Positions 1 to 64,000 of a DNA stretch of 64,000 nt are shown piece after piece. The notes under the pieces are model-generated. The model had not been told where the DNA came from. It saw only the letters and a program-made list of their open reading frames with translations, and did no database searches. The stretch spans positions 1-64,000 of the forward strand of contig JAGAIZ010000060.1 in assembly GCA_017626325.1 (NCBI GenBank), written 5' to 3'. The translations under genes were made by a program, and so were the position numbers. This DNA comes from Lachnospiraceae bacterium (GTDB lineage Bacteria > Bacillota > Clostridia > Lachnospirales > Lachnospiraceae). How positions within the stretch are numbered: the first letter of the stretch is position 1; each line of letters opens with the position of its first letter.

Positions 1-32
1 AATTATCCATATAAATCCTCACTTTTTGTCAT

Positions 33-55
33 GCAGACCGCAGCGTCTGCTTTTT
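33..55 (+). terminator. Intrinsic terminator of a gene left of the window
   Basis: GCAGAC (33-38) pairs with GTCTGC (45-50) and is followed by five T. It probably ends a plus-strand transcript that starts outside the window. Confidence 0.6.
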
Positions 56-219
56 CCATATATATTTAAACGCTTTTAGACTGAGAAATCAAGAGAAAAT
101 TTGGTGAAATATCAAAGGAAAATATTAAAGGATAAGCTGTCAAAGGATAAATAGGAAAGCGAAAGTATCAAAGGCAAAATCCGCGTTCCATATACTTGGT
201 ATGGCCAATACATAAATCA

Positions 220-231
220 GAACGTGAGTTC
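220..231. promoter_or_regulatory. LexA/SOS box 1
   Basis: GAACGTGAGTTC is a perfect GAAC-N4-GTTC palindrome, the core of Firmicutes LexA (DinR) operators. It lies 9 bp upstream of the -35 hexamer at 241. A second box lies downstream of the -10, so the two bracket the promoter. Confidence 0.6.
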
Positions 232-240
232 GAAAAATGC

Positions 241-269
241 TTGCATTATACGTAGCGCTGTGATAATAT
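241..269 (+). promoter_or_regulatory. Promoter of the radical-SAM/DUF4130 operon
   Basis: TTGCAT (241-246), a 17-bp spacer, then TAATAT (264-269). The start point would fall near 276, on LexA box 2. The leader to the start codon is about 230 nt and contains the 9-bp repeat. Confidence 0.5.
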
Positions 270-276
270 AAACATA

Positions 277-288
277 GAACATTTGTTC
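277..288. promoter_or_regulatory. LexA/SOS box 2
   Basis: GAACATTTGTTC, again GAAC-N4-GTTC and extended to AGAAC/GTTCT. It sits just downstream of the -10 hexamer where a bound repressor would block initiation. Two such boxes within 70 bp around one promoter are unlikely by chance. Confidence 0.65.
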
Positions 289-353
289 TTAATTTGCAAT
301 TAGAATTTATACTGACAAAGAGAAGAAACATCCCTTCGGAATCCATGGAATTT

Positions 354-398
354 GCAGCCATCGCAGCCATCGCAGCCATCGCAGCCATCGCAGCCATT
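354..398. repeat. 9-bp tandem repeat, five copies of GCAGCCATC
   Basis: Four identical GCAGCCATC units and a fifth ending in T form a short array in the predicted leader. All frames are open through it, giving Gln-Pro-Ser, Ala-Ala-Ile or Ala-Ala-Met repeats. None has a ribosome binding site, so I do not call it coding. Confidence 0.75.
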
Positions 399-507
399 GC
401 AATCGTTGAGCCTGCGCGTTTGGATATGGAGGGCGTTCAGAATCAGTCAGAATCAGTCAGAGAAAGAGAGCAGGGAACAGAGAATGGAAATAAGGATTTC
501 TCCGCAG

Positions 508-1806
508 ATGTCCATGATGGATAAATTGAAAATTTTGGCGGATGCCGCCAAATATGACGTATCATGCAGCAGCAGCGGGTCTTCCCGTGCAAATGACGGC
601 GCCGGTCTGGGGAATACTGTCGCGGCAGGGCTGTGCCATAGTTTTGCGGCAGACGGCAGATGTATTTCCTTATTAAAGATACTTTTCACAAACGAATGTA
701 TTTATGATTGCAGATACTGTATTAATCGAAGATCCAACGATGTGAGACGCGCTTCTTTTACGCCGGATGAAGTCTGTGAATTGACAATGGAATTCTACAG
801 ACGCAATTATATAGAAGGATTATTCTTAAGCTCCGGCATATTATACAGTCCTGATTACACAATGGAACTGATCTGTGAGACGGTTTATAAGCTGCGTATG
901 GTGCACAGATTTCAGGGGTATATTCATGTGAAGGCAATACCGGGCGCTGATCCGGGGCTGATTCAGAAGGCCGGGTATCTGGCAGACCGTATGAGTGTCA
1001 ATCTGGAGATGGCGACAGCGGACGGACTGAAAGCGATGGCGCCGAATAAACACCGTAAGAATATCTTAAAACCAATGAGACTGATTCAAAATGGTATTGC
1101 GGAGAATAAGAATGAACTTACTTTATATAAACATGCGCCGCGTTTCTGTGAAGCAGGACAGTCTACCCAGATGGTAGTAGGGGCTTTGCCGGAGAGCGAT
1201 TATCAGATTATGTCCGTGGCGGAGAATTTATATGATAAGTTTTCCTTAAAAAGGGTATATTATTCAGCGTTTGTCAATGTGAACGGAGATAAGGAGCTGC
1301 CTGCGCCTGCAGGGGGACCGCCGTTACTGCGGGAGCACAGGCTGTATCAGGCTGACTGGCTTCTGCGGTTCTATCATTTTAAAGTGGATGAGCTTCTGAC
1401 GGCTGACAGACCGAATTTTAATATGGCGATTGATCCGAAAGCGGATTGGGCAGTCAGGCATCTGGAAATCTTTCCGGTGGAGATTAACCGTGCCGATTAT
1501 CAGCTTCTGCTGCGCATTCCGGGAGTGGGCGTGAAGAGTGCGAGACGTATTGTGGCGGCACGAAGGTTTGGAAATCTGACCTTTGAAAATTTGAAGAAAA
1601 TTGGCGTAGTGCTGAAAAGAGCGCTTTATTTTATTACCTGTAACGGCAAGATGATGTATCCGACGAAGCTTGAGGAAGAGTATATTGTGAGGAACCTTAC
1701 CTATCAGAATCAGATGGGAAGAGGTGAGAAACTGCCTTTTATGATGGACGGTACGGTCTACAGGCAGATGTCGCTGTTTGATGACGGGCAGATATTGGGG
1801 GCGTAG
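508..1806 (+). CDS. Radical SAM DNA modification/repair protein (TIGR03916-like)
   Basis: A 432-residue radical SAM protein of the family annotated as putative DNA modification/repair, distantly related to spore photoproduct lyase. Cysteines 64, 68 and 71 form the C-x3-C-x2-C motif that binds the 4Fe-4S cluster. Near residues 332-350 a helix-hairpin-helix motif (IPGVGVKSARRI) suggests DNA binding. The N-terminus (ILADAAKYDVSCSSSGSS) is the family signature. Four bases separate it from the DUF4130 gene, its usual partner. The start is uncertain: ATG 484 has AGGGA at good spacing, while ATG 508 has AAGGA and fits the family's N-terminus better. Two LexA-type boxes suggest SOS control. The lesion it acts on is not known to me. 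Confidence 0.85.
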   Translation: MSMMDKLKILADAAKYDVSCSSSGSSRANDGAGLGNTVAAGLCHSFAADGRCISLLKILFTNECIYDCRYCINRRSNDVRRASFTPDEVCELTMEFYRRNYIEGLFLSSGILYSPDYTMELICETVYKLRMVHRFQGYIHVKAIPGADPGLIQKAGYLADRMSVNLEMATADGLKAMAPNKHRKNILKPMRLIQNGIAENKNELTLYKHAPRFCEAGQSTQMVVGALPESDYQIMSVAENLYDKFSLKRVYYSAFVNVNGDKELPAPAGGPPLLREHRLYQADWLLRFYHFKVDELLTADRPNFNMAIDPKADWAVRHLEIFPVEINRADYQLLLRIPGVGVKSARRIVAARRFGNLTFENLKKIGVVLKRALYFITCNGKMMYPTKLEEEYIVRNLTYQNQMGRGEKLPFMMDGTVYRQMSLFDDGQILGA

Positions 1807-1810
1807 GGAT

Positions 1811-2587
1811 ATGGAAGAGCAGTATTTTATTTGTGAGGATTCGATAGAAGGTATTTTTACCGGCATTTATGAGGCATATGCGTTAAGGAAGGGACACGAG
1901 CATACCCATATACAGGTGGGAGAAGACAGTAATTACAGATTATTTGCTTCCTATCTGTATATTCAGCCGGATCCTGTCAAGACTGATAAAGTAGCGGGAA
2001 CTCTGAGAAAGCGGCTGGGAGAGAACGCATATTACGCTATCTGCCGCGCAGCCGCCTCTTATAATAAGGAAGAGAAAGGGGAAGCCATCTACCGCACGGT
2101 GGTGGATGGCATTACGGCAGGCAGCGGCAGGCGCGTGATGGAAAACCTGCGCAATCCCTATGTGATGAAGACCTTTGAACTTGCCAGGTATACGGCCAAT
2201 GAAGCGCATTATGAGACAGAGTTTATTCGGTTTGAGGAATTAGAGCAGGGAATCCTGTATGCGGTAATCGGACCGAAGAATAGTGTAGTGCCTTTTATTA
2301 TGCCCCATTTTGCCGACAGGCTGTCAATCGAGAATTTTATGATTTATGATGAAACCCATGGATTGTTTGGGGTACATCCGGCGAAAAGGGAATGGTATCT
2401 GGTATCAGAGCCGGAGAATTTCAGGAAGGAACAACTGAGACGCTCCCGGAAGGAAGAGCAGTATCGTGAATTGTTTACGATTTTTCATGAAACGATTGGC
2501 ATCAAAGAACGTGAAAACAAGCGCCTGCAAAGGCAAATGTGCCCGTTACGCTACCAAGATTATATGTCGGAATTCGCACAAAAATGA
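1811..2587 (+). CDS. DUF4130 probable DNA metabolism protein (TIGR03915-like)
   Basis: A 258-residue protein of the DUF4130 family, whose C-terminal part is related to uracil-DNA glycosylases and which is nearly always encoded beside the radical SAM protein upstream. The family start (MEEQYFICEDSIEGIFTGIY) fixes the ATG at 1811, four bases after the preceding stop, so the two are co-translated. The family's usual length is about 250 residues, so it is intact. By inference the pair processes a damaged or modified base, the radical SAM enzyme doing the chemistry and this protein recognising or excising. The substrate is unknown. Confidence 0.82.
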   Translation: MEEQYFICEDSIEGIFTGIYEAYALRKGHEHTHIQVGEDSNYRLFASYLYIQPDPVKTDKVAGTLRKRLGENAYYAICRAAASYNKEEKGEAIYRTVVDGITAGSGRRVMENLRNPYVMKTFELARYTANEAHYETEFIRFEELEQGILYAVIGPKNSVVPFIMPHFADRLSIENFMIYDETHGLFGVHPAKREWYLVSEPENFRKEQLRRSRKEEQYRELFTIFHETIGIKERENKRLQRQMCPLRYQDYMSEFAQK

Positions 2588-2726
2588 TTAAAATGCGCAT
2601 TAAAATATTAAAGTGTCAAAGAGGTTCCTGTGCACTTTTTACAAATATTTGTTTGAAGGTCAAACTATATTTGACAGGTTTTGGAAAAATCATCCAAACG
2701 TATCTTTTTGCGTAAAAAACTGCCTC

Positions 2727-2754
2727 TTTACAAAAAAAAACAAAGGAGTATAAT
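2727..2754 (+). promoter_or_regulatory. Promoter of the HPr-like gene
   Basis: TTTACA (2727-2732), 16-bp spacer, TATAAT (2749-2754), about 80 nt before the start codon. An inverted repeat TTTGGA/TCCAAA (2680-2698) lies upstream. Confidence 0.6.
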
Positions 2755-2834
2755 CTACTCAACAAGGAGATAAAGAAAACGTTTTTTCTATGTGTGACTT
2801 TTGCATACGTAAATGGAAAAGGAAGGTGAATATT

Positions 2835-3059
2835 ATGCAACATAGAATCAAATTAAGACCGGACGAAGTGAAGGATTTCGTATCCGCTGCTACCAGATGT
2901 AACTTTGATGTAGACATCTCCTATAACAGTTTTATAGTAGATGCCAAATCTATTATCGGTGTATTAGGACTTAACTTCAACCAGATTCTGACAGTATCTT
3001 ATAATGGTTATGATGTTGATTTCGAGAATTACCTTCAGAAATTCTCTATCGCATGTTAA
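2835..3059 (+). CDS. HPr-like protein without the phosphorylatable histidine
   Basis: A 74-residue protein with the HPr fold signature. The helix region around KSIIGVLGL aligns with the KSIMGVMSL block of HPr that carries regulatory Ser46, and the following beta-strand matches too. The HARP motif with catalytic His15 is absent, Arg or Lys standing at that place. It therefore should not carry PTS phosphate but might still be a target of HPr kinase, as Crh is in Bacillus. It has its own promoter and a terminator behind it, and no PTS gene is near. The ATG at 2835 follows a GGAAGGTGAA ribosome site. Function is inferred only. Confidence 0.7.
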   Translation: MQHRIKLRPDEVKDFVSAATRCNFDVDISYNSFIVDAKSIIGVLGLNFNQILTVSYNGYDVDFENYLQKFSIAC

Positions 3060-3125
3060 GAGAGACCGGTAAAAAGTTTCAGTCTGTGCCGAAGACAAGA
3101 CGTAGATAGATATGCAGTTACATTG

Positions 3126-3170
3126 ACTCCCTATTTAAGATAGCGTAATATCTTAAATAGGGAGTTTTCT
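3126..3170. terminator. Intrinsic terminator of the HPr-like gene
   Basis: A 17-bp perfect stem (3126-3142 with 3149-3165), six-base loop, then TTTTC. Strong enough to separate the HPr-like transcript from the helicase gene. Confidence 0.85.
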
Positions 3171-3247
3171 GTTTGAGTGCGCACCAGATCGCGCAAATTC
3201 CCGGTAAACGAACGGGTGGCATGATATAAGTTAAGAAGGACAAGTAT

Positions 3248-5734
3248 ATGGAAATACGAGTTTCGGTCCGAAGCCTGGTAGAGTTCATTCTGCGCTCCGG
3301 CGATATCGATAATCGAAAAGCGGCCGCGCCCGAAAACGCGATGCAGGAAGGAAGCCGGATTCACAGAATGATACAGCGCCGTATGGGGCCGGAGTATCAG
3401 GCTGAGGTGGGGCTTAAGTATGTGTATCGGGTCGAAGCCGCCGATAGGATAGAGAGTGTATCCGTTGTGGCAGGCGGGATGCCGTCTGCGGCTTTGGACG
3501 GAGAAGACGGCACGATGCGGCATATGCCTGCAGAATATGATATTGTAGTGGAGGGACGTGCGGACGGCATTATTACGAAGGAAGATGTGACCATTGATGA
3601 AATCAAGGGAACTTTTCATGATCTGAAGAAAATGAAAGGCCCTGTACCGGTTCATTTGGCGCAGGCGAAATGCTATGCCTATATGTATGCCAGGCAGCAG
3701 GAGCTTGAGCGGATTCGGGTACGCATGACTTATTGTCATATAGAGACGGAAGAGCTTCGTTACTTTTATTATGATTTTACTTATGTGGAATTGGATGAAT
3801 GGTTTGCGTATGTGATGGAGCAGTACCGTAAATGGGCGGATTACAGCTTCTGGTGGCAGCAGGTCAGACAGTCGTCCATCAAGACGCTTGCGTTTCCTTT
3901 TCCTTACAGGGAAGGGCAGAAAGATCTGGTGACTTATGTTTATCAGACGATATATCATAAGCGGAAATTATTTATCGAAGCGCCTACCGGTGTTGGTAAG
4001 ACGATATCCACTGTTTTTCCGGCTGTGAAGGCGATGGGAGAGGGATTGTGTGACAAGATATTCTATCTGACTGCGAAAACCATTACCCGCACGGTGGCAG
4101 ATCAAACGTTTGCGCTCCTGCGGGAGCAGGGACTTAAGCTTAAGAGCGTGAATCTGACTGCCAGAGACAAGATCTGCTTCATGGAGGAGTCAGAATGTAA
4201 TCCCGAGTATTGTCCTTTTGCCAGAGGGCATTATGACAGGATCAATGAAGCCATGTACGATATGCTGATCCACGAAGACAATTATAACAGGGAGACGATC
4301 GAGACGTATGCGGGGAAGCATGAGGTATGTCCCTTTGAAATGTGCCTGGATATGAGCCTCTTCTCGGATGCGGTCATTTGCGACTATAATTATTTGTTTG
4401 ATCCCCACGTATATCTGCGGCGCTTTTTTGCTGATGGCGTGCGCGGGGAATATATTTTTCTGGTGGATGAAGCGCATAATCTGGTAGAGCGCGGCAGAGA
4501 TATGTATAGTGCGGTACTGCGCAAGGAAGATTTTCTGGAATTAAAGAAGACTGTGAAAGCGTATGATGAGCGGATTGCCAGGAATCTTGATAAGTGCAAT
4601 AGAGAGCTTTTGGCGCTCAAGAGAGAATGTGAGAAGTACAGAATTGAAGAAACAATCGATTCCTTTGTGCGGGCATTGATTCGGCTGGGGTCAGCTATGG
4701 ACGATTACCTGGAAGATCATGAAGACAGCCCGGTCAGAAAAGAGGTTCTGGAATTCTATTTTGAAGTTTCTCATTTTCTGGAAATGTATGAGTTGGTGGA
4801 CGAGAATTATGTGATATATTCGGAGATAGAGTCAGACGGCAGTTTTATTCTGAAGCTCTTCTGTGTCAATCCGGCTAAGAATCTTAAGGAGTGCATGATG
4901 CGCGGCAGAAGCACGATTCTGTTTTCTGCCACGCTTCTGCCGATTCAATATTACAAAACCTTGCTGGGCGCTGCCGAAGGGGATTATGAGGTTTATGCCA
5001 GGTCCGTATTTCGTCCCGAGAAGCTTGGGCTCTATATTGGAAGCGATGTGACGAGTAAATACAGCCGCAGAAGCAGCGAAGAATATTATCGGATCGCGTC
5101 CTACATTCATAATATAGTAGAAAAAAGGCACGGCAATTATATGCTGTTTTTCCCTTCCCATGCCTTTATGCGGGAAGTGTACGATATCTATCAGCATTAC
5201 TTTAACAGGGAGTGCGCGGCGGAATGTATCGTGCAGGAAGAATATATGGACGAGCAGGCGAGGGAGATATTCTTAAGCCGGTTTACAGGAAATGAAAATT
5301 GTGATCTGAATGCCCTGATACAGATAGAGATTGAGATGGAAGAAGAGAAAAGTCTGCTTGGCTTCTGCGTAATGGGAGGTATTTTCAGTGAAGGAATCGA
5401 TCTTAAGAATGACAGCCTGATCGGCGCTGTTATTGTTGGGACGGGAATACCGCAGGTATGCAATGAGCGGGAAATATTGAAGAATTATTTTGACGGCTGG
5501 GGAGAGAGCGGCTTTGACTATGCCTATCGGTATCCGGGGATGAATAAAGTGCTGCAGGCGGCAGGACGCGTCATTCGTACTGCGGAGGACTTCGGAATCG
5601 TGGCGCTGTTGGACGAGCGTTTCCTGACGCCTGCTTATCAAAGACTGTTCCCAAGAGAATGGCATAATTATGAAGTTACGGATGTTGACCGTATTGGTCG
5701 GCGTATAGAACGGTTCTGGGACGAATGGCTGTAA
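3248..5734 (+). CDS. Cas4-like nuclease fused to XPD/Rad3-type helicase
   Basis: An 828-residue superfamily 2 helicase of the DinG/Rad3 group. Residues 1 to about 215 look like a PD-(D/E)XK nuclease: an Asp before a strand, the ExK pair in TIDEIKGT, and the QAKCYAY helix seen in Cas4 and AddB nucleases. Walker A is EAPTGVGKT (about 245-252) and Walker B is DEAH (about 406). Between them several cysteines (about 310-366, including CNPEYC and CPFEMC) fit the iron-sulfur domain of XPD helicases. The C-terminal HELICc2 part includes QAAGRVIRT. Firmicutes DinG usually has a DnaQ-type exonuclease instead. It likely unwinds and trims damaged or branched DNA, consistent with its repair neighbours. 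Confidence 0.82.
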   Translation: MEIRVSVRSLVEFILRSGDIDNRKAAAPENAMQEGSRIHRMIQRRMGPEYQAEVGLKYVYRVEAADRIESVSVVAGGMPSAALDGEDGTMRHMPAEYDIVVEGRADGIITKEDVTIDEIKGTFHDLKKMKGPVPVHLAQAKCYAYMYARQQELERIRVRMTYCHIETEELRYFYYDFTYVELDEWFAYVMEQYRKWADYSFWWQQVRQSSIKTLAFPFPYREGQKDLVTYVYQTIYHKRKLFIEAPTGVGKTISTVFPAVKAMGEGLCDKIFYLTAKTITRTVADQTFALLREQGLKLKSVNLTARDKICFMEESECNPEYCPFARGHYDRINEAMYDMLIHEDNYNRETIETYAGKHEVCPFEMCLDMSLFSDAVICDYNYLFDPHVYLRRFFADGVRGEYIFLVDEAHNLVERGRDMYSAVLRKEDFLELKKTVKAYDERIARNLDKCNRELLALKRECEKYRIEETIDSFVRALIRLGSAMDDYLEDHEDSPVRKEVLEFYFEVSHFLEMYELVDENYVIYSEIESDGSFILKLFCVNPAKNLKECMMRGRSTILFSATLLPIQYYKTLLGAAEGDYEVYARSVFRPEKLGLYIGSDVTSKYSRRSSEEYYRIASYIHNIVEKRHGNYMLFFPSHAFMREVYDIYQHYFNRECAAECIVQEEYMDEQAREIFLSRFTGNENCDLNALIQIEIEMEEEKSLLGFCVMGGIFSEGIDLKNDSLIGAVIVGTGIPQVCNEREILKNYFDGWGESGFDYAYRYPGMNKVLQAAGRVIRTAEDFGIVALLDERFLTPAYQRLFPREWHNYEVTDVDRIGRRIERFWDEWL

Positions 5735-5751
5735 TGCACTGCGCTATCGCG

Positions 5752-6621
5752 TCAGTCGGTATAGCTCTGGCGCAATAACGCGATTTCCTCCCGATAAGGA
5801 GCAACCTTCTTATCGGGGTTATCGGCTGACGGCACGTAGGGCGTTTCCAGTATTTTGGGAAGATGCATAAAGTCCGGGTGGTGGACGATGCGGCGAAGCG
5901 CTTCTATGCCGATCGTGCCGCTCCCGATATTGGCGTGGCGGTCCTTGCCGGCGCCCCGCTCGTTCTTGCTGTCATTGATATGAAAGACGGCAATCCGGTC
6001 TTTTCCTATTAATTGATCAAATTGGTCAATCACTTCGTCGAAACGCTCCGCTACGTCATATCCGGCATCGTTTAAGTGACAGGTATCCATGCAGACGCGA
6101 AGCTTATCGCTATAGTGCACTTTATCAAAGATTGCTGCCAGTTCTTCGAAGGAACGGCCGATTTCGGAGCCTTTACCAGCCATTGTTTCCAGGGCGATAC
6201 AGCAATCCTGATCCTTCGTAAGGACTTCATTCAGGCCTTGAGCGATCCGGTCAATGCCAATATCTGCTCCTGCACCGACATGGGAACCGGGGTGCAGGAT
6301 CAATAGATGAGAGCCCATGGCGATGGTGCGCTCTATCTCCAGGGCCAGGAATTCCACGCCGATCTTATAGGTGTCAGGATTGACGGAATTAGCCAGGTTG
6401 ATGATATAGGGCGCGTGTACCACGAATTCTTCTATGGCATGCGCATGCATATAGTCCCATGCTTCCGTGATTCTTAGTTCGGAGATATCCTTTCGTTTCG
6501 TATTCTGCGGCGCGCCTGTATAGAGCATAAAGGTATTGGCGCCGTAGGAAACGGCTTCTTTGGCGGAGCCTAACATCATTTCTTTTCCGTTCATTCCCAC
6601 ATGGGAGCCTAATTTCAACAT
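5752..6621 (-). CDS. nfo: Deoxyribonuclease IV (endonuclease IV)
   Basis: A 289-residue AP endonuclease of the endonuclease IV family that cuts 5' of abasic sites in base excision repair. The family metal-ligand blocks are all present: [40 protein letters not shown] and a C-terminal LETP. Length and start ([13 protein letters not shown]) match the family. It is convergent with the helicase gene, 17 bp apart, with no obvious terminator between. A plus-strand ATTATA at 6725 could be its -10 read on the minus strand, but I find no convincing -35. Confidence 0.93.
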
Positions 6622-6860
6622 AAGTCGTCCTCCTGTTATCAGCCTGCGGTTCCTGCCGCAGAATCTTATCTTAGTAATTAACCAATAGGGTCAATAGAAT
6701 ATTCGTACTGACTGCTTCGAACTTATTATACAGTAATCAGAACGAATAATCAGCAATAAAAATTAGGTAATCAGAAAAAAGAAATAGAAAAAAACAAATA
6801 TGACACTTAAAATGGAGATAAAATGAGACAAGAGTCGGCAGGATATGACAAACATGTCAC

Positions 6861-6944
6861 TGTGGATAACTTTGTGGAAATTGGGGATTTCTTTAGCTTA
6901 TTAGACACTTTTTATAAAAAATATGGGTGAAAAGCTGTGGAAAA
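6861..6944. promoter_or_regulatory. Cluster of DnaA-box-like 9-mers
   Basis: On the plus strand TGTGGATAA (6861-6869) is a perfect DnaA box complement. TGTGGAAAT (6873-6881) and TGTGGAAAA (6936-6944) differ by two and one bases. An AT-rich stretch lies between. No dnaA, dnaN or recF is near, so this is not called the replication origin. Confidence 0.35.
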
Positions 6945-7013
6945 GTCGATAGACGGATTAATGTTTACCCAAAATAGTACCCGATCAGTCAATATTGGAA
7001 CCGACGGTAAGGT

Positions 7014-7043
7014 TTGACGATGAGGCTTAAGTAGTGATATACT
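7014..7043 (+). promoter_or_regulatory. Promoter of the amylase-family gene
   Basis: TTGACG (7014-7019), 18-bp spacer, TATACT (7038-7043). Downstream the 17-mers at 7068-7084 and 7089-7105 repeat with period 21 and three differences, a possible tandem regulator site. Confidence 0.5.
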
Positions 7044-7125
7044 TAAGGACGTTCTAAGTGATACTAAAGTACCAAGCTGCGTGACTAAAATACTAAGTTG
7101 CGTGAAATGATGAGGAGATGAAACT

Positions 7126-8436
7126 ATGTGGGCATATGAGAGTGTATTTTATCAGATTTATCCGCTGGGATTTTGCGGAGCGCCATTTGAGAATGACGGG
7201 AAACTGGAGCATCGCATCCTGAAAGTGAATGACTGGATTCCCCATATGAAGAAATTAGGCGTCAACGCGGTTTATTTTTCGCCCGTATTTGAGTCCGATA
7301 CGCATGGATATAATACGAGAGATTATCACACGATAGACTGCAGGCTGGGAACCAATGAAGATTTTAAAGAGGTATGCGAAAAGCTGCATGACAATGGCAT
7401 CAAGGTGGTGCTGGACGGTGTGTTCAATCATGTGGGAAGAGGTTTCTGGGCTTTCCAGGACGTATTAAAGAATCGTGAGAATTCGCCTTATCTTAGCTGG
7501 TTCCATATCAATCTGGGCGACAATTCCAATTATAACGACGGATTATGGTATGAAGGCTGGGAAGGCAATTATGACCTGGTGAAGCTGAATCTTCGGAATG
7601 AAGAGGTGATTGCACATATTCTGGACAGCATCAAAGGCTGGGCAGAGGAATTCGATATCGACGGGCTGCGGCTTGATGTGGCTTATTGCCTGGATCATGA
7701 TTTCCTGCGCAGGCTGCGCAGCTTCTGTGACGGCCTGAAACCGGATTTCTTCCTCCTGGGAGAGACGCTGCATGGAGATTACAACCAGTGGATGAACGAT
7801 GCCATGCTGCATTCGGTGACCAATTATGAGTGCTATAAGGGACTGTTCTCCAGCTTCAACAGTATGAATATGTTTGAAATCATTCACTCCCTGCTGCGTC
7901 AGTTCGGACCGGAGAACTGGACGCTGTACAGAGGAAAACATATGCTTTCTTTTGTGGATAACCATGATGTGACCAGAATCGCCAGCAATCTGAACAACGA
8001 GAAGCATCTGCCGTTAATCTATGCGCTTGCGTTCGGCATGCCGGGCATTCCCTGCGTCTATTACGGAAGCGAGTGGGGCGCCAGGGCGCATAAGAGCGAG
8101 GGAGATCCGGCGCTGCGCGCCTGCTTCGATGAGCCGGTATGGAATGAACTGGGAGAGTGGATCAGTAAGCTTGCCGAAGCGAAGAAGAACTCGGCTGCGC
8201 TTAACTATGGTGATTTCCGTTCCGTGCTGCTTACGAATAAGCAGTGTATCTTTGAACGGAAGTGTGAGAGTGAGCGGGTTTTGGTGGCGATCAATGCGGA
8301 TGGGGAGAATTATACCGCGCATTTTGACGCCGGCTGCGGTCTGGCACAGGATCTGATTACCGGAGAGAAACATGACTTCGGCGGCGGCAGTGAACTGCCC
8401 CCCTACAGTGCTTTTTTCTGGAAGATGGAGAAGTAG
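7126..8436 (+). CDS. Alpha-amylase family (GH13) glycosidase
   Basis: A 436-residue cytoplasmic GH13 enzyme without signal peptide. The catalytic triad is visible: Asp184 in GLRLDVAY, Glu213 in LGETLHGDY and Asp281 in VDNHD, with region I DGVFNHVG near residue 97. The layout resembles neopullulanase/cyclomaltodextrinase or maltodextrin glucosidase but lacks the N-terminal domain of neopullulanases. It probably cleaves short maltodextrins taken up by another system. GATGAGGAG precedes the ATG. It is monocistronic: a promoter lies in front and the liv promoter begins 24 bp after its stop. Exact specificity cannot be read from sequence. Confidence 0.85.
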   Translation: MWAYESVFYQIYPLGFCGAPFENDGKLEHRILKVNDWIPHMKKLGVNAVYFSPVFESDTHGYNTRDYHTIDCRLGTNEDFKEVCEKLHDNGIKVVLDGVFNHVGRGFWAFQDVLKNRENSPYLSWFHINLGDNSNYNDGLWYEGWEGNYDLVKLNLRNEEVIAHILDSIKGWAEEFDIDGLRLDVAYCLDHDFLRRLRSFCDGLKPDFFLLGETLHGDYNQWMNDAMLHSVTNYECYKGLFSSFNSMNMFEIIHSLLRQFGPENWTLYRGKHMLSFVDNHDVTRIASNLNNEKHLPLIYALAFGMPGIPCVYYGSEWGARAHKSEGDPALRACFDEPVWNELGEWISKLAEAKKNSAALNYGDFRSVLLTNKQCIFERKCESERVLVAINADGENYTAHFDAGCGLAQDLITGEKHDFGGGSELPPYSAFFWKMEK

Positions 8437-8459
8437 AATGGAAATTTAACAAAAAAGTA

Positions 8460-8488
8460 TTGACAAATTTGTAGAATTTAACTATTAT
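8460..8488 (+). promoter_or_regulatory. Promoter of the liv operon
   Basis: TTGACA (8460-8465), 17-bp spacer, TATTAT (8483-8488). It starts 24 bp after the amylase stop codon. The predicted start point is about 12 nt before a terminator-like hairpin. Confidence 0.65.
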
Positions 8489-8507
8489 TTTCTCAAGTTT
8501 CAAAGGT

Positions 8508-8542
8508 GGGACTTCTTATTAAAAAGGGAGTCCCTCTTTTTG
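8508..8542 (+). terminator. Terminator-like hairpin in the liv leader
   Basis: GGGACT (8508-8513) pairs with AGTCCC (8529-8534), followed by TCTTTTT. Because it lies downstream of the liv promoter it could attenuate the operon as well as stop amylase transcription. Confidence 0.55.
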
Positions 8543-8619
8543 TAATCATATAGGAAGAGGCGCATACAGACAGTATGATGCCGGATTTCTATAGCTTTTA
8601 TCTAAAGGAGGAGAAAATT

Positions 8620-9882
8620 ATGAAGAAAAAGATGTTAAGCCTCGTGCTTGCAGGCGCTATGACAGCGGCTATGCTGACAGGCTGCGGTTCTGACGCGGGT
8701 ACAGAGACAAGCGATGCAGGCACAGAGACAAGCGACGCAGGCGCAGAGACGAGCGAAGCCGCTACAGAGGATACGACCGAAGAATCTGCAGATACTGCAG
8801 AAGCAGCACAGAGCAGCGGCGGTACGTTCAAGATCGGCGGTATCGGACCTCTTACCGGCGGCGCGGCAGTATATGGTATTGCGGCGATGAACGGATCCCA
8901 GATCGCAGTTGATGAGATCAATGCGGCAGGCGGTATCAACGGTATGACAGTAGAGTTGAACTTCCAGGATGATGAGCTTGACGCTGAGAAATCCATTAAT
9001 GCTTACAATGCGTTGAAGGATTGGGGCGCTCAGGTGTTAGACGGCTGTGTAACAAGCGCATGTTCTATCGCGGTATCCGCTAAGACGGCAGAGGATCAGA
9101 TGTTCCAGCTTACGCCTTCCGGTTCAGCGGTAGAGTGTGTGGCCAACGATAATGCGTTCCGTATCTGCTTCTCAGACCCGAACCAGGGTGCTGCTTCCGC
9201 ACAGTATATCGGTGAGAACGGTCTTGCTTCCAAGGTAGCGGTTATCTATGACAGTTCTGATGTATATTCTTCCGGTATCTATGAGAAATTCGCTGCAGAA
9301 GCGGCAAATCAGTCCTTTGAGATTGTAAGCGCAGGCGCGTTTACGGCCGATAACAAGACGGATTTCTCCGTACAGTTACAGCAGGCGAAGGACGCGGGCG
9401 CTGAGCTTGTATTCCTTCCCATCTACTATACAGAGGCTTCCCTGATCTTAACGCAGGCGGCGGATATGGGATTTGATGTTACGTTCTTCGGATGCGACGG
9501 ATTAGACGGTATCCTGAATGTTGAGAACTTCGACACATCCCTGGCAGAGGGCGTTATGTTATTAACTCCTTTCGCGGCAGATGCGACAGATGACTTAACG
9601 GTGAAATTTGTCACCACATATAATGAGAAATACGGTGAGACACCGAACCAGTTCGCGGCAGACGGTTACGACGTAATCTATACAATCAAGGCGGCTGCAG
9701 AAAAGGCCGGTATCACAGCGGATATGTCTACTGAGGAGATCTGCGCGGCATTATCTCAGGCTATGACTGAGATTTCCGTAGACGGTCTTACAGGCGAAGG
9801 CATCACATGGGATGCTTCCGGCGAACCGACTAAGGCTCCTAAGGCTGTCGTAATTAAAGACGGCGTATATACAGCTATGTAA
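8620..9882 (+). CDS. livJ: Branched-chain amino acid ABC transporter, binding lipoprotein
   Basis: A 420-residue periplasmic-binding-protein-fold lipoprotein (type I, Leu/Ile/Val-binding family). The signal peptide ends in a lipobox MLTGC, followed by a Ser/Thr/Glu/Ala-rich linker with three SDAGTET-like repeats. The binding domain starts near TFKIGGIGPLTGG. AAAGGAGG precedes ATG 8620. It heads the operon livJHMGF and delivers ligand to the two permeases. A UUCG-capped hairpin after the stop probably protects the upstream message. Ligand could be another amino acid or small amide. Confidence 0.9.
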   Translation: MKKKMLSLVLAGAMTAAMLTGCGSDAGTETSDAGTETSDAGAETSEAATEDTTEESADTAEAAQSSGGTFKIGGIGPLTGGAAVYGIAAMNGSQIAVDEINAAGGINGMTVELNFQDDELDAEKSINAYNALKDWGAQVLDGCVTSACSIAVSAKTAEDQMFQLTPSGSAVECVANDNAFRICFSDPNQGAASAQYIGENGLASKVAVIYDSSDVYSSGIYEKFAAEAANQSFEIVSAGAFTADNKTDFSVQLQQAKDAGAELVFLPIYYTEASLILTQAADMGFDVTFFGCDGLDGILNVENFDTSLAEGVMLLTPFAADATDDLTVKFVTTYNEKYGETPNQFAADGYDVIYTIKAAAEKAGITADMSTEEICAALSQAMTEISVDGLTGEGITWDASGEPTKAPKAVVIKDGVYTAM

Positions 9883-9935
9883 TAGGGAAGAAGAACTTCT
9901 GAATGGTAATTTTTAAATTTTAGTGTAAGGAATCT

Positions 9936-9959
9936 GCCGGGCGTCTTCGGACGTCCGGC
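9936..9959 (+). promoter_or_regulatory. Intra-operon hairpin between livJ and livH
   Basis: A 10-bp GC-rich stem (9936-9945 with 9950-9959, one G-U pair) closed by a TTCG tetraloop, with no T-tract. It fits an mRNA-stabilising or processing element that raises binding-protein output over permease output. Confidence 0.6.
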
Positions 9960-9984
9960 GGACTGCCTGACTTGGAGGAGTAGT

Positions 9985-10866
9985 ATGAGTTTTATAGCCC
10001 ATTTGATCAACGGAATAAGTTTAGGAAGCGTATATGCGCTGATTGCGCTTGGATATACGATGGTATATGGTATCGCCAAGATGCTGAATTTCGCTCATGG
10101 CGATGTTATTATGATCGGAGGATATGTGGTATTCGTCACGGTCAGCGGGATGGGACTTAATCCCCTTCTTTCCATTATTATTTCCATGGCGGCGTGTACT
10201 GTGCTGGGTGTGACGATCGAACGGGTGGCATACAGACCGCTTCGCGGTGCGTCTCCTCTGGCTGTTTTGATCACGGCGATCGGCGTCAGCTATTTTCTGC
10301 AAAACGTCGCTTTGCTTGTGTTTGGTTCGGATACTAAGGCGTTTACGAACGTTGTAACGCTGCCGAATCTGGAACTGTTCGATGGACAGTTAGTGATTAA
10401 GAGCGTGACGATTGTCACGGTAATTGTGAGTATTATTATTATGGTCGGTCTTTCTTTATTCGTGAAAAAGACCAAAATCGGACGCGCGATGACGGCGGTG
10501 TCCGAGGATCAGGGAGCCGCCCAGTTGATGGGTATTAATGTGAACGGTACGATTGCTGTTACCTTTGCGATCGGCTCTTCGCTGGCGGCGGTAGCCGGTG
10601 TGCTTCTTTGCTCCGCGTATCCGTCTCTGACTCCTTATACCGGTTCCATGCCGGGTATTAAGGCTTTCGTGGCGGCGGTATTTGGCGGTATTGGCTCGAT
10701 TCCCGGCGCTTTTATCGGCGGTATTCTCTTAGGCGTGATTGAGAATCTGAGCAAAGCTTATATTTCTTCCCAGTTGGCGGATGCGATCGTGTTCAGCATC
10801 CTGATTATTGTGCTTTTGGTGAAACCGACAGGACTTCTGGGCAAAAAGATTCAGGAGAAGGTGTAA
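9985..10866 (+). CDS. livH: Branched-chain amino acid ABC transporter permease LivH
   Basis: A 293-residue inner-membrane permease with about eight hydrophobic segments. The start SLGSVYALIALGYTMVYG and the block ALIALGYTMVYGIAKMLNFA are hallmark LivH features, and GGIGSIPGAFIGGILLG is the cytoplasmic loop that contacts the ATPase. TTGGAGGAG precedes ATG 9985. It pairs with LivM encoded next. Confidence 0.93.
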   Translation: MSFIAHLINGISLGSVYALIALGYTMVYGIAKMLNFAHGDVIMIGGYVVFVTVSGMGLNPLLSIIISMAACTVLGVTIERVAYRPLRGASPLAVLITAIGVSYFLQNVALLVFGSDTKAFTNVVTLPNLELFDGQLVIKSVTIVTVIVSIIIMVGLSLFVKKTKIGRAMTAVSEDQGAAQLMGINVNGTIAVTFAIGSSLAAVAGVLLCSAYPSLTPYTGSMPGIKAFVAAVFGGIGSIPGAFIGGILLGVIENLSKAYISSQLADAIVFSILIIVLLVKPTGLLGKKIQEKV

Positions 10867-10916
10867 GTTAGGTTTACAGCAAAACGGAAGGTTGTGGAAA
10901 GGCATGGGTTTTAAGT

Positions 10917-11978
10917 ATGAAGAAATTAAGTAAAACAACGAAGAATAATCTGATTACCTATGGAATGGTAATTTTGGCATATATCATTGTACAGCTTCTG
11001 GTGTCGACAGGACATGTATCGAGTCTGGTACAGGGACTTTTAGTTCCGTTCTGCACATATGTGATCGTAGCGGTAGCGCTGAATCTGACGGTCGGTATCT
11101 TAGGAGAACTGAGTCTGGGACACGCGGGGTTTATGTGTGTGGGCGCTTTTTCAAGCGCGGTATTTTCTCTGGCGTTTAAGGAGGCTCTGCCTAGCGGACT
11201 TCGGTTCTTCCTGGCGCTTTTAATCGGTGCGGCAGCCGCTGCGCTGATCGGGTTTCTGGTGGGAATCCCGGTACTGCGCCTGAAGGGAGATTATCTGGCA
11301 ATCGTAACGCTCGCATTCGGCGAGATCATTAAGAATATTATCAATGCGCTCTACCTTGGCGTAGACAGCAACGGGCTTCATTTTACCATGAAGGACGCGT
11401 TGTCCCTGAATATGGAAGAAGACGGGATGGTTCTGATCAAAGGAGCGCAGGGTGTTACCGGAACCCCGAACGACTCCAATTTCACCATTGGGGTGATCCT
11501 GATACTGGTAACGCTCTTTATCGTACTTAATTTTATCAATTCCAGAACCGGACGCGCGGTCATGTCCATCCGTGACAATCGTATCGCCGCCGAGTCGGTG
11601 GGAATTAACGTAACGAAATATAAGCTGATTGCATTTACGGTTTCCGCTTCCCTGGCAGGCGTGGCGGGTGTGCTGTACGCACATAACTTATCTACCCTGA
11701 ATGCGCTTCCGAAGAATTTCGGTTATAACATGTCTATCATGATTCTGGTATTCGTGGTGCTCGGCGGAATCGGCAATATCCGCGGCTCTATTATTGCGGC
11801 GGTGCTTCTGACGCTTCTTCCCGAGGTGCTGAGGGGCTTAAGCGATTACCGTATGCTGATCTACTCTATTGTGCTGATCGCAATGATGATCTTTAACTGG
11901 AGTCCCAATGCGATCTTCTTCAGGAAACGTCTTGGTCAGCGGTTTGTAGGCAGTAAAAGAGCAAAGAAGGAGGCGTAA
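10917..11978 (+). CDS. livM: Branched-chain amino acid ABC transporter permease LivM
   Basis: A 353-residue integral membrane protein, partner of LivH. Family features include LTVGILGELSLGHAGFM, RLKGDYLAIVTLAFGE and the ATPase-contact loop VLGGIGNIRGSIIAA. The only ribosome site (GAAAGG) lies rather far from ATG 10917, so translation may be coupled to livH. The gene ends 3 bp before livG. Confidence 0.92.
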   Translation: MKKLSKTTKNNLITYGMVILAYIIVQLLVSTGHVSSLVQGLLVPFCTYVIVAVALNLTVGILGELSLGHAGFMCVGAFSSAVFSLAFKEALPSGLRFFLALLIGAAAAALIGFLVGIPVLRLKGDYLAIVTLAFGEIIKNIINALYLGVDSNGLHFTMKDALSLNMEEDGMVLIKGAQGVTGTPNDSNFTIGVILILVTLFIVLNFINSRTGRAVMSIRDNRIAAESVGINVTKYKLIAFTVSASLAGVAGVLYAHNLSTLNALPKNFGYNMSIMILVFVVLGGIGNIRGSIIAAVLLTLLPEVLRGLSDYRMLIYSIVLIAMMIFNWSPNAIFFRKRLGQRFVGSKRAKKEA

Positions 11979-11981
11979 GAC

Positions 11982-12740
11982 ATGGCATTATTAGAGGTTA
12001 AGAATTTAGGAATCTCCTTTGGCGGCTTGCGGGCGGTGAATGCATTTGACATTACGATAGAAAAAGGGCAGTTATATGGCCTGATCGGTCCTAACGGCGC
12101 AGGCAAGACTACGATTTTTAACTTGCTGACGGGCGTATATCAGCCGGACGAAGGGGCTGTCATTCTGGATGGCGTCAATATAACAGGCAAAAAGACGATC
12201 GATATCTGCAAAGCTGGTATTGCCAGGACTTTTCAGAATATTCGTCTCTTCGGAGATATGCCGGTGCTGGATAATGTGAAGGTTGGTTTACATAATCACC
12301 ATTCTTATTCTACACTGGAAGGAATCTTAAGACTGCCCCGTTATTACAAAGTAGAGAAAGAAATGAACGAGAAGGCTATGGAGCTTCTGAAGGTATTCGG
12401 ACTGGAAGAGTTCGCGGAGTATAAGGCGGAGAATCTTCCTTACGGACAGCAGAGAAAGTTAGAGATTGCCAGAGCTATGGCGACAGCGCCGAAGCTTCTG
12501 CTTCTGGATGAGCCGGCGGCGGGCATGAATCCCAATGAGACGAAGGAGCTGATGGATACGATTCAGTTTGTGCGTGATCATTTCGACATGACCATACTTC
12601 TGATCGAGCATGATATGAAGCTGGTTTCCGGTATCTGTGAGAAACTGACAGTATTAAATTTCGGTGAGATACTGGCACAGGGCGTGACACAGGAAGTATT
12701 GAATAATCCGGAGGTTATTACGGCGTATCTTGGCTCCTGA
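11982..12740 (+). CDS. livG: Branched-chain amino acid ABC transporter ATPase LivG
   Basis: A 252-residue ATPase. Walker A is GPNGAGKTT near residue 36 and Walker B LLLLDEPAAGMNP. In place of the LSGGQ signature it has LPYGQQRKLEIARA, normal for LivG. The C-terminal ILLIEHDMKLVSGIC is also typical. It sits three bases after livM, GAGGCGT serving as ribosome site. Confidence 0.94.
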   Translation: MALLEVKNLGISFGGLRAVNAFDITIEKGQLYGLIGPNGAGKTTIFNLLTGVYQPDEGAVILDGVNITGKKTIDICKAGIARTFQNIRLFGDMPVLDNVKVGLHNHHSYSTLEGILRLPRYYKVEKEMNEKAMELLKVFGLEEFAEYKAENLPYGQQRKLEIARAMATAPKLLLLDEPAAGMNPNETKELMDTIQFVRDHFDMTILLIEHDMKLVSGICEKLTVLNFGEILAQGVTQEVLNNPEVITAYLGS

Positions 12741-12787
12741 CAGATAACTGCGGGTCTGATTATATATGAGAAAGGCATGGTAGCGAT

Positions 12788-13498
12788 ATGGCAATGTTAG
12801 AGGTAAAAGATCTCCATGTTCATTATGGTGTGATAGAGGCGATCAAGGGTATCAGCTTCGAGGTCAATCAGGGAGAAGTGATTGCGTTAATCGGCGCCAA
12901 CGGCGCCGGGAAGACGACTACGCTTCATACGATTACGGGATTGATCAAGCCCACGAGCGGCAGTATTTTTTTTGAAGGCAAAGATATTACGAGGACTCCC
13001 GGATATAAGATCGTACCCATGGGAATGGCGCATGTGCCCGAGGGCAGACGTGTGTTCGCCCAGTTATCGGTCTATGACAATCTGTTGATGGGCGCTTATA
13101 CACGCAGAGATAAGGACGAGATTCGTGACAATCTGCACATGGTATATGAGAGATTTCCGCGTCTGGAAGAGCGTAAGAATCAGATGGCGGGAACCTTAAG
13201 CGGCGGTGAGCAGCAGATGCTTGCCATGGGACGGGCGCTGATGAGTCAGCCGAATATTATTGTGATGGATGAGCCGTCCATGGGATTATCCCCTATTTTC
13301 GTCAATGAAATATTCGATATTATCAAGCGGGTAAGCCAGTCCGGCACGACGGTGCTTCTGGTAGAGCAGAATGCGAAGAAAGCGCTCTCGATTGCGGACC
13401 GGGCGTATGTGCTGGAAACAGGAACGATCTCTTTGTCGGGCGACGCCAAGGAACTGCTGAACAATGAGGCTGTGAAGAAGGCGTATCTGGGCGAGTAG
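12788..13498 (+). CDS. livF: Branched-chain amino acid ABC transporter ATPase LivF
   Basis: A 236-residue ATPase, second nucleotide-binding subunit of the importer. Walker A GANGAGKTT, signature LSGGEQQMLAMGRALM, Walker B IIVMDEPSMGLSP and the LivF-specific VPEGRRVF block are present. It is the last gene of livJHMGF. The next transcript has its own promoter at 13582. Confidence 0.94.
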   Translation: MAMLEVKDLHVHYGVIEAIKGISFEVNQGEVIALIGANGAGKTTTLHTITGLIKPTSGSIFFEGKDITRTPGYKIVPMGMAHVPEGRRVFAQLSVYDNLLMGAYTRRDKDEIRDNLHMVYERFPRLEERKNQMAGTLSGGEQQMLAMGRALMSQPNIIVMDEPSMGLSPIFVNEIFDIIKRVSQSGTTVLLVEQNAKKALSIADRAYVLETGTISLSGDAKELLNNEAVKKAYLGE

Positions 13499-13581
13499 GA
13501 ACAGATACGCATCAAGTTTAGGTGAAACATTAAATTTCGGAAATATTTTATTTTGGCAAATATTTTTTTGTAAAATAAGGA

Positions 13582-13610
13582 TTGACAGAATCGCCAGCCT
13601 GTATTAAGAT
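13582..13610 (+). promoter_or_regulatory. Promoter of the 41-codon orphan ORF
   Basis: TTGACA (13582-13587), 17-bp spacer, TAAGAT (13605-13610). With the terminator at 13858 it defines a transcript of about 285 nt. Confidence 0.6.
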
Positions 13611-13678
13611 GGCAACATAGCGTCCGGGAGAAAGGAATATTTCGGATATCAGGACAGAACAGGAAAGGAGGTAACACG

Positions 13679-13804
13679 ATGTTTGCTATGATTAATAACA
13701 ATCATTTTACTGTATTGTATAAAAGAAACCGTGCGGCAGAGAATCAAACGGGAAACATCGGCGCGTTACGTGAAATTACCTCCATGGACAGAAGACTGTA
13801 TTAG
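13679..13804 (+). CDS. Small unknown protein, 41 residues
   Basis: A 41-residue ORF that I do not recognise. A very strong ribosome site (AAAGGAGGT, 7 bp away) precedes ATG 13679. A consensus promoter lies about 70 nt upstream and an intrinsic terminator about 55 nt downstream, so it is a self-contained small gene. The product is polar and basic (motif LYKRNRAA, ending SMDRRLY) with no membrane segment or signal peptide. It could be a regulatory peptide, or the transcript could act as RNA with the ORF secondary. Calling it coding rests on the expression signals. Confidence 0.55.
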   Translation: MFAMINNNHFTVLYKRNRAAENQTGNIGALREITSMDRRLY

Positions 13805-13857
13805 GAAAAGAACGGATGGCTAATATAGTCAATCTCGATATATGCGTATGTCTGTTA

Positions 13858-13906
13858 AGACTGTGGTAATGGAACCGTAAGGTTTGCTGCCGCAGTCTTT
13901 TTTTGT
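13858..13906 (+). terminator. Intrinsic terminator after the 41-codon ORF
   Basis: AAGACTGTGG (13858-13867) pairs with CCGCAGTCTT (13890-13899, one G-U), with an inner AACC/GGTT hairpin, followed by a run of T. Confidence 0.8.
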
Positions 13907-13931
13907 TCAAAATTTTTCACACGGCTATTTG

Positions 13932-14054
13932 TTTCTGAGCGAAAGCAAATACCCTGTATGGCAAAACTGAATTGGAAATTCAGTTAGCAATAAAAGTATT
14001 CCTTCGGAAAACTTTGATATTTGCGTCGCCTCTTCGCTACAAGTCGCTCAGAAA
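13932..14054. repeat. Nested inverted-repeat element before the ABC exporter
   Basis: Outer arms TTTCTGAGCGA (13932-13942) and TCGCTCAGAAA (14044-14054) are perfect inverted repeats. Inside lies a second pair GCAAATA/TATTTGC and a central hairpin AACTGAATT-GGA-AATTCAGTT (13965-13985). The right end lies 11 bp before the exporter start. It has the build of a MITE or structured leader, but I see no target-site duplication. Confidence 0.5.
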
Positions 14055-14065
14055 TGGAGATTAAT

Positions 14066-15943
14066 ATGAAAAAGTTATCAGATTACATATGGGAATACAG
14101 GATGTCGTACCTGCTGGCGGTGGCGTCGCTTATTATTGCGGTTACGCTGGATATGCTTGCGCCCCGTCTGACGGCGCACATGGTTGACGATGTTATTGTG
14201 GGAAAAGATATGGGGAAACTGAAATATCTGCTGCTTGGTTTTCTGGGCATTGGTCTGGGAAGGTGCATTTTCCAGTATATTAAGGAGTATACCTTCGATA
14301 TGAACGGTTCCAGAATATCCGGAGACATGCGGCGGGATCTTTTTCGGCATGTGCAGGGACTGAGTGCGGATTTCTTTGACCGGATGAATACGGGAGAACT
14401 GATGGCGCGAATCAAGGAGGACATCGATAAGATCTGGGATGCCCTCGGTTATGTGGGTATGCTGCTGATCGAAGTAATCTATCATACGGTTATCATTCTG
14501 GTGTGTATGTATATGCTTAACTGGAAGCTGGCGCTGATCCCCACAGCGGCGATGCTCCTATGCGGTTCCATAGCGGTGATCATGGAGCGGAAGCTGGGGC
14601 AGGTATATGAGGAGATCAGCGAGGAGAACGCCGCTCTGAATACGGTGGCGGAGGAGAATCTGGCTGGTGTGCGTACGGTGAAAGCGTTTGCGAGAGAGAA
14701 ATATGAGATCGGCAAATTCCTGTCGCACAATAAGAAGTATTATGATCTTAATATGGAGCAGTCTGCCGTGTTCGTCAGATATTATCCGATGTTTACGGTA
14801 GTAACGAAGGTGCTGCCGCTGTTGACTATATTAGTCGGCGGCAAAATAGTGATCGACGGAGAGATGACGCTGGGGCAGATGACGGCTTTTGTGGAATATT
14901 CTATGAATATTGTATGGCCCATGGAGATGTTAGGGTGGCTGACGAACAGTTTCTCTTCGGCGGTTGCGTCGAATAAGAAGATCAGAAAGATATATGAAGA
15001 GAAGCCCAGTATTACGGAAATGGCCGATCCGGTCAGGTTAGACCATGTAGAGGGGAAAATATGCTTTGACCATGTCTCCTTTCACAAGGCGGATATGCAT
15101 GAAATCCTGCATGATATCTCTTTTACGGTGGAGGCAGGCAAGACGCTGGGGATTATGGGAGCGACCGGAGCGGGCAAGACGTCCATCGTACAACTGTTAC
15201 AGCGCATGTACGATGCAACGCAGGGAGCGGTGTATCTGGATGATGTGAATGTGAAGGAGTTGTCTTTGGAGCAGCTTCGTACGAATATAAGCTGCGTGAT
15301 GCAGGATGTGTTTCTCTTCTCGGAGACAATCAATGAGAATATTAAGCTGGGGAAGAAATCCTGTACAGATTCCGGGACTGTGAAGAAGGCTTCCACGGAC
15401 GCGCAGGCGAGTGAATTTATCGAGCGGATGGAAGCGCAGTACGACACGGTCATCGGCGAGAGGGGCGTAGGACTGTCCGGCGGGCAGAAGCAGAGAATCA
15501 GCATTGCCAGAGCGCTTGCCAAACGGGATCCGGTGCTTGTGCTGGATGATTCCACATCGGCGCTGGATATGGAGACGGAGCATTTAATCCAGGAGACGCT
15601 TCAGACGCTGGCGCATACGACGAAGATCATTATTGCTCACCGGATCAGCGCGGTACGGAATGCAGACGAGATCATTGTGCTGGAAAACGGCGCTATTGCG
15701 GAGCGCGGAACCCATGAGGAGCTGCTTGAGAAGGGCGGTCTGTATTATGAGACTTATAGGTCCCAATATGGGGATACGCTGCCGGACTGCATAAGCCCGG
15801 CGCAGCCTGCGGAAGCAGGGATAGGGAGAGAGGCAGAGAATCCGGCGCAGCCTGCGGAAGCAGGGATAGGGAGAGAGGCAGAGAATCCGGAGCCGCCTGC
15901 GGAAGCGGGAAGAGAGAAAGAAGGTGATTACAGTGGCGTATAA
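14066..15943 (+). CDS. ABC exporter half-transporter (type I fold), subunit 1
   Basis: A 625-residue fused permease-ATPase. Residues 1-310 hold six membrane helices (ABC_membrane family); the ATPase has Walker A GATGAGKTS, signature LSGGQKQRISIARAL and Walker B VLVLDDSTSALD. GGAG lies 7 bp before ATG 14066. The last 50 residues are an odd Pro/Ala/Glu-rich tail of two identical 15-residue repeats plus a partial third, absent from normal family members. It overlaps the next half-transporter by 11 bp, so the two likely form a heterodimer (MdlA/MdlB or drug-exporter type). The cargo is unknown. Confidence 0.88.
   Translation: MKKLSDYIWEYRMSYLLAVASLIIAVTLDMLAPRLTAHMVDDVIVGKDMGKLKYLLLGFLGIGLGRCIFQYIKEYTFDMNGSRISGDMRRDLFRHVQGLSADFFDRMNTGELMARIKEDIDKIWDALGYVGMLLIEVIYHTVIILVCMYMLNWKLALIPTAAMLLCGSIAVIMERKLGQVYEEISEENAALNTVAEENLAGVRTVKAFAREKYEIGKFLSHNKKYYDLNMEQSAVFVRYYPMFTVVTKVLPLLTILVGGKIVIDGEMTLGQMTAFVEYSMNIVWPMEMLGWLTNSFSSAVASNKKIRKIYEEKPSITEMADPVRLDHVEGKICFDHVSFHKADMHEILHDISFTVEAGKTLGIMGATGAGKTSIVQLLQRMYDATQGAVYLDDVNVKELSLEQLRTNISCVMQDVFLFSETINENIKLGKKSCTDSGTVKKASTDAQASEFIERMEAQYDTVIGERGVGLSGGQKQRISIARALAKRDPVLVLDDSTSALDMETEHLIQETLQTLAHTTKIIIAHRISAVRNADEIIVLENGAIAERGTHEELLEKGGLYYETYRSQYGDTLPDCISPAQPAEAGIGREAENPAQPAEAGIGREAENPEPPAEAGREKEGDYSGV
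15800..15889 (+). repeat. 45-bp tandem repeat in the exporter C-terminus
   Basis: Two identical 45-bp units (15800-15844 and 15845-15889) encode an AQPAEAGIGREAENP repeat; a diverged partial third follows. The unit is a multiple of three, so copy-number change would keep the frame. Confidence 0.85.
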
Positions 15944-17702
15944 TTCTTATAAAGAAGACGAGCAGAGCGTAGAGAGAAGCAAGGTACAGACCTTAAAGCG
16001 TCTTTTTTCTTACCTGCTTGCCTATAAATGGCAGCTTCTTCTGGTGCTTGTGATCATGGGATACGGCGTGGCGGTCAGCCTGATCAATCCTCTCATTATG
16101 GAATCGGCGATCGACGACTATATCGCGGTAAAGGATGTCCCGGGTCTGTATCGTCTGCTGGGAATCGCCCTCGGCTTAAATCTGGCGCTGGTGATCATGG
16201 TGAAGCTTCGTATGTATATTATGGCGAAGGTCTGCAACAGGATTCTCTTAACGATCAGACAGGAACTGTACACGCATATTCAGAAGCTGGACTTTCAGTT
16301 CTTCGATAGCAGACCTGCAGGTAAGATCTTATCCCGTATCATAGGCGATATCAATTCTCTGAAGGATGTGCTGTCTAACTGTGTGACGACACTGATCCCG
16401 GACGGTTTTACGGTTGTGGCGGTAGTCGCTATTATGGTCTGGAAGAATCCGAAGCTTGCATTTGCCTCGATGCTGACGATTCCCTTTATGGCGGCGGCTA
16501 CTTTCTATATAGAATATAAGGCGCATCCGCGCTGGCAGAGCTTCCGTAAGAAGTCGGCGAATTTGAATGCCTTTATTCATGAAGATATGGCGGGTATGCG
16601 CATTATTCACAGCTTTCATGCACAGCGGGAGACGGAAGAGACCTTTGACACACTCCTGCAGGAGCACCGGACTTCCTTCATCTGGGCGGTACGGATGAGC
16701 GACGCGTTCGGTTCCGTCATCGATCTGTCCTGGGGCCTGGGCTGTATTCTGCTCTATTTTACAGGCATAGTGATTCTTGGGGCAGATCAGGTGTCGGTCG
16801 GCGTTTTTATTGCGTTTGGCACTTATCTGAATATGTTCTGGCAGCCGATTCATAATATCAGCAATTTCTATAATCAGTTGGTGACGAATATAGCGGGCGC
16901 TGAGAGAATCTTCGAGATACTCGATACGCCTCCGGCGGTTGCCGACGGGGAGCATGTAGGGACGATGCCGCAGATTATGGGAGAAGTAGTTTTTGAACAC
17001 GTGAACTTCTCTTATGACGATAAGGTGAAGGTGCTGGATGATGTGAGCTTTACGATCAGACCGGGCGAGACGATTGCGCTTGTGGGTCCCACAGGAGCGG
17101 GCAAATCGACGATCGTCAATCTGATCAGCCGTTTCTATGATGTACAGGAGGGTAAGGTACGAATCGACGGCCATGACGTGAAGGACGTCTCGATTGAGAG
17201 CCTTCGCAGTCAGATGGGGATCATGACGCAGGATAATTTTCTGTTTTCCGGCTCGATCAGGGATAATATACGTTATGGGAAGCTGGACGCTACGGAAGAA
17301 GAGATTGTGGCGGCCGCCAAAGCGGTCAACGCCCATGATTTCATCATGAAGCTTGACAAAGGTTATGACACGGAACTGTCAGAGCGGAGCGGCGGACTCT
17401 CTATCGGGCAGAAGCAGCTTCTGGCTTTTGCCAGAACGATGGTGTCTGATCCCAAAATATTGATTCTGGACGAGGCGACTTCCAGTATCGATACGAAGAC
17501 GGAGCTTCTTGTGCAGGAGGGGATCGAGCATCTGCTGGCGGGCAGGACCTCTTTCGTGATCGCGCATAGACTGTCCACAATCCAGAAGGCGGACCGCATC
17601 TTTGTGGTGGATGACGGCAGAATTATGGAGGAGGGCAATGCCGCAGAGCTGATGAAAAAGAAAGGCATGTATTACCAGCTTTATATGGCGCAGTTTGGAT
17701 GA
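15933..17702 (+). CDS. ABC exporter half-transporter, subunit 2
   Basis: A 589-residue permease-ATPase, partner of the previous gene. It has six membrane helices, Walker A GPTGAGKST, an altered signature LSIGQKQLLAFAR and Walker B ILILDEATSSIDT. GTG 15933 is preferred because GAAGGTG lies just upstream; GTG 15924 is possible. The start lies within the end of subunit 1, indicating coupled translation. Both halves keep the catalytic glutamate region differently (DDSTS versus DEATS), which suggests one degenerate and one consensus ATPase site, as in many heterodimeric exporters. Confidence 0.88.
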   Translation: MAYNSYKEDEQSVERSKVQTLKRLFSYLLAYKWQLLLVLVIMGYGVAVSLINPLIMESAIDDYIAVKDVPGLYRLLGIALGLNLALVIMVKLRMYIMAKVCNRILLTIRQELYTHIQKLDFQFFDSRPAGKILSRIIGDINSLKDVLSNCVTTLIPDGFTVVAVVAIMVWKNPKLAFASMLTIPFMAAATFYIEYKAHPRWQSFRKKSANLNAFIHEDMAGMRIIHSFHAQRETEETFDTLLQEHRTSFIWAVRMSDAFGSVIDLSWGLGCILLYFTGIVILGADQVSVGVFIAFGTYLNMFWQPIHNISNFYNQLVTNIAGAERIFEILDTPPAVADGEHVGTMPQIMGEVVFEHVNFSYDDKVKVLDDVSFTIRPGETIALVGPTGAGKSTIVNLISRFYDVQEGKVRIDGHDVKDVSIESLRSQMGIMTQDNFLFSGSIRDNIRYGKLDATEEEIVAAAKAVNAHDFIMKLDKGYDTELSERSGGLSIGQKQLLAFARTMVSDPKILILDEATSSIDTKTELLVQEGIEHLLAGRTSFVIAHRLSTIQKADRIFVVDDGRIMEEGNAAELMKKKGMYYQLYMAQFG

Positions 17703-17761
17703 GTATTATGTACAAAGGAAGTGCCTCAAACAGGACAAAGTGCCGATTTTGCTCCGGCATG

Positions 17762-17789
17762 TTGACAAGATACAAAATTACTTTATAAT
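17762..17789 (+). promoter_or_regulatory. Promoter of the lacI-type regulator
   Basis: TTGACA (17762-17767), 16-bp spacer, TATAAT (17784-17789), a near-ideal promoter. Confidence 0.75.
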
Positions 17790-17807
17790 TTAAGTAGATT
17801 ACTTAAA
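17789..17807. promoter_or_regulatory. Operator-like palindrome at the lacI start point
   Basis: TTTAAGTAGATTACTTAAA is an inverted repeat of 8 bp arms around a 3-bp centre. It begins at the last base of the -10, a typical place for repressor binding. A related TTAACTT/AAGTTAA palindrome lies at the transporter promoter (20058). Confidence 0.55.
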
Positions 17808-17863
17808 AATTAGTAGGTATATTTTGCAGTTTATGCAAATATCTTGCGCGGAAGAGGGATGAA

Positions 17864-18892
17864 ATGGCTAAGGCAGTTAAAATGGCGGATATCGCCAAAG
17901 TAATGGGCGTCAGTACGGTGACGGTATCGAAAGCACTATCTGATCAGAAGGGCGTCAGCGAGGAGCTTCGTGCGAAGATCAAGAGGCAGGCGGAGGAGAT
18001 GGGTTATAAAACGGCACAGGCCGTCAGCCAGGAAAGGGCGAAGACGAACGCGGGCTATAATATCGGCGTGCTCGTGTCTGACCGTTTCCTTGATAAATAC
18101 GATGCTTTCTATCTGAAGCTGTATCAGGAAGTGACGATTGCGGCACTGCAGAGAGGATGCTTTACGATGCTGGAGATCTTATCGGCGGCTGATGAAGAAC
18201 GCCGGATTATGCCTAAGCTTGTGCAGGAGAAGAAAGCGGAGGGACTGGTGATTATCGGAAGGATGCATCAGGAGTACCTGCAGGAACTGGAGCAGCAGGC
18301 GGTAGTTCCCCTGATTTATCTGGATTTCAGGAACCGGTCCGCAGACTGTGACGCGGTGGTGTCTGACAGTTACAGCGGCATGTATGCGATGACGAATTAT
18401 CTGTTTGAGATGGGACATAGAGATATTGCGTTTGTGGGCAACGTACTTTTCACAGAGAGCATTACTGACCGGTATTTCGGTTACGTGAAGGCGCTCTATG
18501 AGCATGGCATAGAGGTGAATCCGGAATGGGTGATTAACGACAGGAATCCGGAGACAGGCAGATCAGACAGAGATTTTGAATGGAAGCTTCCGGCGAAGAT
18601 GCCGACGGCTTTCGTATGCAACAATGATGTGGCGGCGGCGCGGCTTGTAAGCAGGCTGGAACAGGAAGGCTATCGTGTGCCCCAGGATATTTCAGTGGTG
18701 GGCTACGATAATTATCAGCCGCCCGGATTATGCGATATCAGAATCACGACCTACGAGGTAGATATGCAGGAGATGGCGAGGCATACGGTCAAGAAGATGA
18801 TACGCAAGCTTTCCGGTGAGAATTATAAGCAGAGCATGATGATCGTGAGCGGTAAGATCGTATATAAAGAGAGTGTGGCGCGTCACGAATGA
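17864..18892 (+). CDS. LacI family transcriptional regulator
   Basis: A 342-residue repressor. The N-terminal helix-turn-helix and hinge (MADIAKVMGVSTVTVSKAL, residues 7-25) are textbook LacI; residues 60-340 form the sugar-binding domain, with YFGYVKALYEHGI and VVGYDNYQPPG blocks. It probably senses a mannoside-derived sugar and controls the transporter operon starting at 20121, and itself through the palindrome at its start point. Its last 10 bp overlap the convergent AraC gene inside a hairpin. Confidence 0.9.
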   Translation: MAKAVKMADIAKVMGVSTVTVSKALSDQKGVSEELRAKIKRQAEEMGYKTAQAVSQERAKTNAGYNIGVLVSDRFLDKYDAFYLKLYQEVTIAALQRGCFTMLEILSAADEERRIMPKLVQEKKAEGLVIIGRMHQEYLQELEQQAVVPLIYLDFRNRSADCDAVVSDSYSGMYAMTNYLFEMGHRDIAFVGNVLFTESITDRYFGYVKALYEHGIEVNPEWVINDRNPETGRSDRDFEWKLPAKMPTAFVCNNDVAAARLVSRLEQEGYRVPQDISVVGYDNYQPPGLCDIRITTYEVDMQEMARHTVKKMIRKLSGENYKQSMMIVSGKIVYKESVARHE

Positions 18893-18897
18893 CGCGC
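18878..18897. terminator. Hairpin covering both convergent stop codons
   Basis: GCGCGTCA-CGAA-TGACGCGC is a perfect 8-bp stem. It contains the stop codons of both lacI and araC genes. There is no T-tract on either side, so a role in termination is inferred from position. Confidence 0.5.
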
Positions 18898-19782
18898 TTC
18901 ACGATAAGCCTGGGGCGTCATGCCGTATTCCTTTTTAAACAGATTGATAAAATGATTCGTATTTTCATATCCTACTTCCAGCGCAATCTCGTGAATCCGC
19001 TTGTCGCTGGAAAATAACAGGTTCACAGCGGATTTTAGTCTCTTTTTGTTCAGATATTTCAGCGGAGGAACACCAAAGGTTTTGGAGAATTCGTGGCAAA
19101 TCCTGTATTTACTCATGTGATAGCGTTTCTCCAGATCGTCAAGCCGCAGAGGCTCGGCGTAAGAGGTATCAAGATATCTTTTTATTTCCAGCAGGTAAGG
19201 AGCGCATTTCGTATCATTTCCTTTCAGATCGTAATATTCCAGCCAGAGAGAGGTCATAATGTCTGTCAGCAGCCCGGCGTCTGTCAGTTTGTTGTACAGA
19301 CTGGCGGATGTACCGCCTTCCAGAAGCTGTCTTAAGCCTCTTAGAACGGGAGAATAGGGGGAGAGGGGATGGAGCAGGGCATTCTCAAAGGGAACCAGAG
19401 CAGATAATTGTGTGAAAAGATCTCCCCGCACCATAAAGATTATGTAACGCCAGGGAAAGAGAGCAGGTTCCAGTGTAAAGGAAGAGGGATTGCAGTCCAG
19501 ATACAAAAGCATATTTTCCTCTAAGGAAAAAGTCCTGGTGCGCAGCCGCAGAACGCCGGCTCCGCTTGTGGTATAGAGCAGCAGGCAGCAGTTCATGGGC
19601 TTGAACGTGAAGCTATGTCCGGACACGATCTCGACGCTTCCGCCGCTGAGTACGGTAGGAAGCGAATCGGCCGTCGCATCCAGCAGTTCATAGAAATTAC
19701 CTGTGATGAAGTCTGCAGAGCATCCGGCGGGAAGGGCAGGCGTCACGGTCAGGGCTTGTTCGTAGTACTTCAGAAGATTCAT
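18883..19782 (-). CDS. AraC family transcriptional regulator
   Basis: A 299-residue regulator. Residues about 20-150 form a cupin-like sugar-sensing domain; the C-terminal 100 residues carry two helix-turn-helix motifs (LRLDDLEKRYHMSKYRICHE and IHEIALEVGYENTNHFINLF). It is divergent from the mannoside transporter operon, the typical place for its activator. Tandem 13-bp direct repeats with 20-bp period at 19993-20025 fit AraC-type half-sites next to the transporter -35. Its own promoter is at 19836-19864. Confidence 0.9.
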   Translation of the reverse strand: MNLLKYYEQALTVTPALPAGCSADFITGNFYELLDATADSLPTVLSGGSVEIVSGHSFTFKPMNCCLLLYTTSGAGVLRLRTRTFSLEENMLLYLDCNPSSFTLEPALFPWRYIIFMVRGDLFTQLSALVPFENALLHPLSPYSPVLRGLRQLLEGGTSASLYNKLTDAGLLTDIMTSLWLEYYDLKGNDTKCAPYLLEIKRYLDTSYAEPLRLDDLEKRYHMSKYRICHEFSKTFGVPPLKYLNKKRLKSAVNLLFSSDKRIHEIALEVGYENTNHFINLFKKEYGMTPQAYREARHS

Positions 19783-19835
19783 TGTGGTTATGCTCCTTAG
19801 TTAAAAATCTTTTCTATAACAATATTAACATACTT

Positions 19836-19864
19836 TATATAAATAGAAAAGAGTAGTTTGTTAA
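19836..19864 (-). promoter_or_regulatory. Promoter of the AraC regulator gene
   Basis: Read on the minus strand: TTAACA (19864-19859), 17-bp spacer, TATATA (19841-19836). A TTACTTAA sequence overlaps the -35. Confidence 0.55.
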
Positions 19865-19884
19865 GTAAATGATTAAAATTAGGC

Positions 19885-19903
19885 TAAAATAAAGTTTATT
19901 TTA
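19885..19903. promoter_or_regulatory. 19-bp perfect palindrome
   Basis: TAAAATAAAGTTTATTTTA, arms of 9 bp around one G. It lies between the divergent promoters and is a candidate regulator site. Confidence 0.5.
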
Positions 19904-19992
19904 ATTTATTAGCTATTATGTGACATAAAAATTATTGTACACTTTGCACAAAAAAAGATAAAAGAAAATGGTAAAATAGCAGAAAGATACAA

Positions 19993-20025
19993 AATAAGCA
20001 ATAATGATACATAATACGCAATAAT
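19993..20025. promoter_or_regulatory. Tandem direct repeats, candidate AraC-type sites
   Basis: AATAAGCAATAAT (19993-20005) and AATACGCAATAAT (20013-20025) differ at one base and start 20 bp apart, about two helical turns. The second ends 2 bp before the -35, as at class II activator promoters. Confidence 0.5.
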
Positions 20026-20027
20026 AA

Positions 20028-20058
20028 TTGATGATTAAAATATAAAGTAATGTATACT
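20028..20058 (+). promoter_or_regulatory. Promoter of the mannoside transporter operon
   Basis: TTGATG (20028-20033), 19-bp spacer, TATACT (20053-20058). The long spacer suggests activator dependence. Confidence 0.45.
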
Positions 20059-20072
20059 TAACTTAAAGTTAA
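20058..20072. promoter_or_regulatory. Operator-like palindrome after the transporter -10
   Basis: TTAACTTAAAGTTAA, 7-bp arms around one A, overlapping the end of the -10. The position mirrors the palindrome at the lacI promoter, so LacI-type repression is the simplest reading. Confidence 0.5.
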
Positions 20073-20120
20073 TCAATTAACTAAGCAAATATTAAAAACA
20101 AATTAAAGGAGGAAATTATT

Positions 20121-21563
20121 ATGAAACTGAAGAAAGTTTTGGCGCTTACTTTAGCGGCAGCCATGACATTCTCATTAGCAGGATGCGGCGGCACAGAGGA
20201 TGCTTCTACAGAAGCGCCGGCGGCGGATGACGCTGCAGCAGAAGAAGCGGCGGCAGACGACGCGGAGGAAGAAGAGACAGCGGCTCCTGCTGAGACAGGC
20301 GGACTGACCTATGCTTCCATCAATCTTGGTGAGGACTACACAGATATTACCACAACGATCAAGTTCATCCATCACAAGACAGACCGTGAGGAAGACGGCA
20401 CTATGGCAGATCTGATTGCTAATTTCAATCAGGTATATCCGAATATCACGGTTGAGACGGAGGGTATCACAGACTATGCGGAAGATTCCCTGCTTCGTCT
20501 TTCTACAGGAGACTGGGGCGACGTAATGTTTATCCCGGCAGTGGATGCGGCAGAGCTTCCTACATACTTTGTTCCTTACGGCACGGTAGACGAGATGAGC
20601 GAGTTGGTAAACTTCGCTGACCAGTGGAAGGACGCTGACGGCAACTGCTACGGCGTGGGCTACATGGGAAATGCACAGGGACTTCTCTATAATAAGAAAG
20701 TATTCTCTGACGCAGGCATTACAGAACTTCCGAAGACGCCCGACGAGTTTATCGCGGCACTGCAGGCGATCAAGGACAACACAGACGCGATTCCGTTATA
20801 CACCAACTATGCGGCAGGCTGGACCATGGGCGGTCAGTGGGACGCATACCTTGGCGCTATCACGACAGGTGATGAGACATGGTTAAATCAGAAGTTCGTT
20901 CATACCGCAGAGCCTTTTGCGGATAACGGCGACGGTACAGGCGCATATGCTTTATACAAGATTCTGTATGACGCGGTTGCACAGGGACTGATCGAGGATG
21001 ACTATACAACGACTGACTGGGAAGGCTGCAAGGGCATGATCAATAACGGCGAGATCGGCTGCATGGTACTTGGTTCCTGGGCAATCGCGCAGATGAAAGC
21101 GGCAGGCGACAACCCGGACGATATCGGATATATGCCTTTCCCGATTACAGTAGACGGTCAGCAGTATGCAACAGCAGGTCCTGACTACTGCTACGGCATT
21201 AACGTAAATGCGTCTGACGACAACAAAGCGGCTGCAATGGTATTCGTTAAGTGGATGGTTGAAGAGTCCGGCTGGTGTGATTTGGAAGGCGGATATCCGA
21301 TCTCCAAGACGGCAGATACCTCTTTCGTATTCGATGGTGTCAATATTGTGTCTAATGTTACCGCTCTTGCGGGTGAGGAAGATCTTATGAATGAGATGAA
21401 CGCTGAATCGGAGCTTTCCTTCAATGCAGGCGGCGACGCTAAGGTTCAGAAGATCGTTGAAGCGGCAGCGACAGGTTCTGAGAGCTTTGATGATATTATG
21501 GCAGACTGGACAGCTAAATGGAACGATGCGCAGGAAGAGTGCGGCGTTGAGGTTCTTTATTAA
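20121..21563 (+). CDS. Sugar ABC transporter substrate-binding lipoprotein
   Basis: A 480-residue extracellular solute-binding protein family 1 (CUT1 type). The signal peptide ends in lipobox SLAGC, followed by an Ala/Glu/Asp-rich linker to about residue 60. The fold is seen in blocks such as LIANFNQVYPNITVETEG and GYPISKTAD. AAAGGAGG precedes ATG 20121. Genes for two permeases follow, while no ATPase is in the operon, as usual for CUT1 systems sharing an MsmK-type ATPase. Neighbouring GH130 phosphorylases point to beta-manno-oligosaccharides as ligand. Confidence 0.88.
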   Translation: MKLKKVLALTLAAAMTFSLAGCGGTEDASTEAPAADDAAAEEAAADDAEEEETAAPAETGGLTYASINLGEDYTDITTTIKFIHHKTDREEDGTMADLIANFNQVYPNITVETEGITDYAEDSLLRLSTGDWGDVMFIPAVDAAELPTYFVPYGTVDEMSELVNFADQWKDADGNCYGVGYMGNAQGLLYNKKVFSDAGITELPKTPDEFIAALQAIKDNTDAIPLYTNYAAGWTMGGQWDAYLGAITTGDETWLNQKFVHTAEPFADNGDGTGAYALYKILYDAVAQGLIEDDYTTTDWEGCKGMINNGEIGCMVLGSWAIAQMKAAGDNPDDIGYMPFPITVDGQQYATAGPDYCYGINVNASDDNKAAAMVFVKWMVEESGWCDLEGGYPISKTADTSFVFDGVNIVSNVTALAGEEDLMNEMNAESELSFNAGGDAKVQKIVEAAATGSESFDDIMADWTAKWNDAQEECGVEVLY

Positions 21564-21605
21564 GAAGTATCCAGAAATAGAAGGTTGATTTGTGAGTGAA
21601 TATCC

Positions 21606-21638
21606 GGGCCGGAGGTGAGACGATTCTCTCCGGCCCCG
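21606..21638 (+). promoter_or_regulatory. Intra-operon hairpin between binding protein and permease genes
   Basis: GGGCCGGAG (21606-21614) pairs with CTCCGGCCC (21628-21636), with further C/G pairing outside. No T-tract follows. Position and build parallel the livJ-livH hairpin. Confidence 0.6.
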
Positions 21639-21660
21639 GGTTCTTGGGAGGAAAGAGTGT

Positions 21661-22677
21661 ATGGCAGCAATGACTCAGACGGCAGGCAGTGCCGGAGGAA
21701 AGAAAAAGAGAACATTTGGGGAGTGGGCAAGAAGCAGAGACGGACAGAAAGTGTTTGTAATGATCGCGTTCATGATTGTACCGCTTGTTTTGCTATTTGT
21801 TTTTACATATCTGCCTTTTGCGGAAATGTTCGGATTCAGTTTCTATAAGATGAAATATATCGGAGAAAGAAAATTCGTAGGACTTGACAATTATCTCAAA
21901 GTATTCGAGAGGGACGACTGCTTCGGCGCTTTGAAGCTGAGCTTATACTATATGGTCGGTTCTGTCGTACAGCTTGTGCTTGCGCTGTATCTGGCGACTG
22001 TATTAAGCTTTAAGGTAAAGGGCGGCAGTATTTTTAAGGGGTTTATGTTTTTCCCTTATCTGATCAATGGTATTGCGATTGGTTTTATTTTTAAATTTTT
22101 CTACACCAGAGGATTCGTATTAGATACAGTACTTCAGTGGTGTGGTTTTGAACTTGAAAATCTTCCATATTGGTTAAAGGACCAGAGTATTAACAATATA
22201 TCTCTGGTAGGCACGTCGGTATGGCGTTATTTCGGACAGAATATGGTGCTTTTCATCGGCGCGATCATGTCCGTTGACGGCGAGCTGTATGAAGCGGCCA
22301 TGCTGGACGGAGCCAATAAATTCCAGCAGTTTATCTATATTATCCTGCCGAGCATTAAAACGATTATCACCTTAAATGTGATTCTGTCTATCACGGGTTC
22401 CTTAAGCGCGTTCGAACCGCCTTATGTTATTACAAGCGGCGCTAACGGAACAGGCACTTATTTCGTCATCATGCACGAGATAGCGCATACCCAGCAGAAG
22501 GTAGGCTTGGCTTCCGCGATGGCGATCGTACTGTTAATGATTATCTTTGCGGCGACGATTTTACAGAAGCTGTTCTTCAAGTATGTATTTAAGAGCGCGG
22601 AAGACGAGAACTTAAACGCGACGGCGAAACGTGATAAGAAACTTGCTAAAATGGCGCAGAGAAAGGCGGGGAGATAA
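21661..22677 (+). CDS. Sugar ABC transporter permease (MalF-like)
   Basis: A 338-residue membrane protein with a soluble N-terminus of about 35 residues and six membrane helices. The binding-protein-dependent transport motif EAAMLDGANKFQQFIYIILP contacts the shared ATPase. GGGAGGAAAGAG precedes ATG 21661. It ends one base before the second permease gene. Confidence 0.9.
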   Translation: MAAMTQTAGSAGGKKKRTFGEWARSRDGQKVFVMIAFMIVPLVLLFVFTYLPFAEMFGFSFYKMKYIGERKFVGLDNYLKVFERDDCFGALKLSLYYMVGSVVQLVLALYLATVLSFKVKGGSIFKGFMFFPYLINGIAIGFIFKFFYTRGFVLDTVLQWCGFELENLPYWLKDQSINNISLVGTSVWRYFGQNMVLFIGAIMSVDGELYEAAMLDGANKFQQFIYIILPSIKTIITLNVILSITGSLSAFEPPYVITSGANGTGTYFVIMHEIAHTQQKVGLASAMAIVLLMIIFAATILQKLFFKYVFKSAEDENLNATAKRDKKLAKMAQRKAGR

Positions 22678-23526
22678 ATGACAATCGTACAGAAAATCGT
22701 AAAATATGCAGGTATTTTCGTGAAATACTTTTCCTTGGTATTCTTCTCTTTCGTAGCGGTCCTGCCGATTATATCCTGCGTGATTACGGCGTTTAAGACG
22801 GATACGGAGTATCAGCAGACCAATGTAATGACACTGCCGGAGAGCTGGCTTAACTTTGATAATTTTGTGAACGCGTTCCAGAAAGCGAACATGGGCAGAG
22901 CGTTTATTAACTCCACGATTATTCTTGTCTGTGTGCTTGTAGTATCCGTGCTGGTAGGTACGCAGCTTGCCTATGTGCTGAACCGTTTCAAATTCCCGGG
23001 CAACGGGCTGATTCGTAATCTGTTCCTGTTTGCGACCTTACTTCCGGGCGTTGCCATGCAGGTTGCTGTTTATGAGATTATGTATAATTTACATTTCATT
23101 AATTCCCTGATCGGCTACATCATCATGATGTGCGGAACGGACGTTATAGCGATTTACATATACATTCAGTTCTTTGAGAATATCTCTTATTCGCTGGATG
23201 AATCGGCAATTATGGACGGCGCTTCTTATTTTACAATCTTCTATAAGATTCTGCTGCCGCTCTTAAAGCCCGCAATCGTGACCTCCTGCATTCTCAAGGC
23301 GGTAGGCACTTATAACGAATATTATTCCGCAAACCTGTATTTGCAGGACAAAAAGGCGCTTCCTACTGTGGCAACTTCGCTGTACACCTTCGTGGGACCT
23401 CTGGGAAGTCAGTACAATCTGATCTGTGCCGGTGTTATTATATCCCTCCTGCCGGCGCTGATCGTGTTCATTACCTGTCAGAAGCAGATTTACAGCGGCC
23501 TTACGTCCGGTGCGGTCAAAGGCTGA
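22678..23526 (+). CDS. Sugar ABC transporter permease (MalG-like)
   Basis: A 282-residue permease with six membrane helices and the EAA-type loop DESAIMDGASYFTIFYKILL. It directly abuts the MalF-like gene (stop and start adjacent), so both are made in equal amounts. Together with the lipoprotein it forms the CUT1 importer of the locus. Confidence 0.9.
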   Translation: MTIVQKIVKYAGIFVKYFSLVFFSFVAVLPIISCVITAFKTDTEYQQTNVMTLPESWLNFDNFVNAFQKANMGRAFINSTIILVCVLVVSVLVGTQLAYVLNRFKFPGNGLIRNLFLFATLLPGVAMQVAVYEIMYNLHFINSLIGYIIMMCGTDVIAIYIYIQFFENISYSLDESAIMDGASYFTIFYKILLPLLKPAIVTSCILKAVGTYNEYYSANLYLQDKKALPTVATSLYTFVGPLGSQYNLICAGVIISLLPALIVFITCQKQIYSGLTSGAVKG

Positions 23527-23610
23527 CGGGAAGAGATAAGGCGCAAAGTACGCCGCTTGTGTAATGGGGAGTATAAATGATGATCAAAAAGGATATGAGA
23601 GGTATTGGAC

Positions 23611-24786
23611 ATGATGGTAGAGGAAATAAAGAAGCATCTGACGGAGTGCATTATTCCTTTCTGGAAAAAGTTAAGGGATGATGAGTTCGGCGGATACTAT
23701 GGATTCATGGATCATGATCTGAATGTTGATAAGATGGCTGTGAAGGGCTGTATTTTAAACAGCCGGATCACATGGTTTTTTGCAAATGCTTATATGCTCT
23801 TAAAGGACGAAAGTCTTTTAGAGGAGGCAAGGCATGGCTTTGCTTTTATGAAAGAGCATTGCATGGATAAAGAGAATGGAGGTATTTTCTGGTCGATTCA
23901 GTACAACGGAGAGCCGGAGGATACTACCAAACATACCTATAATCAGGCTTTTTCCATCTATGCTCTTTCCTCCTACTATGACGCGTCCAAAGACGAAGAG
24001 GCGCTTGCTATGGCAAAAGAACTGTTTCATTTGATTGAAGAGAAATGCACGGATGAGATAGGGTATAAAGAAGCGTTTGACAGACAGTTTCAGGAGATCG
24101 AGAACGATAAATTATCAGAAAACGGCGTGCTTGCCGATAAGACAATGAATACGCTGCTGCATGTATTCGAGGCGTATACGGAGCTGTATCGTGTGAGTCA
24201 TGATAAACAGGTAAAGGCGCGTCTTGAATGGATTATGGATACCATTGCGGAGAAGATCTATAACCCCAGGCTGCACCGTCAGGAAGTATTCTTCGACAGG
24301 GAAATGCATTCTATCCTGGATCTGCATTCCTATGGACACGATATTGAGACGGCATGGCTGCTTCGCAGAGGAACAGATATCCTGGACGAGAAGGCATATG
24401 AGGACAAAATGCTTCCTATTATTCTTGACTTGACCAGTCAAACCTATAAGGCTGCGTTTAACGGAGAGTCCCTTGCGAATGAATGTGAGAAAGGGGTCGT
24501 GGATCAGAATCGTATCTGGTGGGTACAGGCGGAGGCGGTCGTAGGCTTCTTAAACGGTTATTTGCTGATGCCGGAGCATATGGAATATCTGGAGGCCGCC
24601 AAAGCGGAATGGAACTTTATTAAGGAGCATCTGATTGATAAGCGTCCCGGTTCCGAGTGGTTCTGGGATGTGAACGCGGCGGGGGAGCCGGTCAGCGGCA
24701 AGCCCATCGTGGAACCCTGGAAGTGCCCGTACCATAACGGCAGAATGTGCCTGGAAGTGATGAAGCGGGGCGCGGCAATCGCATAA
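23611..24786 (+). CDS. Cellobiose 2-epimerase type AGE-family enzyme
   Basis: A 391-residue (alpha/alpha)6-barrel enzyme of the N-acylglucosamine 2-epimerase superfamily. The block SYGHDIETAWLL with His243, an upstream FFDREMHS and a C-terminal EWFWDV fit cellobiose 2-epimerases, which turn the reducing-end glucose of a beta-1,4-disaccharide into mannose and back. In mannan loci this converts mannobiose to mannosyl-glucose, the substrate of the GH130_1 enzyme encoded next. ATG 23611 is chosen because GAGAGG lies 8 bp upstream; TTG 23605 is the alternative. Confidence 0.85.
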   Translation: MMVEEIKKHLTECIIPFWKKLRDDEFGGYYGFMDHDLNVDKMAVKGCILNSRITWFFANAYMLLKDESLLEEARHGFAFMKEHCMDKENGGIFWSIQYNGEPEDTTKHTYNQAFSIYALSSYYDASKDEEALAMAKELFHLIEEKCTDEIGYKEAFDRQFQEIENDKLSENGVLADKTMNTLLHVFEAYTELYRVSHDKQVKARLEWIMDTIAEKIYNPRLHRQEVFFDREMHSILDLHSYGHDIETAWLLRRGTDILDEKAYEDKMLPIILDLTSQTYKAAFNGESLANECEKGVVDQNRIWWVQAEAVVGFLNGYLLMPEHMEYLEAAKAEWNFIKEHLIDKRPGSEWFWDVNAAGEPVSGKPIVEPWKCPYHNGRMCLEVMKRGAAIA

Positions 24787-24816
24787 ATAAGAGAAGAAAG
24801 GCGTGGTAGGAAGAAA

Positions 24817-25989
24817 ATGTTGCACAGCAGATATTATGTGGAATTAGAGAAATATAACAAATTGATCAGCCGTAAAAATGTGAAATCGGAGATTTACAAT
24901 GGCATTTATGACAGATATGAATATCCGGTGCTTACCAGAGAGCATATTCCGCTGCACTGGAAATATGACTTAAACCCGGAGACGAACCCTTATTTTATGG
25001 AACGTCTGGGTGTGAACGCGGTGATGAACTCAGGCGCGATTGCGTTAAACGGCAAGTATTATCTGGTAGCCCGGATTGAGGGCAATGACAGGAAGAGCTT
25101 CTTCGGCGTGGCCGAGAGCGATAATGGGATCGACGGCTTCCGGTTCTGGGATTATCCCATCTTACTGCCGGACACCTGTCCGGAGGAAACCAACGTATAC
25201 GATATGCGCCTGACGAAGCATGAGGACGGCTATATCTACGGCGTGTTCTGCTCCGAGAGCAAGGATAAGACGTCCGGTGATCTGTCCGCGGCAGTGGCGG
25301 CGGCAGGAATCGTCCGCACGAAGGACTTAAAGAACTGGGAAAGACTGGATAATCTGACGACCCTTCGTTCTCCGCAGCAGAGAAATGTGGTGCTGCATCC
25401 TGAATTCGTGGATGGCAGGTACGCTTTCTATACAAGACCAATGGATGATTTCATTGACACCGGTTCCGGCGGCGGTATTGGCTTCGGATTATGTGACGAT
25501 ATCACTCATGCGGTTATCGATGAGGAGAAAATGACCAGTCTCCGCAAGTACCACACCATCACGGAAGCCAAGAACGGCGCGGGTGCGGTGCCCATCAAGA
25601 CAGAAAAAGGCTGGATCCATATCGCTCATGGTGTGCGCAATACGGCGGCAGGCTTGCGCTATGTGATATATGCTTTTGCCACGGATTTGCAGGATCCTTC
25701 GAAGGTGATCGCGGAGCCTTCGGGTATGCTGATCGGTCCCAGAGAGGGCGAGCGCGTGGGCGATGTCTCCAATGTGGTATTTACCAACGGCGCGATTGCG
25801 AAGGACAATGGAGAAGTATATATTTACTATGCTTCCAGCGATACGAGAATGCACGTGGCGACAACCACGATCGACAAGCTTATCGATTATGTATTCAATA
25901 CTCCTTCCGATCCGCTTCGCTCTGTGGAGTGCGTGGCGCAAAGGTGTGATCTGATTCGGAAGAATCTGGAGTTTATGAGCAGACAGTAG
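24817..25989 (+). CDS. GH130_1 mannosylglucose phosphorylase
   Basis: A 390-residue five-bladed beta-propeller of GH130 subfamily 1: 4-O-beta-D-mannosyl-D-glucose + phosphate gives mannose 1-phosphate + glucose. The general acid is expected at Asp129 in VYDMRLT. Family blocks [20 protein letters not shown] and [13 protein letters not shown] are clear, and phosphate-binding Arg/His residues lie in RNVVLHP and [12 protein letters not shown]. It is cytoplasmic. It lies between the epimerase that makes its substrate and a GH130_2 paralogue. Confidence 0.9.
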
Positions 25990-26099
25990 TTGGAAAGTAA
26001 AAGGGAAAAGATAAATAAAAACGAAAAAGAAAATAAGAATGAGACGGACATTTGCAGCGGGAATTTCCGAGACGCAGATGCTTCGGAATGGAGGAGAAA

Positions 26100-27122
26100 A
26101 TGAGCGAAGTAAAAATGATCAGCCCGGTGGTCAAGAACGTACCGTGGCAGGAGAAACCGGAGGGTTTAAAGGGTGCGCCGATCTGGCGGTATCGTGAGAA
26201 TCCGATTATCGGCAGAAATCCGGTGGAGGGCGTTGCCAGAATCTTTAACAGTGCCGTTATGCCCTACGGAGAAGAGTTCATCGGCGTATTCAGAGGCGAG
26301 CAGACGAATGGTATCCCTTATATTTATCTGGGGCACAGCAAGGATGCGATTCACTGGGAGTTCGAGTCCGAGAAGATACCTTTTAAGGATGAAAACGGCA
26401 ATGATTTCATGCCGGTATATGCCTATGATCCCCGTCTGGTTAAAGTAGAGGATACCTATTATATCATCTGGTGCCAGGACTTCTACGGTGCGTCCATCGG
26501 CATGGCGAAGACCACGGATTTTAAGACTTTTACGAGAATCGAGAATCCTTTCATACCTTTCAACAGAAACGCGGTACTGTTTCCGCGTAAGATTAACGGC
26601 AATTATGTGCTGCTGTCCCGCCCCTCTGATTCGGGACATACGCCTTTCGGCGACATCTTCTTAAGCGAAAGCCCGGACATGGTGTACTGGGGAAAGCACA
26701 GACACGTGATGGGCAAGAGCAGCGAATGGTGGGAATCTGTGAAAATCGGCGGCGGCGCGGCTCCGATCGAGACGACAGAAGGATGGCTTCTGTTCTATCA
26801 CGGCGTAAGCGGTACCTGCAACGGCTTCGTGTACTCTATTGGCGGCGCTATTCTGGATATAGACAATCCGTCCAGGGTACTGTACCGCTGTGAGAACTTC
26901 CTGCTGACGCCGGAAGAATGGTATGAGGAGAGAGGTTTCGTGCCTAACGTATGCTTCCCCTGCGCTACCATTCATGATTCTGAGAGCGGCAGGATCGCGC
27001 TGTACTACGGCTGCGCGGACAGCTACGTAGGGCTTGCGTTCACGAAGCTGGATGAGATTGTGGATTATATCAAGACCCACAGCCATGTAACGGAGGCTGA
27101 CACAGAACTTGGTATCCGATAA
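26100..27122 (+). CDS. GH130_2 beta-1,4-manno-oligosaccharide phosphorylase
   Basis: A 340-residue GH130 subfamily 2 enzyme that phosphorolyses beta-1,4-manno-oligosaccharides from the non-reducing end to mannose 1-phosphate. The general acid would be Asp110 in YAYDPRLV. Other features are GVARIFNSAVMP and KIGGGAAPIETTEGWL. GGAGGA lies 4 bp before ATG 26100; ATG 26088 would place that site inside the gene. With the GH130_1 gene it makes the standard two-phosphorylase pair of gut Firmicutes mannan loci. Confidence 0.9.
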   Translation: MSEVKMISPVVKNVPWQEKPEGLKGAPIWRYRENPIIGRNPVEGVARIFNSAVMPYGEEFIGVFRGEQTNGIPYIYLGHSKDAIHWEFESEKIPFKDENGNDFMPVYAYDPRLVKVEDTYYIIWCQDFYGASIGMAKTTDFKTFTRIENPFIPFNRNAVLFPRKINGNYVLLSRPSDSGHTPFGDIFLSESPDMVYWGKHRHVMGKSSEWWESVKIGGGAAPIETTEGWLLFYHGVSGTCNGFVYSIGGAILDIDNPSRVLYRCENFLLTPEEWYEERGFVPNVCFPCATIHDSESGRIALYYGCADSYVGLAFTKLDEIVDYIKTHSHVTEADTELGIR

Positions 27123-27200
27123 AACCGGTCATGCGGAAATGACTGGCCGGCGGAAGAATTTCACGATGTTATAGAAGCATTATATAAAGGAGAACGTGTC

Positions 27201-28310
27201 ATGGGATATGAAATACATGCAAAAAGGGGCTGGGTCAACAGAGGAAATCTGTACCGGATCAAGGAATTGATGAAGCGGGCGAAGGCGGGCGATCGGATGA
27301 CGCTTGCTTTCTTAGGCGGTTCGATCACCCAGGGATCGGTGTCCTCGCAGTATACCAACTGCTATGCTTATCTGGTGTACGACTGGTTTGTGCGAAGGTT
27401 TCCGAAGACGGCCTTTACCTATGTGAATGCCGGCGTGGGAGGAACCACGTCGCAGTTCGGCGTATCCAGGGTGGAGGAGGATGTGTTGTCCTACAAGCCG
27501 GATTTGGTTATGATTGAATTCTCGGTGAATGATGACGATACGGATTTTTACCGGGAAACCTATGAAGGACTGGTACGCAGAGTCTATGGCAACGCATATG
27601 AGCCGGCTGTCCTGCTGGTGCACAATATTCGTTATGACACGGGCGTCAGTGCGGAGCGAATCCACCGGGAGGTAGGCGCGCATTACAGTCTACCCAGCGT
27701 GAGCATGAAGACCACGATTTATCCGGAGGTAGCGTCGGGGAAGATTCAGAATCGGGAGATTACGCCGGACGACCTGCATCCTGATTCTGATGGGCACGCG
27801 CTGGTAGCGGAGGTTGTCACAGAATTTCTTGATCAGGTGTATGGGCAGACGGCTGAGGAAGAGAGGCCTGTACCAATGCCTGCGCCGCTTACCGCGAACG
27901 CCTATGAGAATGCCAGAAGATATCAGAATCACAATTGTCTGCCTGTCTGCGACGGGTTTGAGCCAGACGTTAGGCTGAAGAAATATGTCAACGATATGTT
28001 CCGCTGCGGCTGGACGGCTTCCAGGCAGGGAGCCAGCATTACTTTTCAGGTGGAAGGAACGGAGATTGCGGTACAGTACCGCAAGTCCGTGAAGCATCCT
28101 GCGCCCGTTGCCATTGCTGTCGTGGACGGGGATGAGCAAAACGCGGTGGAGCTTGACGCCGCGTTCGATGAGGACTGGGGAGACTGCCTGTATATCAGCA
28201 CGCTGGCGCATCACATGGAGAAGGGCGTACATACGGTGGAAATCAGGCTGCAGAAGACCCATGAGGAGGATGCGGAGCCTTTTTATCTGGTGTCGGTTAT
28301 TTCCGCTTAA
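27201..28310 (+). CDS. SGNH esterase with C-terminal beta-domain, probable mannan acetylesterase
   Basis: A 369-residue cytoplasmic protein. The SGNH hydrolase domain is at the N-terminus: nucleophile Ser41 in FLGGSITQGS, Gly81 in the GVGG block, Asn110 in EFSVND and the Asp191-Leu-His193 pair. Residues from about 250 form a beta-rich domain that may bind carbohydrate. This order (SGNH first, beta-domain second) resembles the CE17 mannan acetylesterase of Roseburia rather than CE2, where the order is reversed. The likely role is deacetylation of imported manno-oligosaccharides before phosphorolysis. Family assignment is by recognition, not search. Confidence 0.75.
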   Translation: MGYEIHAKRGWVNRGNLYRIKELMKRAKAGDRMTLAFLGGSITQGSVSSQYTNCYAYLVYDWFVRRFPKTAFTYVNAGVGGTTSQFGVSRVEEDVLSYKPDLVMIEFSVNDDDTDFYRETYEGLVRRVYGNAYEPAVLLVHNIRYDTGVSAERIHREVGAHYSLPSVSMKTTIYPEVASGKIQNREITPDDLHPDSDGHALVAEVVTEFLDQVYGQTAEEERPVPMPAPLTANAYENARRYQNHNCLPVCDGFEPDVRLKKYVNDMFRCGWTASRQGASITFQVEGTEIAVQYRKSVKHPAPVAIAVVDGDEQNAVELDAAFDEDWGDCLYISTLAHHMEKGVHTVEIRLQKTHEEDAEPFYLVSVISA

Positions 28311-28347
28311 GAAATGACAGAGCAAGGGCTCAGAAATGAGGATTAAG

Positions 28348-30660
28348 ATGTTTCGAGAAGATTTTGTTTGGGGCGTTGCCAGCAGCGCTTATCAGATAGA
28401 AGGAAGAGATGCGCAGGACGGCGCGGGGAAAATGATATGGGACACCTTTGCCGAGGCAGGCAGGATTCTGGATAACAGCGACGCTTCCACAGCCTGCGAC
28501 CATATCCACCGGTACCCGGAGGATTTACGCATGATGCGTCTTCTGGGGGTGAAGGCATACCGCTTCTCTGTAAGCTGGAGCCGGATCATGCCGGAAGGAA
28601 CCGGAGCGGTCAATGAGAAAGCGATTGAAATGTACCGGGATATGCTGTTACATATGAAGAAAAACGGAATTACCCCGTATCTGACGATGTATCACTGGGA
28701 ACTTCCGCAGGCGCTGCAGGACAAAGGCGGCTGGCTGAATGAGCAAATTATTGACTGGTTTGGTGAATACGCCAGAGTAATCGCGGAGAATTTCTCTGAT
28801 CTGTGCAGGTATTTTATTACGTTAAACGAGCCGGAGTGCTTTTGCGGGCTGGGCTATCTGAGCGGCGTGCATGCGCCGGGACTTAAGCTTGGCCTTCCGG
28901 AAACCTTCCGGGTGGTGCACAATGCGCTGCGGGCCCACGGACAGGCGGTCATCAGCTTAAGAAAGTACGCGAAGCAGCCAATCCGGATCGGATACGCGCC
29001 TACCTGCAGCATGGCGTATCCGGCAAGCGATAAGCCGGAGGATATCGAGGCGGCGAGAAAGGCGCTTTTCTCCTTCTGTAATCCGATGGATAACTGGACG
29101 TGGAACGTGGCATGGTTCAACGATCCGGTATTTCTGGGAAGATACCCACAGAACGGGCTGGAGCAGTTTCAGGAGTATCTTCTTGAGATAACGCAGGAGG
29201 ATATGGAATTAATTCATCAGCCGATTGACTTTATGGGTCAGAATATTTATAACGGCTATATGGTTCGCGCGGGCGCGGACGGAGAACCGGAATTTGTGGA
29301 CAGACCGGCAGGCTTCCCCAAGACGGCGGCGAACTGGCCGGTGACGCCGGAATGTCTCCGCTGGGGGGTGAAATTCTTATATGACAGATACCGGATGCCC
29401 CTGTACATCACAGAGAACGGCATGTCCTGCCATGATATGGTGTCTGCGGACGGACAGGTGCATGATCCGAACCGAATCGCCTTTCTGGACGCTTATCTGT
29501 CGGCGCTGCAGCAGGCGAATGACGAGGGAGCGGATGTGCGCGGGTATTTCCTCTGGACCTTCCTCGATAATTTCGAGTGGGATAAGGGCTACACGGAGCG
29601 GTTCGGCATCGTGCATGTGGATTTCCGGACCCAGAAGCGAATCGCCAAGGATTCCGCGTACTGGTATCAGAAGACGATGGCCCAAAACGGCGCAAACCTG
29701 ACGGTGAACCAGGGCAGAAAGCCCATTCTTTTCATGGAACCGGTGTTCAAGCAGACTGTGTGGGGCGGCGACCGTCTCGGAACGGAATGGGGGTATGATA
29801 TTCCCCGGGGCAACACAGGAGAGTGCTGGGGCATCAGCGCTAATCCGAACGGCGACTGCACGGTCAGAGAGGGCGAGTATGCAGGCAGGACGCTGTCCCG
29901 GCTGTGGCAGGAAGAACCGCAGTTATTCGGCTGTCCACGGGGCGACCGTTTCCCCCTGCTGACGAAGGTGATCGACGCCAGAGATGACTTAAGCATCCAG
30001 GTGCACCCGGACGACGCTTATGCAGGCATCCATGAGGACGGTTCCCTTGGCAAGACGGAATGCTGGTATGTGCTGGACTGCCCGGAGGACGCTACGCTGG
30101 TGGTAGGGCATAACGCTTCTTCTAAGGAAGAACTGCGGCAGATGATTGAAGAAAGAAGATGGAGCGAACTGATTCGTGAGGTTCCGGTGAAGAAAGGAGA
30201 CTTCATCCAGATAGAGCCGGGAACGGTACATGCCATCAAGGGCGGCATTCTGCTGCTGGAGACCCAGCAGAACAGCGATATTACTTACCGTGTCTACGAT
30301 TATGACAGGTTAAGCGGCGGTATGCCAAGAGAACTTCACATCGAGAAAAGCATCGATGTCATTACCGCGCCCGCAAAGGCTGCCGGAGAGAGTATTTTAG
30401 ACACTGCCGGAATGCCGGCAGATACGCTGAATGAACTGATTGCCTGCAAGTATTATAAGGTATGGAAGCTGGACGTGACGAAACCTTATGTGCTGGAAGC
30501 ACAGGATACGTATATGCTTGTCAGCGTGGTGGAGGGGGAAGGCCTCATCAACGGACAGATGATTGAGAAGGGCGACCATTTCCTCCTGCCTTACGGATAT
30601 GGACAGGCGGCGCTGCAGGGACGGATGGAACTGATTCTGTCCGCCCCGGTGCAGGAGTAG
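28348..30660 (+). CDS. Fusion: GH1 beta-glycosidase + mannose-6-phosphate isomerase
   Basis: One 770-residue chain with two complete enzymes. Residues 1 to about 445 are a GH1 glycosidase: acid/base Glu161 in TLNEPECF and nucleophile Glu356 in YITENG, with the family start FREDFVWGVASSAYQIEG. After a linker of some 15 residues, residues 458-770 form a type I phosphomannose isomerase (ManA): zinc and active-site blocks SIQVHPDDAYAG (His553), GKTECWYVL and EPGTVHAIKGG (His628). The ManA part is about 310 residues, the normal length of the free enzyme. The GH1 part would hydrolyse beta-glucosides or mannosides; ManA turns mannose 6-phosphate into fructose 6-phosphate. GAGG supports ATG 28348; ATG 28336 is possible. 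No phosphomannomutase is in the window. Confidence 0.88.
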   Translation: MFREDFVWGVASSAYQIEGRDAQDGAGKMIWDTFAEAGRILDNSDASTACDHIHRYPEDLRMMRLLGVKAYRFSVSWSRIMPEGTGAVNEKAIEMYRDMLLHMKKNGITPYLTMYHWELPQALQDKGGWLNEQIIDWFGEYARVIAENFSDLCRYFITLNEPECFCGLGYLSGVHAPGLKLGLPETFRVVHNALRAHGQAVISLRKYAKQPIRIGYAPTCSMAYPASDKPEDIEAARKALFSFCNPMDNWTWNVAWFNDPVFLGRYPQNGLEQFQEYLLEITQEDMELIHQPIDFMGQNIYNGYMVRAGADGEPEFVDRPAGFPKTAANWPVTPECLRWGVKFLYDRYRMPLYITENGMSCHDMVSADGQVHDPNRIAFLDAYLSALQQANDEGADVRGYFLWTFLDNFEWDKGYTERFGIVHVDFRTQKRIAKDSAYWYQKTMAQNGANLTVNQGRKPILFMEPVFKQTVWGGDRLGTEWGYDIPRGNTGECWGISANPNGDCTVREGEYAGRTLSRLWQEEPQLFGCPRGDRFPLLTKVIDARDDLSIQVHPDDAYAGIHEDGSLGKTECWYVLDCPEDATLVVGHNASSKEELRQMIEERRWSELIREVPVKKGDFIQIEPGTVHAIKGGILLLETQQNSDITYRVYDYDRLSGGMPRELHIEKSIDVITAPAKAAGESILDTAGMPADTLNELIACKYYKVWKLDVTKPYVLEAQDTYMLVSVVEGEGLINGQMIEKGDHFLLPYGYGQAALQGRMELILSAPVQE

Positions 30661-30712
30661 GACTGCCCAGCGTTTCGATACATTCGATGCGGATATTATT
30701 TCAGAAAGAGCC

Positions 30713-30774
30713 AAAGCAGTAAATCAGCCCGGAATCCTTCAGGGAGCTCCGGAAGCGGGTTTGCTGCTTTTCAT
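30713..30774 (+). terminator. Terminator of the mannoside operon
   Basis: AAAGCAGTAAA (30713-30723) pairs with TTTGCTGCTTT (30760-30770, one G-U) and an inner CCCG/CGGG stem, followed by TTTTC and a later T-run. Confidence 0.7.
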
Positions 30775-30801
30775 TGCCTTTTTTCAGAAGGATGCTATAA
30801 T
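30774..30801 (+). promoter_or_regulatory. Promoter of the trkA-trkH operon
   Basis: TTGCCT (30774-30779), 16-bp spacer, TATAAT (30796-30801). It overlaps the tail of the preceding terminator. Confidence 0.55.
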
Positions 30802-30847
30802 AAGGTGGGAGTCAATATAGTCTGTTGAAGTTACGGAGGAAATCCAA

Positions 30848-32206
30848 GTGAGAATCATAATAGCGGGCGACGGCAAGGTGGGTTCGACGCTGACCAGGGA
30901 GCTGGTGGCGGAAGGACATGATATTACGGTGATTGACGCTAAGGCTGAGGTGCTGGAGCTGAGTGAAGAGAGATATGACGTTATGGTGGTGCAGGGGAAT
31001 TGCGCTTCGATGGCCACCTTGTCTCAGGCGGGGGTGCAGGAGGCGGAGGTGCTGATCGCCATGACCGGAGCGGACGAGGTCAACCTGTTATGCTGTACCA
31101 CGGCTCACGGCATGAACCCGAAGTTACATACGATCGCCAGAATACGGAACCCGGAATACACGGAGCAGATTTATGAGATGCGTAATCTTTTCGGATTGTC
31201 CATGGTAGTCAATCCAGAACGGCAGGCGGCGATGGAGATGGTGCGCCTGATCAAGTATCCGGGGTTTTTAAAGAGAGATACCTTTGCCAAGGGCAGAGTG
31301 GAGGTTGTGGAGCTGCGTGTCAGAGAAGATTCCAAGCTGTGCAACGCCAGCCTGTTTGACTTGGGTAATCTTGTAAAGTGCAAGATTCTGGTGTGCGCGG
31401 TGCTTCGAAACGGCAAGGCGATTATTCCTGACGGTAATTTTACCCTGCTGGCGGGAGACAGGATATTCGTTACTTCCACAGTCAGGGAGCTGACGCTGTT
31501 TCTTAAGAATATCGGCGTCATTACCCACAAGGCCAAACGGGTGCTTCTGTGCGGCGGCGGCAGACTCAGTTATTATCTGGCGCAGATTCTTGTCAAAGAC
31601 GGCATTATGGTGGAGATTATCGAGCAGGACCACGAAAGGTGTCTGTCTCTGGCGAATCAGCTTCCTGATGTGACGGTGGTGCACGGGGACGCCAGCAGCG
31701 AATTCCTGTTGGAGAGCGAGGGGATCGCCGACAGCGATGTGTTGGTGACGCTGACCGGTGTAGACGAAATGAATATTATTATCTCGCTGTATGGCAATAG
31801 CTGCAATGTGCCGCAGATCATTACGAAGCTGGGGCGGCTGAACAACAACAGCATTCTGGATGCCCTTTCCATCGGCAGCGTTATCAGTCCCAAGGAACTG
31901 TGCTGCAACAGCATACTGCGGTATGTGCGTGCGATCAAGAACCAGACCGGGGCGGCGCAGGCGGTGCATGTGATTGCGGACGGGCAGGCGGAGGCCATAG
32001 AGTTCATTGTGGACGAGAATACGATGCATCTGGGCGAGCCGCTAAAGGATATAAAGCTGAAGAAAAATATCCGGGTCGCCAGTATCACGAAAGGGGCCAG
32101 GTACGAACTGCCCAACGGCGATTCCTATTTTTCCAAAGGCAATACGGTGATTATCGTCACAGGAAGAGACGAAGTGATTTATCAGCTCAATGATATTTTC
32201 GAATAG
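30848..32206 (+). CDS. trkA: Trk potassium uptake protein TrkA
   Basis: A 452-residue peripheral membrane protein with two RCK modules, each an NAD-binding Rossmann domain plus TrkA-C domain: MRIIIAGDGKVGSTLTREL at the N-terminus and VLLCGGGRLSYYLAQIL near residue 229. It gates the TrkH channel encoded next in response to nucleotides. GTG is the start, preceded by ACGGAGGAAAT. The intergenic gap to trkH is 13 bp. Confidence 0.92.
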   Translation: MRIIIAGDGKVGSTLTRELVAEGHDITVIDAKAEVLELSEERYDVMVVQGNCASMATLSQAGVQEAEVLIAMTGADEVNLLCCTTAHGMNPKLHTIARIRNPEYTEQIYEMRNLFGLSMVVNPERQAAMEMVRLIKYPGFLKRDTFAKGRVEVVELRVREDSKLCNASLFDLGNLVKCKILVCAVLRNGKAIIPDGNFTLLAGDRIFVTSTVRELTLFLKNIGVITHKAKRVLLCGGGRLSYYLAQILVKDGIMVEIIEQDHERCLSLANQLPDVTVVHGDASSEFLLESEGIADSDVLVTLTGVDEMNIIISLYGNSCNVPQIITKLGRLNNNSILDALSIGSVISPKELCCNSILRYVRAIKNQTGAAQAVHVIADGQAEAIEFIVDENTMHLGEPLKDIKLKKNIRVASITKGARYELPNGDSYFSKGNTVIIVTGRDEVIYQLNDIFE

Positions 32207-32219
32207 ATAAAGGTGTCAT

Positions 32220-33692
32220 ATGAATTATCGAATGATGGGAAGGTTTATCAGCAAGATTCTGGCGGTGGAAGCGGTGTTTATGCTGCCGGCTCTGCTGATT
32301 AGCCTGTATAACAAAGAAATGCGGTCTGTGCAGGGATTCTTGACTACTATAGTCATTACGATGGCGGTGGCTTTGGGCCTGCGGTTTCTGTGCAGGAAGG
32401 CAAAAAAAGGTTTCTATGCGAGAGAAGGTATGGTCTGCGTCGGGGCAAGTTGGATTGTAATGAGTCTTCTGGGGTGCCTTCCCTTCTGGTTTTCGGGGGA
32501 GATACCGGATTTTGTGGACGCCCTGTTCGAGACGGTGTCGGGCTTTACGACTACGGGCGCTTCGATTCTTGATGATGTGGAAGCGCTTTCCATGGGCAAT
32601 CTGTACTGGCGCAGCTTCACCCACTGGTTGGGCGGCATGGGAGTGCTGGTCTTCGTGCTGGCGATAGGCAGAAGTAAGCGCGGCAGTAAGAACGGTGACA
32701 AAAGCGACGGCTATACCATGCATCTGCTCCGGGCCGAAAGCCCCGGACCCAGGGTTGGCAAGCTGGTGCCTAAGATGAAGGATACGGCCAAGATATTATA
32801 TTGTCTGTACATTTTCCTGACGGTCCTGAATGTGATCTTCCTTCTGGCAGGCAGGATGCCGCTGTTTGACGCGGTCTGCACGGCGTTTGGAACGGCGGGA
32901 ACGGGCGGTTTCGGTATTAAGGCGGACAGTATAGCGGGCTACAGCCCTTATCTGCAGAACGTGTGCACGGTCTTTATGCTGCTGTTCGGCGTGAATTTTG
33001 CCTGTTATTATATGCTCCTGATCAGGCAGGTGAAAAGTGTGCTGATGGATGAAGAACTGCGGTTTTATATAGGAATCGTGGCGGGCAGTGTCCTGCTGAT
33101 TGCATGGAATGTGCGGGGAATGTATGAGACGTTGGGCGAGACGGTGCGCTACGCGGCGTTTCAGGTGGCAAGTATCGTAACGACCACGGGCTTTGCCACT
33201 ACGGATTTTGACTTATGGCCCAGCTTTTCCAAGGCGATTCTGCTGGGGCTTATGATGGTGGGGGCTTGCGCGGGAAGCACCGGCGGAGGCTTCAAGTGCG
33301 GCAGGGCGCTTCTGCTGATCAAGAGCCTGCGCCGTAATGTACGGTGGATCCTGCATCCGCAGAAGGTACAGGTAGTGCGTGTCAATCGTCAGATGGTGCA
33401 GGAGTGGGTTCTGGACAATACCAACGCCTATCTGGCGGCATATGTGATGATAGTCGTCGCCAGCTTTATTGTGATATCCATTGACGGATTCTCTTCCATG
33501 ACGAATTTCTCGGCGGTGCTTGCCTGCTTTAACAATATCGGACCGGGACTGGAGGGCGTGGGCCCGACCTGTAATTTCGGCGGCTACAGTCTGCTGTCTA
33601 AGGGCGTGCTGATCGTGGATATGCTGGCGGGACGACTGGAAATTTTCCCGATTCTGATTCTGTTCTCGAAGAGTACGTGGACGAGACGGTAG
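32220..33692 (+). CDS. trkH: Trk potassium uptake channel TrkH
   Basis: A 490-residue potassium channel-like transporter with four M1-P-M2 repeats. Selectivity-filter-like loops appear as SGFTTTGAS, FGTAGTGGFG, VTTTGFATTD and FNNIGPGLEG. It is the membrane partner of TrkA. Its C-terminus ends FSKSTWTRR, usual for this family. Confidence 0.92.
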   Translation: MNYRMMGRFISKILAVEAVFMLPALLISLYNKEMRSVQGFLTTIVITMAVALGLRFLCRKAKKGFYAREGMVCVGASWIVMSLLGCLPFWFSGEIPDFVDALFETVSGFTTTGASILDDVEALSMGNLYWRSFTHWLGGMGVLVFVLAIGRSKRGSKNGDKSDGYTMHLLRAESPGPRVGKLVPKMKDTAKILYCLYIFLTVLNVIFLLAGRMPLFDAVCTAFGTAGTGGFGIKADSIAGYSPYLQNVCTVFMLLFGVNFACYYMLLIRQVKSVLMDEELRFYIGIVAGSVLLIAWNVRGMYETLGETVRYAAFQVASIVTTTGFATTDFDLWPSFSKAILLGLMMVGACAGSTGGGFKCGRALLLIKSLRRNVRWILHPQKVQVVRVNRQMVQEWVLDNTNAYLAAYVMIVVASFIVISIDGFSSMTNFSAVLACFNNIGPGLEGVGPTCNFGGYSLLSKGVLIVDMLAGRLEIFPILILFSKSTWTRR

Positions 33693-33710
33693 CAGTATGG
33701 TGAAAAGCTG

Positions 33711-33739
33711 TTGTGAAAAAGCGCGAATGATGTTACAAT
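33711..33739 (+). promoter_or_regulatory. Promoter of the DUF6465 gene
   Basis: TTGTGA (33711-33716), 17-bp spacer, TACAAT (33734-33739). Confidence 0.5.
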
Positions 33740-33795
33740 AAGGCATAACATGCGGATCTATAACATAGTTGGGAAAGAAGAAAGAGGGAATTCAA

Positions 33796-34053
33796 ATGGA
33801 AAAGAATGCAGCAGAAGTGAAGACGGCACAGCAGGGAAAGGCAGAAGTGAAGACACAACAGGAAGTGATATTGCAGTATCGGGAATATGAGGTCAATATG
33901 GAGACTGTGACCGAGAGAGTCAAAGCCCATTATGTGGCCAAAGGCAATGCCGAGGACTCCATAGAGAGTCTGCAGATCTATGTGAAGCCGGAAGAGTTCA
34001 CCGCTTATTATGTGATCAACGACGGTTTCTGCGGCAAAGTCAATCTGTTCTAA
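33796..34053 (+). CDS. DUF6465 family protein
   Basis: An 85-residue soluble protein of a Clostridia-specific family of unknown function. The Lys/Gln-rich first 25 residues look disordered; the rest has the family core YREYEVNMETVTERVKAHYV and the end SLQIYVKPEEFTAYYVINDG. The ATG at 33796 follows AGAGGGAA. It has its own promoter. Confidence 0.75.
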   Translation: MEKNAAEVKTAQQGKAEVKTQQEVILQYREYEVNMETVTERVKAHYVAKGNAEDSIESLQIYVKPEEFTAYYVINDGFCGKVNLF

Positions 34054-34126
34054 ACAAGAGAGGCGGGGCTGAAGAGACGAAACAGCCGGAAGGCCGGAAG
34101 AAACAGGAGAAAAATCAGCGGAGCTA

Positions 34127-35035
34127 TTACTTCTGAGATACAGACGCCCGGTGGTTCAGGATGACGATAGCCGCAAGGATACAGAGGATCCCCAGAATTG
34201 ACAGAAACGTCAGATATTCATGGAATACTACGATACCGATCACAGTGGCGACCATCGGTTCCACGGTGGCAAGGATGGCGGCGCGGCTGGCTTCCACATG
34301 CTCTAAGCCAAGCGTATAGAGCAGAAAAGGAATAACGGCTGTGACCAGTCCAGTCAATATAATAAAGAAACACAAATACGGTTTGCTTTCGCAAACCGTT
34401 ATTTTATGCCATAAATCGGAAGGGGAGCAAACGAAAAACGAGCCTGCCGCAGCGATCACGAAAGTATAGGTAGTGACTGTATAAGTCGAATATCTGCGCA
34501 GGGCGATGGTTCCTAAGATGCTGTAGAGCCCGTAGCCTAAGCCGGAACCAAGTCCGATGAGAATGCCTAAGGGCGTGACGATGCTGTCCTCTGCACCAAT
34601 GCCGGAGACGAAGATGCAGCCTAAGAAGGAGATGGCCAGGGCAAGCAGCTTGTTTTTCGTCATCTTTTCACGAAATAGCAGGATAGACAATAGCATAACC
34701 CAGATGGGCGATGTGTAGAGCAGAATCGCCGCAACGGATAAGGTCATCATACGGATGGCGGTAAAATAGCAGGTGGAAAAAAACAGAATGCTGCACAGAC
34801 CAAGCCCCAGAAAAAGAGGGATGTCTTTTGGTCGGATTCGGAAGCCGGAGCGGTCCCTGCACCATAGTATGAGAGCGAAAAACAAGGCGGCCGCTGTCAG
34901 CCGGACACTGACGATCTGGATGGAAGTAAAGCCTGTCAGAGAAGTCAGTCCCCTGACGAAGATACCCATACTTCCCCAGAAGATGCCTGCCAATATGATG
35001 AGCAGCGTTCCGTTTTTGCTGATGTTCTTTTTCAT
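34127..35035 (-). CDS. EamA/DMT family transporter
   Basis: A 302-residue membrane protein with ten predicted helices in two EamA repeats; each repeat ends in the typical helix (ILLYTSPIWVMLLSILLFRE and ILATVEPMVATVIGIVVFHE). It probably exports amino acids or other small metabolites, but the substrate cannot be read from sequence. Convergent with the DUF6465 gene. Confidence 0.88.
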   Translation of the reverse strand: MKKNISKNGTLLIILAGIFWGSMGIFVRGLTSLTGFTSIQIVSVRLTAAALFFALILWCRDRSGFRIRPKDIPLFLGLGLCSILFFSTCYFTAIRMMTLSVAAILLYTSPIWVMLLSILLFREKMTKNKLLALAISFLGCIFVSGIGAEDSIVTPLGILIGLGSGLGYGLYSILGTIALRRYSTYTVTTYTFVIAAAGSFFVCSPSDLWHKITVCESKPYLCFFIILTGLVTAVIPFLLYTLGLEHVEASRAAILATVEPMVATVIGIVVFHEYLTFLSILGILCILAAIVILNHRASVSQK

Positions 35036-35393
35036 AAGGAATAACCTGTTAAACCTTTCTGTTATGATAGTTAATATAAGTCCTGTCCTATTATATAGCA
35101 GGCAGGCTGTCAGGGCAACCGAAAGTTAATACATACGTCCGGAATTCGGACGCAGCGAATCCGGACACAACCAAACAAAAACAGAACGAAATTTTATAAA
35201 TACTATTGACATGATTAAGCGAAAATGTTACAGTATAACCAAAGCATATTTTCTATTTCACATATGAGTGGTTCTGAAATCATTTCTGTTTATCAAAGAA
35301 ATCTATGCTTTTATCCACAAGAAACGAAAGCAGGGATTTCATGGATAACGAAGAAGTCTCCTGCGGATTTTGCCAAAGAAAGGAGACTCTGTA
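35036..35393. other. Intergenic region between EamA and Rpn genes
   Basis: About 360 bp with no gene. It contains a CGTCCG/CGGACG hairpin near 35136-35152 followed by a second copy of the CCGGAC arm, and a good plus-strand promoter: TTGACA (35206-35211), 17 bp, TACAGT (35229-35234). The rest is the long leader of the Rpn gene. Confidence 0.55.
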
Positions 35394-36233
35394 ATGAAAG
35401 ATTATGGAAGGAATCACAAACGGTTTGAAGAATTGCAACTGCGGGATGATTTTATGTTCGGAAAGGTCATGCAGGATGAGAGAATCTGTAAGAGAACGCT
35501 GGAAATTCTGCTTGGAATCGAGATTGAGGCGATAGAATATCCTGAGACGCAGAAAACCATCAATATTACCGAACAGGGGAAGAGCGTCCGTCTGGATGTT
35601 TATGTGGCGGATAATATGAATACGGTATACAATGCCGAAATGCAGCAAAAAGGCGACGGTAATGCTTTGGAAGAACTGCCCGGAAGAAGCCGTTATTATC
35701 AGGGAATGATTGATTTGAACCTGATTGAAAAGGGGCAGCCTTATACAGTGCTTAATAAAAGTTATGTTATTTTTATCTGCACCTTTGATCCTTTTGGAAA
35801 AGGGTTATATCAATATTCTTTTCAGTATTTGTGCAGAGAAATGCCGGGGCTTGTGTTAGAAGATGGTACAACGAAGCTTTTCTTTAACACAAAAGGTAAC
35901 GCAGACAAGGCGTCGGAGGATCTTCGGCAGTTTCTGCGCTACCTTGAGACGAACGAGCCGGGAAACGCATTTACAGAGACGCTGGATCAAAAGGTGGAAG
36001 GTATCAGACGAAGTGAAAAATGGAGGCGTGAGTATATGAAAGAACTTCTGCATGATTTTGATGTGAGAGAGGAAGGACGCAGAGAAGGAAGAGAAGAAGG
36101 AAGAGAAGAAGGAAGAGAAGAAGTATACCGCATGATTCAACTGCTCGCGCAGCAGAATCGTGTGGATGATATCGTGAAAGCGGCTTCGGATGCGGTATAT
36201 CAGCAGAAGCTGTTTGAAGAATTGGAACTGTGA
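35394..36233 (+). CDS. Rpn family recombination-promoting nuclease (PD-(D/E)XK)
   Basis: A 279-residue protein of the Rpn/transposase_31-like family (TIGR01784). The nuclease core is seen in RDDFMFGKVMQDE, the Asp of VRLDVYV and the Glu of YNAEMQQ. The C-terminal part has the family's charged repeat (REEGREEG, three to four units) followed by a short helix. E. coli Rpn proteins are DNA endonucleases that raise RecA-independent recombination; some act as toxins or phage defence. AAGGAGA precedes ATG 35394. No partner gene is evident. Confidence 0.85.
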   Translation: MKDYGRNHKRFEELQLRDDFMFGKVMQDERICKRTLEILLGIEIEAIEYPETQKTINITEQGKSVRLDVYVADNMNTVYNAEMQQKGDGNALEELPGRSRYYQGMIDLNLIEKGQPYTVLNKSYVIFICTFDPFGKGLYQYSFQYLCREMPGLVLEDGTTKLFFNTKGNADKASEDLRQFLRYLETNEPGNAFTETLDQKVEGIRRSEKWRREYMKELLHDFDVREEGRREGREEGREEGREEVYRMIQLLAQQNRVDDIVKAASDAVYQQKLFEELEL

Positions 36234-36328
36234 CAGGGCGGTGTTAAGACGCTGCTAAGCGGGCGCTAAATTTTTGTTTTCATTTTGCTCAGCTTGTGTT
36301 AAGAAACGGTTTTTTCTATTTCCTGTAG

Positions 36329-36353
36329 AGAGCAAATTCCATATAATTGCTCT
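36329..36353. promoter_or_regulatory. Palindrome centred on the -10 of the 47-residue gene
   Basis: AGAGCAA (36329-36335) and TTGCTCT (36347-36353) flank TATAAT (36342-36347). A regulator bound here would occlude the -10. No clear -35 is seen. Confidence 0.45.
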
Positions 36354-36402
36354 GTACAAAGAACCAAATTTACAAATTCTTAAGACAGGAGTGAGTGTTA
36401 TT

Positions 36403-36546
36403 ATGAATATCGGTACCTTAATTATTGCTGTTATAGGCGGCGCTGCGGGGCTTCTCAGTACGTTGTATCTGGTAATCAGTCTTCCGGCAGTGATTGTGTG
36501 GAAGATTTTCCGCTGCATTAAGTTTGGATATTCTCTGAACCAGTAA
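36403..36546 (+). CDS. Small hydrophobic membrane protein, 47 residues
   Basis: A 47-residue peptide with one long hydrophobic helix (about residues 3-33, LIIAVIGGAAGLLSTLYLVI) and a basic tail (WKIFRCIKFGY). GGAGTGAG lies well placed before ATG 36403. A promoter with a palindrome precedes it and a bidirectional terminator follows. I do not recognise the family. The setting next to the Kdp-like regulators and a second small membrane peptide suggests a membrane or ion-stress role, by inference only. Confidence 0.55.
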   Translation: MNIGTLIIAVIGGAAGLLSTLYLVISLPAVIVWKIFRCIKFGYSLNQ

Positions 36547-36572
36547 CAGTGAACGGACTGTGGATTATACAG

Positions 36573-36625
36573 AAAACCGGAAGGAGCAGGTTATTCTTAT
36601 CAGAATGCCGCACCCTTCCGGTTTT
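36573..36625. terminator. Bidirectional terminator between the two small membrane genes
   Basis: AAAACCGGAAGG (36573-36584) pairs with CCTTCCGGTTTT (36614-36625), 12 bp, with T on one side and A on the other for both directions. Confidence 0.75.
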
Positions 36626-36642
36626 CTTCTTCTTGTTAAGCG

Positions 36643-36732
36643 TTACTGCTTGTTCGTCATGATCGAATAAATGAAGCAGCCTCCCAGAGCAACAAATACA
36701 ACTCCGAGAATCAGAATTTCCACGATTCCCAT
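36643..36732 (-). CDS. Small membrane peptide, 29 residues
   Basis: A 29-residue peptide, almost all one membrane helix (IVEILILGVVFVALGGCFIY), ending SIMTNKQ. A strong GGAGGGG ribosome site precedes its ATG on the minus strand, and a terminator follows. Size and single-helix build recall KdpF, the 29-residue stabiliser of the Kdp pump, but there is no kdpABC here and sequence similarity is not clear. It diverges from the Kdp-like kinase gene. Confidence 0.5.
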   Translation of the reverse strand: MGIVEILILGVVFVALGGCFIYSIMTNKQ

Positions 36733-37043
36733 ATTATCCCCTCCATTCCTGCCTGCCCACGGTTCCGGGCGTAAGCATACGTGATATCTATATGTATCGC
36801 AATATGGAAATCGTATCACAGGGGAGACGCATTTAACAGCGTAACAAGCTTACTTTAACGCTTCTTTAGCATTTTGTTTGCATCTTCTTATCCTTTTCTT
36901 AGCACTATTTTAGCATCTCATATGGTTTTTCTTTTAGCGGCAATCATATATAATAGATTCAGTTCATTTACGTATAATAGGAATAAAAGGCTGCTGTGAA
37001 CGGAGTGAACAATAACAGTGGAAGAGCTTATGGAGTGGGAGAT
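36733..37043. other. Control region between the 29-residue peptide and the Kdp-like kinase
   Basis: About 310 bp without genes. It holds a probable minus-strand promoter near 36755-36800, an 11-bp-phased heptamer array (36832-36915) and two TATAAT hexamers (36949-36954, 36973-36978) for the kinase operon. Confidence 0.55.
36832..36915. promoter_or_regulatory. Phased TTTAGCA heptamer array, candidate OmpR-family sites
   Basis: Heptamers at 36832 (TTTAACA), 36854 (TTTAACG), 36865 (TTTAGCA), 36876 (GTTTGCA), 36898 (CTTAGCA) and 36909 (TTTAGCA) all fall on one 11-bp grid. Direct repeats with 11-bp period are how PhoB/OmpR-family regulators bind. The array ends about 33 bp before a TATAAT. Confidence 0.55.
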
Positions 37044-38135
37044 ATGGCGCATCAGATGTCATCGACATTGAAAAATATTATCATTACATGTTCCGGTCTG
37101 GCGGCCGCAACGGTGTCTGCTTTTTTGTTTTTTCATTTCGTGCCGGAAAACCGTGGAAATATTTCCTTAATTTATATACTGGCGCTTGTTATTATTATCC
37201 GTTTTACGGACGGTTATCTGCCGGGAGTGATTTCTTCCGTGATCGCCGTTGTCTGTGTGAATTTTCTGTTTACTTATCCATACTTTGAACTGAATTTCAC
37301 GCTGTCAGGATATCCGATTACTTTTCTGGAGATGTTCGGCGTTACGCTGATCACCAGCACCATGACTACCAATATGAAACAGCAGGCGCGTGTGATTGCG
37401 GAGAAGGATAAGCTGTTGTCCGAGACTGAGAAAGAGAAAATGCGCGCCAACCTGCTGCGCGCCGTTTCTCATGATCTGCGGACGCCTCTTACGAGTATTA
37501 TCGGGGCAAGCTCTTCTTATCTGGAAAACAGTACCAGGCTTTCGGAGAATGAGAAAAACACAATTGTTACGCATATTCAGGAGGACGCCAACTGGCTTTT
37601 GAACATGGTGGAGAACCTGCTTTCTGTAACAAGAATCAACAATCAGTCTTCCAAAGTTAAAAAAACGGAAGAATCCGTAGAGGAAATTGTCTCCGCCGCT
37701 ATTCTGAGGATGAAAAAGAGATTTCCCGAAGCGGCGGTTGGAGTTTCTGTTCCCGATGAACTGATTATTATTCCGATGGATGCGATTCTGATCGAACAGG
37801 TGCTGATTAACCTGATGGAGAATGCGATCATACATTCCAGAAGTATCAAACCCATCCTGTGTTATGTAGAGAATCATGAGGAATGCGTATCATTCCATGT
37901 GAAGGATTTCGGGATTGGTATTGATGAAGAGCGGCTGCAGAATATTTTCGACGGGACTTCGTATATCGGGAATCAGGAATCCGATTCCAACAAAGGGATG
38001 GGAATCGGGCTCTCTATCTGTAAGACGATTATTACTGCCCATAATGGTACAATTAATGCGAGAAACCACGGTCAGGGCGCCGAATTCTATTTTACTTTAC
38101 CAAAGGATGAGGTGAATGATGAATCCAAGACATGA
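37044..38135 (+). CDS. Sensor histidine kinase, KdpD C-terminal type
   Basis: A 363-residue kinase with the DUF4118 membrane domain of KdpD (three or four helices, residues 10-110), a HisKA domain with His143 in AVSHDLRTPLTS and an ATPase domain with NLMENAIIHS and KGMGIGLSICKTII. It lacks the cytoplasmic KdpD sensor and USP domains (full KdpD is about 900 residues). With the overlapping KdpE-like regulator it forms a two-component system, here set among Trk and antiporter genes rather than kdpABC. ATG 37044 is preferred; GTG 36996 is possible. Confidence 0.85.
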   Translation: MAHQMSSTLKNIIITCSGLAAATVSAFLFFHFVPENRGNISLIYILALVIIIRFTDGYLPGVISSVIAVVCVNFLFTYPYFELNFTLSGYPITFLEMFGVTLITSTMTTNMKQQARVIAEKDKLLSETEKEKMRANLLRAVSHDLRTPLTSIIGASSSYLENSTRLSENEKNTIVTHIQEDANWLLNMVENLLSVTRINNQSSKVKKTEESVEEIVSAAILRMKKRFPEAAVGVSVPDELIIIPMDAILIEQVLINLMENAIIHSRSIKPILCYVENHEECVSFHVKDFGIGIDEERLQNIFDGTSYIGNQESDSNKGMGIGLSICKTIITAHNGTINARNHGQGAEFYFTLPKDEVNDESKT

Positions 38136-38829
38136 AATATTATTGATTGAAGACGAGCGGAATATCTGCAACTTTATCGTCACGACATTGAAATCGCAGG
38201 AGTACAAAGTAGATTTTGCGGTGAATGCCCTCACAGGCCTTTCGCTCGCGGCTTCGGGCTGTCCTGATCTGATTCTGCTGGATCTGGGGCTGCCGGATAT
38301 GGACGGCATAGAAGTAATACGCAATATCAGGGAATGGAGCAATGTGCCGATTATTGTGATTTCAGCCAGGACGCAGGAGAAGGAGAAGGTAGAGGCGTTG
38401 GACGCCGGTGCGGATGATTATATTACCAAGCCATTCGGAACCCCTGAATTGATGGCGAGAATCCGAACCGCGCTCAGGAGGTCTTCTATCAGCGGCAGTA
38501 TGCCGCCCGCCGTGCAGAACCAGTATATTGCGAAGGGGCTTGTCATTGATTATGAGAAGCATCTTGTGACTGTAAATGGGGAAATTGTGCATTTTACCCA
38601 GATTGAATATAAGATTCTGACGTTTCTGTCCCGCAATGCAGGCAGAGTGATTACGTATGACTCCCTGATTACGCATGTGTGGGGTCCTTTTGCGGACAGC
38701 AACAACCGGATTCTGCGTGTGAACATGGCGAATATCCGCAGGAAGCTGGAGAGCAATCCGGCGGATCCGCAGTATATTCTGACGGAGATCGGCATCGGTT
38801 ACCGGATGATAGATAATGAAAACCTCTGA
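38116..38829 (+). CDS. kdpE: KdpE-type response regulator
   Basis: A 237-residue OmpR/PhoB-family regulator. Receiver domain: acidic pocket IEDE, phosphorylation site Asp56 in LILLDLGLPDMDG, Lys in DDYITKPFG. The C-terminal winged helix (FTQIEYKILTFLSRNAGRVI, VNMANIRRKLE) binds DNA. It overlaps the kinase gene by 20 bp, so they are co-translated. A likely target is its own upstream heptamer array. The stop codon lies in a terminator stem. Confidence 0.9.
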   Translation: MMNPRHEILLIEDERNICNFIVTTLKSQEYKVDFAVNALTGLSLAASGCPDLILLDLGLPDMDGIEVIRNIREWSNVPIIVISARTQEKEKVEALDAGADDYITKPFGTPELMARIRTALRRSSISGSMPPAVQNQYIAKGLVIDYEKHLVTVNGEIVHFTQIEYKILTFLSRNAGRVITYDSLITHVWGPFADSNNRILRVNMANIRRKLESNPADPQYILTEIGIGYRMIDNENL

Positions 38830-38846
38830 TTTTGTCAGAGGTTTTC
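38818..38846. terminator. Bidirectional terminator between kdpE and the antiporter gene
   Basis: A 12-bp perfect stem (38818-38829 with 38835-38846) with a TTTTG loop and A/T-rich arms. It includes the kdpE stop codon. Confidence 0.8.
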
Positions 38847-38850
38847 ACAG

Positions 38851-40443
38851 TTACTGTTCGCAAATCACTACAATGTCCTTATGCCGGATGGTCGTCTGTC
38901 CGTCCGGGATTATGGTTTCATCCTCTCTGCGGATCATGGTCACTAACATATTCTGGGGAATCTGCAATTCCATAATCTTCTTATCACACCAATCGTGGCT
39001 TTTATCAATGGCAATTTCCTGCAGCTTTACATCGTTTTCGGCATTATAATAAGGAACGTTCAGAATAATACTGTCGCCCGCAAGAATTTTCGTATCTCCT
39101 TTCGGAATAAGCGTTTCCCCGTCTCTTTTAATCATGACGGCGAGGGAATCAGACGGCAGGGAGACTTCTTTGATCATGCGGTTTTCCCAGTTATGTCCTT
39201 CTGTAATATTCATCCGCATCAGCGTGATAGCGGTTTCCTCCTGATAATCGTTAAATGTTTTCCTTACGTCGTTGTCATAATCTACCATCTGCAATTTCCT
39301 GGCGGCGAAAGGAAGCAGGGATCCCTGAAGCGCCACAGAGAACAGGGAGATCAGAAAGACAATATGGAACAGGTCGTATTCCAAGGCCGCCCCTCTTGCA
39401 ATTACCATAATCGCAAATACGATAGACGCGGCGCCGCGCAGTCCTGCGAAGGATACGAGGAAGCATTGTCTGAGAGACGCGCCTGTGGGAAGCAGGATTG
39501 CACATACGGCGGCAGGTCTTGCAATGAAATTGAGAATGAGAGCAATCACAAGCGCAGGAAGCACGGCCTGAGGAAGCTTGTGCGGAAACGCGAGAAGTCC
39601 CAGCAGGAAAAACAGCCAGATCTGCGCAAGTCCGGTAATGCCGTCAAAGAAATGCACCAGGCTGGTTTTGTTCTTCAGACGGCTGTTTCCCAGGATGATT
39701 CCCGCCAGATATACGCTTAAATATCCGTTGCCGTTTATGAAGGAAGGGATGGCATAGGCAAGAAGCGCGATGGCAATCAGGAAAATCATGTCCAGATTCT
39801 CCGCTTCAATAGACAGCCTGCGCATAAGCCAGAGCGCGAAGAACGCGATCCCGATTCCGCAGAGCAGTCCAAATACAATCTGCGCAAAGATAAGGTAAGG
39901 GATGGAAGTGGCTCCTGCGCCTTCTACCATGGCGAGTCCGATCATAGTCAGCATATAGGCGACGGGATCGTTACTGCCGCTTTCGATTTCCAGAAGCGGC
40001 GCGGTGGCGTGCTTTAAGCTCAGGTTCTTGGAACGCAGAATGGAAAATACTGAAGCCGCGTCGGTGGAACTGATTACGGCGGCAATCAGGAAGCTTTCAG
40101 CCAGGCTGATCCGCAATACCAGGCGGCATAACAGACAGGTGATCGCGGCCGTCAGAATGACGCCCAGAGTGGAGAGCAGTACGGACTTGACGATGACTGG
40201 TCTTGCGGATTCCCATTTGACGCAGAAACCGCCGTAGAACATGATGAAGATAAGTGCGGTGCTGCAAATTTGTTCTGATAAATAGTAATTATCAAAGTTG
40301 ATGTGAAGGATGCCGTCCGAACCGAACATCATACCGATGATCATGAAAAGAAGCAGGGCAGGAACCCCCACTTTAGAAGAAAAGCGTCCGAACAAAACGC
40401 AGACTAAAATGACGACCGCACAGAAAAAAAGATATAAATTCAA
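38851..40443 (-). CDS. Potassium/proton antiporter (NhaP2/CvrA type)
   Basis: A 530-residue monovalent cation:proton antiporter. Residues 1 to about 390 form some 12-13 membrane helices with the ion-binding SSTDAASVF and GLRGAASIVFA blocks. The C-terminal 140 residues hold two TrkA-C/RCK-C-like modules with LPSDSLAVMIKRDGETLIPK and LVTMIRREDETIIPDG, typical of NhaP2 antiporters regulated by nucleotides. The start is TTG after GGAAGGAG. It would export potassium, balancing the Trk uptake system encoded nearby. Confidence 0.88.
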   Translation of the reverse strand: MNLYLFFCAVVILVCVLFGRFSSKVGVPALLLFMIIGMMFGSDGILHINFDNYYLSEQICSTALIFIMFYGGFCVKWESARPVIVKSVLLSTLGVILTAAITCLLCRLVLRISLAESFLIAAVISSTDAASVFSILRSKNLSLKHATAPLLEIESGSNDPVAYMLTMIGLAMVEGAGATSIPYLIFAQIVFGLLCGIGIAFFALWLMRRLSIEAENLDMIFLIAIALLAYAIPSFINGNGYLSVYLAGIILGNSRLKNKTSLVHFFDGITGLAQIWLFFLLGLLAFPHKLPQAVLPALVIALILNFIARPAAVCAILLPTGASLRQCFLVSFAGLRGAASIVFAIMVIARGAALEYDLFHIVFLISLFSVALQGSLLPFAARKLQMVDYDNDVRKTFNDYQEETAITLMRMNITEGHNWENRMIKEVSLPSDSLAVMIKRDGETLIPKGDTKILAGDSIILNVPYYNAENDVKLQEIAIDKSHDWCDKKIMELQIPQNMLVTMIRREDETIIPDGQTTIRHKDIVVICEQ

Positions 40444-40549
40444 TATAATTCTCCTTCCAAGTCCAGTAACAGATGACAGTGTTTCTTTATTCAGTCTAGC
40501 ATATATGCGAGCCGGTTGTCATCTTTTTTCATTTTCATGTAAATAAGTG

Positions 40550-40578
40550 TTGACAAATAATATTATATGACATATAGT
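40550..40578 (+). promoter_or_regulatory. Promoter of the padR operon
   Basis: TTGACA (40550-40555), 17-bp spacer, TATAGT (40573-40578). The start point would be near 40585, just before the inverted repeat. Confidence 0.65.
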
Positions 40579-40590
40579 ATCAGTAGAAAC

Positions 40591-40613
40591 AATATTATAC
40601 AACGTATAATATT
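40591..40613. promoter_or_regulatory. Inverted repeat at the padR start point
   Basis: AATATTATAC-AAC-GTATAATATT, perfect 10-bp arms, at about +6 to +28. Likely operator for the autoregulating PadR protein; related AATATTAT elements continue downstream. Confidence 0.55.
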
Positions 40614-40810
40614 ATAAAACAAATCAATATTATAAAATATAATAGTATTATATGAATCAATAATATGATAAAAGCCAATCACGTTATGCCGCCTGATAAT
40701 ATTATGCAACGACCGCATATAATATGTGGCGGCAGGTAAGAGTTTTTTGAAGACAATATCGCGGCGGGGTCGTTATGAGATATGTAAAAAGCAGGAAAGG
40801 AGTATATCGC

Positions 40811-41137
40811 ATGGTTTTTAACACGGGTGCGGCATTACTGGATGCCATCGTTCTGGCAGTCGTGTCACATGAACTGGAAGGAACATATGGCTACAAAATT
40901 ACACAGGAAGTGCGGCAGGTAATTGAGATCTCCGAGTCCACTCTGTATCCGGTTCTCAGGAGACTGCAGAAGGATGAATGTCTGGAGGTCTATGATATGG
41001 AGTGTGCGGGAAGAAACAGAAGGTACTATAAGGTGACGGAGCGGGGAAGAGCGCAGCTTAATCTGTACATCAGTGAGTGGTATCGGTATTCTGCTAAGAT
41101 AAACAGTATCTTTGAGGGAGGATTAAAGAATGAATAG
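40811..41137 (+). CDS. PadR family transcriptional regulator
   Basis: A 108-residue winged-helix repressor of the short PadR class. Core blocks: LLDAIVLAVVSHELEGTYGY, ISESTLYPVLRRLQKDE and the wing YYKVTERGRAQLNLY. AAAGGAG precedes ATG 40811. It overlaps the DUF1700 gene by 8 bp. Such PadR-DUF1700-DUF4097-PspC operons are typical envelope-stress modules; PadR probably represses its own operon. Confidence 0.9.
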   Translation: MVFNTGAALLDAIVLAVVSHELEGTYGYKITQEVRQVIEISESTLYPVLRRLQKDECLEVYDMECAGRNRRYYKVTERGRAQLNLYISEWYRYSAKINSIFEGGLKNE

Positions 41138-42002
41138 AGCGGAATTTATACGTCAACTGACGATTCTGCTGAGCGATGTGCCGCCGGCGGAACGGGAGGA
41201 AGCAATACAGTACTATAATGATTATTTCGAGGATGCGGGAGCGGAAAACGAAGCGGGCGTCATCGCATCCCTGGGGACGCCGGAAGAACTTGCCAGGACG
41301 ATCAGGGCAGGGCTTAATGACGGCGGAAGCACAGGAGAATTTACAGAATCCGGATTTAAAGGATATGGCGAGGCGCATAGGGATGAAGTGATGGATATGG
41401 GTAAGCGTGCCGGAACGAATGAGCAGGGGGCAGCAGGGACGGATCCGCACAGACGAAATCCCTACGGACAGGGAGAACCCTATGGACAGAAGAATCCATA
41501 TGAGCAGAATCCTTACGGACAGAATCCCTACGGGCACAATCCGTATGCGCAGGCTTCCGGTAACCAGAATCCCTATGGGCAGGCTGACGGAGGAACAGCA
41601 GGGAACAATGAGAAGAAGAAATCCATGTCCGGCGGCATGATCGCGCTGATCGTGATTGCGGTGATCCTGACCTTTCCCATATGGATCGGACTGGCGGGCG
41701 CTCTGTTTGGAATCGCGGTAGGGCTGTTAAGCGTTCTGATTGTCTGCTTCGTCGCTTTTCTGGCTGTCGGGCTGGTGCTGGCTGTCGTAGGCGTTGTTCT
41801 TTTTGCGGGAGGTATTGCGGCGATGTTTTCGGCGCCCCTTGGCGGCCTGTGTATGATGGGCGGCGGCATGATCTGCTTTGCTGTGGGACTTGTATTTATC
41901 TGGCTTATGGTAGTCGTGGTTGTAACGGTGATGCCGGCGTTCGTGCGCGGTACTGTGAATCTGTGCGGCCGGTTATTTCATAGAGGAGGTGTCAAGGCAT
42001 GA
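41130..42002 (+). CDS. DUF1700 (HAAS domain) membrane protein
   Basis: A 290-residue protein. Residues 1-70 are the HAAS/DUF1700 helical domain (FIRQLTILLSDVPPAEREEA, ending LGTPEELARTI). Residues about 105-155 are a low-complexity run of NPYGQ-type pentapeptides. The last 125 residues form four or so membrane helices. HAAS domains partner with PadR-like regulators, perhaps tethering or sensing at the membrane. It overlaps both neighbours, so the operon is translationally coupled. Confidence 0.85.
   Translation: MNRAEFIRQLTILLSDVPPAEREEAIQYYNDYFEDAGAENEAGVIASLGTPEELARTIRAGLNDGGSTGEFTESGFKGYGEAHRDEVMDMGKRAGTNEQGAAGTDPHRRNPYGQGEPYGQKNPYEQNPYGQNPYGHNPYAQASGNQNPYGQADGGTAGNNEKKKSMSGGMIALIVIAVILTFPIWIGLAGALFGIAVGLLSVLIVCFVAFLAVGLVLAVVGVVLFAGGIAAMFSAPLGGLCMMGGGMICFAVGLVFIWLMVVVVVTVMPAFVRGTVNLCGRLFHRGGVKA
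41458..41590 (+). repeat. NPYGQ pentapeptide-coding repeat
   Basis: About eight degenerate 15-bp units encode NPYGQ, NPYEQ, NPYGH and NPYAQ. In-frame, low-complexity linker between the cytoplasmic and membrane parts of the DUF1700 protein. Confidence 0.75.
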
Positions 42003-43027
42003 AGAAATTTACCAAAGGATGTTTGCTGACAGCGCTTGTGATCTTTGTACTGGGCTGTGTTGTATGCGGCGTCAGCGGATTGCTGGGAGGATTTCGGCAG
42101 TTGGAGAATATCAGTGAAACAACCGGCATCCCGTTCCGGTATCACAGGGGAGCCGACGGCAGCGTGGAGTTCGGGTTCTTTGACCCCCAGGGCAACGACT
42201 GGACGATCGGTACGGAGGAGGTCTTGGAGACGATAGAGAGCGGCGCGCCCGATTCGGAGAAACAGCTTGCGCTTACGGCGGATACGCTTCGGAACCTGGA
42301 AGTGGATCTGGAAGGCTGCGCGCTGGCAGTACGGGAGTCTGAGGACGAGCATGTATGGCTTGCTGTGGAAGGAAGCGGCAGAGAAGTCCATTATGCGGTG
42401 GAGAACGGCGATACGCTGGTGATCGATACGCCGGATCCGATTCTCAATTGGCCGGGCCTGCGGGGGGCGGTAAATAAGACGGTGGTATATCTCGCCCTGC
42501 CCAAAGACGCGGAGTTGGATGCGATTGAACTTGAATGCGGTGCGGGCAAGATTGATATGTCTGATCTGAAGGCGGACTCGATCGATATTGAATTAGGAGC
42601 AGGCGCGTGCAGTCTGGAAGCGCTGACGGCCCGCACGGTTGTTCTGTCAGTGGGCGCCGGCGAGGCTTCTGTGGGCACGCTGACAGCGAAAGAGACGGAA
42701 CTGGAAGTGGGCGCCGGAGAATTGGTGATTGAAGCGATCAGAAACGACGGCATACTGGATCTTGATATCGGTATGGGCAATGCGGAAATTAACGGGATCA
42801 TTACCGGTGAAATGGACTTAGACTGCAGTATGGGCAATGTGACGATGAAGCTTGCCGGATCGGAAGATGACTATCTGTATACGATTGACTGCGCCATGGG
42901 AAACGTGACAGTCGGCGATCATGTATATGCCTCTTTTGTCGGAGAGAAACAGTGGGGAAACGGAGAGAACTGCTTCGACATTGACTGTTCTATGGGCAGC
43001 GTGACAATCATCTTCGAAGAGCCATAG
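41999..43027 (+). CDS. DUF4097 family beta-strand repeat protein
   Basis: A 342-residue protein with an N-terminal membrane helix (LLTALVIFVLGCVVCGVSGL). Residues about 100-340 form a right-handed beta-helix of DUF4097 type, with repeating Gly-Ala-Gly and MGN turns (VGAGELVI, IGMGNAEI, SMGNVTMK). It overlaps DUF1700 by 4 bp (ATGA). The family is linked to envelope stress together with PspC and PadR, as here. It is probably exposed outside the membrane. Confidence 0.83.
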   Translation: MKKFTKGCLLTALVIFVLGCVVCGVSGLLGGFRQLENISETTGIPFRYHRGADGSVEFGFFDPQGNDWTIGTEEVLETIESGAPDSEKQLALTADTLRNLEVDLEGCALAVRESEDEHVWLAVEGSGREVHYAVENGDTLVIDTPDPILNWPGLRGAVNKTVVYLALPKDAELDAIELECGAGKIDMSDLKADSIDIELGAGACSLEALTARTVVLSVGAGEASVGTLTAKETELEVGAGELVIEAIRNDGILDLDIGMGNAEINGIITGEMDLDCSMGNVTMKLAGSEDDYLYTIDCAMGNVTVGDHVYASFVGEKQWGNGENCFDIDCSMGSVTIIFEEP

Positions 43028-43089
43028 GAGCTTGGCGGACGTGTATTTGCAGGACAGATAAAACAGAGGATTATAAGGAGGAAAAGGAA

Positions 43090-43299
43090 ATGAGTAATGA
43101 TTACAGGAAATTAGTACGTTCCGGAACAAACAGGACATTATGCGGGGTATGCGGCGGCATAGGCGAATACCTGAACGTGGATCCCACGATTGTCAGACTG
43201 ATATGGATTCTGTGTTCGGTGGCAAGCTGCGGCACCGGGCTGTTGGCATATATTGTAGCAGCGATTGTGATTCCCGAAGATGACGGTATCGTAGGGTAG
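43090..43299 (+). CDS. PspC domain protein
   Basis: A 69-residue PspC-domain membrane protein: the motif KLVRSGTNRTLCGVCGGIGEYL is close to the family start, with one amphipathic and one membrane helix (LIWILCSVASCGTGLLAYIV). ATAAGGAGG precedes the ATG. It completes the stress operon and is followed by a terminator. Confidence 0.9.
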   Translation: MSNDYRKLVRSGTNRTLCGVCGGIGEYLNVDPTIVRLIWILCSVASCGTGLLAYIVAAIVIPEDDGIVG

Positions 43300-43301
43300 A
43301 G

Positions 43302-43332
43302 GAGAGCCGCCTGTGCGGCTCTCTCATTTTCT
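43302..43332 (+). terminator. Terminator of the padR-pspC operon
   Basis: GAGAGCCGC-CTGT-GCGGCTCTC stem (43302-43323) followed by TCATTTTC. Confidence 0.75.
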
Positions 43333-43385
43333 CTTCGCGGCAAGTCAGGTGAATAGAAATATAAAATCATACCATACTACAGAAT

Positions 43386-43937
43386 ATGAGAAGAGAATGT
43401 GTGAACCTGAAACGGGATTTTTTCTTATATGTATGGCTGTTTTTTCTGACAGCTTTTTTCGGCTGGATCTGGGAAGTGGGAATCTATCTGCTGCGAGGCG
43501 ACACGTATGTCAATCGGGGGTTTCTTTCCGGCCCGTGGCTGCCGATTTATGGATGCGGCGCGGTTATGCTGGAAATTTTGTTCTGTCGGTGGCGTGACAG
43601 GATATTACTGACATTTGTGTCATCTATGATTCTGTGTACTGTGCTCGAATATCTGGCGGGATGGTATCTGGAATTGACCTGGGGAGTTAAGTGGTGGGAC
43701 TACAGTCAGATGCGGTGGAATGTGAGAGGATACATCTGCCTGACCAGTAGTCTGCTCTTTGGCATAGGAGGCACATTGCTTGTGTGTGTCGTTTCTCCGT
43801 TGTTTCAATCCCTATACAGGAAACTTCCGGTCCGGGTCAGAGCAGGCGTGGGATTGCTGTTTATAATATGCTTTGCGGCGGACGCCGCATACAGCGCGAT
43901 TGCGCCTCACGCGGGCAGCGGAATTACGTATAGGTAA
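43386..43937 (+). CDS. Putative ABC transporter permease (CmpB family, PF06541)
   Basis: A 183-residue membrane protein with five predicted helices, of the family named ABC_trans_CmpB although its transport role is unproven. Family blocks are FFGWIWEVGIYLLRG, FLSGPWLPIYGCGAV and the WDYSQMRWNVRGYICLTSSL segment. No good ribosome site precedes ATG 43386, so the start is uncertain. No transport partner is nearby. Confidence 0.8.
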   Translation: MRRECVNLKRDFFLYVWLFFLTAFFGWIWEVGIYLLRGDTYVNRGFLSGPWLPIYGCGAVMLEILFCRWRDRILLTFVSSMILCTVLEYLAGWYLELTWGVKWWDYSQMRWNVRGYICLTSSLLFGIGGTLLVCVVSPLFQSLYRKLPVRVRAGVGLLFIICFAADAAYSAIAPHAGSGITYR

Positions 43938-44064
43938 ATATAGACAAATCACAAGGATATATTTTGTGCTTGATTACTATAATGAAAAGTTTCTTGGATT
44001 GAAAGAAGTGTGGTACAATAAAACATAAGGGTACAAAAGAAAACAGATTAAGGGGACTCGGGCA

Positions 44065-46107
44065 ATGTGGTATTACATATGGTACGGGCTTGCCGCGCTG
44101 TGCGCGGGGGTTTATGCGGTGAGAACTGCTATTAATAAGAAAGCGAACCGGATGTCGGCATCCGTGTGCGCCATGTTTATGTCTGCCGCTATGGTCAACC
44201 TGTCTTATATAGGGCGGATCGGTGTCAAATCTTATTTTGCGGCGTCTTTGTCTACAAGTATCTATTTTGTCTGTACGGATCTGCTGGTTCTTTCCATGAT
44301 GCATTATGCGATAGAATTTACGCAGTCTAAGGTAGTCCCGTTGAAATATAAGAAGAAAATACTGCTTTTTTTTGATGTGTTTGTGTTCATAGATGCGGCG
44401 ATTCTGATGGCGAATGCTTTTCACGAAATGGAATTGCGTTATCAATATGATGAGAACAGTATCTACGCGATCAAATATATGTATGTGCCGAGGCCATCGT
44501 TCTATCTGCATATAGGCTTTGTGTATCTGATGCTCTGCGCGGTAATGCTTCTTCTGTTCTGGAAAACCTATAATGTGCCTAAGATATACAGAAGCAGATA
44601 CAGCAACAGTCTGCTTGTGGTTCTGATCGTCGGACTTTTTACCTTATTATATTTATCCGGCATTCTGAAAATCAGTGTGGACGTGGCTGTTTTGATTTAT
44701 GGCTTTGTCTGCCCAATTATTTACTGGAATACCTTTGACTATTCGTCTAAGGGGATGCTTAATTCCACACGCAAGATGATATTGGAGTATATGGGAACGC
44801 CCATGATTCTGTTCGATTATGAGGGGTATGTCGCGGACACTAATAAAGATATGAGAAATCTGTTTCCGGTTCTAAGCAGTCAGGAGAGCAAGATCAGTAT
44901 GATGGATTTTATGCAGATTGCGGCTATCCGCGAACTGCAGAATACGAGTTCTGATCAGGTGTTTGAATGGTATAATCCCGGTGATGCGGGGGCAAGGGTA
45001 TATCAGTGTACCTTTACCTGCCTGAAGGATGAAAAGGACAGGAGCATCGGACATCTTCTTCTTATGAAGAATATGGAGATGGAGAAAGATATGCTGACAC
45101 AGCTATACTCCAAGCAAAGCTTCTACAGCAGAATGGAGTCTGTTGTGAACCATCAGATGTATCCGATTACCGTGGTGGTGTGCAATGCCAACGGCATCGG
45201 GCTGGTCAATGACGTATACGGCTGGACGAAGGGAAACGAAATGCTCAGGAGAGCGGCGGACCTGTTGCGGGATAATTTGCCGCAGAAGACGGTGATCGCC
45301 AGAATGGATGACGGCGATATGGCAGCAGGATTTGCAGAGGTGGAGCAGGAATATGCCGTCAGATTATTTGAAAATATCAGAGAGCAGTACAGACAGGGCA
45401 ATGACACGGGGATCAATACGGATCTGGAATACGGCATTGCCGTTATCCATGACGGCAGTACAAGTATCGAGCAGGCGGTAAGGGAAGCTGTCGAGAGTAT
45501 GCATACCAAGAAGCTGATGAACGAGACCTCCCAGAAAAGCTCTCAGTTAGATTCCCTGAAACAGACATTGACAGAGAGCGATTATGAGACGGAGGAGCAT
45601 GTGGAGCGTACGAAGGAAATGGCGATCAGGCTGGGCAAAGCGCTTAAACTGTCCGATGCGGAACTGGGAAAGCTGGCGCTGCTTGCGGTGCTTCATGATA
45701 TCGGCAAAATTGCGATTCCGCATTCTATCCTTCTTAAGCCCGGCAAGCTTACGGAGGAAGAGTGGGAGGTCATGAAGACGCATACGGAAAAGGGCTACCG
45801 TATCGCCAGTGCATCTAAGGAACTGAAGCCTATTGCGGAGTACATATTACATCATCATGAAAGATGGGACGGATACGGATATCCGGGAGGCCTGTCCGGG
45901 GAAGAAATACCGCTTTTGTCCCGTATTATCACAGTGGTAGATTCTCATGATGTCATGGTGCACGACAGACCGTATCATACGGCGATGAGTCATGCGGAGG
46001 CGGTGGAGGAACTGCTGCGATGCTCCGGCAGCCAGTTTGACCCGCATATTGTTACGGTGTTTCTGCAGGTGCTGCAGGAAGCGCGGGAAGCAGGGGAAGC
46101 GAATTAG
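44065..46107 (+). CDS. 7TM-degenerate GGDEF-HD-GYP signalling protein
   Basis: A 680-residue membrane protein. Residues 1-225 resemble the histidine-kinase N-terminal 7TM sensor; 226-335 a PAS-like region; 340-495 a GGDEF domain whose catalytic loop reads RMDDGDMAAG (about 412-421) instead of GGDEF, so cyclase activity is unlikely; 505-670 an HD-GYP phosphodiesterase with His544-Asp545 in LHDIGKIAIP and HHERWDGYGYPGGL. It should hydrolyse cyclic di-GMP or a related dinucleotide, the GGDEF part perhaps sensing nucleotide. AAGGGG precedes ATG 44065. It stands alone with a terminator after it, next to the capsule genes. Confidence 0.87.
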   Translation: MWYYIWYGLAALCAGVYAVRTAINKKANRMSASVCAMFMSAAMVNLSYIGRIGVKSYFAASLSTSIYFVCTDLLVLSMMHYAIEFTQSKVVPLKYKKKILLFFDVFVFIDAAILMANAFHEMELRYQYDENSIYAIKYMYVPRPSFYLHIGFVYLMLCAVMLLLFWKTYNVPKIYRSRYSNSLLVVLIVGLFTLLYLSGILKISVDVAVLIYGFVCPIIYWNTFDYSSKGMLNSTRKMILEYMGTPMILFDYEGYVADTNKDMRNLFPVLSSQESKISMMDFMQIAAIRELQNTSSDQVFEWYNPGDAGARVYQCTFTCLKDEKDRSIGHLLLMKNMEMEKDMLTQLYSKQSFYSRMESVVNHQMYPITVVVCNANGIGLVNDVYGWTKGNEMLRRAADLLRDNLPQKTVIARMDDGDMAAGFAEVEQEYAVRLFENIREQYRQGNDTGINTDLEYGIAVIHDGSTSIEQAVREAVESMHTKKLMNETSQKSSQLDSLKQTLTESDYETEEHVERTKEMAIRLGKALKLSDAELGKLALLAVLHDIGKIAIPHSILLKPGKLTEEEWEVMKTHTEKGYRIASASKELKPIAEYILHHHERWDGYGYPGGLSGEEIPLLSRIITVVDSHDVMVHDRPYHTAMSHAEAVEELLRCSGSQFDPHIVTVFLQVLQEAREAGEAN

Positions 46108-46142
46108 CGGGAACGAAAACAGAATATAGATCATAATGCACG

Positions 46143-46192
46143 AAAACCTGAGATACAACTTACGAACGGAAGTTGACTCAGGTTTCTTTTTT
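46143..46192. terminator. Bidirectional terminator
   Basis: AAACCTGAG and CTCAGGTTT arms with an inner CAACTT/AAGTTG stem (46144-46185), followed by six T. Ends the HD-GYP gene and probably also the convergent XRE gene. Confidence 0.75.
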
Positions 46193-46220
46193 CTTTATTA
46201 TATATTTTCTTTCTTAATAC

Positions 46221-46418
46221 TTATCTTGTAAATAGTACTACATCATTCGGTGAACAATCCAGAATGGTACATAACTTCTCCAAAGTGTCCATGGTAATGC
46301 TTTTATTATGTTTCAGATTATTAATGGTGCGAGGATTGATACCATGTTTGTAAATCAAAGTGTATGTAGTGATGCCCCTATCCTCCATGGTCTGCCACAA
46401 CGGCGTATAACTGATCAT
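46221..46418 (-). CDS. XRE family helix-turn-helix regulator
   Basis: A 65-residue single-domain Cro/C1-type regulator: WQTMEDRGITTYTLIYKHGI, NPRTINNLKHNKSITMDTLE and LCTILDCSPNDVVLF are typical of Firmicutes XRE proteins. AAGGGGAG precedes the ATG at 46418; a longer reading frame upstream lacks a ribosome site. It is divergent from the capsule operon. Two 14-bp repeats overlap the capsule promoter and may be its operators. Confidence 0.85.
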   Translation of the reverse strand: MISYTPLWQTMEDRGITTYTLIYKHGINPRTINNLKHNKSITMDTLEKLCTILDCSPNDVVLFTR

Positions 46419-46542
46419 ACTGCGTCTCCCCTTGTACTTTGCACACCCGATCAGAACAAGCATTGAACTGTAAATATGACGCTTGTAGTGAATATGCTGA
46501 AAAATCTCCCCCTTATGAGAAGTATGCTGGCAAAAATTTCTC

Positions 46543-46571
46543 TTGCATATACTGAAAAAAGTATCTATAAT
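46543..46571 (+). promoter_or_regulatory. Promoter of the capsule (cps) operon
   Basis: TTGCAT (46543-46548), 17-bp spacer, TATAAT (46566-46571), about 60 nt before cpsB. Confidence 0.65.
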
Positions 46572-46597
46572 AAGCAAAGGATGTACTGAAAAATGTA
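46550..46597. promoter_or_regulatory. Paired 14-bp repeats over the cps promoter
   Basis: TACTGAAAAAAGTA (46550-46563) fills the -35/-10 spacer, and TACTGAAAAATGTA (46584-46597) lies just after the start point; they match at 13 of 14 bases, 34 bp apart. Candidate operator of the divergent XRE regulator. Confidence 0.55.
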
Positions 46598-46631
46598 ACT
46601 ATATATTTACGAAAAGATTCGAGTAAGGCCT

Positions 46632-47378
46632 ATGAACAGAATGCCAAAAAGTTATGACAAATATACGGATATTCACATCCATGTTATTCCGGGAGTAGAC
46701 GATGGCTCCGGGGATCCGGATATGAGTATGGAGATGCTCCGGTACGCATATGCGGAGGGAATCGGAAGGATGATCGTTACGCCGCATAATAAACCGATGC
46801 ATCATAATGCGGGCAGAGAGAAGATTGAACAGTTGATTCAGCTTCTGGAGACCCGGATGCGGCAGGAAGGGATTGCGATAGAGTTATATCCGGGCAATGA
46901 ACTTTATTACAGGGAAGAACTGGCGGAACGCATCGAGCAGGGCAGGGCGCTCACGATGGCCGGCTCAAAATATGTTTTGATAGAATTCATGCCCTCAGAC
47001 GGGTGGGAGTATATCAGAGATGGAGTCAATAACATGCTGATGGCAGGTTATCGACCTATTCTTGCGCATATAGAGAGATATCAGGAAGTGTGCAGGGACA
47101 TTGAACGGGCGGTCAGGCTGCATGAGATGGGGTGTTATATCCAGGTGAATACCGCAAGCCTCATGGGAAGATACGGTATGGGAATCAAAGGATATATTAA
47201 GAAGCTGCTGAAACAGCAGTTGGTTGATTTCGTAGCCACAGACGCCCATAATGCCGCAAACAGGGCGCCGGATATGGACAAATGCGCGGAGTATATCGCC
47301 AGAAAATATGGCGGGGATTATCTGCGTAAGCTGCTTGTGGAGAATCCGGAGCGCGTCATCAGAGACGAGTATATATAA
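46632..47378 (+). CDS. cpsB: CpsB/CapC-type tyrosine-protein phosphatase
   Basis: A 248-residue PHP-domain phosphatase: metal-binding DIHIHVIPGVDDGS near the N-terminus, MIVTPHNKPMHH, and DFVATDAHNAANRAP near the C-terminus. It dephosphorylates the CpsD-type kinase encoded two genes on and thus controls polysaccharide export. First gene of the cps operon, with XRE-type repeats over its promoter. Confidence 0.92.
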   Translation: MNRMPKSYDKYTDIHIHVIPGVDDGSGDPDMSMEMLRYAYAEGIGRMIVTPHNKPMHHNAGREKIEQLIQLLETRMRQEGIAIELYPGNELYYREELAERIEQGRALTMAGSKYVLIEFMPSDGWEYIRDGVNNMLMAGYRPILAHIERYQEVCRDIERAVRLHEMGCYIQVNTASLMGRYGMGIKGYIKKLLKQQLVDFVATDAHNAANRAPDMDKCAEYIARKYGGDYLRKLLVENPERVIRDEYI

Positions 47379-47394
47379 CTAATGGAGAACAGAT

Positions 47395-48132
47395 ATGGAA
47401 AATCAAAGAAACAATGATGTGATAGAGATCGATCTGCTGGAACTGTTTCATGTCCTGTTAGGACAGATCGGCATGATCTTAAGCGTTGGAATCCTGACGG
47501 CGCTGGTGGCTTTTATGGTGAGCAAGTTTGTGCTCTCCCCGGTCTATGAATCTACGACGAAGATTTACATCCTGAATAAAACGGACACATCTTCGGTTAC
47601 CTATAGCGACGTGCAGATGGGTACGCAGTTGACGAAGGATTATGCGCAGCTCATCAGCAGCAGATATGTGCTGGAAGAAGTAATCCAGATATTGGCGCTG
47701 GATATGGATTATCAGGAAATGCTTGCCAAGGTGAGCGTAGATACGCCTACGGATACGCGTATCGTATCCATTACGGTAGAAGACCACGATCCGGTACAGG
47801 CGATGAAAATCGCCAACTGTATCAGAGAGGCGGCCAGCGAACATATTCAGAACGTTATGGATATTGAAGCGGTGAATGTGGTGGAGACAGCCAATATGCC
47901 GACTGAGAAGGCGGGGCCTAAATGCGGTCTGTGGACCATCATGGGAGGCGTGGCAGGCGCGGCGCTTATCTGCATTATCGTGTTGATCCGTTATCTGATG
48001 GACGATACGATCAAGTCCTCGGAGGATGTGGAGAAGTATCTGGGCTTAAGCACGCTGGCGCTGATTCCTATGGCGTCGGACGACAACAGCCGCAGCACCA
48101 AGAAGAGCAAAAAGAAGAAAATAAAGAGGTAA
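47395..48132 (+). CDS. Wzz/CpsC-type chain-length regulator
   Basis: A 245-residue polysaccharide co-polymerase with membrane helices near residues 24-46 and 182-203 flanking an extracellular coiled region, including the PVYESTTKIYI start of Wzz. The PNM motif before the second helix appears as TANMPTEKAGPK. It activates the CpsD kinase encoded 3 bp downstream and sets polymer length. Confidence 0.9.
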   Translation: MENQRNNDVIEIDLLELFHVLLGQIGMILSVGILTALVAFMVSKFVLSPVYESTTKIYILNKTDTSSVTYSDVQMGTQLTKDYAQLISSRYVLEEVIQILALDMDYQEMLAKVSVDTPTDTRIVSITVEDHDPVQAMKIANCIREAASEHIQNVMDIEAVNVVETANMPTEKAGPKCGLWTIMGGVAGAALICIIVLIRYLMDDTIKSSEDVEKYLGLSTLALIPMASDDNSRSTKKSKKKKIKR

Positions 48133-48135
48133 GCG

Positions 48136-49071
48136 ATGCAGTCAGTAAAGTTACAGTTCGATCAAAAAGATGATTACAGGATAAAAGAAGCATTTAAAAC
48201 ATTGCGAAGCAACATAGAATTCAGCGGAAGCGATATCAGAGTTATCGCAATTACAAGCTGTACCCCGAATGAGGGTAAATCCAGTGTGGCAATGGAAGTG
48301 GCGAAATCCTTTGCAGAGGCAGGATCGCGTACGATACTGATCGATGCGGATATGCGTAAATCGGTGCTGGTCGGAAGATATAAGACAGGCGCGGTGCGCA
48401 AGGGCTTAAGCCAGACGCTGATTGGCAGGACGACGCTGGAAGACGCGATCTGCGAGACGAACCTGGATAACCTGTATATGATCTTCGCGGGACCGGTGGC
48501 GCCTAATCCCAGCGAGCTTTTGGGAGACGCGCTGTTTGGAGAGATTCTGGAGAAGCTTAAGAAAGTTTTTGACTATATTATCGTTGACACGCCGCCGCTG
48601 GGGAGCGTCATAGATGCCGCCGTAGTAGCGAAGCGCTGCAACGGAACGATTATTGTGGTGGAGAACAACGCGGTAAGCTACCGTTTTGTACAGAAGGTGA
48701 AAGAACAGCTTGATAAGACCGAGAGCAGGATTCTGGGCGTAGTACTGAATAAGGTGAACTTAAACAGTAAGGGCTATTACGGTCATTACGGAAGATATTA
48801 TGGTAAATATTACGGTCAGTATTACGGCAATTACGGCGCTGAGAATAAGGAAGGCGGCGAAGAGGCGAAACCGGAGAGTAAAGACGAGACCAGGACAGAG
48901 ACGAAAACAGATAGCAGATCAGAAATAAAGGCTGATAAGAAGATTCCTCAGAATGCTGTGCAGCCTGATAAAACGATCAGCAGAATAAATGCAATAGACG
49001 AGTTAGATGAGCTGGATGAATTGGATGAAATAGATGAGTTGGATCTGGATATATTGGATGAGGAAGCATAA
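48136..49071 (+). CDS. CpsD/CapB-type tyrosine kinase with acidic tail
   Basis: A 311-residue BY-kinase. Walker A is TPNEGKSS (43-50), Walker A' TILIDADMRK (about 66-75) and Walker B in DYIIVDTPPLG. A tyrosine cluster (about 213-234, repeated YYG) is the autophosphorylation site. Unusually the protein continues for about 75 residues: a Lys/Glu/Thr-rich linker and a final acidic Asp-Glu-Leu repeat from about 285. Normal members end soon after the tyrosines. Its stop overlaps the next start by one base. Confidence 0.9.
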   Translation: MQSVKLQFDQKDDYRIKEAFKTLRSNIEFSGSDIRVIAITSCTPNEGKSSVAMEVAKSFAEAGSRTILIDADMRKSVLVGRYKTGAVRKGLSQTLIGRTTLEDAICETNLDNLYMIFAGPVAPNPSELLGDALFGEILEKLKKVFDYIIVDTPPLGSVIDAAVVAKRCNGTIIVVENNAVSYRFVQKVKEQLDKTESRILGVVLNKVNLNSKGYYGHYGRYYGKYYGQYYGNYGAENKEGGEEAKPESKDETRTETKTDSRSEIKADKKIPQNAVQPDKTISRINAIDELDELDELDEIDELDLDILDEEA

Positions 49072-49928
49072 TGAAACGTAACAGATGGATTGTAATTTCT
49101 ATTATCGTAATTAATATTTGCATCATATGTACCTGCGCCGTCCTGATCTTAAGGGAGGACAGGACAACGCCGGAGTTCCGTTTTCAGCCGAGCGATTATA
49201 CATACTTAAGAAGCGACGGCGAGGAAATGCTTCTGCAGGATATTATAGCATATGACAACAGGGACGGAATTATTACGGATCGTATCGTTATCGAGAAGAT
49301 CGTGGAGAATCAGGACAGCAGTACTGCGGTCGTATATTACGCGGTCAGCGATCTGGCGGGAAATGTGGCCAAGGTGTCCAGAATCTTCCCCATGGAACCG
49401 GCCGACGAAGTACCGGAATACGTAACAGAGCAGTCGGAAGAGACGGCGGAAAACGAACAGGAAGAGACGCCTGAGACAGAAGAAGAAAACAAAGAAACTG
49501 CGCAGCAGGATGAGGAACAGGATACCGATCAGGAACCGGAAGAGGAAGAGAATCAGCCGGAAGAGGAGGAAGAGGCTGAGGACGAATCGGAAGAGACTGA
49601 TGAAAGTAATGATGAGGAAGAGGCGAGGGCTGAGGAAGAGGAGCCGGAACCGGAACCAACAAGACAGACCGTGGACAGAAGCGGATATCCGGTGCTGACG
49701 CTTAAGAAAAGTGAAGTGACGATTCAGGCGGGAACTTCGCCGCCGTGGACAGAACTAATCGAGACTATGCGGGATGATAAGGACGATTATACGACCTTAT
49801 ATTATAACTTACATATCAGTAAATTCACATCCGGCAAGGCGGGAGATTATCCGGTGACATTACAGGCGGAGGATACGGACGGAAATCTGTCTGATCCGGT
49901 TACGGTAACGGTACATGTGAGAGAGTAG
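49071..49928 (+). CDS. Membrane-anchored Ig-like protein with Glu-rich linker
   Basis: A 285-residue protein I can only describe. One N-terminal membrane helix (WIVISIIVINICIICTCAVL) anchors two bacterial Ig-like (DUF5011-type) domains, residues about 35-110 and 200-284, joined by a strongly acidic linker (about 120-195, mostly Glu, Gln, Asp). Location inside the cps operon, one base overlapping the kinase gene, suggests a wall-zone protein working with the polysaccharide machinery. No enzyme motif. Confidence 0.65.
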   Translation: MKRNRWIVISIIVINICIICTCAVLILREDRTTPEFRFQPSDYTYLRSDGEEMLLQDIIAYDNRDGIITDRIVIEKIVENQDSSTAVVYYAVSDLAGNVAKVSRIFPMEPADEVPEYVTEQSEETAENEQEETPETEEENKETAQQDEEQDTDQEPEEEENQPEEEEEAEDESEETDESNDEEEARAEEEEPEPEPTRQTVDRSGYPVLTLKKSEVTIQAGTSPPWTELIETMRDDKDDYTTLYYNLHISKFTSGKAGDYPVTLQAEDTDGNLSDPVTVTVHVRE

Positions 49929-49964
49929 ACTGCCCGGAAGCAATGAATTGTAAAGGAAATCGAA

Positions 49965-51131
49965 ATGGGAAAGAAAAAACGGAGTGATGAGGCGGCAAAT
50001 CTTGAAAAAGAGAAACTGCTCAGCCCGGAAAGAGTCAAAAAGAAGAAAAAACAGAAGCACCGCAGAATCCTGATAGCGGTCGTCCTGGCAATCGTATTGG
50101 TGGTTGTGCTGATCTTCCTGGTCTATTTCGTAGCGGGAGCTATGGGAAAAGCAAGACTGCACAGCGCGGATCAGGCGATGCAGGCGGAACGGATGCTGAC
50201 GGAGGAGACAGAAGATCTGACCGAGGAAGAACAGCAGGTCTGGCAGGAAGGCTGGGTGAAATACCAGGGACAGGTATATGCCTACAATGAAGATGTGCTG
50301 ACGTTCCTTTTTATGGGAATAGATAAAAATGACGAAGTGGTAAAAGAAGTGGAAGAAGGAACCAACGGAGGACAGGCGGACGCACTGTTCCTGCTGGTAT
50401 TAAATCCGCATACGGAATCGATCAGTGTGATCGGGATTAACCGCAACAGTATGACGGATATAGATATCTACAATGAAGAAGGCGCCTATGTAAATACAGT
50501 GGAAGCGCAGATAGCGGTTCAGCACGGTTTCGGCAACGGCGTGGAGGAAAGCTGCGAATATCAGGTAAAAGCGGTGAGAAATCTGTTCTATCAGATTCCG
50601 GTGCATGGATACTGCGCAATCAATGCCAAGGCAGTGATACCGCTGACGGATATGGTGGGAGGCGTAGAGCTGACCGCACTGGAAGATGTGAAGCGCTATG
50701 GAGACAAGAGCGGCGCGCTGGCAGTAAAGGAAGGAGAGCGCAAGCTGTTAGACGGCGAGAACGCATATTCCTATGTCAGAAGCAGAGATACGAAAACCTT
50801 CGGATCCGCAGATATGCGTCTGCAGAGACAGAAGCAGTATCTGGCAGAAATGATGAAGAAATTAAAAGAGCAGACAGCGAAGGATCTTCTGCTGCCGGTG
50901 AGAATGTATAACGAACTTGCTAATTATATGACGACCGACGTGACGGCAGACGAAGTGGCATATTTGTCACAGATCGCTCTCAATTACCGTTTCGACCAGA
51001 GCAGTATATATTCCCTGGAAGGAGAGACCGTACAGGGGGAAGAATTCGAAGAATTCCATGTAGACGAGACGGCATTGTACGAGATGATTCTGGAGATCTT
51101 CTATGAACCGGTGGAGATGCCGCAGAGATGA
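49965..51131 (+). CDS. LytR-CpsA-Psr (LCP) family ligase
   Basis: A 388-residue LCP protein. A basic cytoplasmic N-terminus precedes a membrane helix (about 36-60), then the LCP domain with FLFMGIDKNDEV, GGQADALFLLVLNPHT, IGINRNSMTDI and VRSRDTKTFGSADMRLQRQ, whose Arg and Asp residues bind polyprenyl pyrophosphate. It attaches the finished polysaccharide to peptidoglycan on the outer face of the membrane. Confidence 0.9.
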   Translation: MGKKKRSDEAANLEKEKLLSPERVKKKKKQKHRRILIAVVLAIVLVVVLIFLVYFVAGAMGKARLHSADQAMQAERMLTEETEDLTEEEQQVWQEGWVKYQGQVYAYNEDVLTFLFMGIDKNDEVVKEVEEGTNGGQADALFLLVLNPHTESISVIGINRNSMTDIDIYNEEGAYVNTVEAQIAVQHGFGNGVEESCEYQVKAVRNLFYQIPVHGYCAINAKAVIPLTDMVGGVELTALEDVKRYGDKSGALAVKEGERKLLDGENAYSYVRSRDTKTFGSADMRLQRQKQYLAEMMKKLKEQTAKDLLLPVRMYNELANYMTTDVTADEVAYLSQIALNYRFDQSSIYSLEGETVQGEEFEEFHVDETALYEMILEIFYEPVEMPQR

Positions 51132-51199
51132 ACGGACGGCGGAAGAGAACGGTCTGACGCCGGGAAACGATAGAAGAGTACGGCTTAAGCCTGAAAAGA

Positions 51200-52009
51200 A
51201 TGAGAAAAAAGATGAAAACAAAGACTATAACAGGAAAGAAAAAGAGAATATGTCAAATCGCGGCAGCGGGAATGACTTTGCTGCTGGCCGGCTGCGGACA
51301 GGCTGCGGAAGAAGAGACTGCGGAAGAGTCCCGGACGCAGGAAGAGGCAGTCGGGGAGACAGAGTCTTCGGGAGATACCTTCGCGGGTGAGTCGGCGGCG
51401 GACGGACATGTGGATTTCGATGCGCTGCAGCAGATTAATCCTGATATTTTCGCCTGGCTGTATGTGCCGGGAGCAGGAATCGATGTTCCGGTGCTGCAGA
51501 GCCATATCAGCGACGAGTATTATATCAGCCATGGGCCGGATGGCGCGGAATCGGAGACCGGAGCAGTCTACACGGAGATGCCGAACCTGATGAATATGTG
51601 CGATTTTAACACGATTGTGCATGGGAAGGATGAAGTGGAAGGCGACTGGTTCTACGGACTGCACCGATATGAGGATGCAGAGTTTTTTGAACAAAATGAA
51701 GAATTTTATCTGTATCTGCCGGACAATGTGCTGAGATACGAGATTGTAGGAGCATATTATGAGGAAGGAAGCGACATCCTAAGAAGGCATGATTATACCA
51801 CTTACGAAGGATGCCAGGCATTCTTAGATGAGATGTTCGCACGCAAAAGCATGGGAAAAAACATACGGGAAGGATGGGAAGACCTGACGCCGTATCATTT
51901 CCTGGTAACGCTGGACGGAAGAGTGCGGGATGATAATACGCAGTATGTAGTGGTAGGAGCGCTGGTGGAAGACGCAGCGGGCAAAATCGACCGGATGATA
52001 CTGGAATAG
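51200..52009 (+). CDS. Sortase B-like lipoprotein lacking the catalytic residues
   Basis: A 269-residue protein with sortase B architecture from about residue 73 (NPDIFAWLYVPGAGIDVPVL, DEYYISHG, FYGLHRYEDAEFF). Aligned by eye to class B sortases, the His of the YGH motif is Lys143 (HGK), the Cys of TLSTC is Arg241 (TLDGR) and the catalytic Arg is Gln248. All three active-site residues are thus absent. It carries a lipoprotein signal with lipobox LLAGC (Cys32) instead of the usual membrane helix. It cannot transpeptidate, so a binding or scaffold role outside the membrane is inferred. It lies after the LCP gene and before a small secreted protein. The start is poorly supported by ribosome signals. 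Confidence 0.8.
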   Translation: MRKKMKTKTITGKKKRICQIAAAGMTLLLAGCGQAAEEETAEESRTQEEAVGETESSGDTFAGESAADGHVDFDALQQINPDIFAWLYVPGAGIDVPVLQSHISDEYYISHGPDGAESETGAVYTEMPNLMNMCDFNTIVHGKDEVEGDWFYGLHRYEDAEFFEQNEEFYLYLPDNVLRYEIVGAYYEEGSDILRRHDYTTYEGCQAFLDEMFARKSMGKNIREGWEDLTPYHFLVTLDGRVRDDNTQYVVVGALVEDAAGKIDRMILE

Positions 52010-52112
52010 GAATCCGTCAGACGCCGCACACGGCGGCGATCAAAGAGGTATTAGCATCTTAGATGTTAATATAGATAAACCACACTTAGACTATGAAAGG
52101 AGGACGATGCCA

Positions 52113-52682
52113 ATGAAAAAGTTCGTAGCATTATTAACAGCATCTGTAATGTTAGCTTCTATGACAGTAAGCGCAGCAGGATCTCCTACTGCAGCAGCAG
52201 TAGTGGCAAGCTCAGCCGCATATGCGGAGGAAGGCTTCCATGCAGCAGCAGACCAGCAGGCAGCTTCTGAGAGAGGCTTATCAGCAGGTGAGTATTACAA
52301 CAACGCAGTAGTAGCAGCGCCCGGTATTGACAGTGCTTTACCGGTAGGCCAGGGCGGCAAGATCATGATCAATGGTGTTGCAACAAACCTGACAGCAACG
52401 CTGGCTAAGCCGGCGCAGGCGGTTGTAACGTCTGCAAACGCACAGGCAGCAGCGCTGGGCGGAACTTTACTGAATGTAGTAAAGGTAGATTTCCCTGGTG
52501 CAAATTACAATGTTGCTACAATTAACTTCTATGTAAAAGGCCTTGCAGAAGGCAAGAAGGTAGCTGCTAAGCAGTATGTAAACGGCGCCTGGGTTGACGT
52601 AGAAGTTGTAGAAGTAAGAGCTGACCATGTAGTTCTGAACTTAAAGAACTCCGGAGCAGTTGCATTTGTAGCACTTCCTTAA
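52113..52682 (+). CDS. Small secreted protein of unknown function
   Basis: A 189-residue protein with a signal peptide (KKFVALLTASVMLASMTVSA, cleavage likely near residue 22). The mature part is Ala/Val-rich: a helical region to about residue 75, then a beta-rich domain with GGKIMINGVATNLTATL, and a repeating beta C-terminus ending NSGAVAFVALP. I know no family. AAAGGAGG is 9 bp before ATG 52113, which decides against ATG 52107. No LPxTG or NPQTN sorting motif is seen. It is the last gene before a strong terminator and follows the pseudo-sortase, which may bind it. Confidence 0.7.
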   Translation: MKKFVALLTASVMLASMTVSAAGSPTAAAVVASSAAYAEEGFHAAADQQAASERGLSAGEYYNNAVVAAPGIDSALPVGQGGKIMINGVATNLTATLAKPAQAVVTSANAQAAALGGTLLNVVKVDFPGANYNVATINFYVKGLAEGKKVAAKQYVNGAWVDVEVVEVRADHVVLNLKNSGAVAFVALP

Positions 52683-52776
52683 TCGGAATCTGCAAATCCG
52701 GGATTTCCAAATCCGGGATATGTAAAACCTTATTAAGGTGTAACTTTTTTGAATTCAAAAAACGAGTGTGGGGTGG

Positions 52777-52806
52777 CATGCTGCCACTTCGGTGGCAGCA
52801 TGTTTT
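52777..52806 (+). terminator. Strong terminator of the cps-proximal operon
   Basis: CATGCTGCCAC-TTCG-GTGGCAGCATG, 11-bp perfect stem (52777-52802), followed by TTTT. Preceded by palindrome TTTTTTGAATTCAAAAAA (52745-52762). Confidence 0.88.
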
Positions 52807-52839
52807 CAAAAAAGAAAGTCTCAATATTAAGTAAAAAAG

Positions 52840-52871
52840 TTGATATTTTTTCGGGGGGGGGGGGGTATTAC
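52840..52871 (+). promoter_or_regulatory. Candidate phase-variable promoter with G13 spacer tract
   Basis: TTGATA (52840-52845) and TATTAC (52866-52871) are separated by 20 bp made of TTTTTTC plus 13 G (52853-52865). Optimal spacing is 17 bp, which a tract of 10 G would give. Only promoter I find between the terminator and the glycan operon. Confidence 0.5.
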
Positions 52872-52884
52872 GGGATGGTAAAAA

Positions 52885-52942
52885 TATCCGGCCCGAATAT
52901 TGTTACCTACGCCGGATATAAAAGAAGAGACAGGACGTAGGT
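52885..52942 (+). promoter_or_regulatory. Leader with two competing hairpins
   Basis: TATCCGG (52885-52891) can pair with CCGGATA (52912-52918). ACCTACG (52905-52911) can pair with CGTAGGT (52936-52942), which runs into TTTGTTG. The two interlock, so only one forms at a time, or they make a pseudoknot; the second looks like a weak terminator. Confidence 0.4.
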
Positions 52943-53025
52943 TTTGTTGTATAGAAGGAGAGAAAATGCTGTTTGCAGGAGACTGCAGACGGGAATGAAT
53001 TTGCTTTTGGAAAAGAGATTAGATT

Positions 53026-53946
53026 ATGAATTACGATTTAATTAGTTTAAATACGGTGATGAATCCGGATCCGAAGCTGGGGGGCTTGTCTTTTGTTGAG
53101 AGCCAGAGAGACATTCCGTTTTCGATACAGAGGGTTTATTGCATCTATAAAACAGAAGAAAATCAGCACAGGGGATTTCATGCACACAAAAAGAACTGGC
53201 AGCTTTTGTTTTGCCCCTACGGAGCTGTGGAGATTATCCTTTCGGACGGAGTAGATAGTGAAACGGTGACTTTAGATGAGCCATCCAAGGGGCTGGTTCT
53301 GCATCCGGGATTGTGGCGTGAAATGATATGGAAGCATGATGATTCGGTTCTCTGTGTAGCAGCGTCAGAATATTATGATCCAGATGAATACATAAGAGAT
53401 TACGATGAATTTTTGAAATATAAAAACGTAACTACAGATGAAATTAAATGGGGGGGGGTAAATAGGTTAGATTATCTGGATAATTATTTGCAGGGATCAA
53501 GAATGCTTTGTTTTCCTGGTATAAATGAGAAAGCACAGAAATCTTTCGAAGTTAAAGGAGTCAGGGATGTCCCGTTTGAAATCAGAAGAATTTTCTATAT
53601 TTTTGGGAAAGGTAATGTGGGACTTGTCAGAGGAAAACATGCAAATAGAAATTCAGAGTTTGTGCTTTTTAATGTCTCCGGCAAGAGTAAAGTAAAGACT
53701 ATCGATGAAAATCGGAAAGAAGTTATTTATGAATTAAACCAGCCGAGAGAGGCTGTCTATCTGCCGCGGATGACATGGAAAGAAATGTATGATTTTACAG
53801 AAGATTCAGTTTTAATGGTTTTGACGAATGAATACTATGACCCTGAAGAGTATATAAGAAGTTTTAATGATTATGTTAAAGAAATAAAATCTGTGATGGA
53901 GAATGAAAATGGCTATAGAAACTGTTGTATTGAAGAGAACGTTTAA
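53026..53946 (+). CDS. Tandem FdtA/WxcM-like sugar 3,4-ketoisomerase
   Basis: A 306-residue protein made of two cupin domains of the FdtA/QdtA family (1-137 and about 150-300), which isomerise dTDP-4-keto-6-deoxyglucose to the 3-keto sugar used for Fuc3N or Qui3N. Domain 1 keeps both histidines (His52, His54 in GFHAHKK); domain 2 has His205 but Asn207 (GKHANRN), so may differ or be inactive. Free FdtA is about 140 residues. A 9-G tract codes Trp142-Gly-Gly between the domains; gain or loss of one G gives an immediate stop. The next gene starts inside its end. Confidence 0.85.
   Translation: MNYDLISLNTVMNPDPKLGGLSFVESQRDIPFSIQRVYCIYKTEENQHRGFHAHKKNWQLLFCPYGAVEIILSDGVDSETVTLDEPSKGLVLHPGLWREMIWKHDDSVLCVAASEYYDPDEYIRDYDEFLKYKNVTTDEIKWGGVNRLDYLDNYLQGSRMLCFPGINEKAQKSFEVKGVRDVPFEIRRIFYIFGKGNVGLVRGKHANRNSEFVLFNVSGKSKVKTIDENRKEVIYELNQPREAVYLPRMTWKEMYDFTEDSVLMVLTNEYYDPEEYIRSFNDYVKEIKSVMENENGYRNCCIEENV
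53450..53458 (+). repeat. G9 tract at the FdtA domain junction
   Basis: Nine consecutive G in codons 142-145. With eight G the frame reads TAA at once; with ten G it reads AAA then TAG. Either change yields a protein of about 144-146 residues containing domain 1 only. Confidence 0.9.
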
Positions 53947-55000
53947 TGCACATAAGGATGAGTATGAGGAAGCGGCGCTAAGAGCTCTTAATTCTGGCTG
54001 GTATATTCTTGGAAATGAAATGCAGGAATTTGAAGAGCAGTTTGCTTCTTATCTGGGAGTAAAACATTGTGTTGCCGTTAATTCTGGAACAGACGCCCTT
54101 ATTCTTGCATTGCGGGCACTTGATATCCATGAAGGTGATGAGGTCATTGTTCCTGCAAATACCTACATAGCATCTGTGATTGGTGTGACTGAAAACGGTG
54201 CAACACCGGTGTTTGTAGACGCAGATAAATTTATGGAAATTGATGCAGACGGTATCGAAGAAAAGATAACCAATAGAACAAAAGCTATTCTGCCGGTTCA
54301 TCTGTTCGGGCAGACAAGCAGAATGGACAGAATTAAGGCATTGGCAGACAAGTATCATTTAAAACTTATTGAGGATTGTGCGCAGTGTCATGGTTCTAAA
54401 TACAAGGGACAGTATGCAGGTACTTTTGGTGATATAGGATGCTTTAGTTTTTACCCAACTAAGCCTTTAGGCGCTTTGGGTGATGCTGGAGCAATTGTAA
54501 CAAATGATAATGAAGTGGCTGAAAGGCTGCGCCTGTTGAGAAATTATGGCAGCAAAATTAAATATCATAATGAAATTAATGGTATAAACAGCCGTATGGA
54601 TGAAGTGCAGGCTTCTGTACTGAAGATAGGCCTTAAATATCTTGATGAAGGTAATGAGATCAGAAAGAAGCAGGCTCGGATGTATATGGAAGGTATAAAA
54701 AATCCTAAAGTTATTATTCCTCCTGTAAATGAAAACGCAGATCATGTTTATCATCTTTTTCCTGTACTTGTGAAGGAACGTGATAAGTTTCAAAAATACT
54801 TGCTGGAAAATGAAATAAAAACACAGGTACACTATCCAATTCCACCTTATATGGCTGAGTGCTATAAGGACTGGAGATATGTATGGAGCGATTTCCCGAA
54901 TGCGGAACGATATGCAAAACAGGAGGTCAGTCTTCCTATTTATGTTGGATTGCCGGACGCGGAACTGCAGTATGTAATCGATGTGGTTAATAGATATTAA
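53909..55000 (+). CDS. DegT/DnrJ/EryC1/StrS sugar aminotransferase (FdtB-like)
   Basis: A 363-residue PLP-dependent aminotransferase. The PLP lysine is Lys185 in FSFYPTKPLGALGDAGA, with Asp156 in LIEDCAQCHG and the start LNSGWYILGNEMQEFE. Following an FdtA-type isomerase, it most likely makes dTDP-3-amino-3,6-dideoxyhexose (Fuc3N or Qui3N). ATG 53909 lies in the end of the isomerase gene (38-bp overlap), so expression is coupled. Confidence 0.9.
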   Translation: MAIETVVLKRTFNAHKDEYEEAALRALNSGWYILGNEMQEFEEQFASYLGVKHCVAVNSGTDALILALRALDIHEGDEVIVPANTYIASVIGVTENGATPVFVDADKFMEIDADGIEEKITNRTKAILPVHLFGQTSRMDRIKALADKYHLKLIEDCAQCHGSKYKGQYAGTFGDIGCFSFYPTKPLGALGDAGAIVTNDNEVAERLRLLRNYGSKIKYHNEINGINSRMDEVQASVLKIGLKYLDEGNEIRKKQARMYMEGIKNPKVIIPPVNENADHVYHLFPVLVKERDKFQKYLLENEIKTQVHYPIPPYMAECYKDWRYVWSDFPNAERYAKQEVSLPIYVGLPDAELQYVIDVVNRY

Positions 55001-55069
55001 CTATCTATTAAATCTAAACTGATCAGATTAAATAGATATATGTTATCAGATAGTTGAAGAGGAAGCGTG

Positions 55070-56038
55070 ATGTTAGAAGAAGAATTATGGCATGTGAAAA
55101 GAGTCACCGCTCAGGAATATGAAGAGTTTGTTCCTGACAGAAGAAATTTCTTTAATGAGCCAAGATTTACAGAGTTAAACAAATATAAGGTAGATGATAT
55201 TTATTATGTTGTTTTGATGCGCGGTGAATCTGCTCGTTTTGGACTGATTATCGGAAAGTCTGGCAATGAAGCAAAATGTCCTTTTTCTGCACCGTATTCT
55301 TATCCGGTAGCAATTATTAACGAATCTAAGCAGGAATCCATAGATGCTGCTTTGGCGATATTAGAGCAATACTTGTTTGCAGAGGGCATTCGTGATATAA
55401 GATATGTTTTTCCGCCATTGTTTTATGATGAACATCTTTTGTCGGGATGGATAAGTGCATTTTATAGAAGTGGTTATACAGTTGCTAACTTGGATCTCAG
55501 TTACGCTCTTAATTTGGATAAGCTGAATGTAGAGGAGGAAGCGTATGGCAATATGATAACTGCAAAAGGGCGTAAAGCTCTTAGACGTGCCAGACGTTCA
55601 GGGTTGGAAATTATTAAATGTGAGTCGGAGAAGGATTTCCGAGAGGCATACAAAATCATAGAGATTGGACATGAATTCAAAGGTTTTCCTGTGAGGCTTA
55701 CTTTTGAACAACTTTCCGATACCTTAAAGTTGGTAGCGCACGATGCCTTTATTGTAAAAAAAGATGGAATCGGAATTGTAGCAGAATATTTATATCGCGT
55801 CAACGATAAGATCGTGCAGGGAATTTATACGGGTACTCACCCGGATTACATGGATTGTAGCGGCATGAATCTGCTGACTTGGCATACCATTCTATATTAT
55901 GGTGGGTTAGGGTATAAAATGCTGGATAAAGCGACCGCAACAGAAAACAGTGAGCCGAATTACGGATTATGTAATTTTAAAGAAAGCGTTGGTTGCGAGA
56001 GAAGTCTTAAGTATACATTTTATAAAGAACTGATATAG
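55070..56038 (+). CDS. GNAT-fold acyltransferase (FemAB/BioF2-like)
   Basis: A 322-residue protein with a C-terminal GNAT domain of the kind used in FemAB-like acyl or aminoacyl transferases: KGRKALRRARRSGLEIIKCE, FIVKKDGIGIVAEYLYRV and the end GLCNFKESVGC. By location it may acylate the amino sugar made upstream, but two other acyltransferases follow, so its own acceptor is open. GAGGAAGC supports ATG 55070; GTG 55067 is possible. Confidence 0.7.
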   Translation: MLEEELWHVKRVTAQEYEEFVPDRRNFFNEPRFTELNKYKVDDIYYVVLMRGESARFGLIIGKSGNEAKCPFSAPYSYPVAIINESKQESIDAALAILEQYLFAEGIRDIRYVFPPLFYDEHLLSGWISAFYRSGYTVANLDLSYALNLDKLNVEEEAYGNMITAKGRKALRRARRSGLEIIKCESEKDFREAYKIIEIGHEFKGFPVRLTFEQLSDTLKLVAHDAFIVKKDGIGIVAEYLYRVNDKIVQGIYTGTHPDYMDCSGMNLLTWHTILYYGGLGYKMLDKATATENSEPNYGLCNFKESVGCERSLKYTFYKELI

Positions 56039-56050
56039 GTGAGGAATATT

Positions 56051-56884
56051 ATGAATGTAAAAGAGCAATATATCGGGAATTCAAATTTGATTTCAAAAAG
56101 CGAAGCAGAGATGGCAGAGATGCTTAAAAGAAAGAATCTTGATCACGCAAATGAAGTTGCACAAAGAGTAGTTCCTAAGGATACGATATATTCCAGATAT
56201 GTCAAAAGATTATTTGACATTATAATTTCTTTAACTGCGTGTATTTTGTTGTTGCCTTTTAATCTCGTCTTTGCGGTATGTACCTTTCTAGATGTCGGCA
56301 GACCAATTTTTTATAGGCAGTCGCGTTGTGGAAAAGATGGTAAAGAATTTATTTTGGTTAAATTTAGAAATATGAATAATAAGACGGACGAAAAAGGTCA
56401 GCTATTACCGGCAGCGCAGCGAATAACTAAATTTGGGCATATTATGCGCAAATATTCTCTGGATGAGTTCTTAAATTTTGTAAATGTATTAAAGGGGGAT
56501 ATGTCCATTATTGGGCCAAGACCTTTACCAATGTTTTTTTATCAGAGAATGAATGACAGACACAAGATGAGAACTTGCGTCAGACCAGGATTGGAATGCC
56601 CGCGTATATTTGTACCGGAAGACAAAAACTTATGTCAATATCATATTCAATTTGAAAATGATATTTGGTATGTGGAACACGTTAGTTTCATAACGGATGC
56701 TAAGATGTGCTTTAAATTGGTAAAAATGGTATTTGATTTAAGAATAAGAGATCGGCGTGCAAAGGGGGATGCAGCGTCATATTTTGTGGGCTACGACGAG
56801 CAGGGTCATGCTTTGAGCATGAATACAGCAAGACAACTTTATGGAGAAAACGCTCAAATTAAGAAGGATGTTTTGGCATGTTGA
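56051..56884 (+). CDS. Initiating sugar-phosphate transferase (WcaJ/PglC family)
   Basis: A 277-residue bacterial sugar transferase (PF02397) that loads the first sugar phosphate onto undecaprenyl phosphate at the membrane. It has one re-entrant hydrophobic helix (KRLFDIIISLTACILLLPFN), then VGRPIFYRQSRCGKDGKEF, KFRNM, and the catalytic region YSLDEFLNFVNVLKGDMSII with GPRPLP. This is the short PglC-like class without the N-terminal four-helix part. AGGTGAGG supports ATG 56051. A 22-nt gap separates it from the next gene. Confidence 0.9.
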   Translation: MNVKEQYIGNSNLISKSEAEMAEMLKRKNLDHANEVAQRVVPKDTIYSRYVKRLFDIIISLTACILLLPFNLVFAVCTFLDVGRPIFYRQSRCGKDGKEFILVKFRNMNNKTDEKGQLLPAAQRITKFGHIMRKYSLDEFLNFVNVLKGDMSIIGPRPLPMFFYQRMNDRHKMRTCVRPGLECPRIFVPEDKNLCQYHIQFENDIWYVEHVSFITDAKMCFKLVKMVFDLRIRDRRAKGDAASYFVGYDEQGHALSMNTARQLYGENAQIKKDVLAC

Positions 56885-56906
56885 TGGAAGGGCATGGAGG
56901 ATTAAT

Positions 56907-57551
56907 GTGAAAGATATCATTATCGTATGTGCAGGCAGTTATGGTAAAGAAGTGTATTATACCATTCAAAAAATAAACCAGGCAGCACTGAAAGATGGAA
57001 AAGAAAAACAATATAATTTATTAGGTTTTATCAATGATATTCCGAATGCATTGGAAACATCAGAAATAGATCTTCCGATTTTAGGTACAATCAAAGAATG
57101 GAGGCCTATTGCCGACGAAGTCTATGCGCTTGGATTGGGTACGCCTTCATCAAAGAAAAAAGTTGTGGACATGCTTAAAAGCAGAGGATGTCAGTTTGAA
57201 ACAATAATAGCGCCCTATGTGATTTTGCCGGATGATCTGGTTATTGGGGAAGGATGTCTGATTAAAGCATACCATATTGCCAGCGGTGTTAAGATAGGAA
57301 ATTATGTGAATATGCATGGATCCATGATTATGCCAGGAGCAGTTATTGGAGATTATAGTACTACAACTGGTTTTGCCGTTATAGAAAATGCTTCTATTGG
57401 GGAAGGTGTATATGTTGGAAGCCATGCCGTTGTTACAGAAGGAGTAACTGTAGGCGATAACGTTAATATATCAGCGGGAAGCATTGTAATCAAAGATATT
57501 TCTTCTAATAAAAAAGTGTTTGGTTTTCCTGCGGTTGAATCTTCGCTGTAA
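56907..57551 (+). CDS. NeuD/PglD-like sugar acyltransferase 1
   Basis: A 214-residue left-handed beta-helix acyltransferase. Residues 1-90 are the PglD N-terminal sugar-nucleotide domain (IIIVCAGSYGKEVYYTI, ILGTIKEW); residues about 105-205 are hexapeptide repeats (VIGEGCLIKA, IGNYVNMHGSMIMPGAVIGD, VTVGDNVNISAGSIV) that bind acyl-CoA. GTG 56907 follows GGAGG at 6 bp. It probably acylates a sugar amine or hydroxyl. A diverged copy follows directly. Confidence 0.8.
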   Translation: MKDIIIVCAGSYGKEVYYTIQKINQAALKDGKEKQYNLLGFINDIPNALETSEIDLPILGTIKEWRPIADEVYALGLGTPSSKKKVVDMLKSRGCQFETIIAPYVILPDDLVIGEGCLIKAYHIASGVKIGNYVNMHGSMIMPGAVIGDYSTTTGFAVIENASIGEGVYVGSHAVVTEGVTVGDNVNISAGSIVIKDISSNKKVFGFPAVESSL

Positions 57552-57568
57552 GGTGTAGAGAGGTGCAT

Positions 57569-58240
57569 ATGCAGAAAAATGTGATTATAGTCTGTGAAGA
57601 TTTATTTGGGTTGGAAGTGTATTCAATATTAAATGAAATTAATATGTATGTGGCAAGAGAAAGATTGTCCGATGATACATATGATGTAAAGGGATTTATT
57701 TCCAATAATCCGCAGCCCTTCGGTATGGTTGATAATCAATCTAAACCTATTTTGGGAAATATAGATTCCTGGCAGCCAATTGATGATGAACAATATGTTA
57801 TGGGAATCAAAGATCCGGAGAATAAAGAATATGCGGCAAAGGTACTTAAAGACAAAGGCGCAAAATTTCTGACAATTCTGACGCCATGGACCTTAACGCC
57901 GGATCGTACCTGTATAGGAGAAGGATGTGTAATTTCGAATTATAGCTTTAAGGATGGCGCGGTATTTGACGAATTCGTAACAATGATTAATGTTATGGCG
58001 GGAGCGGCTCATGTAGGGGCATATACTACGATACAGGCATTTGCCAATATCACGAATGCGGACATAGGTAAGAAGGTTCGGATTGGAAGTCATGCTTTCA
58101 TAATGGAACATATAAAAATCGGGGATAATTCTCGGATTTATCCGGGCAGCATGGTATATGCCAATGTGAAGCCGAATCAAAAAATGGCTGGTATTCCTGC
58201 AAATAGAATGAAATACAGAAAACTTGTTGAGGAAGCTTGA
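57569..58240 (+). CDS. NeuD/PglD-like sugar acyltransferase 2
   Basis: A 223-residue paralogue of the preceding gene: PglD-type N-terminal domain (NVIIVCEDLFGLEVYSIL, ILGNIDSWQP) and hexapeptide-repeat C-terminus (IGEGCVISNYSFKDGAVFDE, IGDNSRIYPGSMVY). The catalytic His expected after the third turn is less clear than in copy 1. The two may form a heteromer or serve two acyl positions. ATG 57569 follows GAGAGG. Confidence 0.75.
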   Translation: MQKNVIIVCEDLFGLEVYSILNEINMYVARERLSDDTYDVKGFISNNPQPFGMVDNQSKPILGNIDSWQPIDDEQYVMGIKDPENKEYAAKVLKDKGAKFLTILTPWTLTPDRTCIGEGCVISNYSFKDGAVFDEFVTMINVMAGAAHVGAYTTIQAFANITNADIGKKVRIGSHAFIMEHIKIGDNSRIYPGSMVYANVKPNQKMAGIPANRMKYRKLVEEA

Positions 58241-58290
58241 TACTTTTTCAACTTATTAAATTATATTTACTTTATTAAAGGAGAGGGACA

Positions 58291-58527
58291 ATGACAAATT
58301 TAGAAAAATACAATCAGGCATTTTGTGAAACTTTTCAATTAGAAAATCCGGATTTTGATGCGCTTCAGTATATGGGGATCGAACAGTGGGATTCGGTGGG
58401 CCATATGTCACTGGTTGCCGCGCTTGAGGATGCGTTTGATATTATGATGGACACAGATGACATTATCGATTTTTCATCTTATGCAAAGGGGAAAGAGATT
58501 CTCAAAAAATACGAAGTGGAAATTTAA
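58291..58527 (+). CDS. Acyl carrier protein
   Basis: A 78-residue acyl carrier protein. The phosphopantetheine serine is in WDSVGHMSL, and helix 3 follows as DAFDIMMDTDDI. AAAGGAGAG precedes the ATG. It is a dedicated carrier, not the fatty-acid ACP, as it lies next to an AMP-ligase inside a glycan cluster. It probably delivers an acyl group to one of the sugar acyltransferases. Confidence 0.88.
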   Translation: MTNLEKYNQAFCETFQLENPDFDALQYMGIEQWDSVGHMSLVAALEDAFDIMMDTDDIIDFSSYAKGKEILKKYEVEI

Positions 58528-58539
58528 GGGGTAGTAGGG

Positions 58540-59931
58540 ATGGATAACTTTTTTTGGAATAATCTTGCTCAATTTCAGGATTCTGTAGCATTGATGGAGG
58601 AATCAAAAGAAATCACTTATGCACAGTTGGACAAAATGGCGAGGGAGATTTCAAGTCACATGAAAGAGCGTTCGCTGGTTTTCTGCATTTGTAAGAATAC
58701 AATCGGAGCAGTTGCCGGATACGTTGGATTCCTTCAGAAAAGGATTGTTCCGGTAATGCTCAGTCATACAATTGACAGGACGTTATATGAAAATCTTGTA
58801 AATATTTATAAGCCGCAGTTTATTTGGTGTCCAAATGACTTTGCGGATAATTTGCCCTTGTATGAAAAGGAGAATTATAAACTGATTGAAACCGGAACAC
58901 AGGAACCGGCAATGGATGAAGAATTGGCTGTTATGTTGACCACCTCGGGCAGTACGGGAAGCCCTAAGTTTGTAAGACAGACATATATTAATATTCAGTC
59001 GAATACAGAGGCCATTGTTGAATATCTGGGAATTATCCCAGAGGACAGGGCCATAACAACGCTTCCGATGAATTATACTTACGGATTGTCAATTGTTCAG
59101 TCCCACCTTATGGCGGGAGCAAGGCTTGTGCTAACAGAAAAAAGCTTTTTTGACAGAGGATTTTGGGACTTTTTCAAAGAGTCTCAGGCGACTACTTTTG
59201 GTGCGGTTCCTTATACCTATCAAATGTTGGATAAATTGCGTTTCCTTCAGATGGACCTTCCGTCTCTCAGATATATTACGCAGGCTGGAGGAAGATTGGG
59301 GGAAGAGCTTCATTATAAGTTTGGATTAGGCATGCGCCAAAAAGGAAAAGCACTTGTAGTTATGTATGGCGCGACGGAGGCAACCGCAAGAATGAGTTAT
59401 GTACCTGCAGATAAAGCAGTTGAGAAAGCTGGTAGTATAGGTATCGCTATACCTGGCGGACACTTTGAACTGATTGACGTAGATGGAAGTGTGATTCATG
59501 AGCCGGATCAGGTTGGCGAATTGGTTTATTATGGACCTAATGTTACGCTTGGCTATGCTGAATCCAGAGAGGACTTGAATAAGGGTGATGAACGGAAAGG
59601 GCGTCTTGAAACAGGGGATATGGCGAAAAGAGATAAGGATGGCTTTTATTATGTAGTCGGCAGGAAGAAGCGTTTCCTTAAAATTTATGGTAATCGTGTG
59701 AATCTGGTAGAGGTGGAAGATCTTTTCAGTAAAGAAGGATTTGAAACTGCCTGTGTTGGAGAAGACGATCATATGCTTATATATACAACTTCCAATGAAA
59801 GTGATAAATTAGTTGAGTTTATTTCTTCCAAGACAGGATTAAACAGAACGGCATTTTCTGTGAAGCATATTGATGAAATTCCTCATAATGAGTCTGGCAA
59901 GGTTTTGTATTCTCAACTGCCAGTGAATTAA
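58540..59931 (+). CDS. AMP-dependent acyl-ACP/CoA ligase
   Basis: A 463-residue adenylate-forming enzyme. The ATP loop is LTTSGSTGSPKFVRQ; other core motifs are VMYGATEATARMSY, GELVYYGPNVTLGY and ETGDMAKRDKDGFYYVVGR; the C-terminal Lys motif is NESGKVLYSQL. It is short for the family (usually 500 or more). With the ACP just upstream (12 bp) it likely activates an organic acid and loads it on that ACP for glycan acylation. Confidence 0.87.
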   Translation: MDNFFWNNLAQFQDSVALMEESKEITYAQLDKMAREISSHMKERSLVFCICKNTIGAVAGYVGFLQKRIVPVMLSHTIDRTLYENLVNIYKPQFIWCPNDFADNLPLYEKENYKLIETGTQEPAMDEELAVMLTTSGSTGSPKFVRQTYINIQSNTEAIVEYLGIIPEDRAITTLPMNYTYGLSIVQSHLMAGARLVLTEKSFFDRGFWDFFKESQATTFGAVPYTYQMLDKLRFLQMDLPSLRYITQAGGRLGEELHYKFGLGMRQKGKALVVMYGATEATARMSYVPADKAVEKAGSIGIAIPGGHFELIDVDGSVIHEPDQVGELVYYGPNVTLGYAESREDLNKGDERKGRLETGDMAKRDKDGFYYVVGRKKRFLKIYGNRVNLVEVEDLFSKEGFETACVGEDDHMLIYTTSNESDKLVEFISSKTGLNRTAFSVKHIDEIPHNESGKVLYSQLPVN

Positions 59932-59945
59932 TCAAGGTGAAATAT

Positions 59946-60695
59946 ATGATATTAAAAGACAGGAATGTAATCATTACCGGAGCCAATGGCGGAATAGGGC
60001 GGGCGGTTGTATATAAAATAGCTGAAAACGGCGGCAATATCTGGGCCTGTGCCCGTACCAAAACGGCACAATTCGAACAGGATTTGCAAAAAACTGCTGA
60101 CCAATATGGCGTATGGATAGAACCAGTATATTTTGATATGGCGGATGAGAATCAGATAAAGAATGCCGTGAAAGAAATATCCAAAGAGAAAAAATGTATT
60201 GACGCGTTGGTAAACTGCGCTGGTATTGTTTATAATGGAACATTTACCATGACATCAGTCAATAAGTTAAAAGAGGTATTCGAAATCAATTATTTTGCTC
60301 AAATATATATGATGCAGTTGATTTCCAGGATTATGATGCGCCAGAAAAAAGGTTCTATTGTGAATGTGGCATCTGTAAGTGGAATAGAAACTACAGAAGG
60401 AAAGCTGGCATATGGTTCCAGTAAGGCGGCGTTAATCTATGCTTCAAAAGCGATTTCGAAAGAACTTGCGACATATAATATCCGCGTTAACGCATTGGCA
60501 CCGGGTTTAACAGATACGGAAATGAATAAAGTAATTTCAGAAACCGACCTTCAGAAAGTATTAGACAGAAGTAGCATGAAACGTATGGCAGCGCCTGAGG
60601 AAATAGCGAATGCAGTTCTGTTTTTGGCATCTGATCAGTCGTCATTCATGACAGGACAGGTTATGGTTGTGGATGGAGGAAGATTGTGGTCGTAG
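59946..60695 (+). CDS. Short-chain dehydrogenase/reductase (FabG-like)
   Basis: A 249-residue classical SDR: TGANGGIG cofactor loop, NCAG at strand 4, catalytic Ser of VASVSGIE and YGSSK with Tyr and Lys. Closest in layout to FabG ketoacyl reductases. Next to an ACP and an acyl ligase, it may reduce a beta-keto acyl-ACP to a hydroxyacyl group, giving for example 3-hydroxybutyryl; it could instead act on a sugar. AAGGTG supports ATG 59946. Confidence 0.85.
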   Translation: MILKDRNVIITGANGGIGRAVVYKIAENGGNIWACARTKTAQFEQDLQKTADQYGVWIEPVYFDMADENQIKNAVKEISKEKKCIDALVNCAGIVYNGTFTMTSVNKLKEVFEINYFAQIYMMQLISRIMMRQKKGSIVNVASVSGIETTEGKLAYGSSKAALIYASKAISKELATYNIRVNALAPGLTDTEMNKVISETDLQKVLDRSSMKRMAAPEEIANAVLFLASDQSSFMTGQVMVVDGGRLWS

Positions 60696-60713
60696 GTTAG
60701 TTGGGGGAATGAT

Positions 60714-61745
60714 ATGAGTGTAGTATTTACAAACGGCAGAGAGATAGGTAATGGGAATAGACCATATATTATAGCAGAGGTTAATTCAAGCCATAATGGC
60801 AGTGTAGAGTTGGCAAAGAAGATGATTGATGCATCTGTTGATGCCGGGTGCAGTTGTGTTAAGTTTCAATCATGGTCGACAGAATCCTTGTATTCAAAGA
60901 CATATTATGATGAAAATCCGATTGCTAAGAGATTTGTAAAGAAGTTCTCGTTGAACGAGGAAAAACTTCTCGAAGTAATGAACTATTGCAGGAGGAAAGG
61001 AATAGATTTCTCATCCACACCGTATTCAAACAGAGAGGTTGATTTTCTGGTAAATCATGATGTTCCTTATATCAAGATTGCTTCAATGGAAATTAATAAC
61101 TATCCATTTCTTAAATATATTGCTTCAAAGCAGATGCCGATTATCTTATCGACAGGAATGAGTGATTTTGAGGAGATACGGAAGGCAGTTTCCATCATAG
61201 AAAGCACTGGAAATCATAAGATATGTCTTTTGCATTGCATTTCCATTTATCCGGCAGAGCCGGAAATAATAAATCTGAATAATATTAAGATGTTGAAAAA
61301 TGAATTTCCAGAGTATCCTATAGGATTTTCTGATCATTCACTGGGGATGGAACTTGCATGTGCGGCAATAGCGCTTGGTGCTGATATTATAGAAAAGCAT
61401 CTTACATTAGATAAAAATCGAATTGGTATGGACAATCAGATGGCAATTGAACCAGGTGAAATGAATAACCTTGTGGCATTCTGCAATAATGTTTGGGCTG
61501 CAATGGGCTCTTATGAAAGACTTGTATCTGACGCTGAGATTGAACAGAGGACGAAGATGCGTAGAAGTCTGATTTATACAAGAGATATGTCCGCAGGAGA
61601 GATTATTACTGAGAACGATGTATATGCTAAAAGACCTGGAACAGGGATAAGCCCAGATAGGGTCAATTCAGTTATTGGAAATATACTAATTAGGGATATT
61701 AGGGAAGATACTCTTATTTGTTCTTCCGATTTTAAGCAAACATGA
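60714..61745 (+). CDS. NeuB-family nonulosonate synthase
   Basis: A 343-residue N-acetylneuraminate/legionaminate/pseudaminate synthase family protein. The TIM barrel shows EVNSSHNGSVELAKKMIDAS, CVKFQSW, LSTGMSDFEEI, IGFSDHSLGMELACAAIALGA and EKHLTLDK; a C-terminal SAF domain (RSLIYTRDMSAGEIITENDV) follows. It condenses a hexosamine with phosphoenolpyruvate into a nine-carbon sugar. The hydrolysing epimerase and CMP-transferase are not in the window but may follow beyond 64 kb. Confidence 0.88.
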   Translation: MSVVFTNGREIGNGNRPYIIAEVNSSHNGSVELAKKMIDASVDAGCSCVKFQSWSTESLYSKTYYDENPIAKRFVKKFSLNEEKLLEVMNYCRRKGIDFSSTPYSNREVDFLVNHDVPYIKIASMEINNYPFLKYIASKQMPIILSTGMSDFEEIRKAVSIIESTGNHKICLLHCISIYPAEPEIINLNNIKMLKNEFPEYPIGFSDHSLGMELACAAIALGADIIEKHLTLDKNRIGMDNQMAIEPGEMNNLVAFCNNVWAAMGSYERLVSDAEIEQRTKMRRSLIYTRDMSAGEIITENDVYAKRPGTGISPDRVNSVIGNILIRDIREDTLICSSDFKQT

Positions 61746-61764
61746 TTTTGAGAGGAATTTATCG

Positions 61765-62829
61765 ATGGTTAAAGTAAGTTTTATTGTGCCGGTGTATGGT
61801 GTAGAACGATATATTAATCAATGCATAGACAGCATTCTAAACCAGACGTTGAATGATTTTGAATTAATTCTTATTGATGATGGTTCTCCAGATAGATCTC
61901 CTCAGATATGTGATGAATACGCCAAAAAGGATAGCAGGATAAAAGTAATACATAAAGTAAATGAAGGGGTAGCAATTGCAAGGAATACTGGGCTGGAAAT
62001 TGCGTCCGGAGAATATGCTTATATTGTAGATTCAGATGATTGGATTGAAGCGGATGCGGCCGAGAAATTATATAAATCAGCAAAAGAAAAAAGTGTTGAT
62101 TGCGTTATGTCGGATTGTGTGTTGCATTATGAGAATGGGAACCAAATCAGAATGCAACAGTTTTCACAGAAATTTTATACTGAAGATAAAGATACTATTC
62201 AAAAATTGCAGGAATATGTATTGTGTCAGAAGTATAGTCCGTATTATTCGCCAAAGAGTCAAAATGGCTATGCTGCTCCTTGGGGGAAGTTTATAAGAAT
62301 GTCTGTCATAAAGGATAATAACTTATCATTTGATCCAGATGTAAAGGGGATTTTTGATGATGGTCTTTTTAGTCTGAATATTTTTGAATATATAAAATCC
62401 TTTTATTATGGTATGGAGCACACCTATAATTATCGGATTGTGGGGACATCTATAACTCATAAATTTAAGGATAATGCGATTGCTCTCTTAAGGACAAGTT
62501 TTGGGAAAATTGATGAATTTATAGTGAAACATGGTAAAGAACAATATCTTAGAAAGCCTTTTTATGCTCATGTTTCCAGATTTTTCATCTTTAGATTAGA
62601 CAGTTATTTTTTTAATTCTGAAAATAAGAAAACATATAAAGAAATAAAAAAAGAATTATTAGAGGTGCTTGATTCAAAATATTTTATGGAGGCTGTTGAG
62701 AATGTGAGGATGGAAGATCTTTCTAAACAATATAGGATAGCTATCAAATTGGCCAAGAAGAAAAATGTGTATGGTCTTAAGATTTTTGTTAAATTAAGGC
62801 GTATTTATTTGAAGGTTCGTAAAAGATAG
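61765..62829 (+). CDS. Glycosyltransferase family 2
   Basis: A 354-residue GT2 enzyme with a GT-A fold at the N-terminus: VSFIVPVYGVERYINQCIDS, LILIDDGSPDRSPQICDEYA and the metal-binding YIVDSDDWIEADA. The C-terminal 150 residues are variable and rich in Lys and Phe. It adds one sugar of the repeat unit on the cytoplasmic face. Donor and acceptor unknown. Confidence 0.9.
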   Translation: MVKVSFIVPVYGVERYINQCIDSILNQTLNDFELILIDDGSPDRSPQICDEYAKKDSRIKVIHKVNEGVAIARNTGLEIASGEYAYIVDSDDWIEADAAEKLYKSAKEKSVDCVMSDCVLHYENGNQIRMQQFSQKFYTEDKDTIQKLQEYVLCQKYSPYYSPKSQNGYAAPWGKFIRMSVIKDNNLSFDPDVKGIFDDGLFSLNIFEYIKSFYYGMEHTYNYRIVGTSITHKFKDNAIALLRTSFGKIDEFIVKHGKEQYLRKPFYAHVSRFFIFRLDSYFFNSENKKTYKEIKKELLEVLDSKYFMEAVENVRMEDLSKQYRIAIKLAKKKNVYGLKIFVKLRRIYLKVRKR

Positions 62830-62846
62830 AAAGGTAAAATAATGTT

Positions 62847-64000
62847 ATGGCATTATATGCTTTGATTATAACAGGAGGACTGTTGATTATATTGAATTTT
62901 GCTATTGGCAGAAGAGACTGGCTTAACCCGTCAGTTATTTTCTGTACAATGAATTTTATATATTCAGTAGTTTGTTTGGCAATCAAGTTCTCTTATTCAA
63001 TTGATTTCCATTTTAATACAGCGATTATATTGATGGGAGGAATGCTGATTTTTACTCTATTTAATATATTAGTGCATTTAAAGAGAAGAGTATATATTAA
63101 AAGCATTATGTCTTCTCAAATGGATATGCCTTTCTTTTATATTAATAGTCAGTGGGTTTGTATACTGATTGTATTTGAATTAATTGTTGCTTTGTACATG
63201 ATAAAGTATGCGCGAGATGTTTCAAGAGCTTTTTATGGGTCATCTCAAGGTATACTTTCTGACATTGGCATCCTAAACAATATAACAAAAAATAGAGGCG
63301 ATGAATTTAGAAATAGTGGTGTGCACGCAAGTGCAATATATGTACTTGGATGGCCTCTTTGTATAGCAGCAAATTCTATTATATCATGTGTTTTTATTTG
63401 GAATTATAAAAAAACACATGTAAAGGAGTTATTTATGCTGTTTCCGTCTGTAATTATGCTTATAATGAGTTTTTTGATTGGCTCAAGGTCTACAGCATTT
63501 AGATTTATAACTGCTTTCATTATCGAGTTTATAATAATCAGCAGATGGAATAACAAAAGTTATAGACAAGGTCAATTTAAGATGATTGTAAGGCTTATAT
63601 TTATACTTTCTATTATTCTGATTGGATTGGGTTATTCTATCAATTTAATTGGACGGCAAACAAGTATACCTATATTTGAATATGTAACAGCTTACGTAGG
63701 TGCACCTTTTTATAACCTTGATATCGCAATTCAAAATGGAATAGTAAAGTCTGAATTGTTTGGACAGGAAACGTTTCATCATTTGTATAAATTTTTAAGC
63801 TCACGGCTGGGAATATCTGAATGGAATTATAGTTTGAATCTTCCATATTTAAGATATCATGGACATTATCTTGGAAATGTTTATACAATGTATTTTATGT
63901 TTCTTGAAGACTTTGGTGGAATGGGTGTGGTTATTTTAACATCATTTATTGCATGGTACTATAATTCCACATATTCGACATTGATGAATTGGGACAGAAA
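62847..64000 (+). CDS. Wzy-like polysaccharide polymerase, cut by window end
   Basis: An open frame of at least 384 codons from ATG 62847 running off the window, so the C-terminus is missing. It encodes a very hydrophobic protein with about nine helices so far and a large loop (from about residue 275, with GRQTSIPIFEYV and LRYHGHYLGNVYTMY), the layout of O-antigen/capsule repeat-unit polymerases. The conserved FLIGSRSTAFRFI segment fits. The ribosome site (AAAGGT) is 11 bp from the start. It would join repeat units on the outer face after flipping. Confidence 0.8.
   Translation, partial: MALYALIITGGLLIILNFAIGRRDWLNPSVIFCTMNFIYSVVCLAIKFSYSIDFHFNTAIILMGGMLIFTLFNILVHLKRRVYIKSIMSSQMDMPFFYINSQWVCILIVFELIVALYMIKYARDVSRAFYGSSQGILSDIGILNNITKNRGDEFRNSGVHASAIYVLGWPLCIAANSIISCVFIWNYKKTHVKELFMLFPSVIMLIMSFLIGSRSTAFRFITAFIIEFIIISRWNNKSYRQGQFKMIVRLIFILSIILIGLGYSINLIGRQTSIPIFEYVTAYVGAPFYNLDIAIQNGIVKSELFGQETFHHLYKFLSSRLGISEWNYSLNLPYLRYHGHYLGNVYTMYFMFLEDFGGMGVVILTSFIAWYYNSTYSTLMNWDR

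Follow-up and report, generated by a model that had tools for sequence, protein, structure and literature searches.

Introduction

Discussion of phase variation among the commensals of the gut centers mostly on the inversion of DNA segments. The poly-G contingency genes of Campylobacter jejuni contain many G runs, often within surface-sugar genes, that place a gene in or out of frame. The porA-type promoters of Neisseria carry a homopolymer in the spacer, as a G run between the -35 and -10 boxes. The closest precedent that we found for the locus described here is the set of pilus G-tracts of Bifidobacterium breve UCC2003, for which slippage was measured and polarity on downstream genes was proposed, according to the available part of that report (PMC9187656). 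The titles and abstract openings returned by our literature search among openly licensed papers describe no such tracts in Lachnospiraceae, which is weak evidence of novelty, and a further paper (PMC12355684) mentions neither Blautia nor Lachnospiraceae in its available part.

We analyzed a stretch of 64,000 nucleotides (the window) from the draft genome of a Lachnospiraceae bacterium (3,113,318 bases in 88 contigs). A preliminary description, made from the sequence alone, had drawn attention to a run of nine G between two domains of a sugar isomerase and had proposed that the run is a contingency locus. We consider it likely that, as the best explanation of the whole, this G9 is a slippage (contingency) tract, that a G13 upstream of it forms a second layer, and that the two are members of a wider set of poly-G tracts in the family.

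Results and Discussion

The G9 tract and the tandem ketoisomerase gene

Direct reading of the window places the nine G at 53450..53458 on the forward strand, with T before them and TAAATAGG after. They lie in an ORF of 306 aa (53026..53946, +), which reads ...EIKWGGVNR... across the tract, Trp-Gly-Gly being the product of the nine G. Pfam matches the protein to PF05523 (FdtA) in two stretches (E 5.8e-74), which makes it a tandem FdtA-family sugar 3,4-ketoisomerase, encoded by the first gene after the promoter region. The preliminary description had placed Trp-Gly-Gly exactly between two FdtA-type domains, and the position, the frame, and the two PF05523 stretches agree with this exactly. The early stops that it had predicted were also recovered by frame computation, since the 306-aa frame is shortened to 144 aa by a TAA when one G is lost and to 146 aa by a TAG when one is gained. 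Its statement that about 145 residues is the length of a normal free FdtA is right as well, given that eight aligned single-domain relatives have 135-148 aa.

The two domains are not alike. Domain 1 (53026..53448, +) contains RGFHAH and WREM and has FdtA (2pa7) as its best solved match, whereas domain 2 (53503..53943, +) contains RGKHAN and WKEM and is closest to WlaRA (5tpv), which likewise reads HAN in the alignment. The designation "FdtA-type" holds for both at the level of the family but needs correcting for domain 2, which is no plain copy of FdtA. The identity between the domains is 35% over 110 residues, which points to two unlike isomerases and not to a recent duplication. A motif survey demanding fixed spacing, which missed some domains such as the first domain of locus L013 (WWEI), found 17 domains, 14 with HAH and WREM and three with HAN and WKEM. 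The latter three come from L013, L017, and L020, the relatives that carry both domains (see below), and in each case it is the second domain. No relative of the tandem protein was found among viral contigs.

We take the HxH pair to be the active-site, catalytic histidines of FdtA/QdtA ketoisomerases; it is present as HAH in domain 1 and replaced by HAN in domain 2. That domain 2 might be dead through its missing second histidine was considered and rejected, because the solved ketoisomerase WlaRA also has HAN. L020 (5001-5429) shows the opposite of the pattern expected if domain 2 were dead, with domain 1 lacking RGxHAH (it reads CGFDAR) and domain 2 retaining RGKHAN.

An in-frame ATG at 53503, 44 nt past the early TAA, has AGGG 7 nt before it and is a possible internal start, and the piece from 53503 onward is a complete domain. 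With both features in place, an alternation between fused and separate domains would be at least as likely as the loss of domain 2. The preliminary description had spoken of a switch to a single-domain enzyme; the early stop that this involves is real, but the rest is probably overstated, as domain 2 could be restarted from this ATG, which would yield two separate proteins like those of L020.

The operon and an upstream G13 tract

A second and longer run, which the preliminary description had missed, is the G13 at 52853..52865 (+). It lies upstream of the tandem gene, 584 bases from G9, in the likely promoter of the tandem operon. A box search gave a putative promoter at 52840..52871 (+), with TTGATA starting at 52840 and TATTAC at 52866, and with G13 inside the 20-nt spacer. 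A strict promoter scan did not report this site, in which the spacer is 20 and the -10 matches in 4 of 6 positions. Scanning and folding placed a strong hairpin followed by a T-rich stretch just before it (52775..52801, +), resembling the terminator at the end of an upstream transcript, and the tandem gene comes after it. The same place in the related locus L014 holds 11 G within near-identical flanks, followed by TATTTC. L014 also has an extra ORF (3614-4585) between the G11 promoter-like region and fdtA, which may separate the two.

The stop codon of the tandem gene (53944-53946) falls within the next ORF, a DegT/DnrJ/EryC1 aminotransferase by Pfam (53903..55000, +). Pfam further identified a bacterial sugar transferase (PF02397; 56039..56884, +), two hexapeptide acyltransferases (56841..58240, +), and an AMP-binding enzyme downstream; from this gene content, G13 faces a surface-polysaccharide operon. 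By our own recognition of the sequence, the region upstream (46632-51131) is presumably a capsule regulation set (tyrosine phosphatase, kinase, chain-length protein, and LytR-CpsA-Psr), and what we take to be a sortase-like protein follows it.

Matches to the flank of the upstream promoter were sought in two sets of genomes. At up to two mismatches, 108 of 397 family genomes matched, and only the window was exact among the matches listed; this search was set aside. At three mismatches, 11 of the 77 genomes of the window's genus matched, as did two with the reversed control, and the exact matches were the window and genome G479. Most of the others look unrelated on reading. An exception is L223, from the same genus, where TTGACA-TTTTTTC-G9-TAG-TATAAT is similar to the window site.

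Two Rfam matches within 52600-53200 scored far below their gathering scores, and on that basis we recognize no known leader RNA there. A leader attenuator was also considered, from a stem near 52905-52942 in the window and L014, and was rejected for its weak folding z-scores (-1.9, -1.3).

Excess and placement of long G runs in the genome

Eleven overlapping matches merge into six runs of nine or more G in the genome. These are a G9 on contig C3, the G13 and G9 of the window (C43), two G9 on C49, and a G10 on C59; exact G7 runs also number six. Each additional base reduced the count of short runs in the window by an extension ratio of 0.16-0.25, while the ratio at the final step (0.33) comes from six runs. 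With a ratio of 0.18-0.20, the expected number of runs of nine or more is 0.24-0.30 (P about 2e-7 to 8e-7 for the six observed), and with a generous ratio of 0.3 the P is still about 1.5e-4. Among dinucleotide shuffles of the window, 2 of 100 reached its eight overlapping G8 matches; this is a weaker control because GG dinucleotides contributed by the runs are kept in the shuffles. By simple arithmetic, some pair within 584 bases would occur among six randomly placed runs in under 1% of cases. The run in the tandem gene is thus longer than chance predicts, and a change of one base alters the product.

The remaining four runs fall both inside genes and in promoter-like sequences. The G9 on C3 (L182 2003-2011) splits a family-2 glycosyltransferase (GT2) between two frames. 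One of the C49 runs (L183) is in frame within a long surface-type protein whose start resembles a signal peptide by eye. The second C49 run sits in TTGCAA-18-TATAAT and the G10 of C59 in TTGATA-19-TAAAAT, so that in both of these putative promoters, assigned by sequence, the -35 and -10 boxes flank the run at a workable spacing. The ORFs downstream have hydrophobic or signal-peptide-like starts by eye. In the ortholog of the C49 promoter in G458 there are ten G in place of nine, with TTGC, the run, and TATAAT kept and the surroundings different.

The junction in relatives

A scan of genome_contigs (84,980 species, one assembly per species) returned 13 loci, three of which have both domains (L013, L017, and L020); the other ten showed a single FdtA domain close to the match. 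In Blautia schinkii DSM 10518 (L017), 13 G occupy the same junction and the two domains are out of frame with each other; PF05523 is matched by each half on its own. The domains of L013, from an uncultured Blautia, are fused in frame over an interrupted run (GGGGAGGGGG). At L020, from an uncultured Lachnospiraceae, there are two genes, with GGGAGG before the second and no run at the junction. An aminotransferase is directly 3' in the window, L013, and L017. With a cutoff of E below 1e-42, a search of the window's genus (77 genomes) yielded the window itself, G479 (first domain, 86%), and G499 (second domain, 67%), and no further tandem among the other 76.

The length at the homologous site therefore differs, from nine G in the window to 13 in B. 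schinkii, with the run interrupted in L013 and absent from L020; these lengths come from draft assemblies and can be wrong, and the out-of-frame state of B. schinkii rests on one draft. In this small sample, the junction occurs in four states (fused across a pure run, fused across a broken one, out of frame, and as separate genes), such as a slippery junction could produce. The preliminary description had named synonymous interruptions in relatives as evidence against its proposal. An interruption that counts against it in this way was found in one relative, L013 (GGGGAGGGGG, in frame), although the base concerned changes the amino acid.

The same states could also be read as the relic of a gene fusion, in which adjacent genes were joined via a G-rich junction, the fusion became fixed, and the G9 is tolerated without being used. 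The fused L013 with its interrupted run and the two genes of L020 with no run speak for such a history, and the window run is just nine long, the shortest class that we counted. A fusion relic does not account for the pure 13-G run at the same site between out-of-frame domains in B. schinkii, or for the surrounding repertoire of long runs, and we regard it as unlikely.

G runs in related genomes and across the family

We searched the genomes of six relatives for nine G and merged the listed matches by hand. B. schinkii has 32 runs of nine or more, four others have 7, 2, 10, and 1, and G462 has at least 8. Together with the six of the window genome, 66 runs were classified by a mechanical rule whose assignments are doubtful in cases such as L136, L142, L151, L158, and L184 (the last really a promoter case), giving 15 runs in frame, 14 between frames, 7 near a C-terminal end, and 30 in non-coding sequence. 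TATAAT or TAAAAT directly follows the run in 8 of the 66.

Thirty coding-looking pieces were scanned with Pfam. They matched glycosyltransferases (GT2 and GT4 types), hexapeptide and type-3 acyltransferases, an FkbM methyltransferase, a pyruvyl transferase, an epimerase, DUF6056, an alpha-galactosidase, a GHKL domain, and a D12 adenine DNA methyltransferase, and several had no match. This presence of sugar genes near tracts is descriptive only, as the pieces were chosen for looking coding and have no background comparison.

Three runs of B. schinkii are worth describing individually. A G9 (L138 2000-2008) lies between two frames of the D12 adenine DNA methyltransferase and might make a methylation switch. 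Another G9 (L132 2000-2008) has a complete family-4 glycosyltransferase on one side and a second, out-of-frame glycosyltransferase C-domain on the other, and is another possible junction tract. A G11 (L127 2010-2020) stands between an upstream part of 378 residues and a GHKL ATPase domain that is out of frame.

At least one run of nine or more G is present in 42 of 45 genomes of the same genus. One of this genus, G005, has 87 such runs, far above the window genome.

Across the 397 genomes of the family, G9 stands directly before TAWAAT at 58 sites in 44 genomes, against one site for the reversed pattern, and C9 before TAWAAT occurs at 8 sites against 4 reversed. Thirty of the 58 sites, each from a different genome, were examined individually. 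A -35 box matching in at least 4 of 6 positions was found at a spacing of 14-22 in 22 of the 30, with 19 of these at 17-20 and the exact TTGACA at six; the other eight have no such box. With at least 5 of 6 positions and a spacing of 16-19, a -35 box was found at 10 of the 30 sites, compared with 2.2% of shuffled flanks. Many of the ORFs that follow begin like signal peptides or lipoproteins by eye. These patterns are most simply read as a sign that G runs serve some biological function in this lineage.

Slippage might instead occur during expression, by RNA polymerase or the ribosome, with one genotype giving both the fused and the short form. Homopolymers are slippery in general, and both alternative frames end soon after the run, which would produce a single domain of normal length in either direction. 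Slippage of this kind leaves unexplained why tract lengths differ at homologous sites and why runs occupy promoter spacers, and we think it improbable. An assembly or sequencing artefact in the run or its length is very improbable, for although the genome is an 88-contig draft, G-run lengths are hard to call (according to the available part of PMC9187656), and the out-of-frame state of B. schinkii is from a single draft, G9 holds the 306-aa frame open, a second species also has a run at this site, and a 58-to-1 pattern across the family is not a local error.

Proposed mechanism and significance

The G9 tract probably acts as one switch among a set of poly-G tracts that serve phase variation. 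As a contingency locus, it gains from the tract of different length between differing frames in B. schinkii and from the further tracts in surface genes and promoter-like spacers of the genome and its relatives, and it is weakened by the interrupted run of L013 and the tract-free junction of L020. We propose that replication slippage adds or removes G, so that a clone would vary in tract length and mix the fused two-domain enzyme with a domain 1 that stops just after the tract. After the early stop, domain 2 would either be remade from the ATG at 53503 or lost, so that the switch may be one between joined and separate domains and need not cost the cell domain 2. Less of the overlapping aminotransferase could also be made when translation is lost, as the available part of PMC9187656 proposes for the Bifidobacterium pilus tracts.

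The G13, placed in the putative promoter spacer, would set transcription of the surface-polysaccharide operon. Both tracts would then be part of a family repertoire that acts on surface-sugar genes, exported proteins, and their promoters. In its fullest form, this is a family-wide poly-G system in which runs adjacent to -10 boxes tune the promoters of exported-protein and surface-sugar genes and intragenic runs toggle sugar enzymes. Both layers would converge on this operon, with fused or separate ketoisomerases altering the type or amount of a surface deoxy-amino sugar and hence the sugar structure. We put this fuller proposal forward as plausible but tentative.

If the runs slip, a major gut family also varies its surface by simple-repeat slippage, largely hidden by assemblies, which would matter for phage sensitivity, immune recognition, and the comparison of strains. 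The tract in the tandem gene would moreover toggle enzyme domains between a fused and a separate form, and not merely between on and off.

Comparison with known systems

The solved ketoisomerases FdtA (2pa7), QdtA (4o9e), and WlaRA (5tpv) are of the same domain family as the tandem protein. FdtA has HAH as in domain 1 of the window and WlaRA has HAN as in domain 2. However, the solved chains are single domains of 139-155 aa, while the window encodes two unlike domains fused over a G run.

The window's family resembles Campylobacter jejuni in its many G runs, often within surface-sugar genes and in or out of frame, and it also has many directly before -10 boxes, here in Lachnospiraceae and known from sequence. 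The G13 site shares with porA-type promoters of Neisseria a G run between -35 and -10, an arrangement in which run length sets spacer length. It differs in its weak -10 and 20-nt spacer, and it is a putative promoter.

The pilus tracts of B. breve UCC2003, as far as the available part of PMC9187656 describes them, resemble the window locus in that a G run lies within the leading gene of a surface operon, in a gut commensal that is Gram-positive, and in both cases the number of G determines whether two ORFs are joined into one. The B. breve gene encodes a pilus subunit, whereas that of the window encodes a sugar enzyme, in another phylum, both halves of which are complete domains. Unlike the B. 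breve operon in that part of the report, the operon in the window has a second run in its likely promoter.
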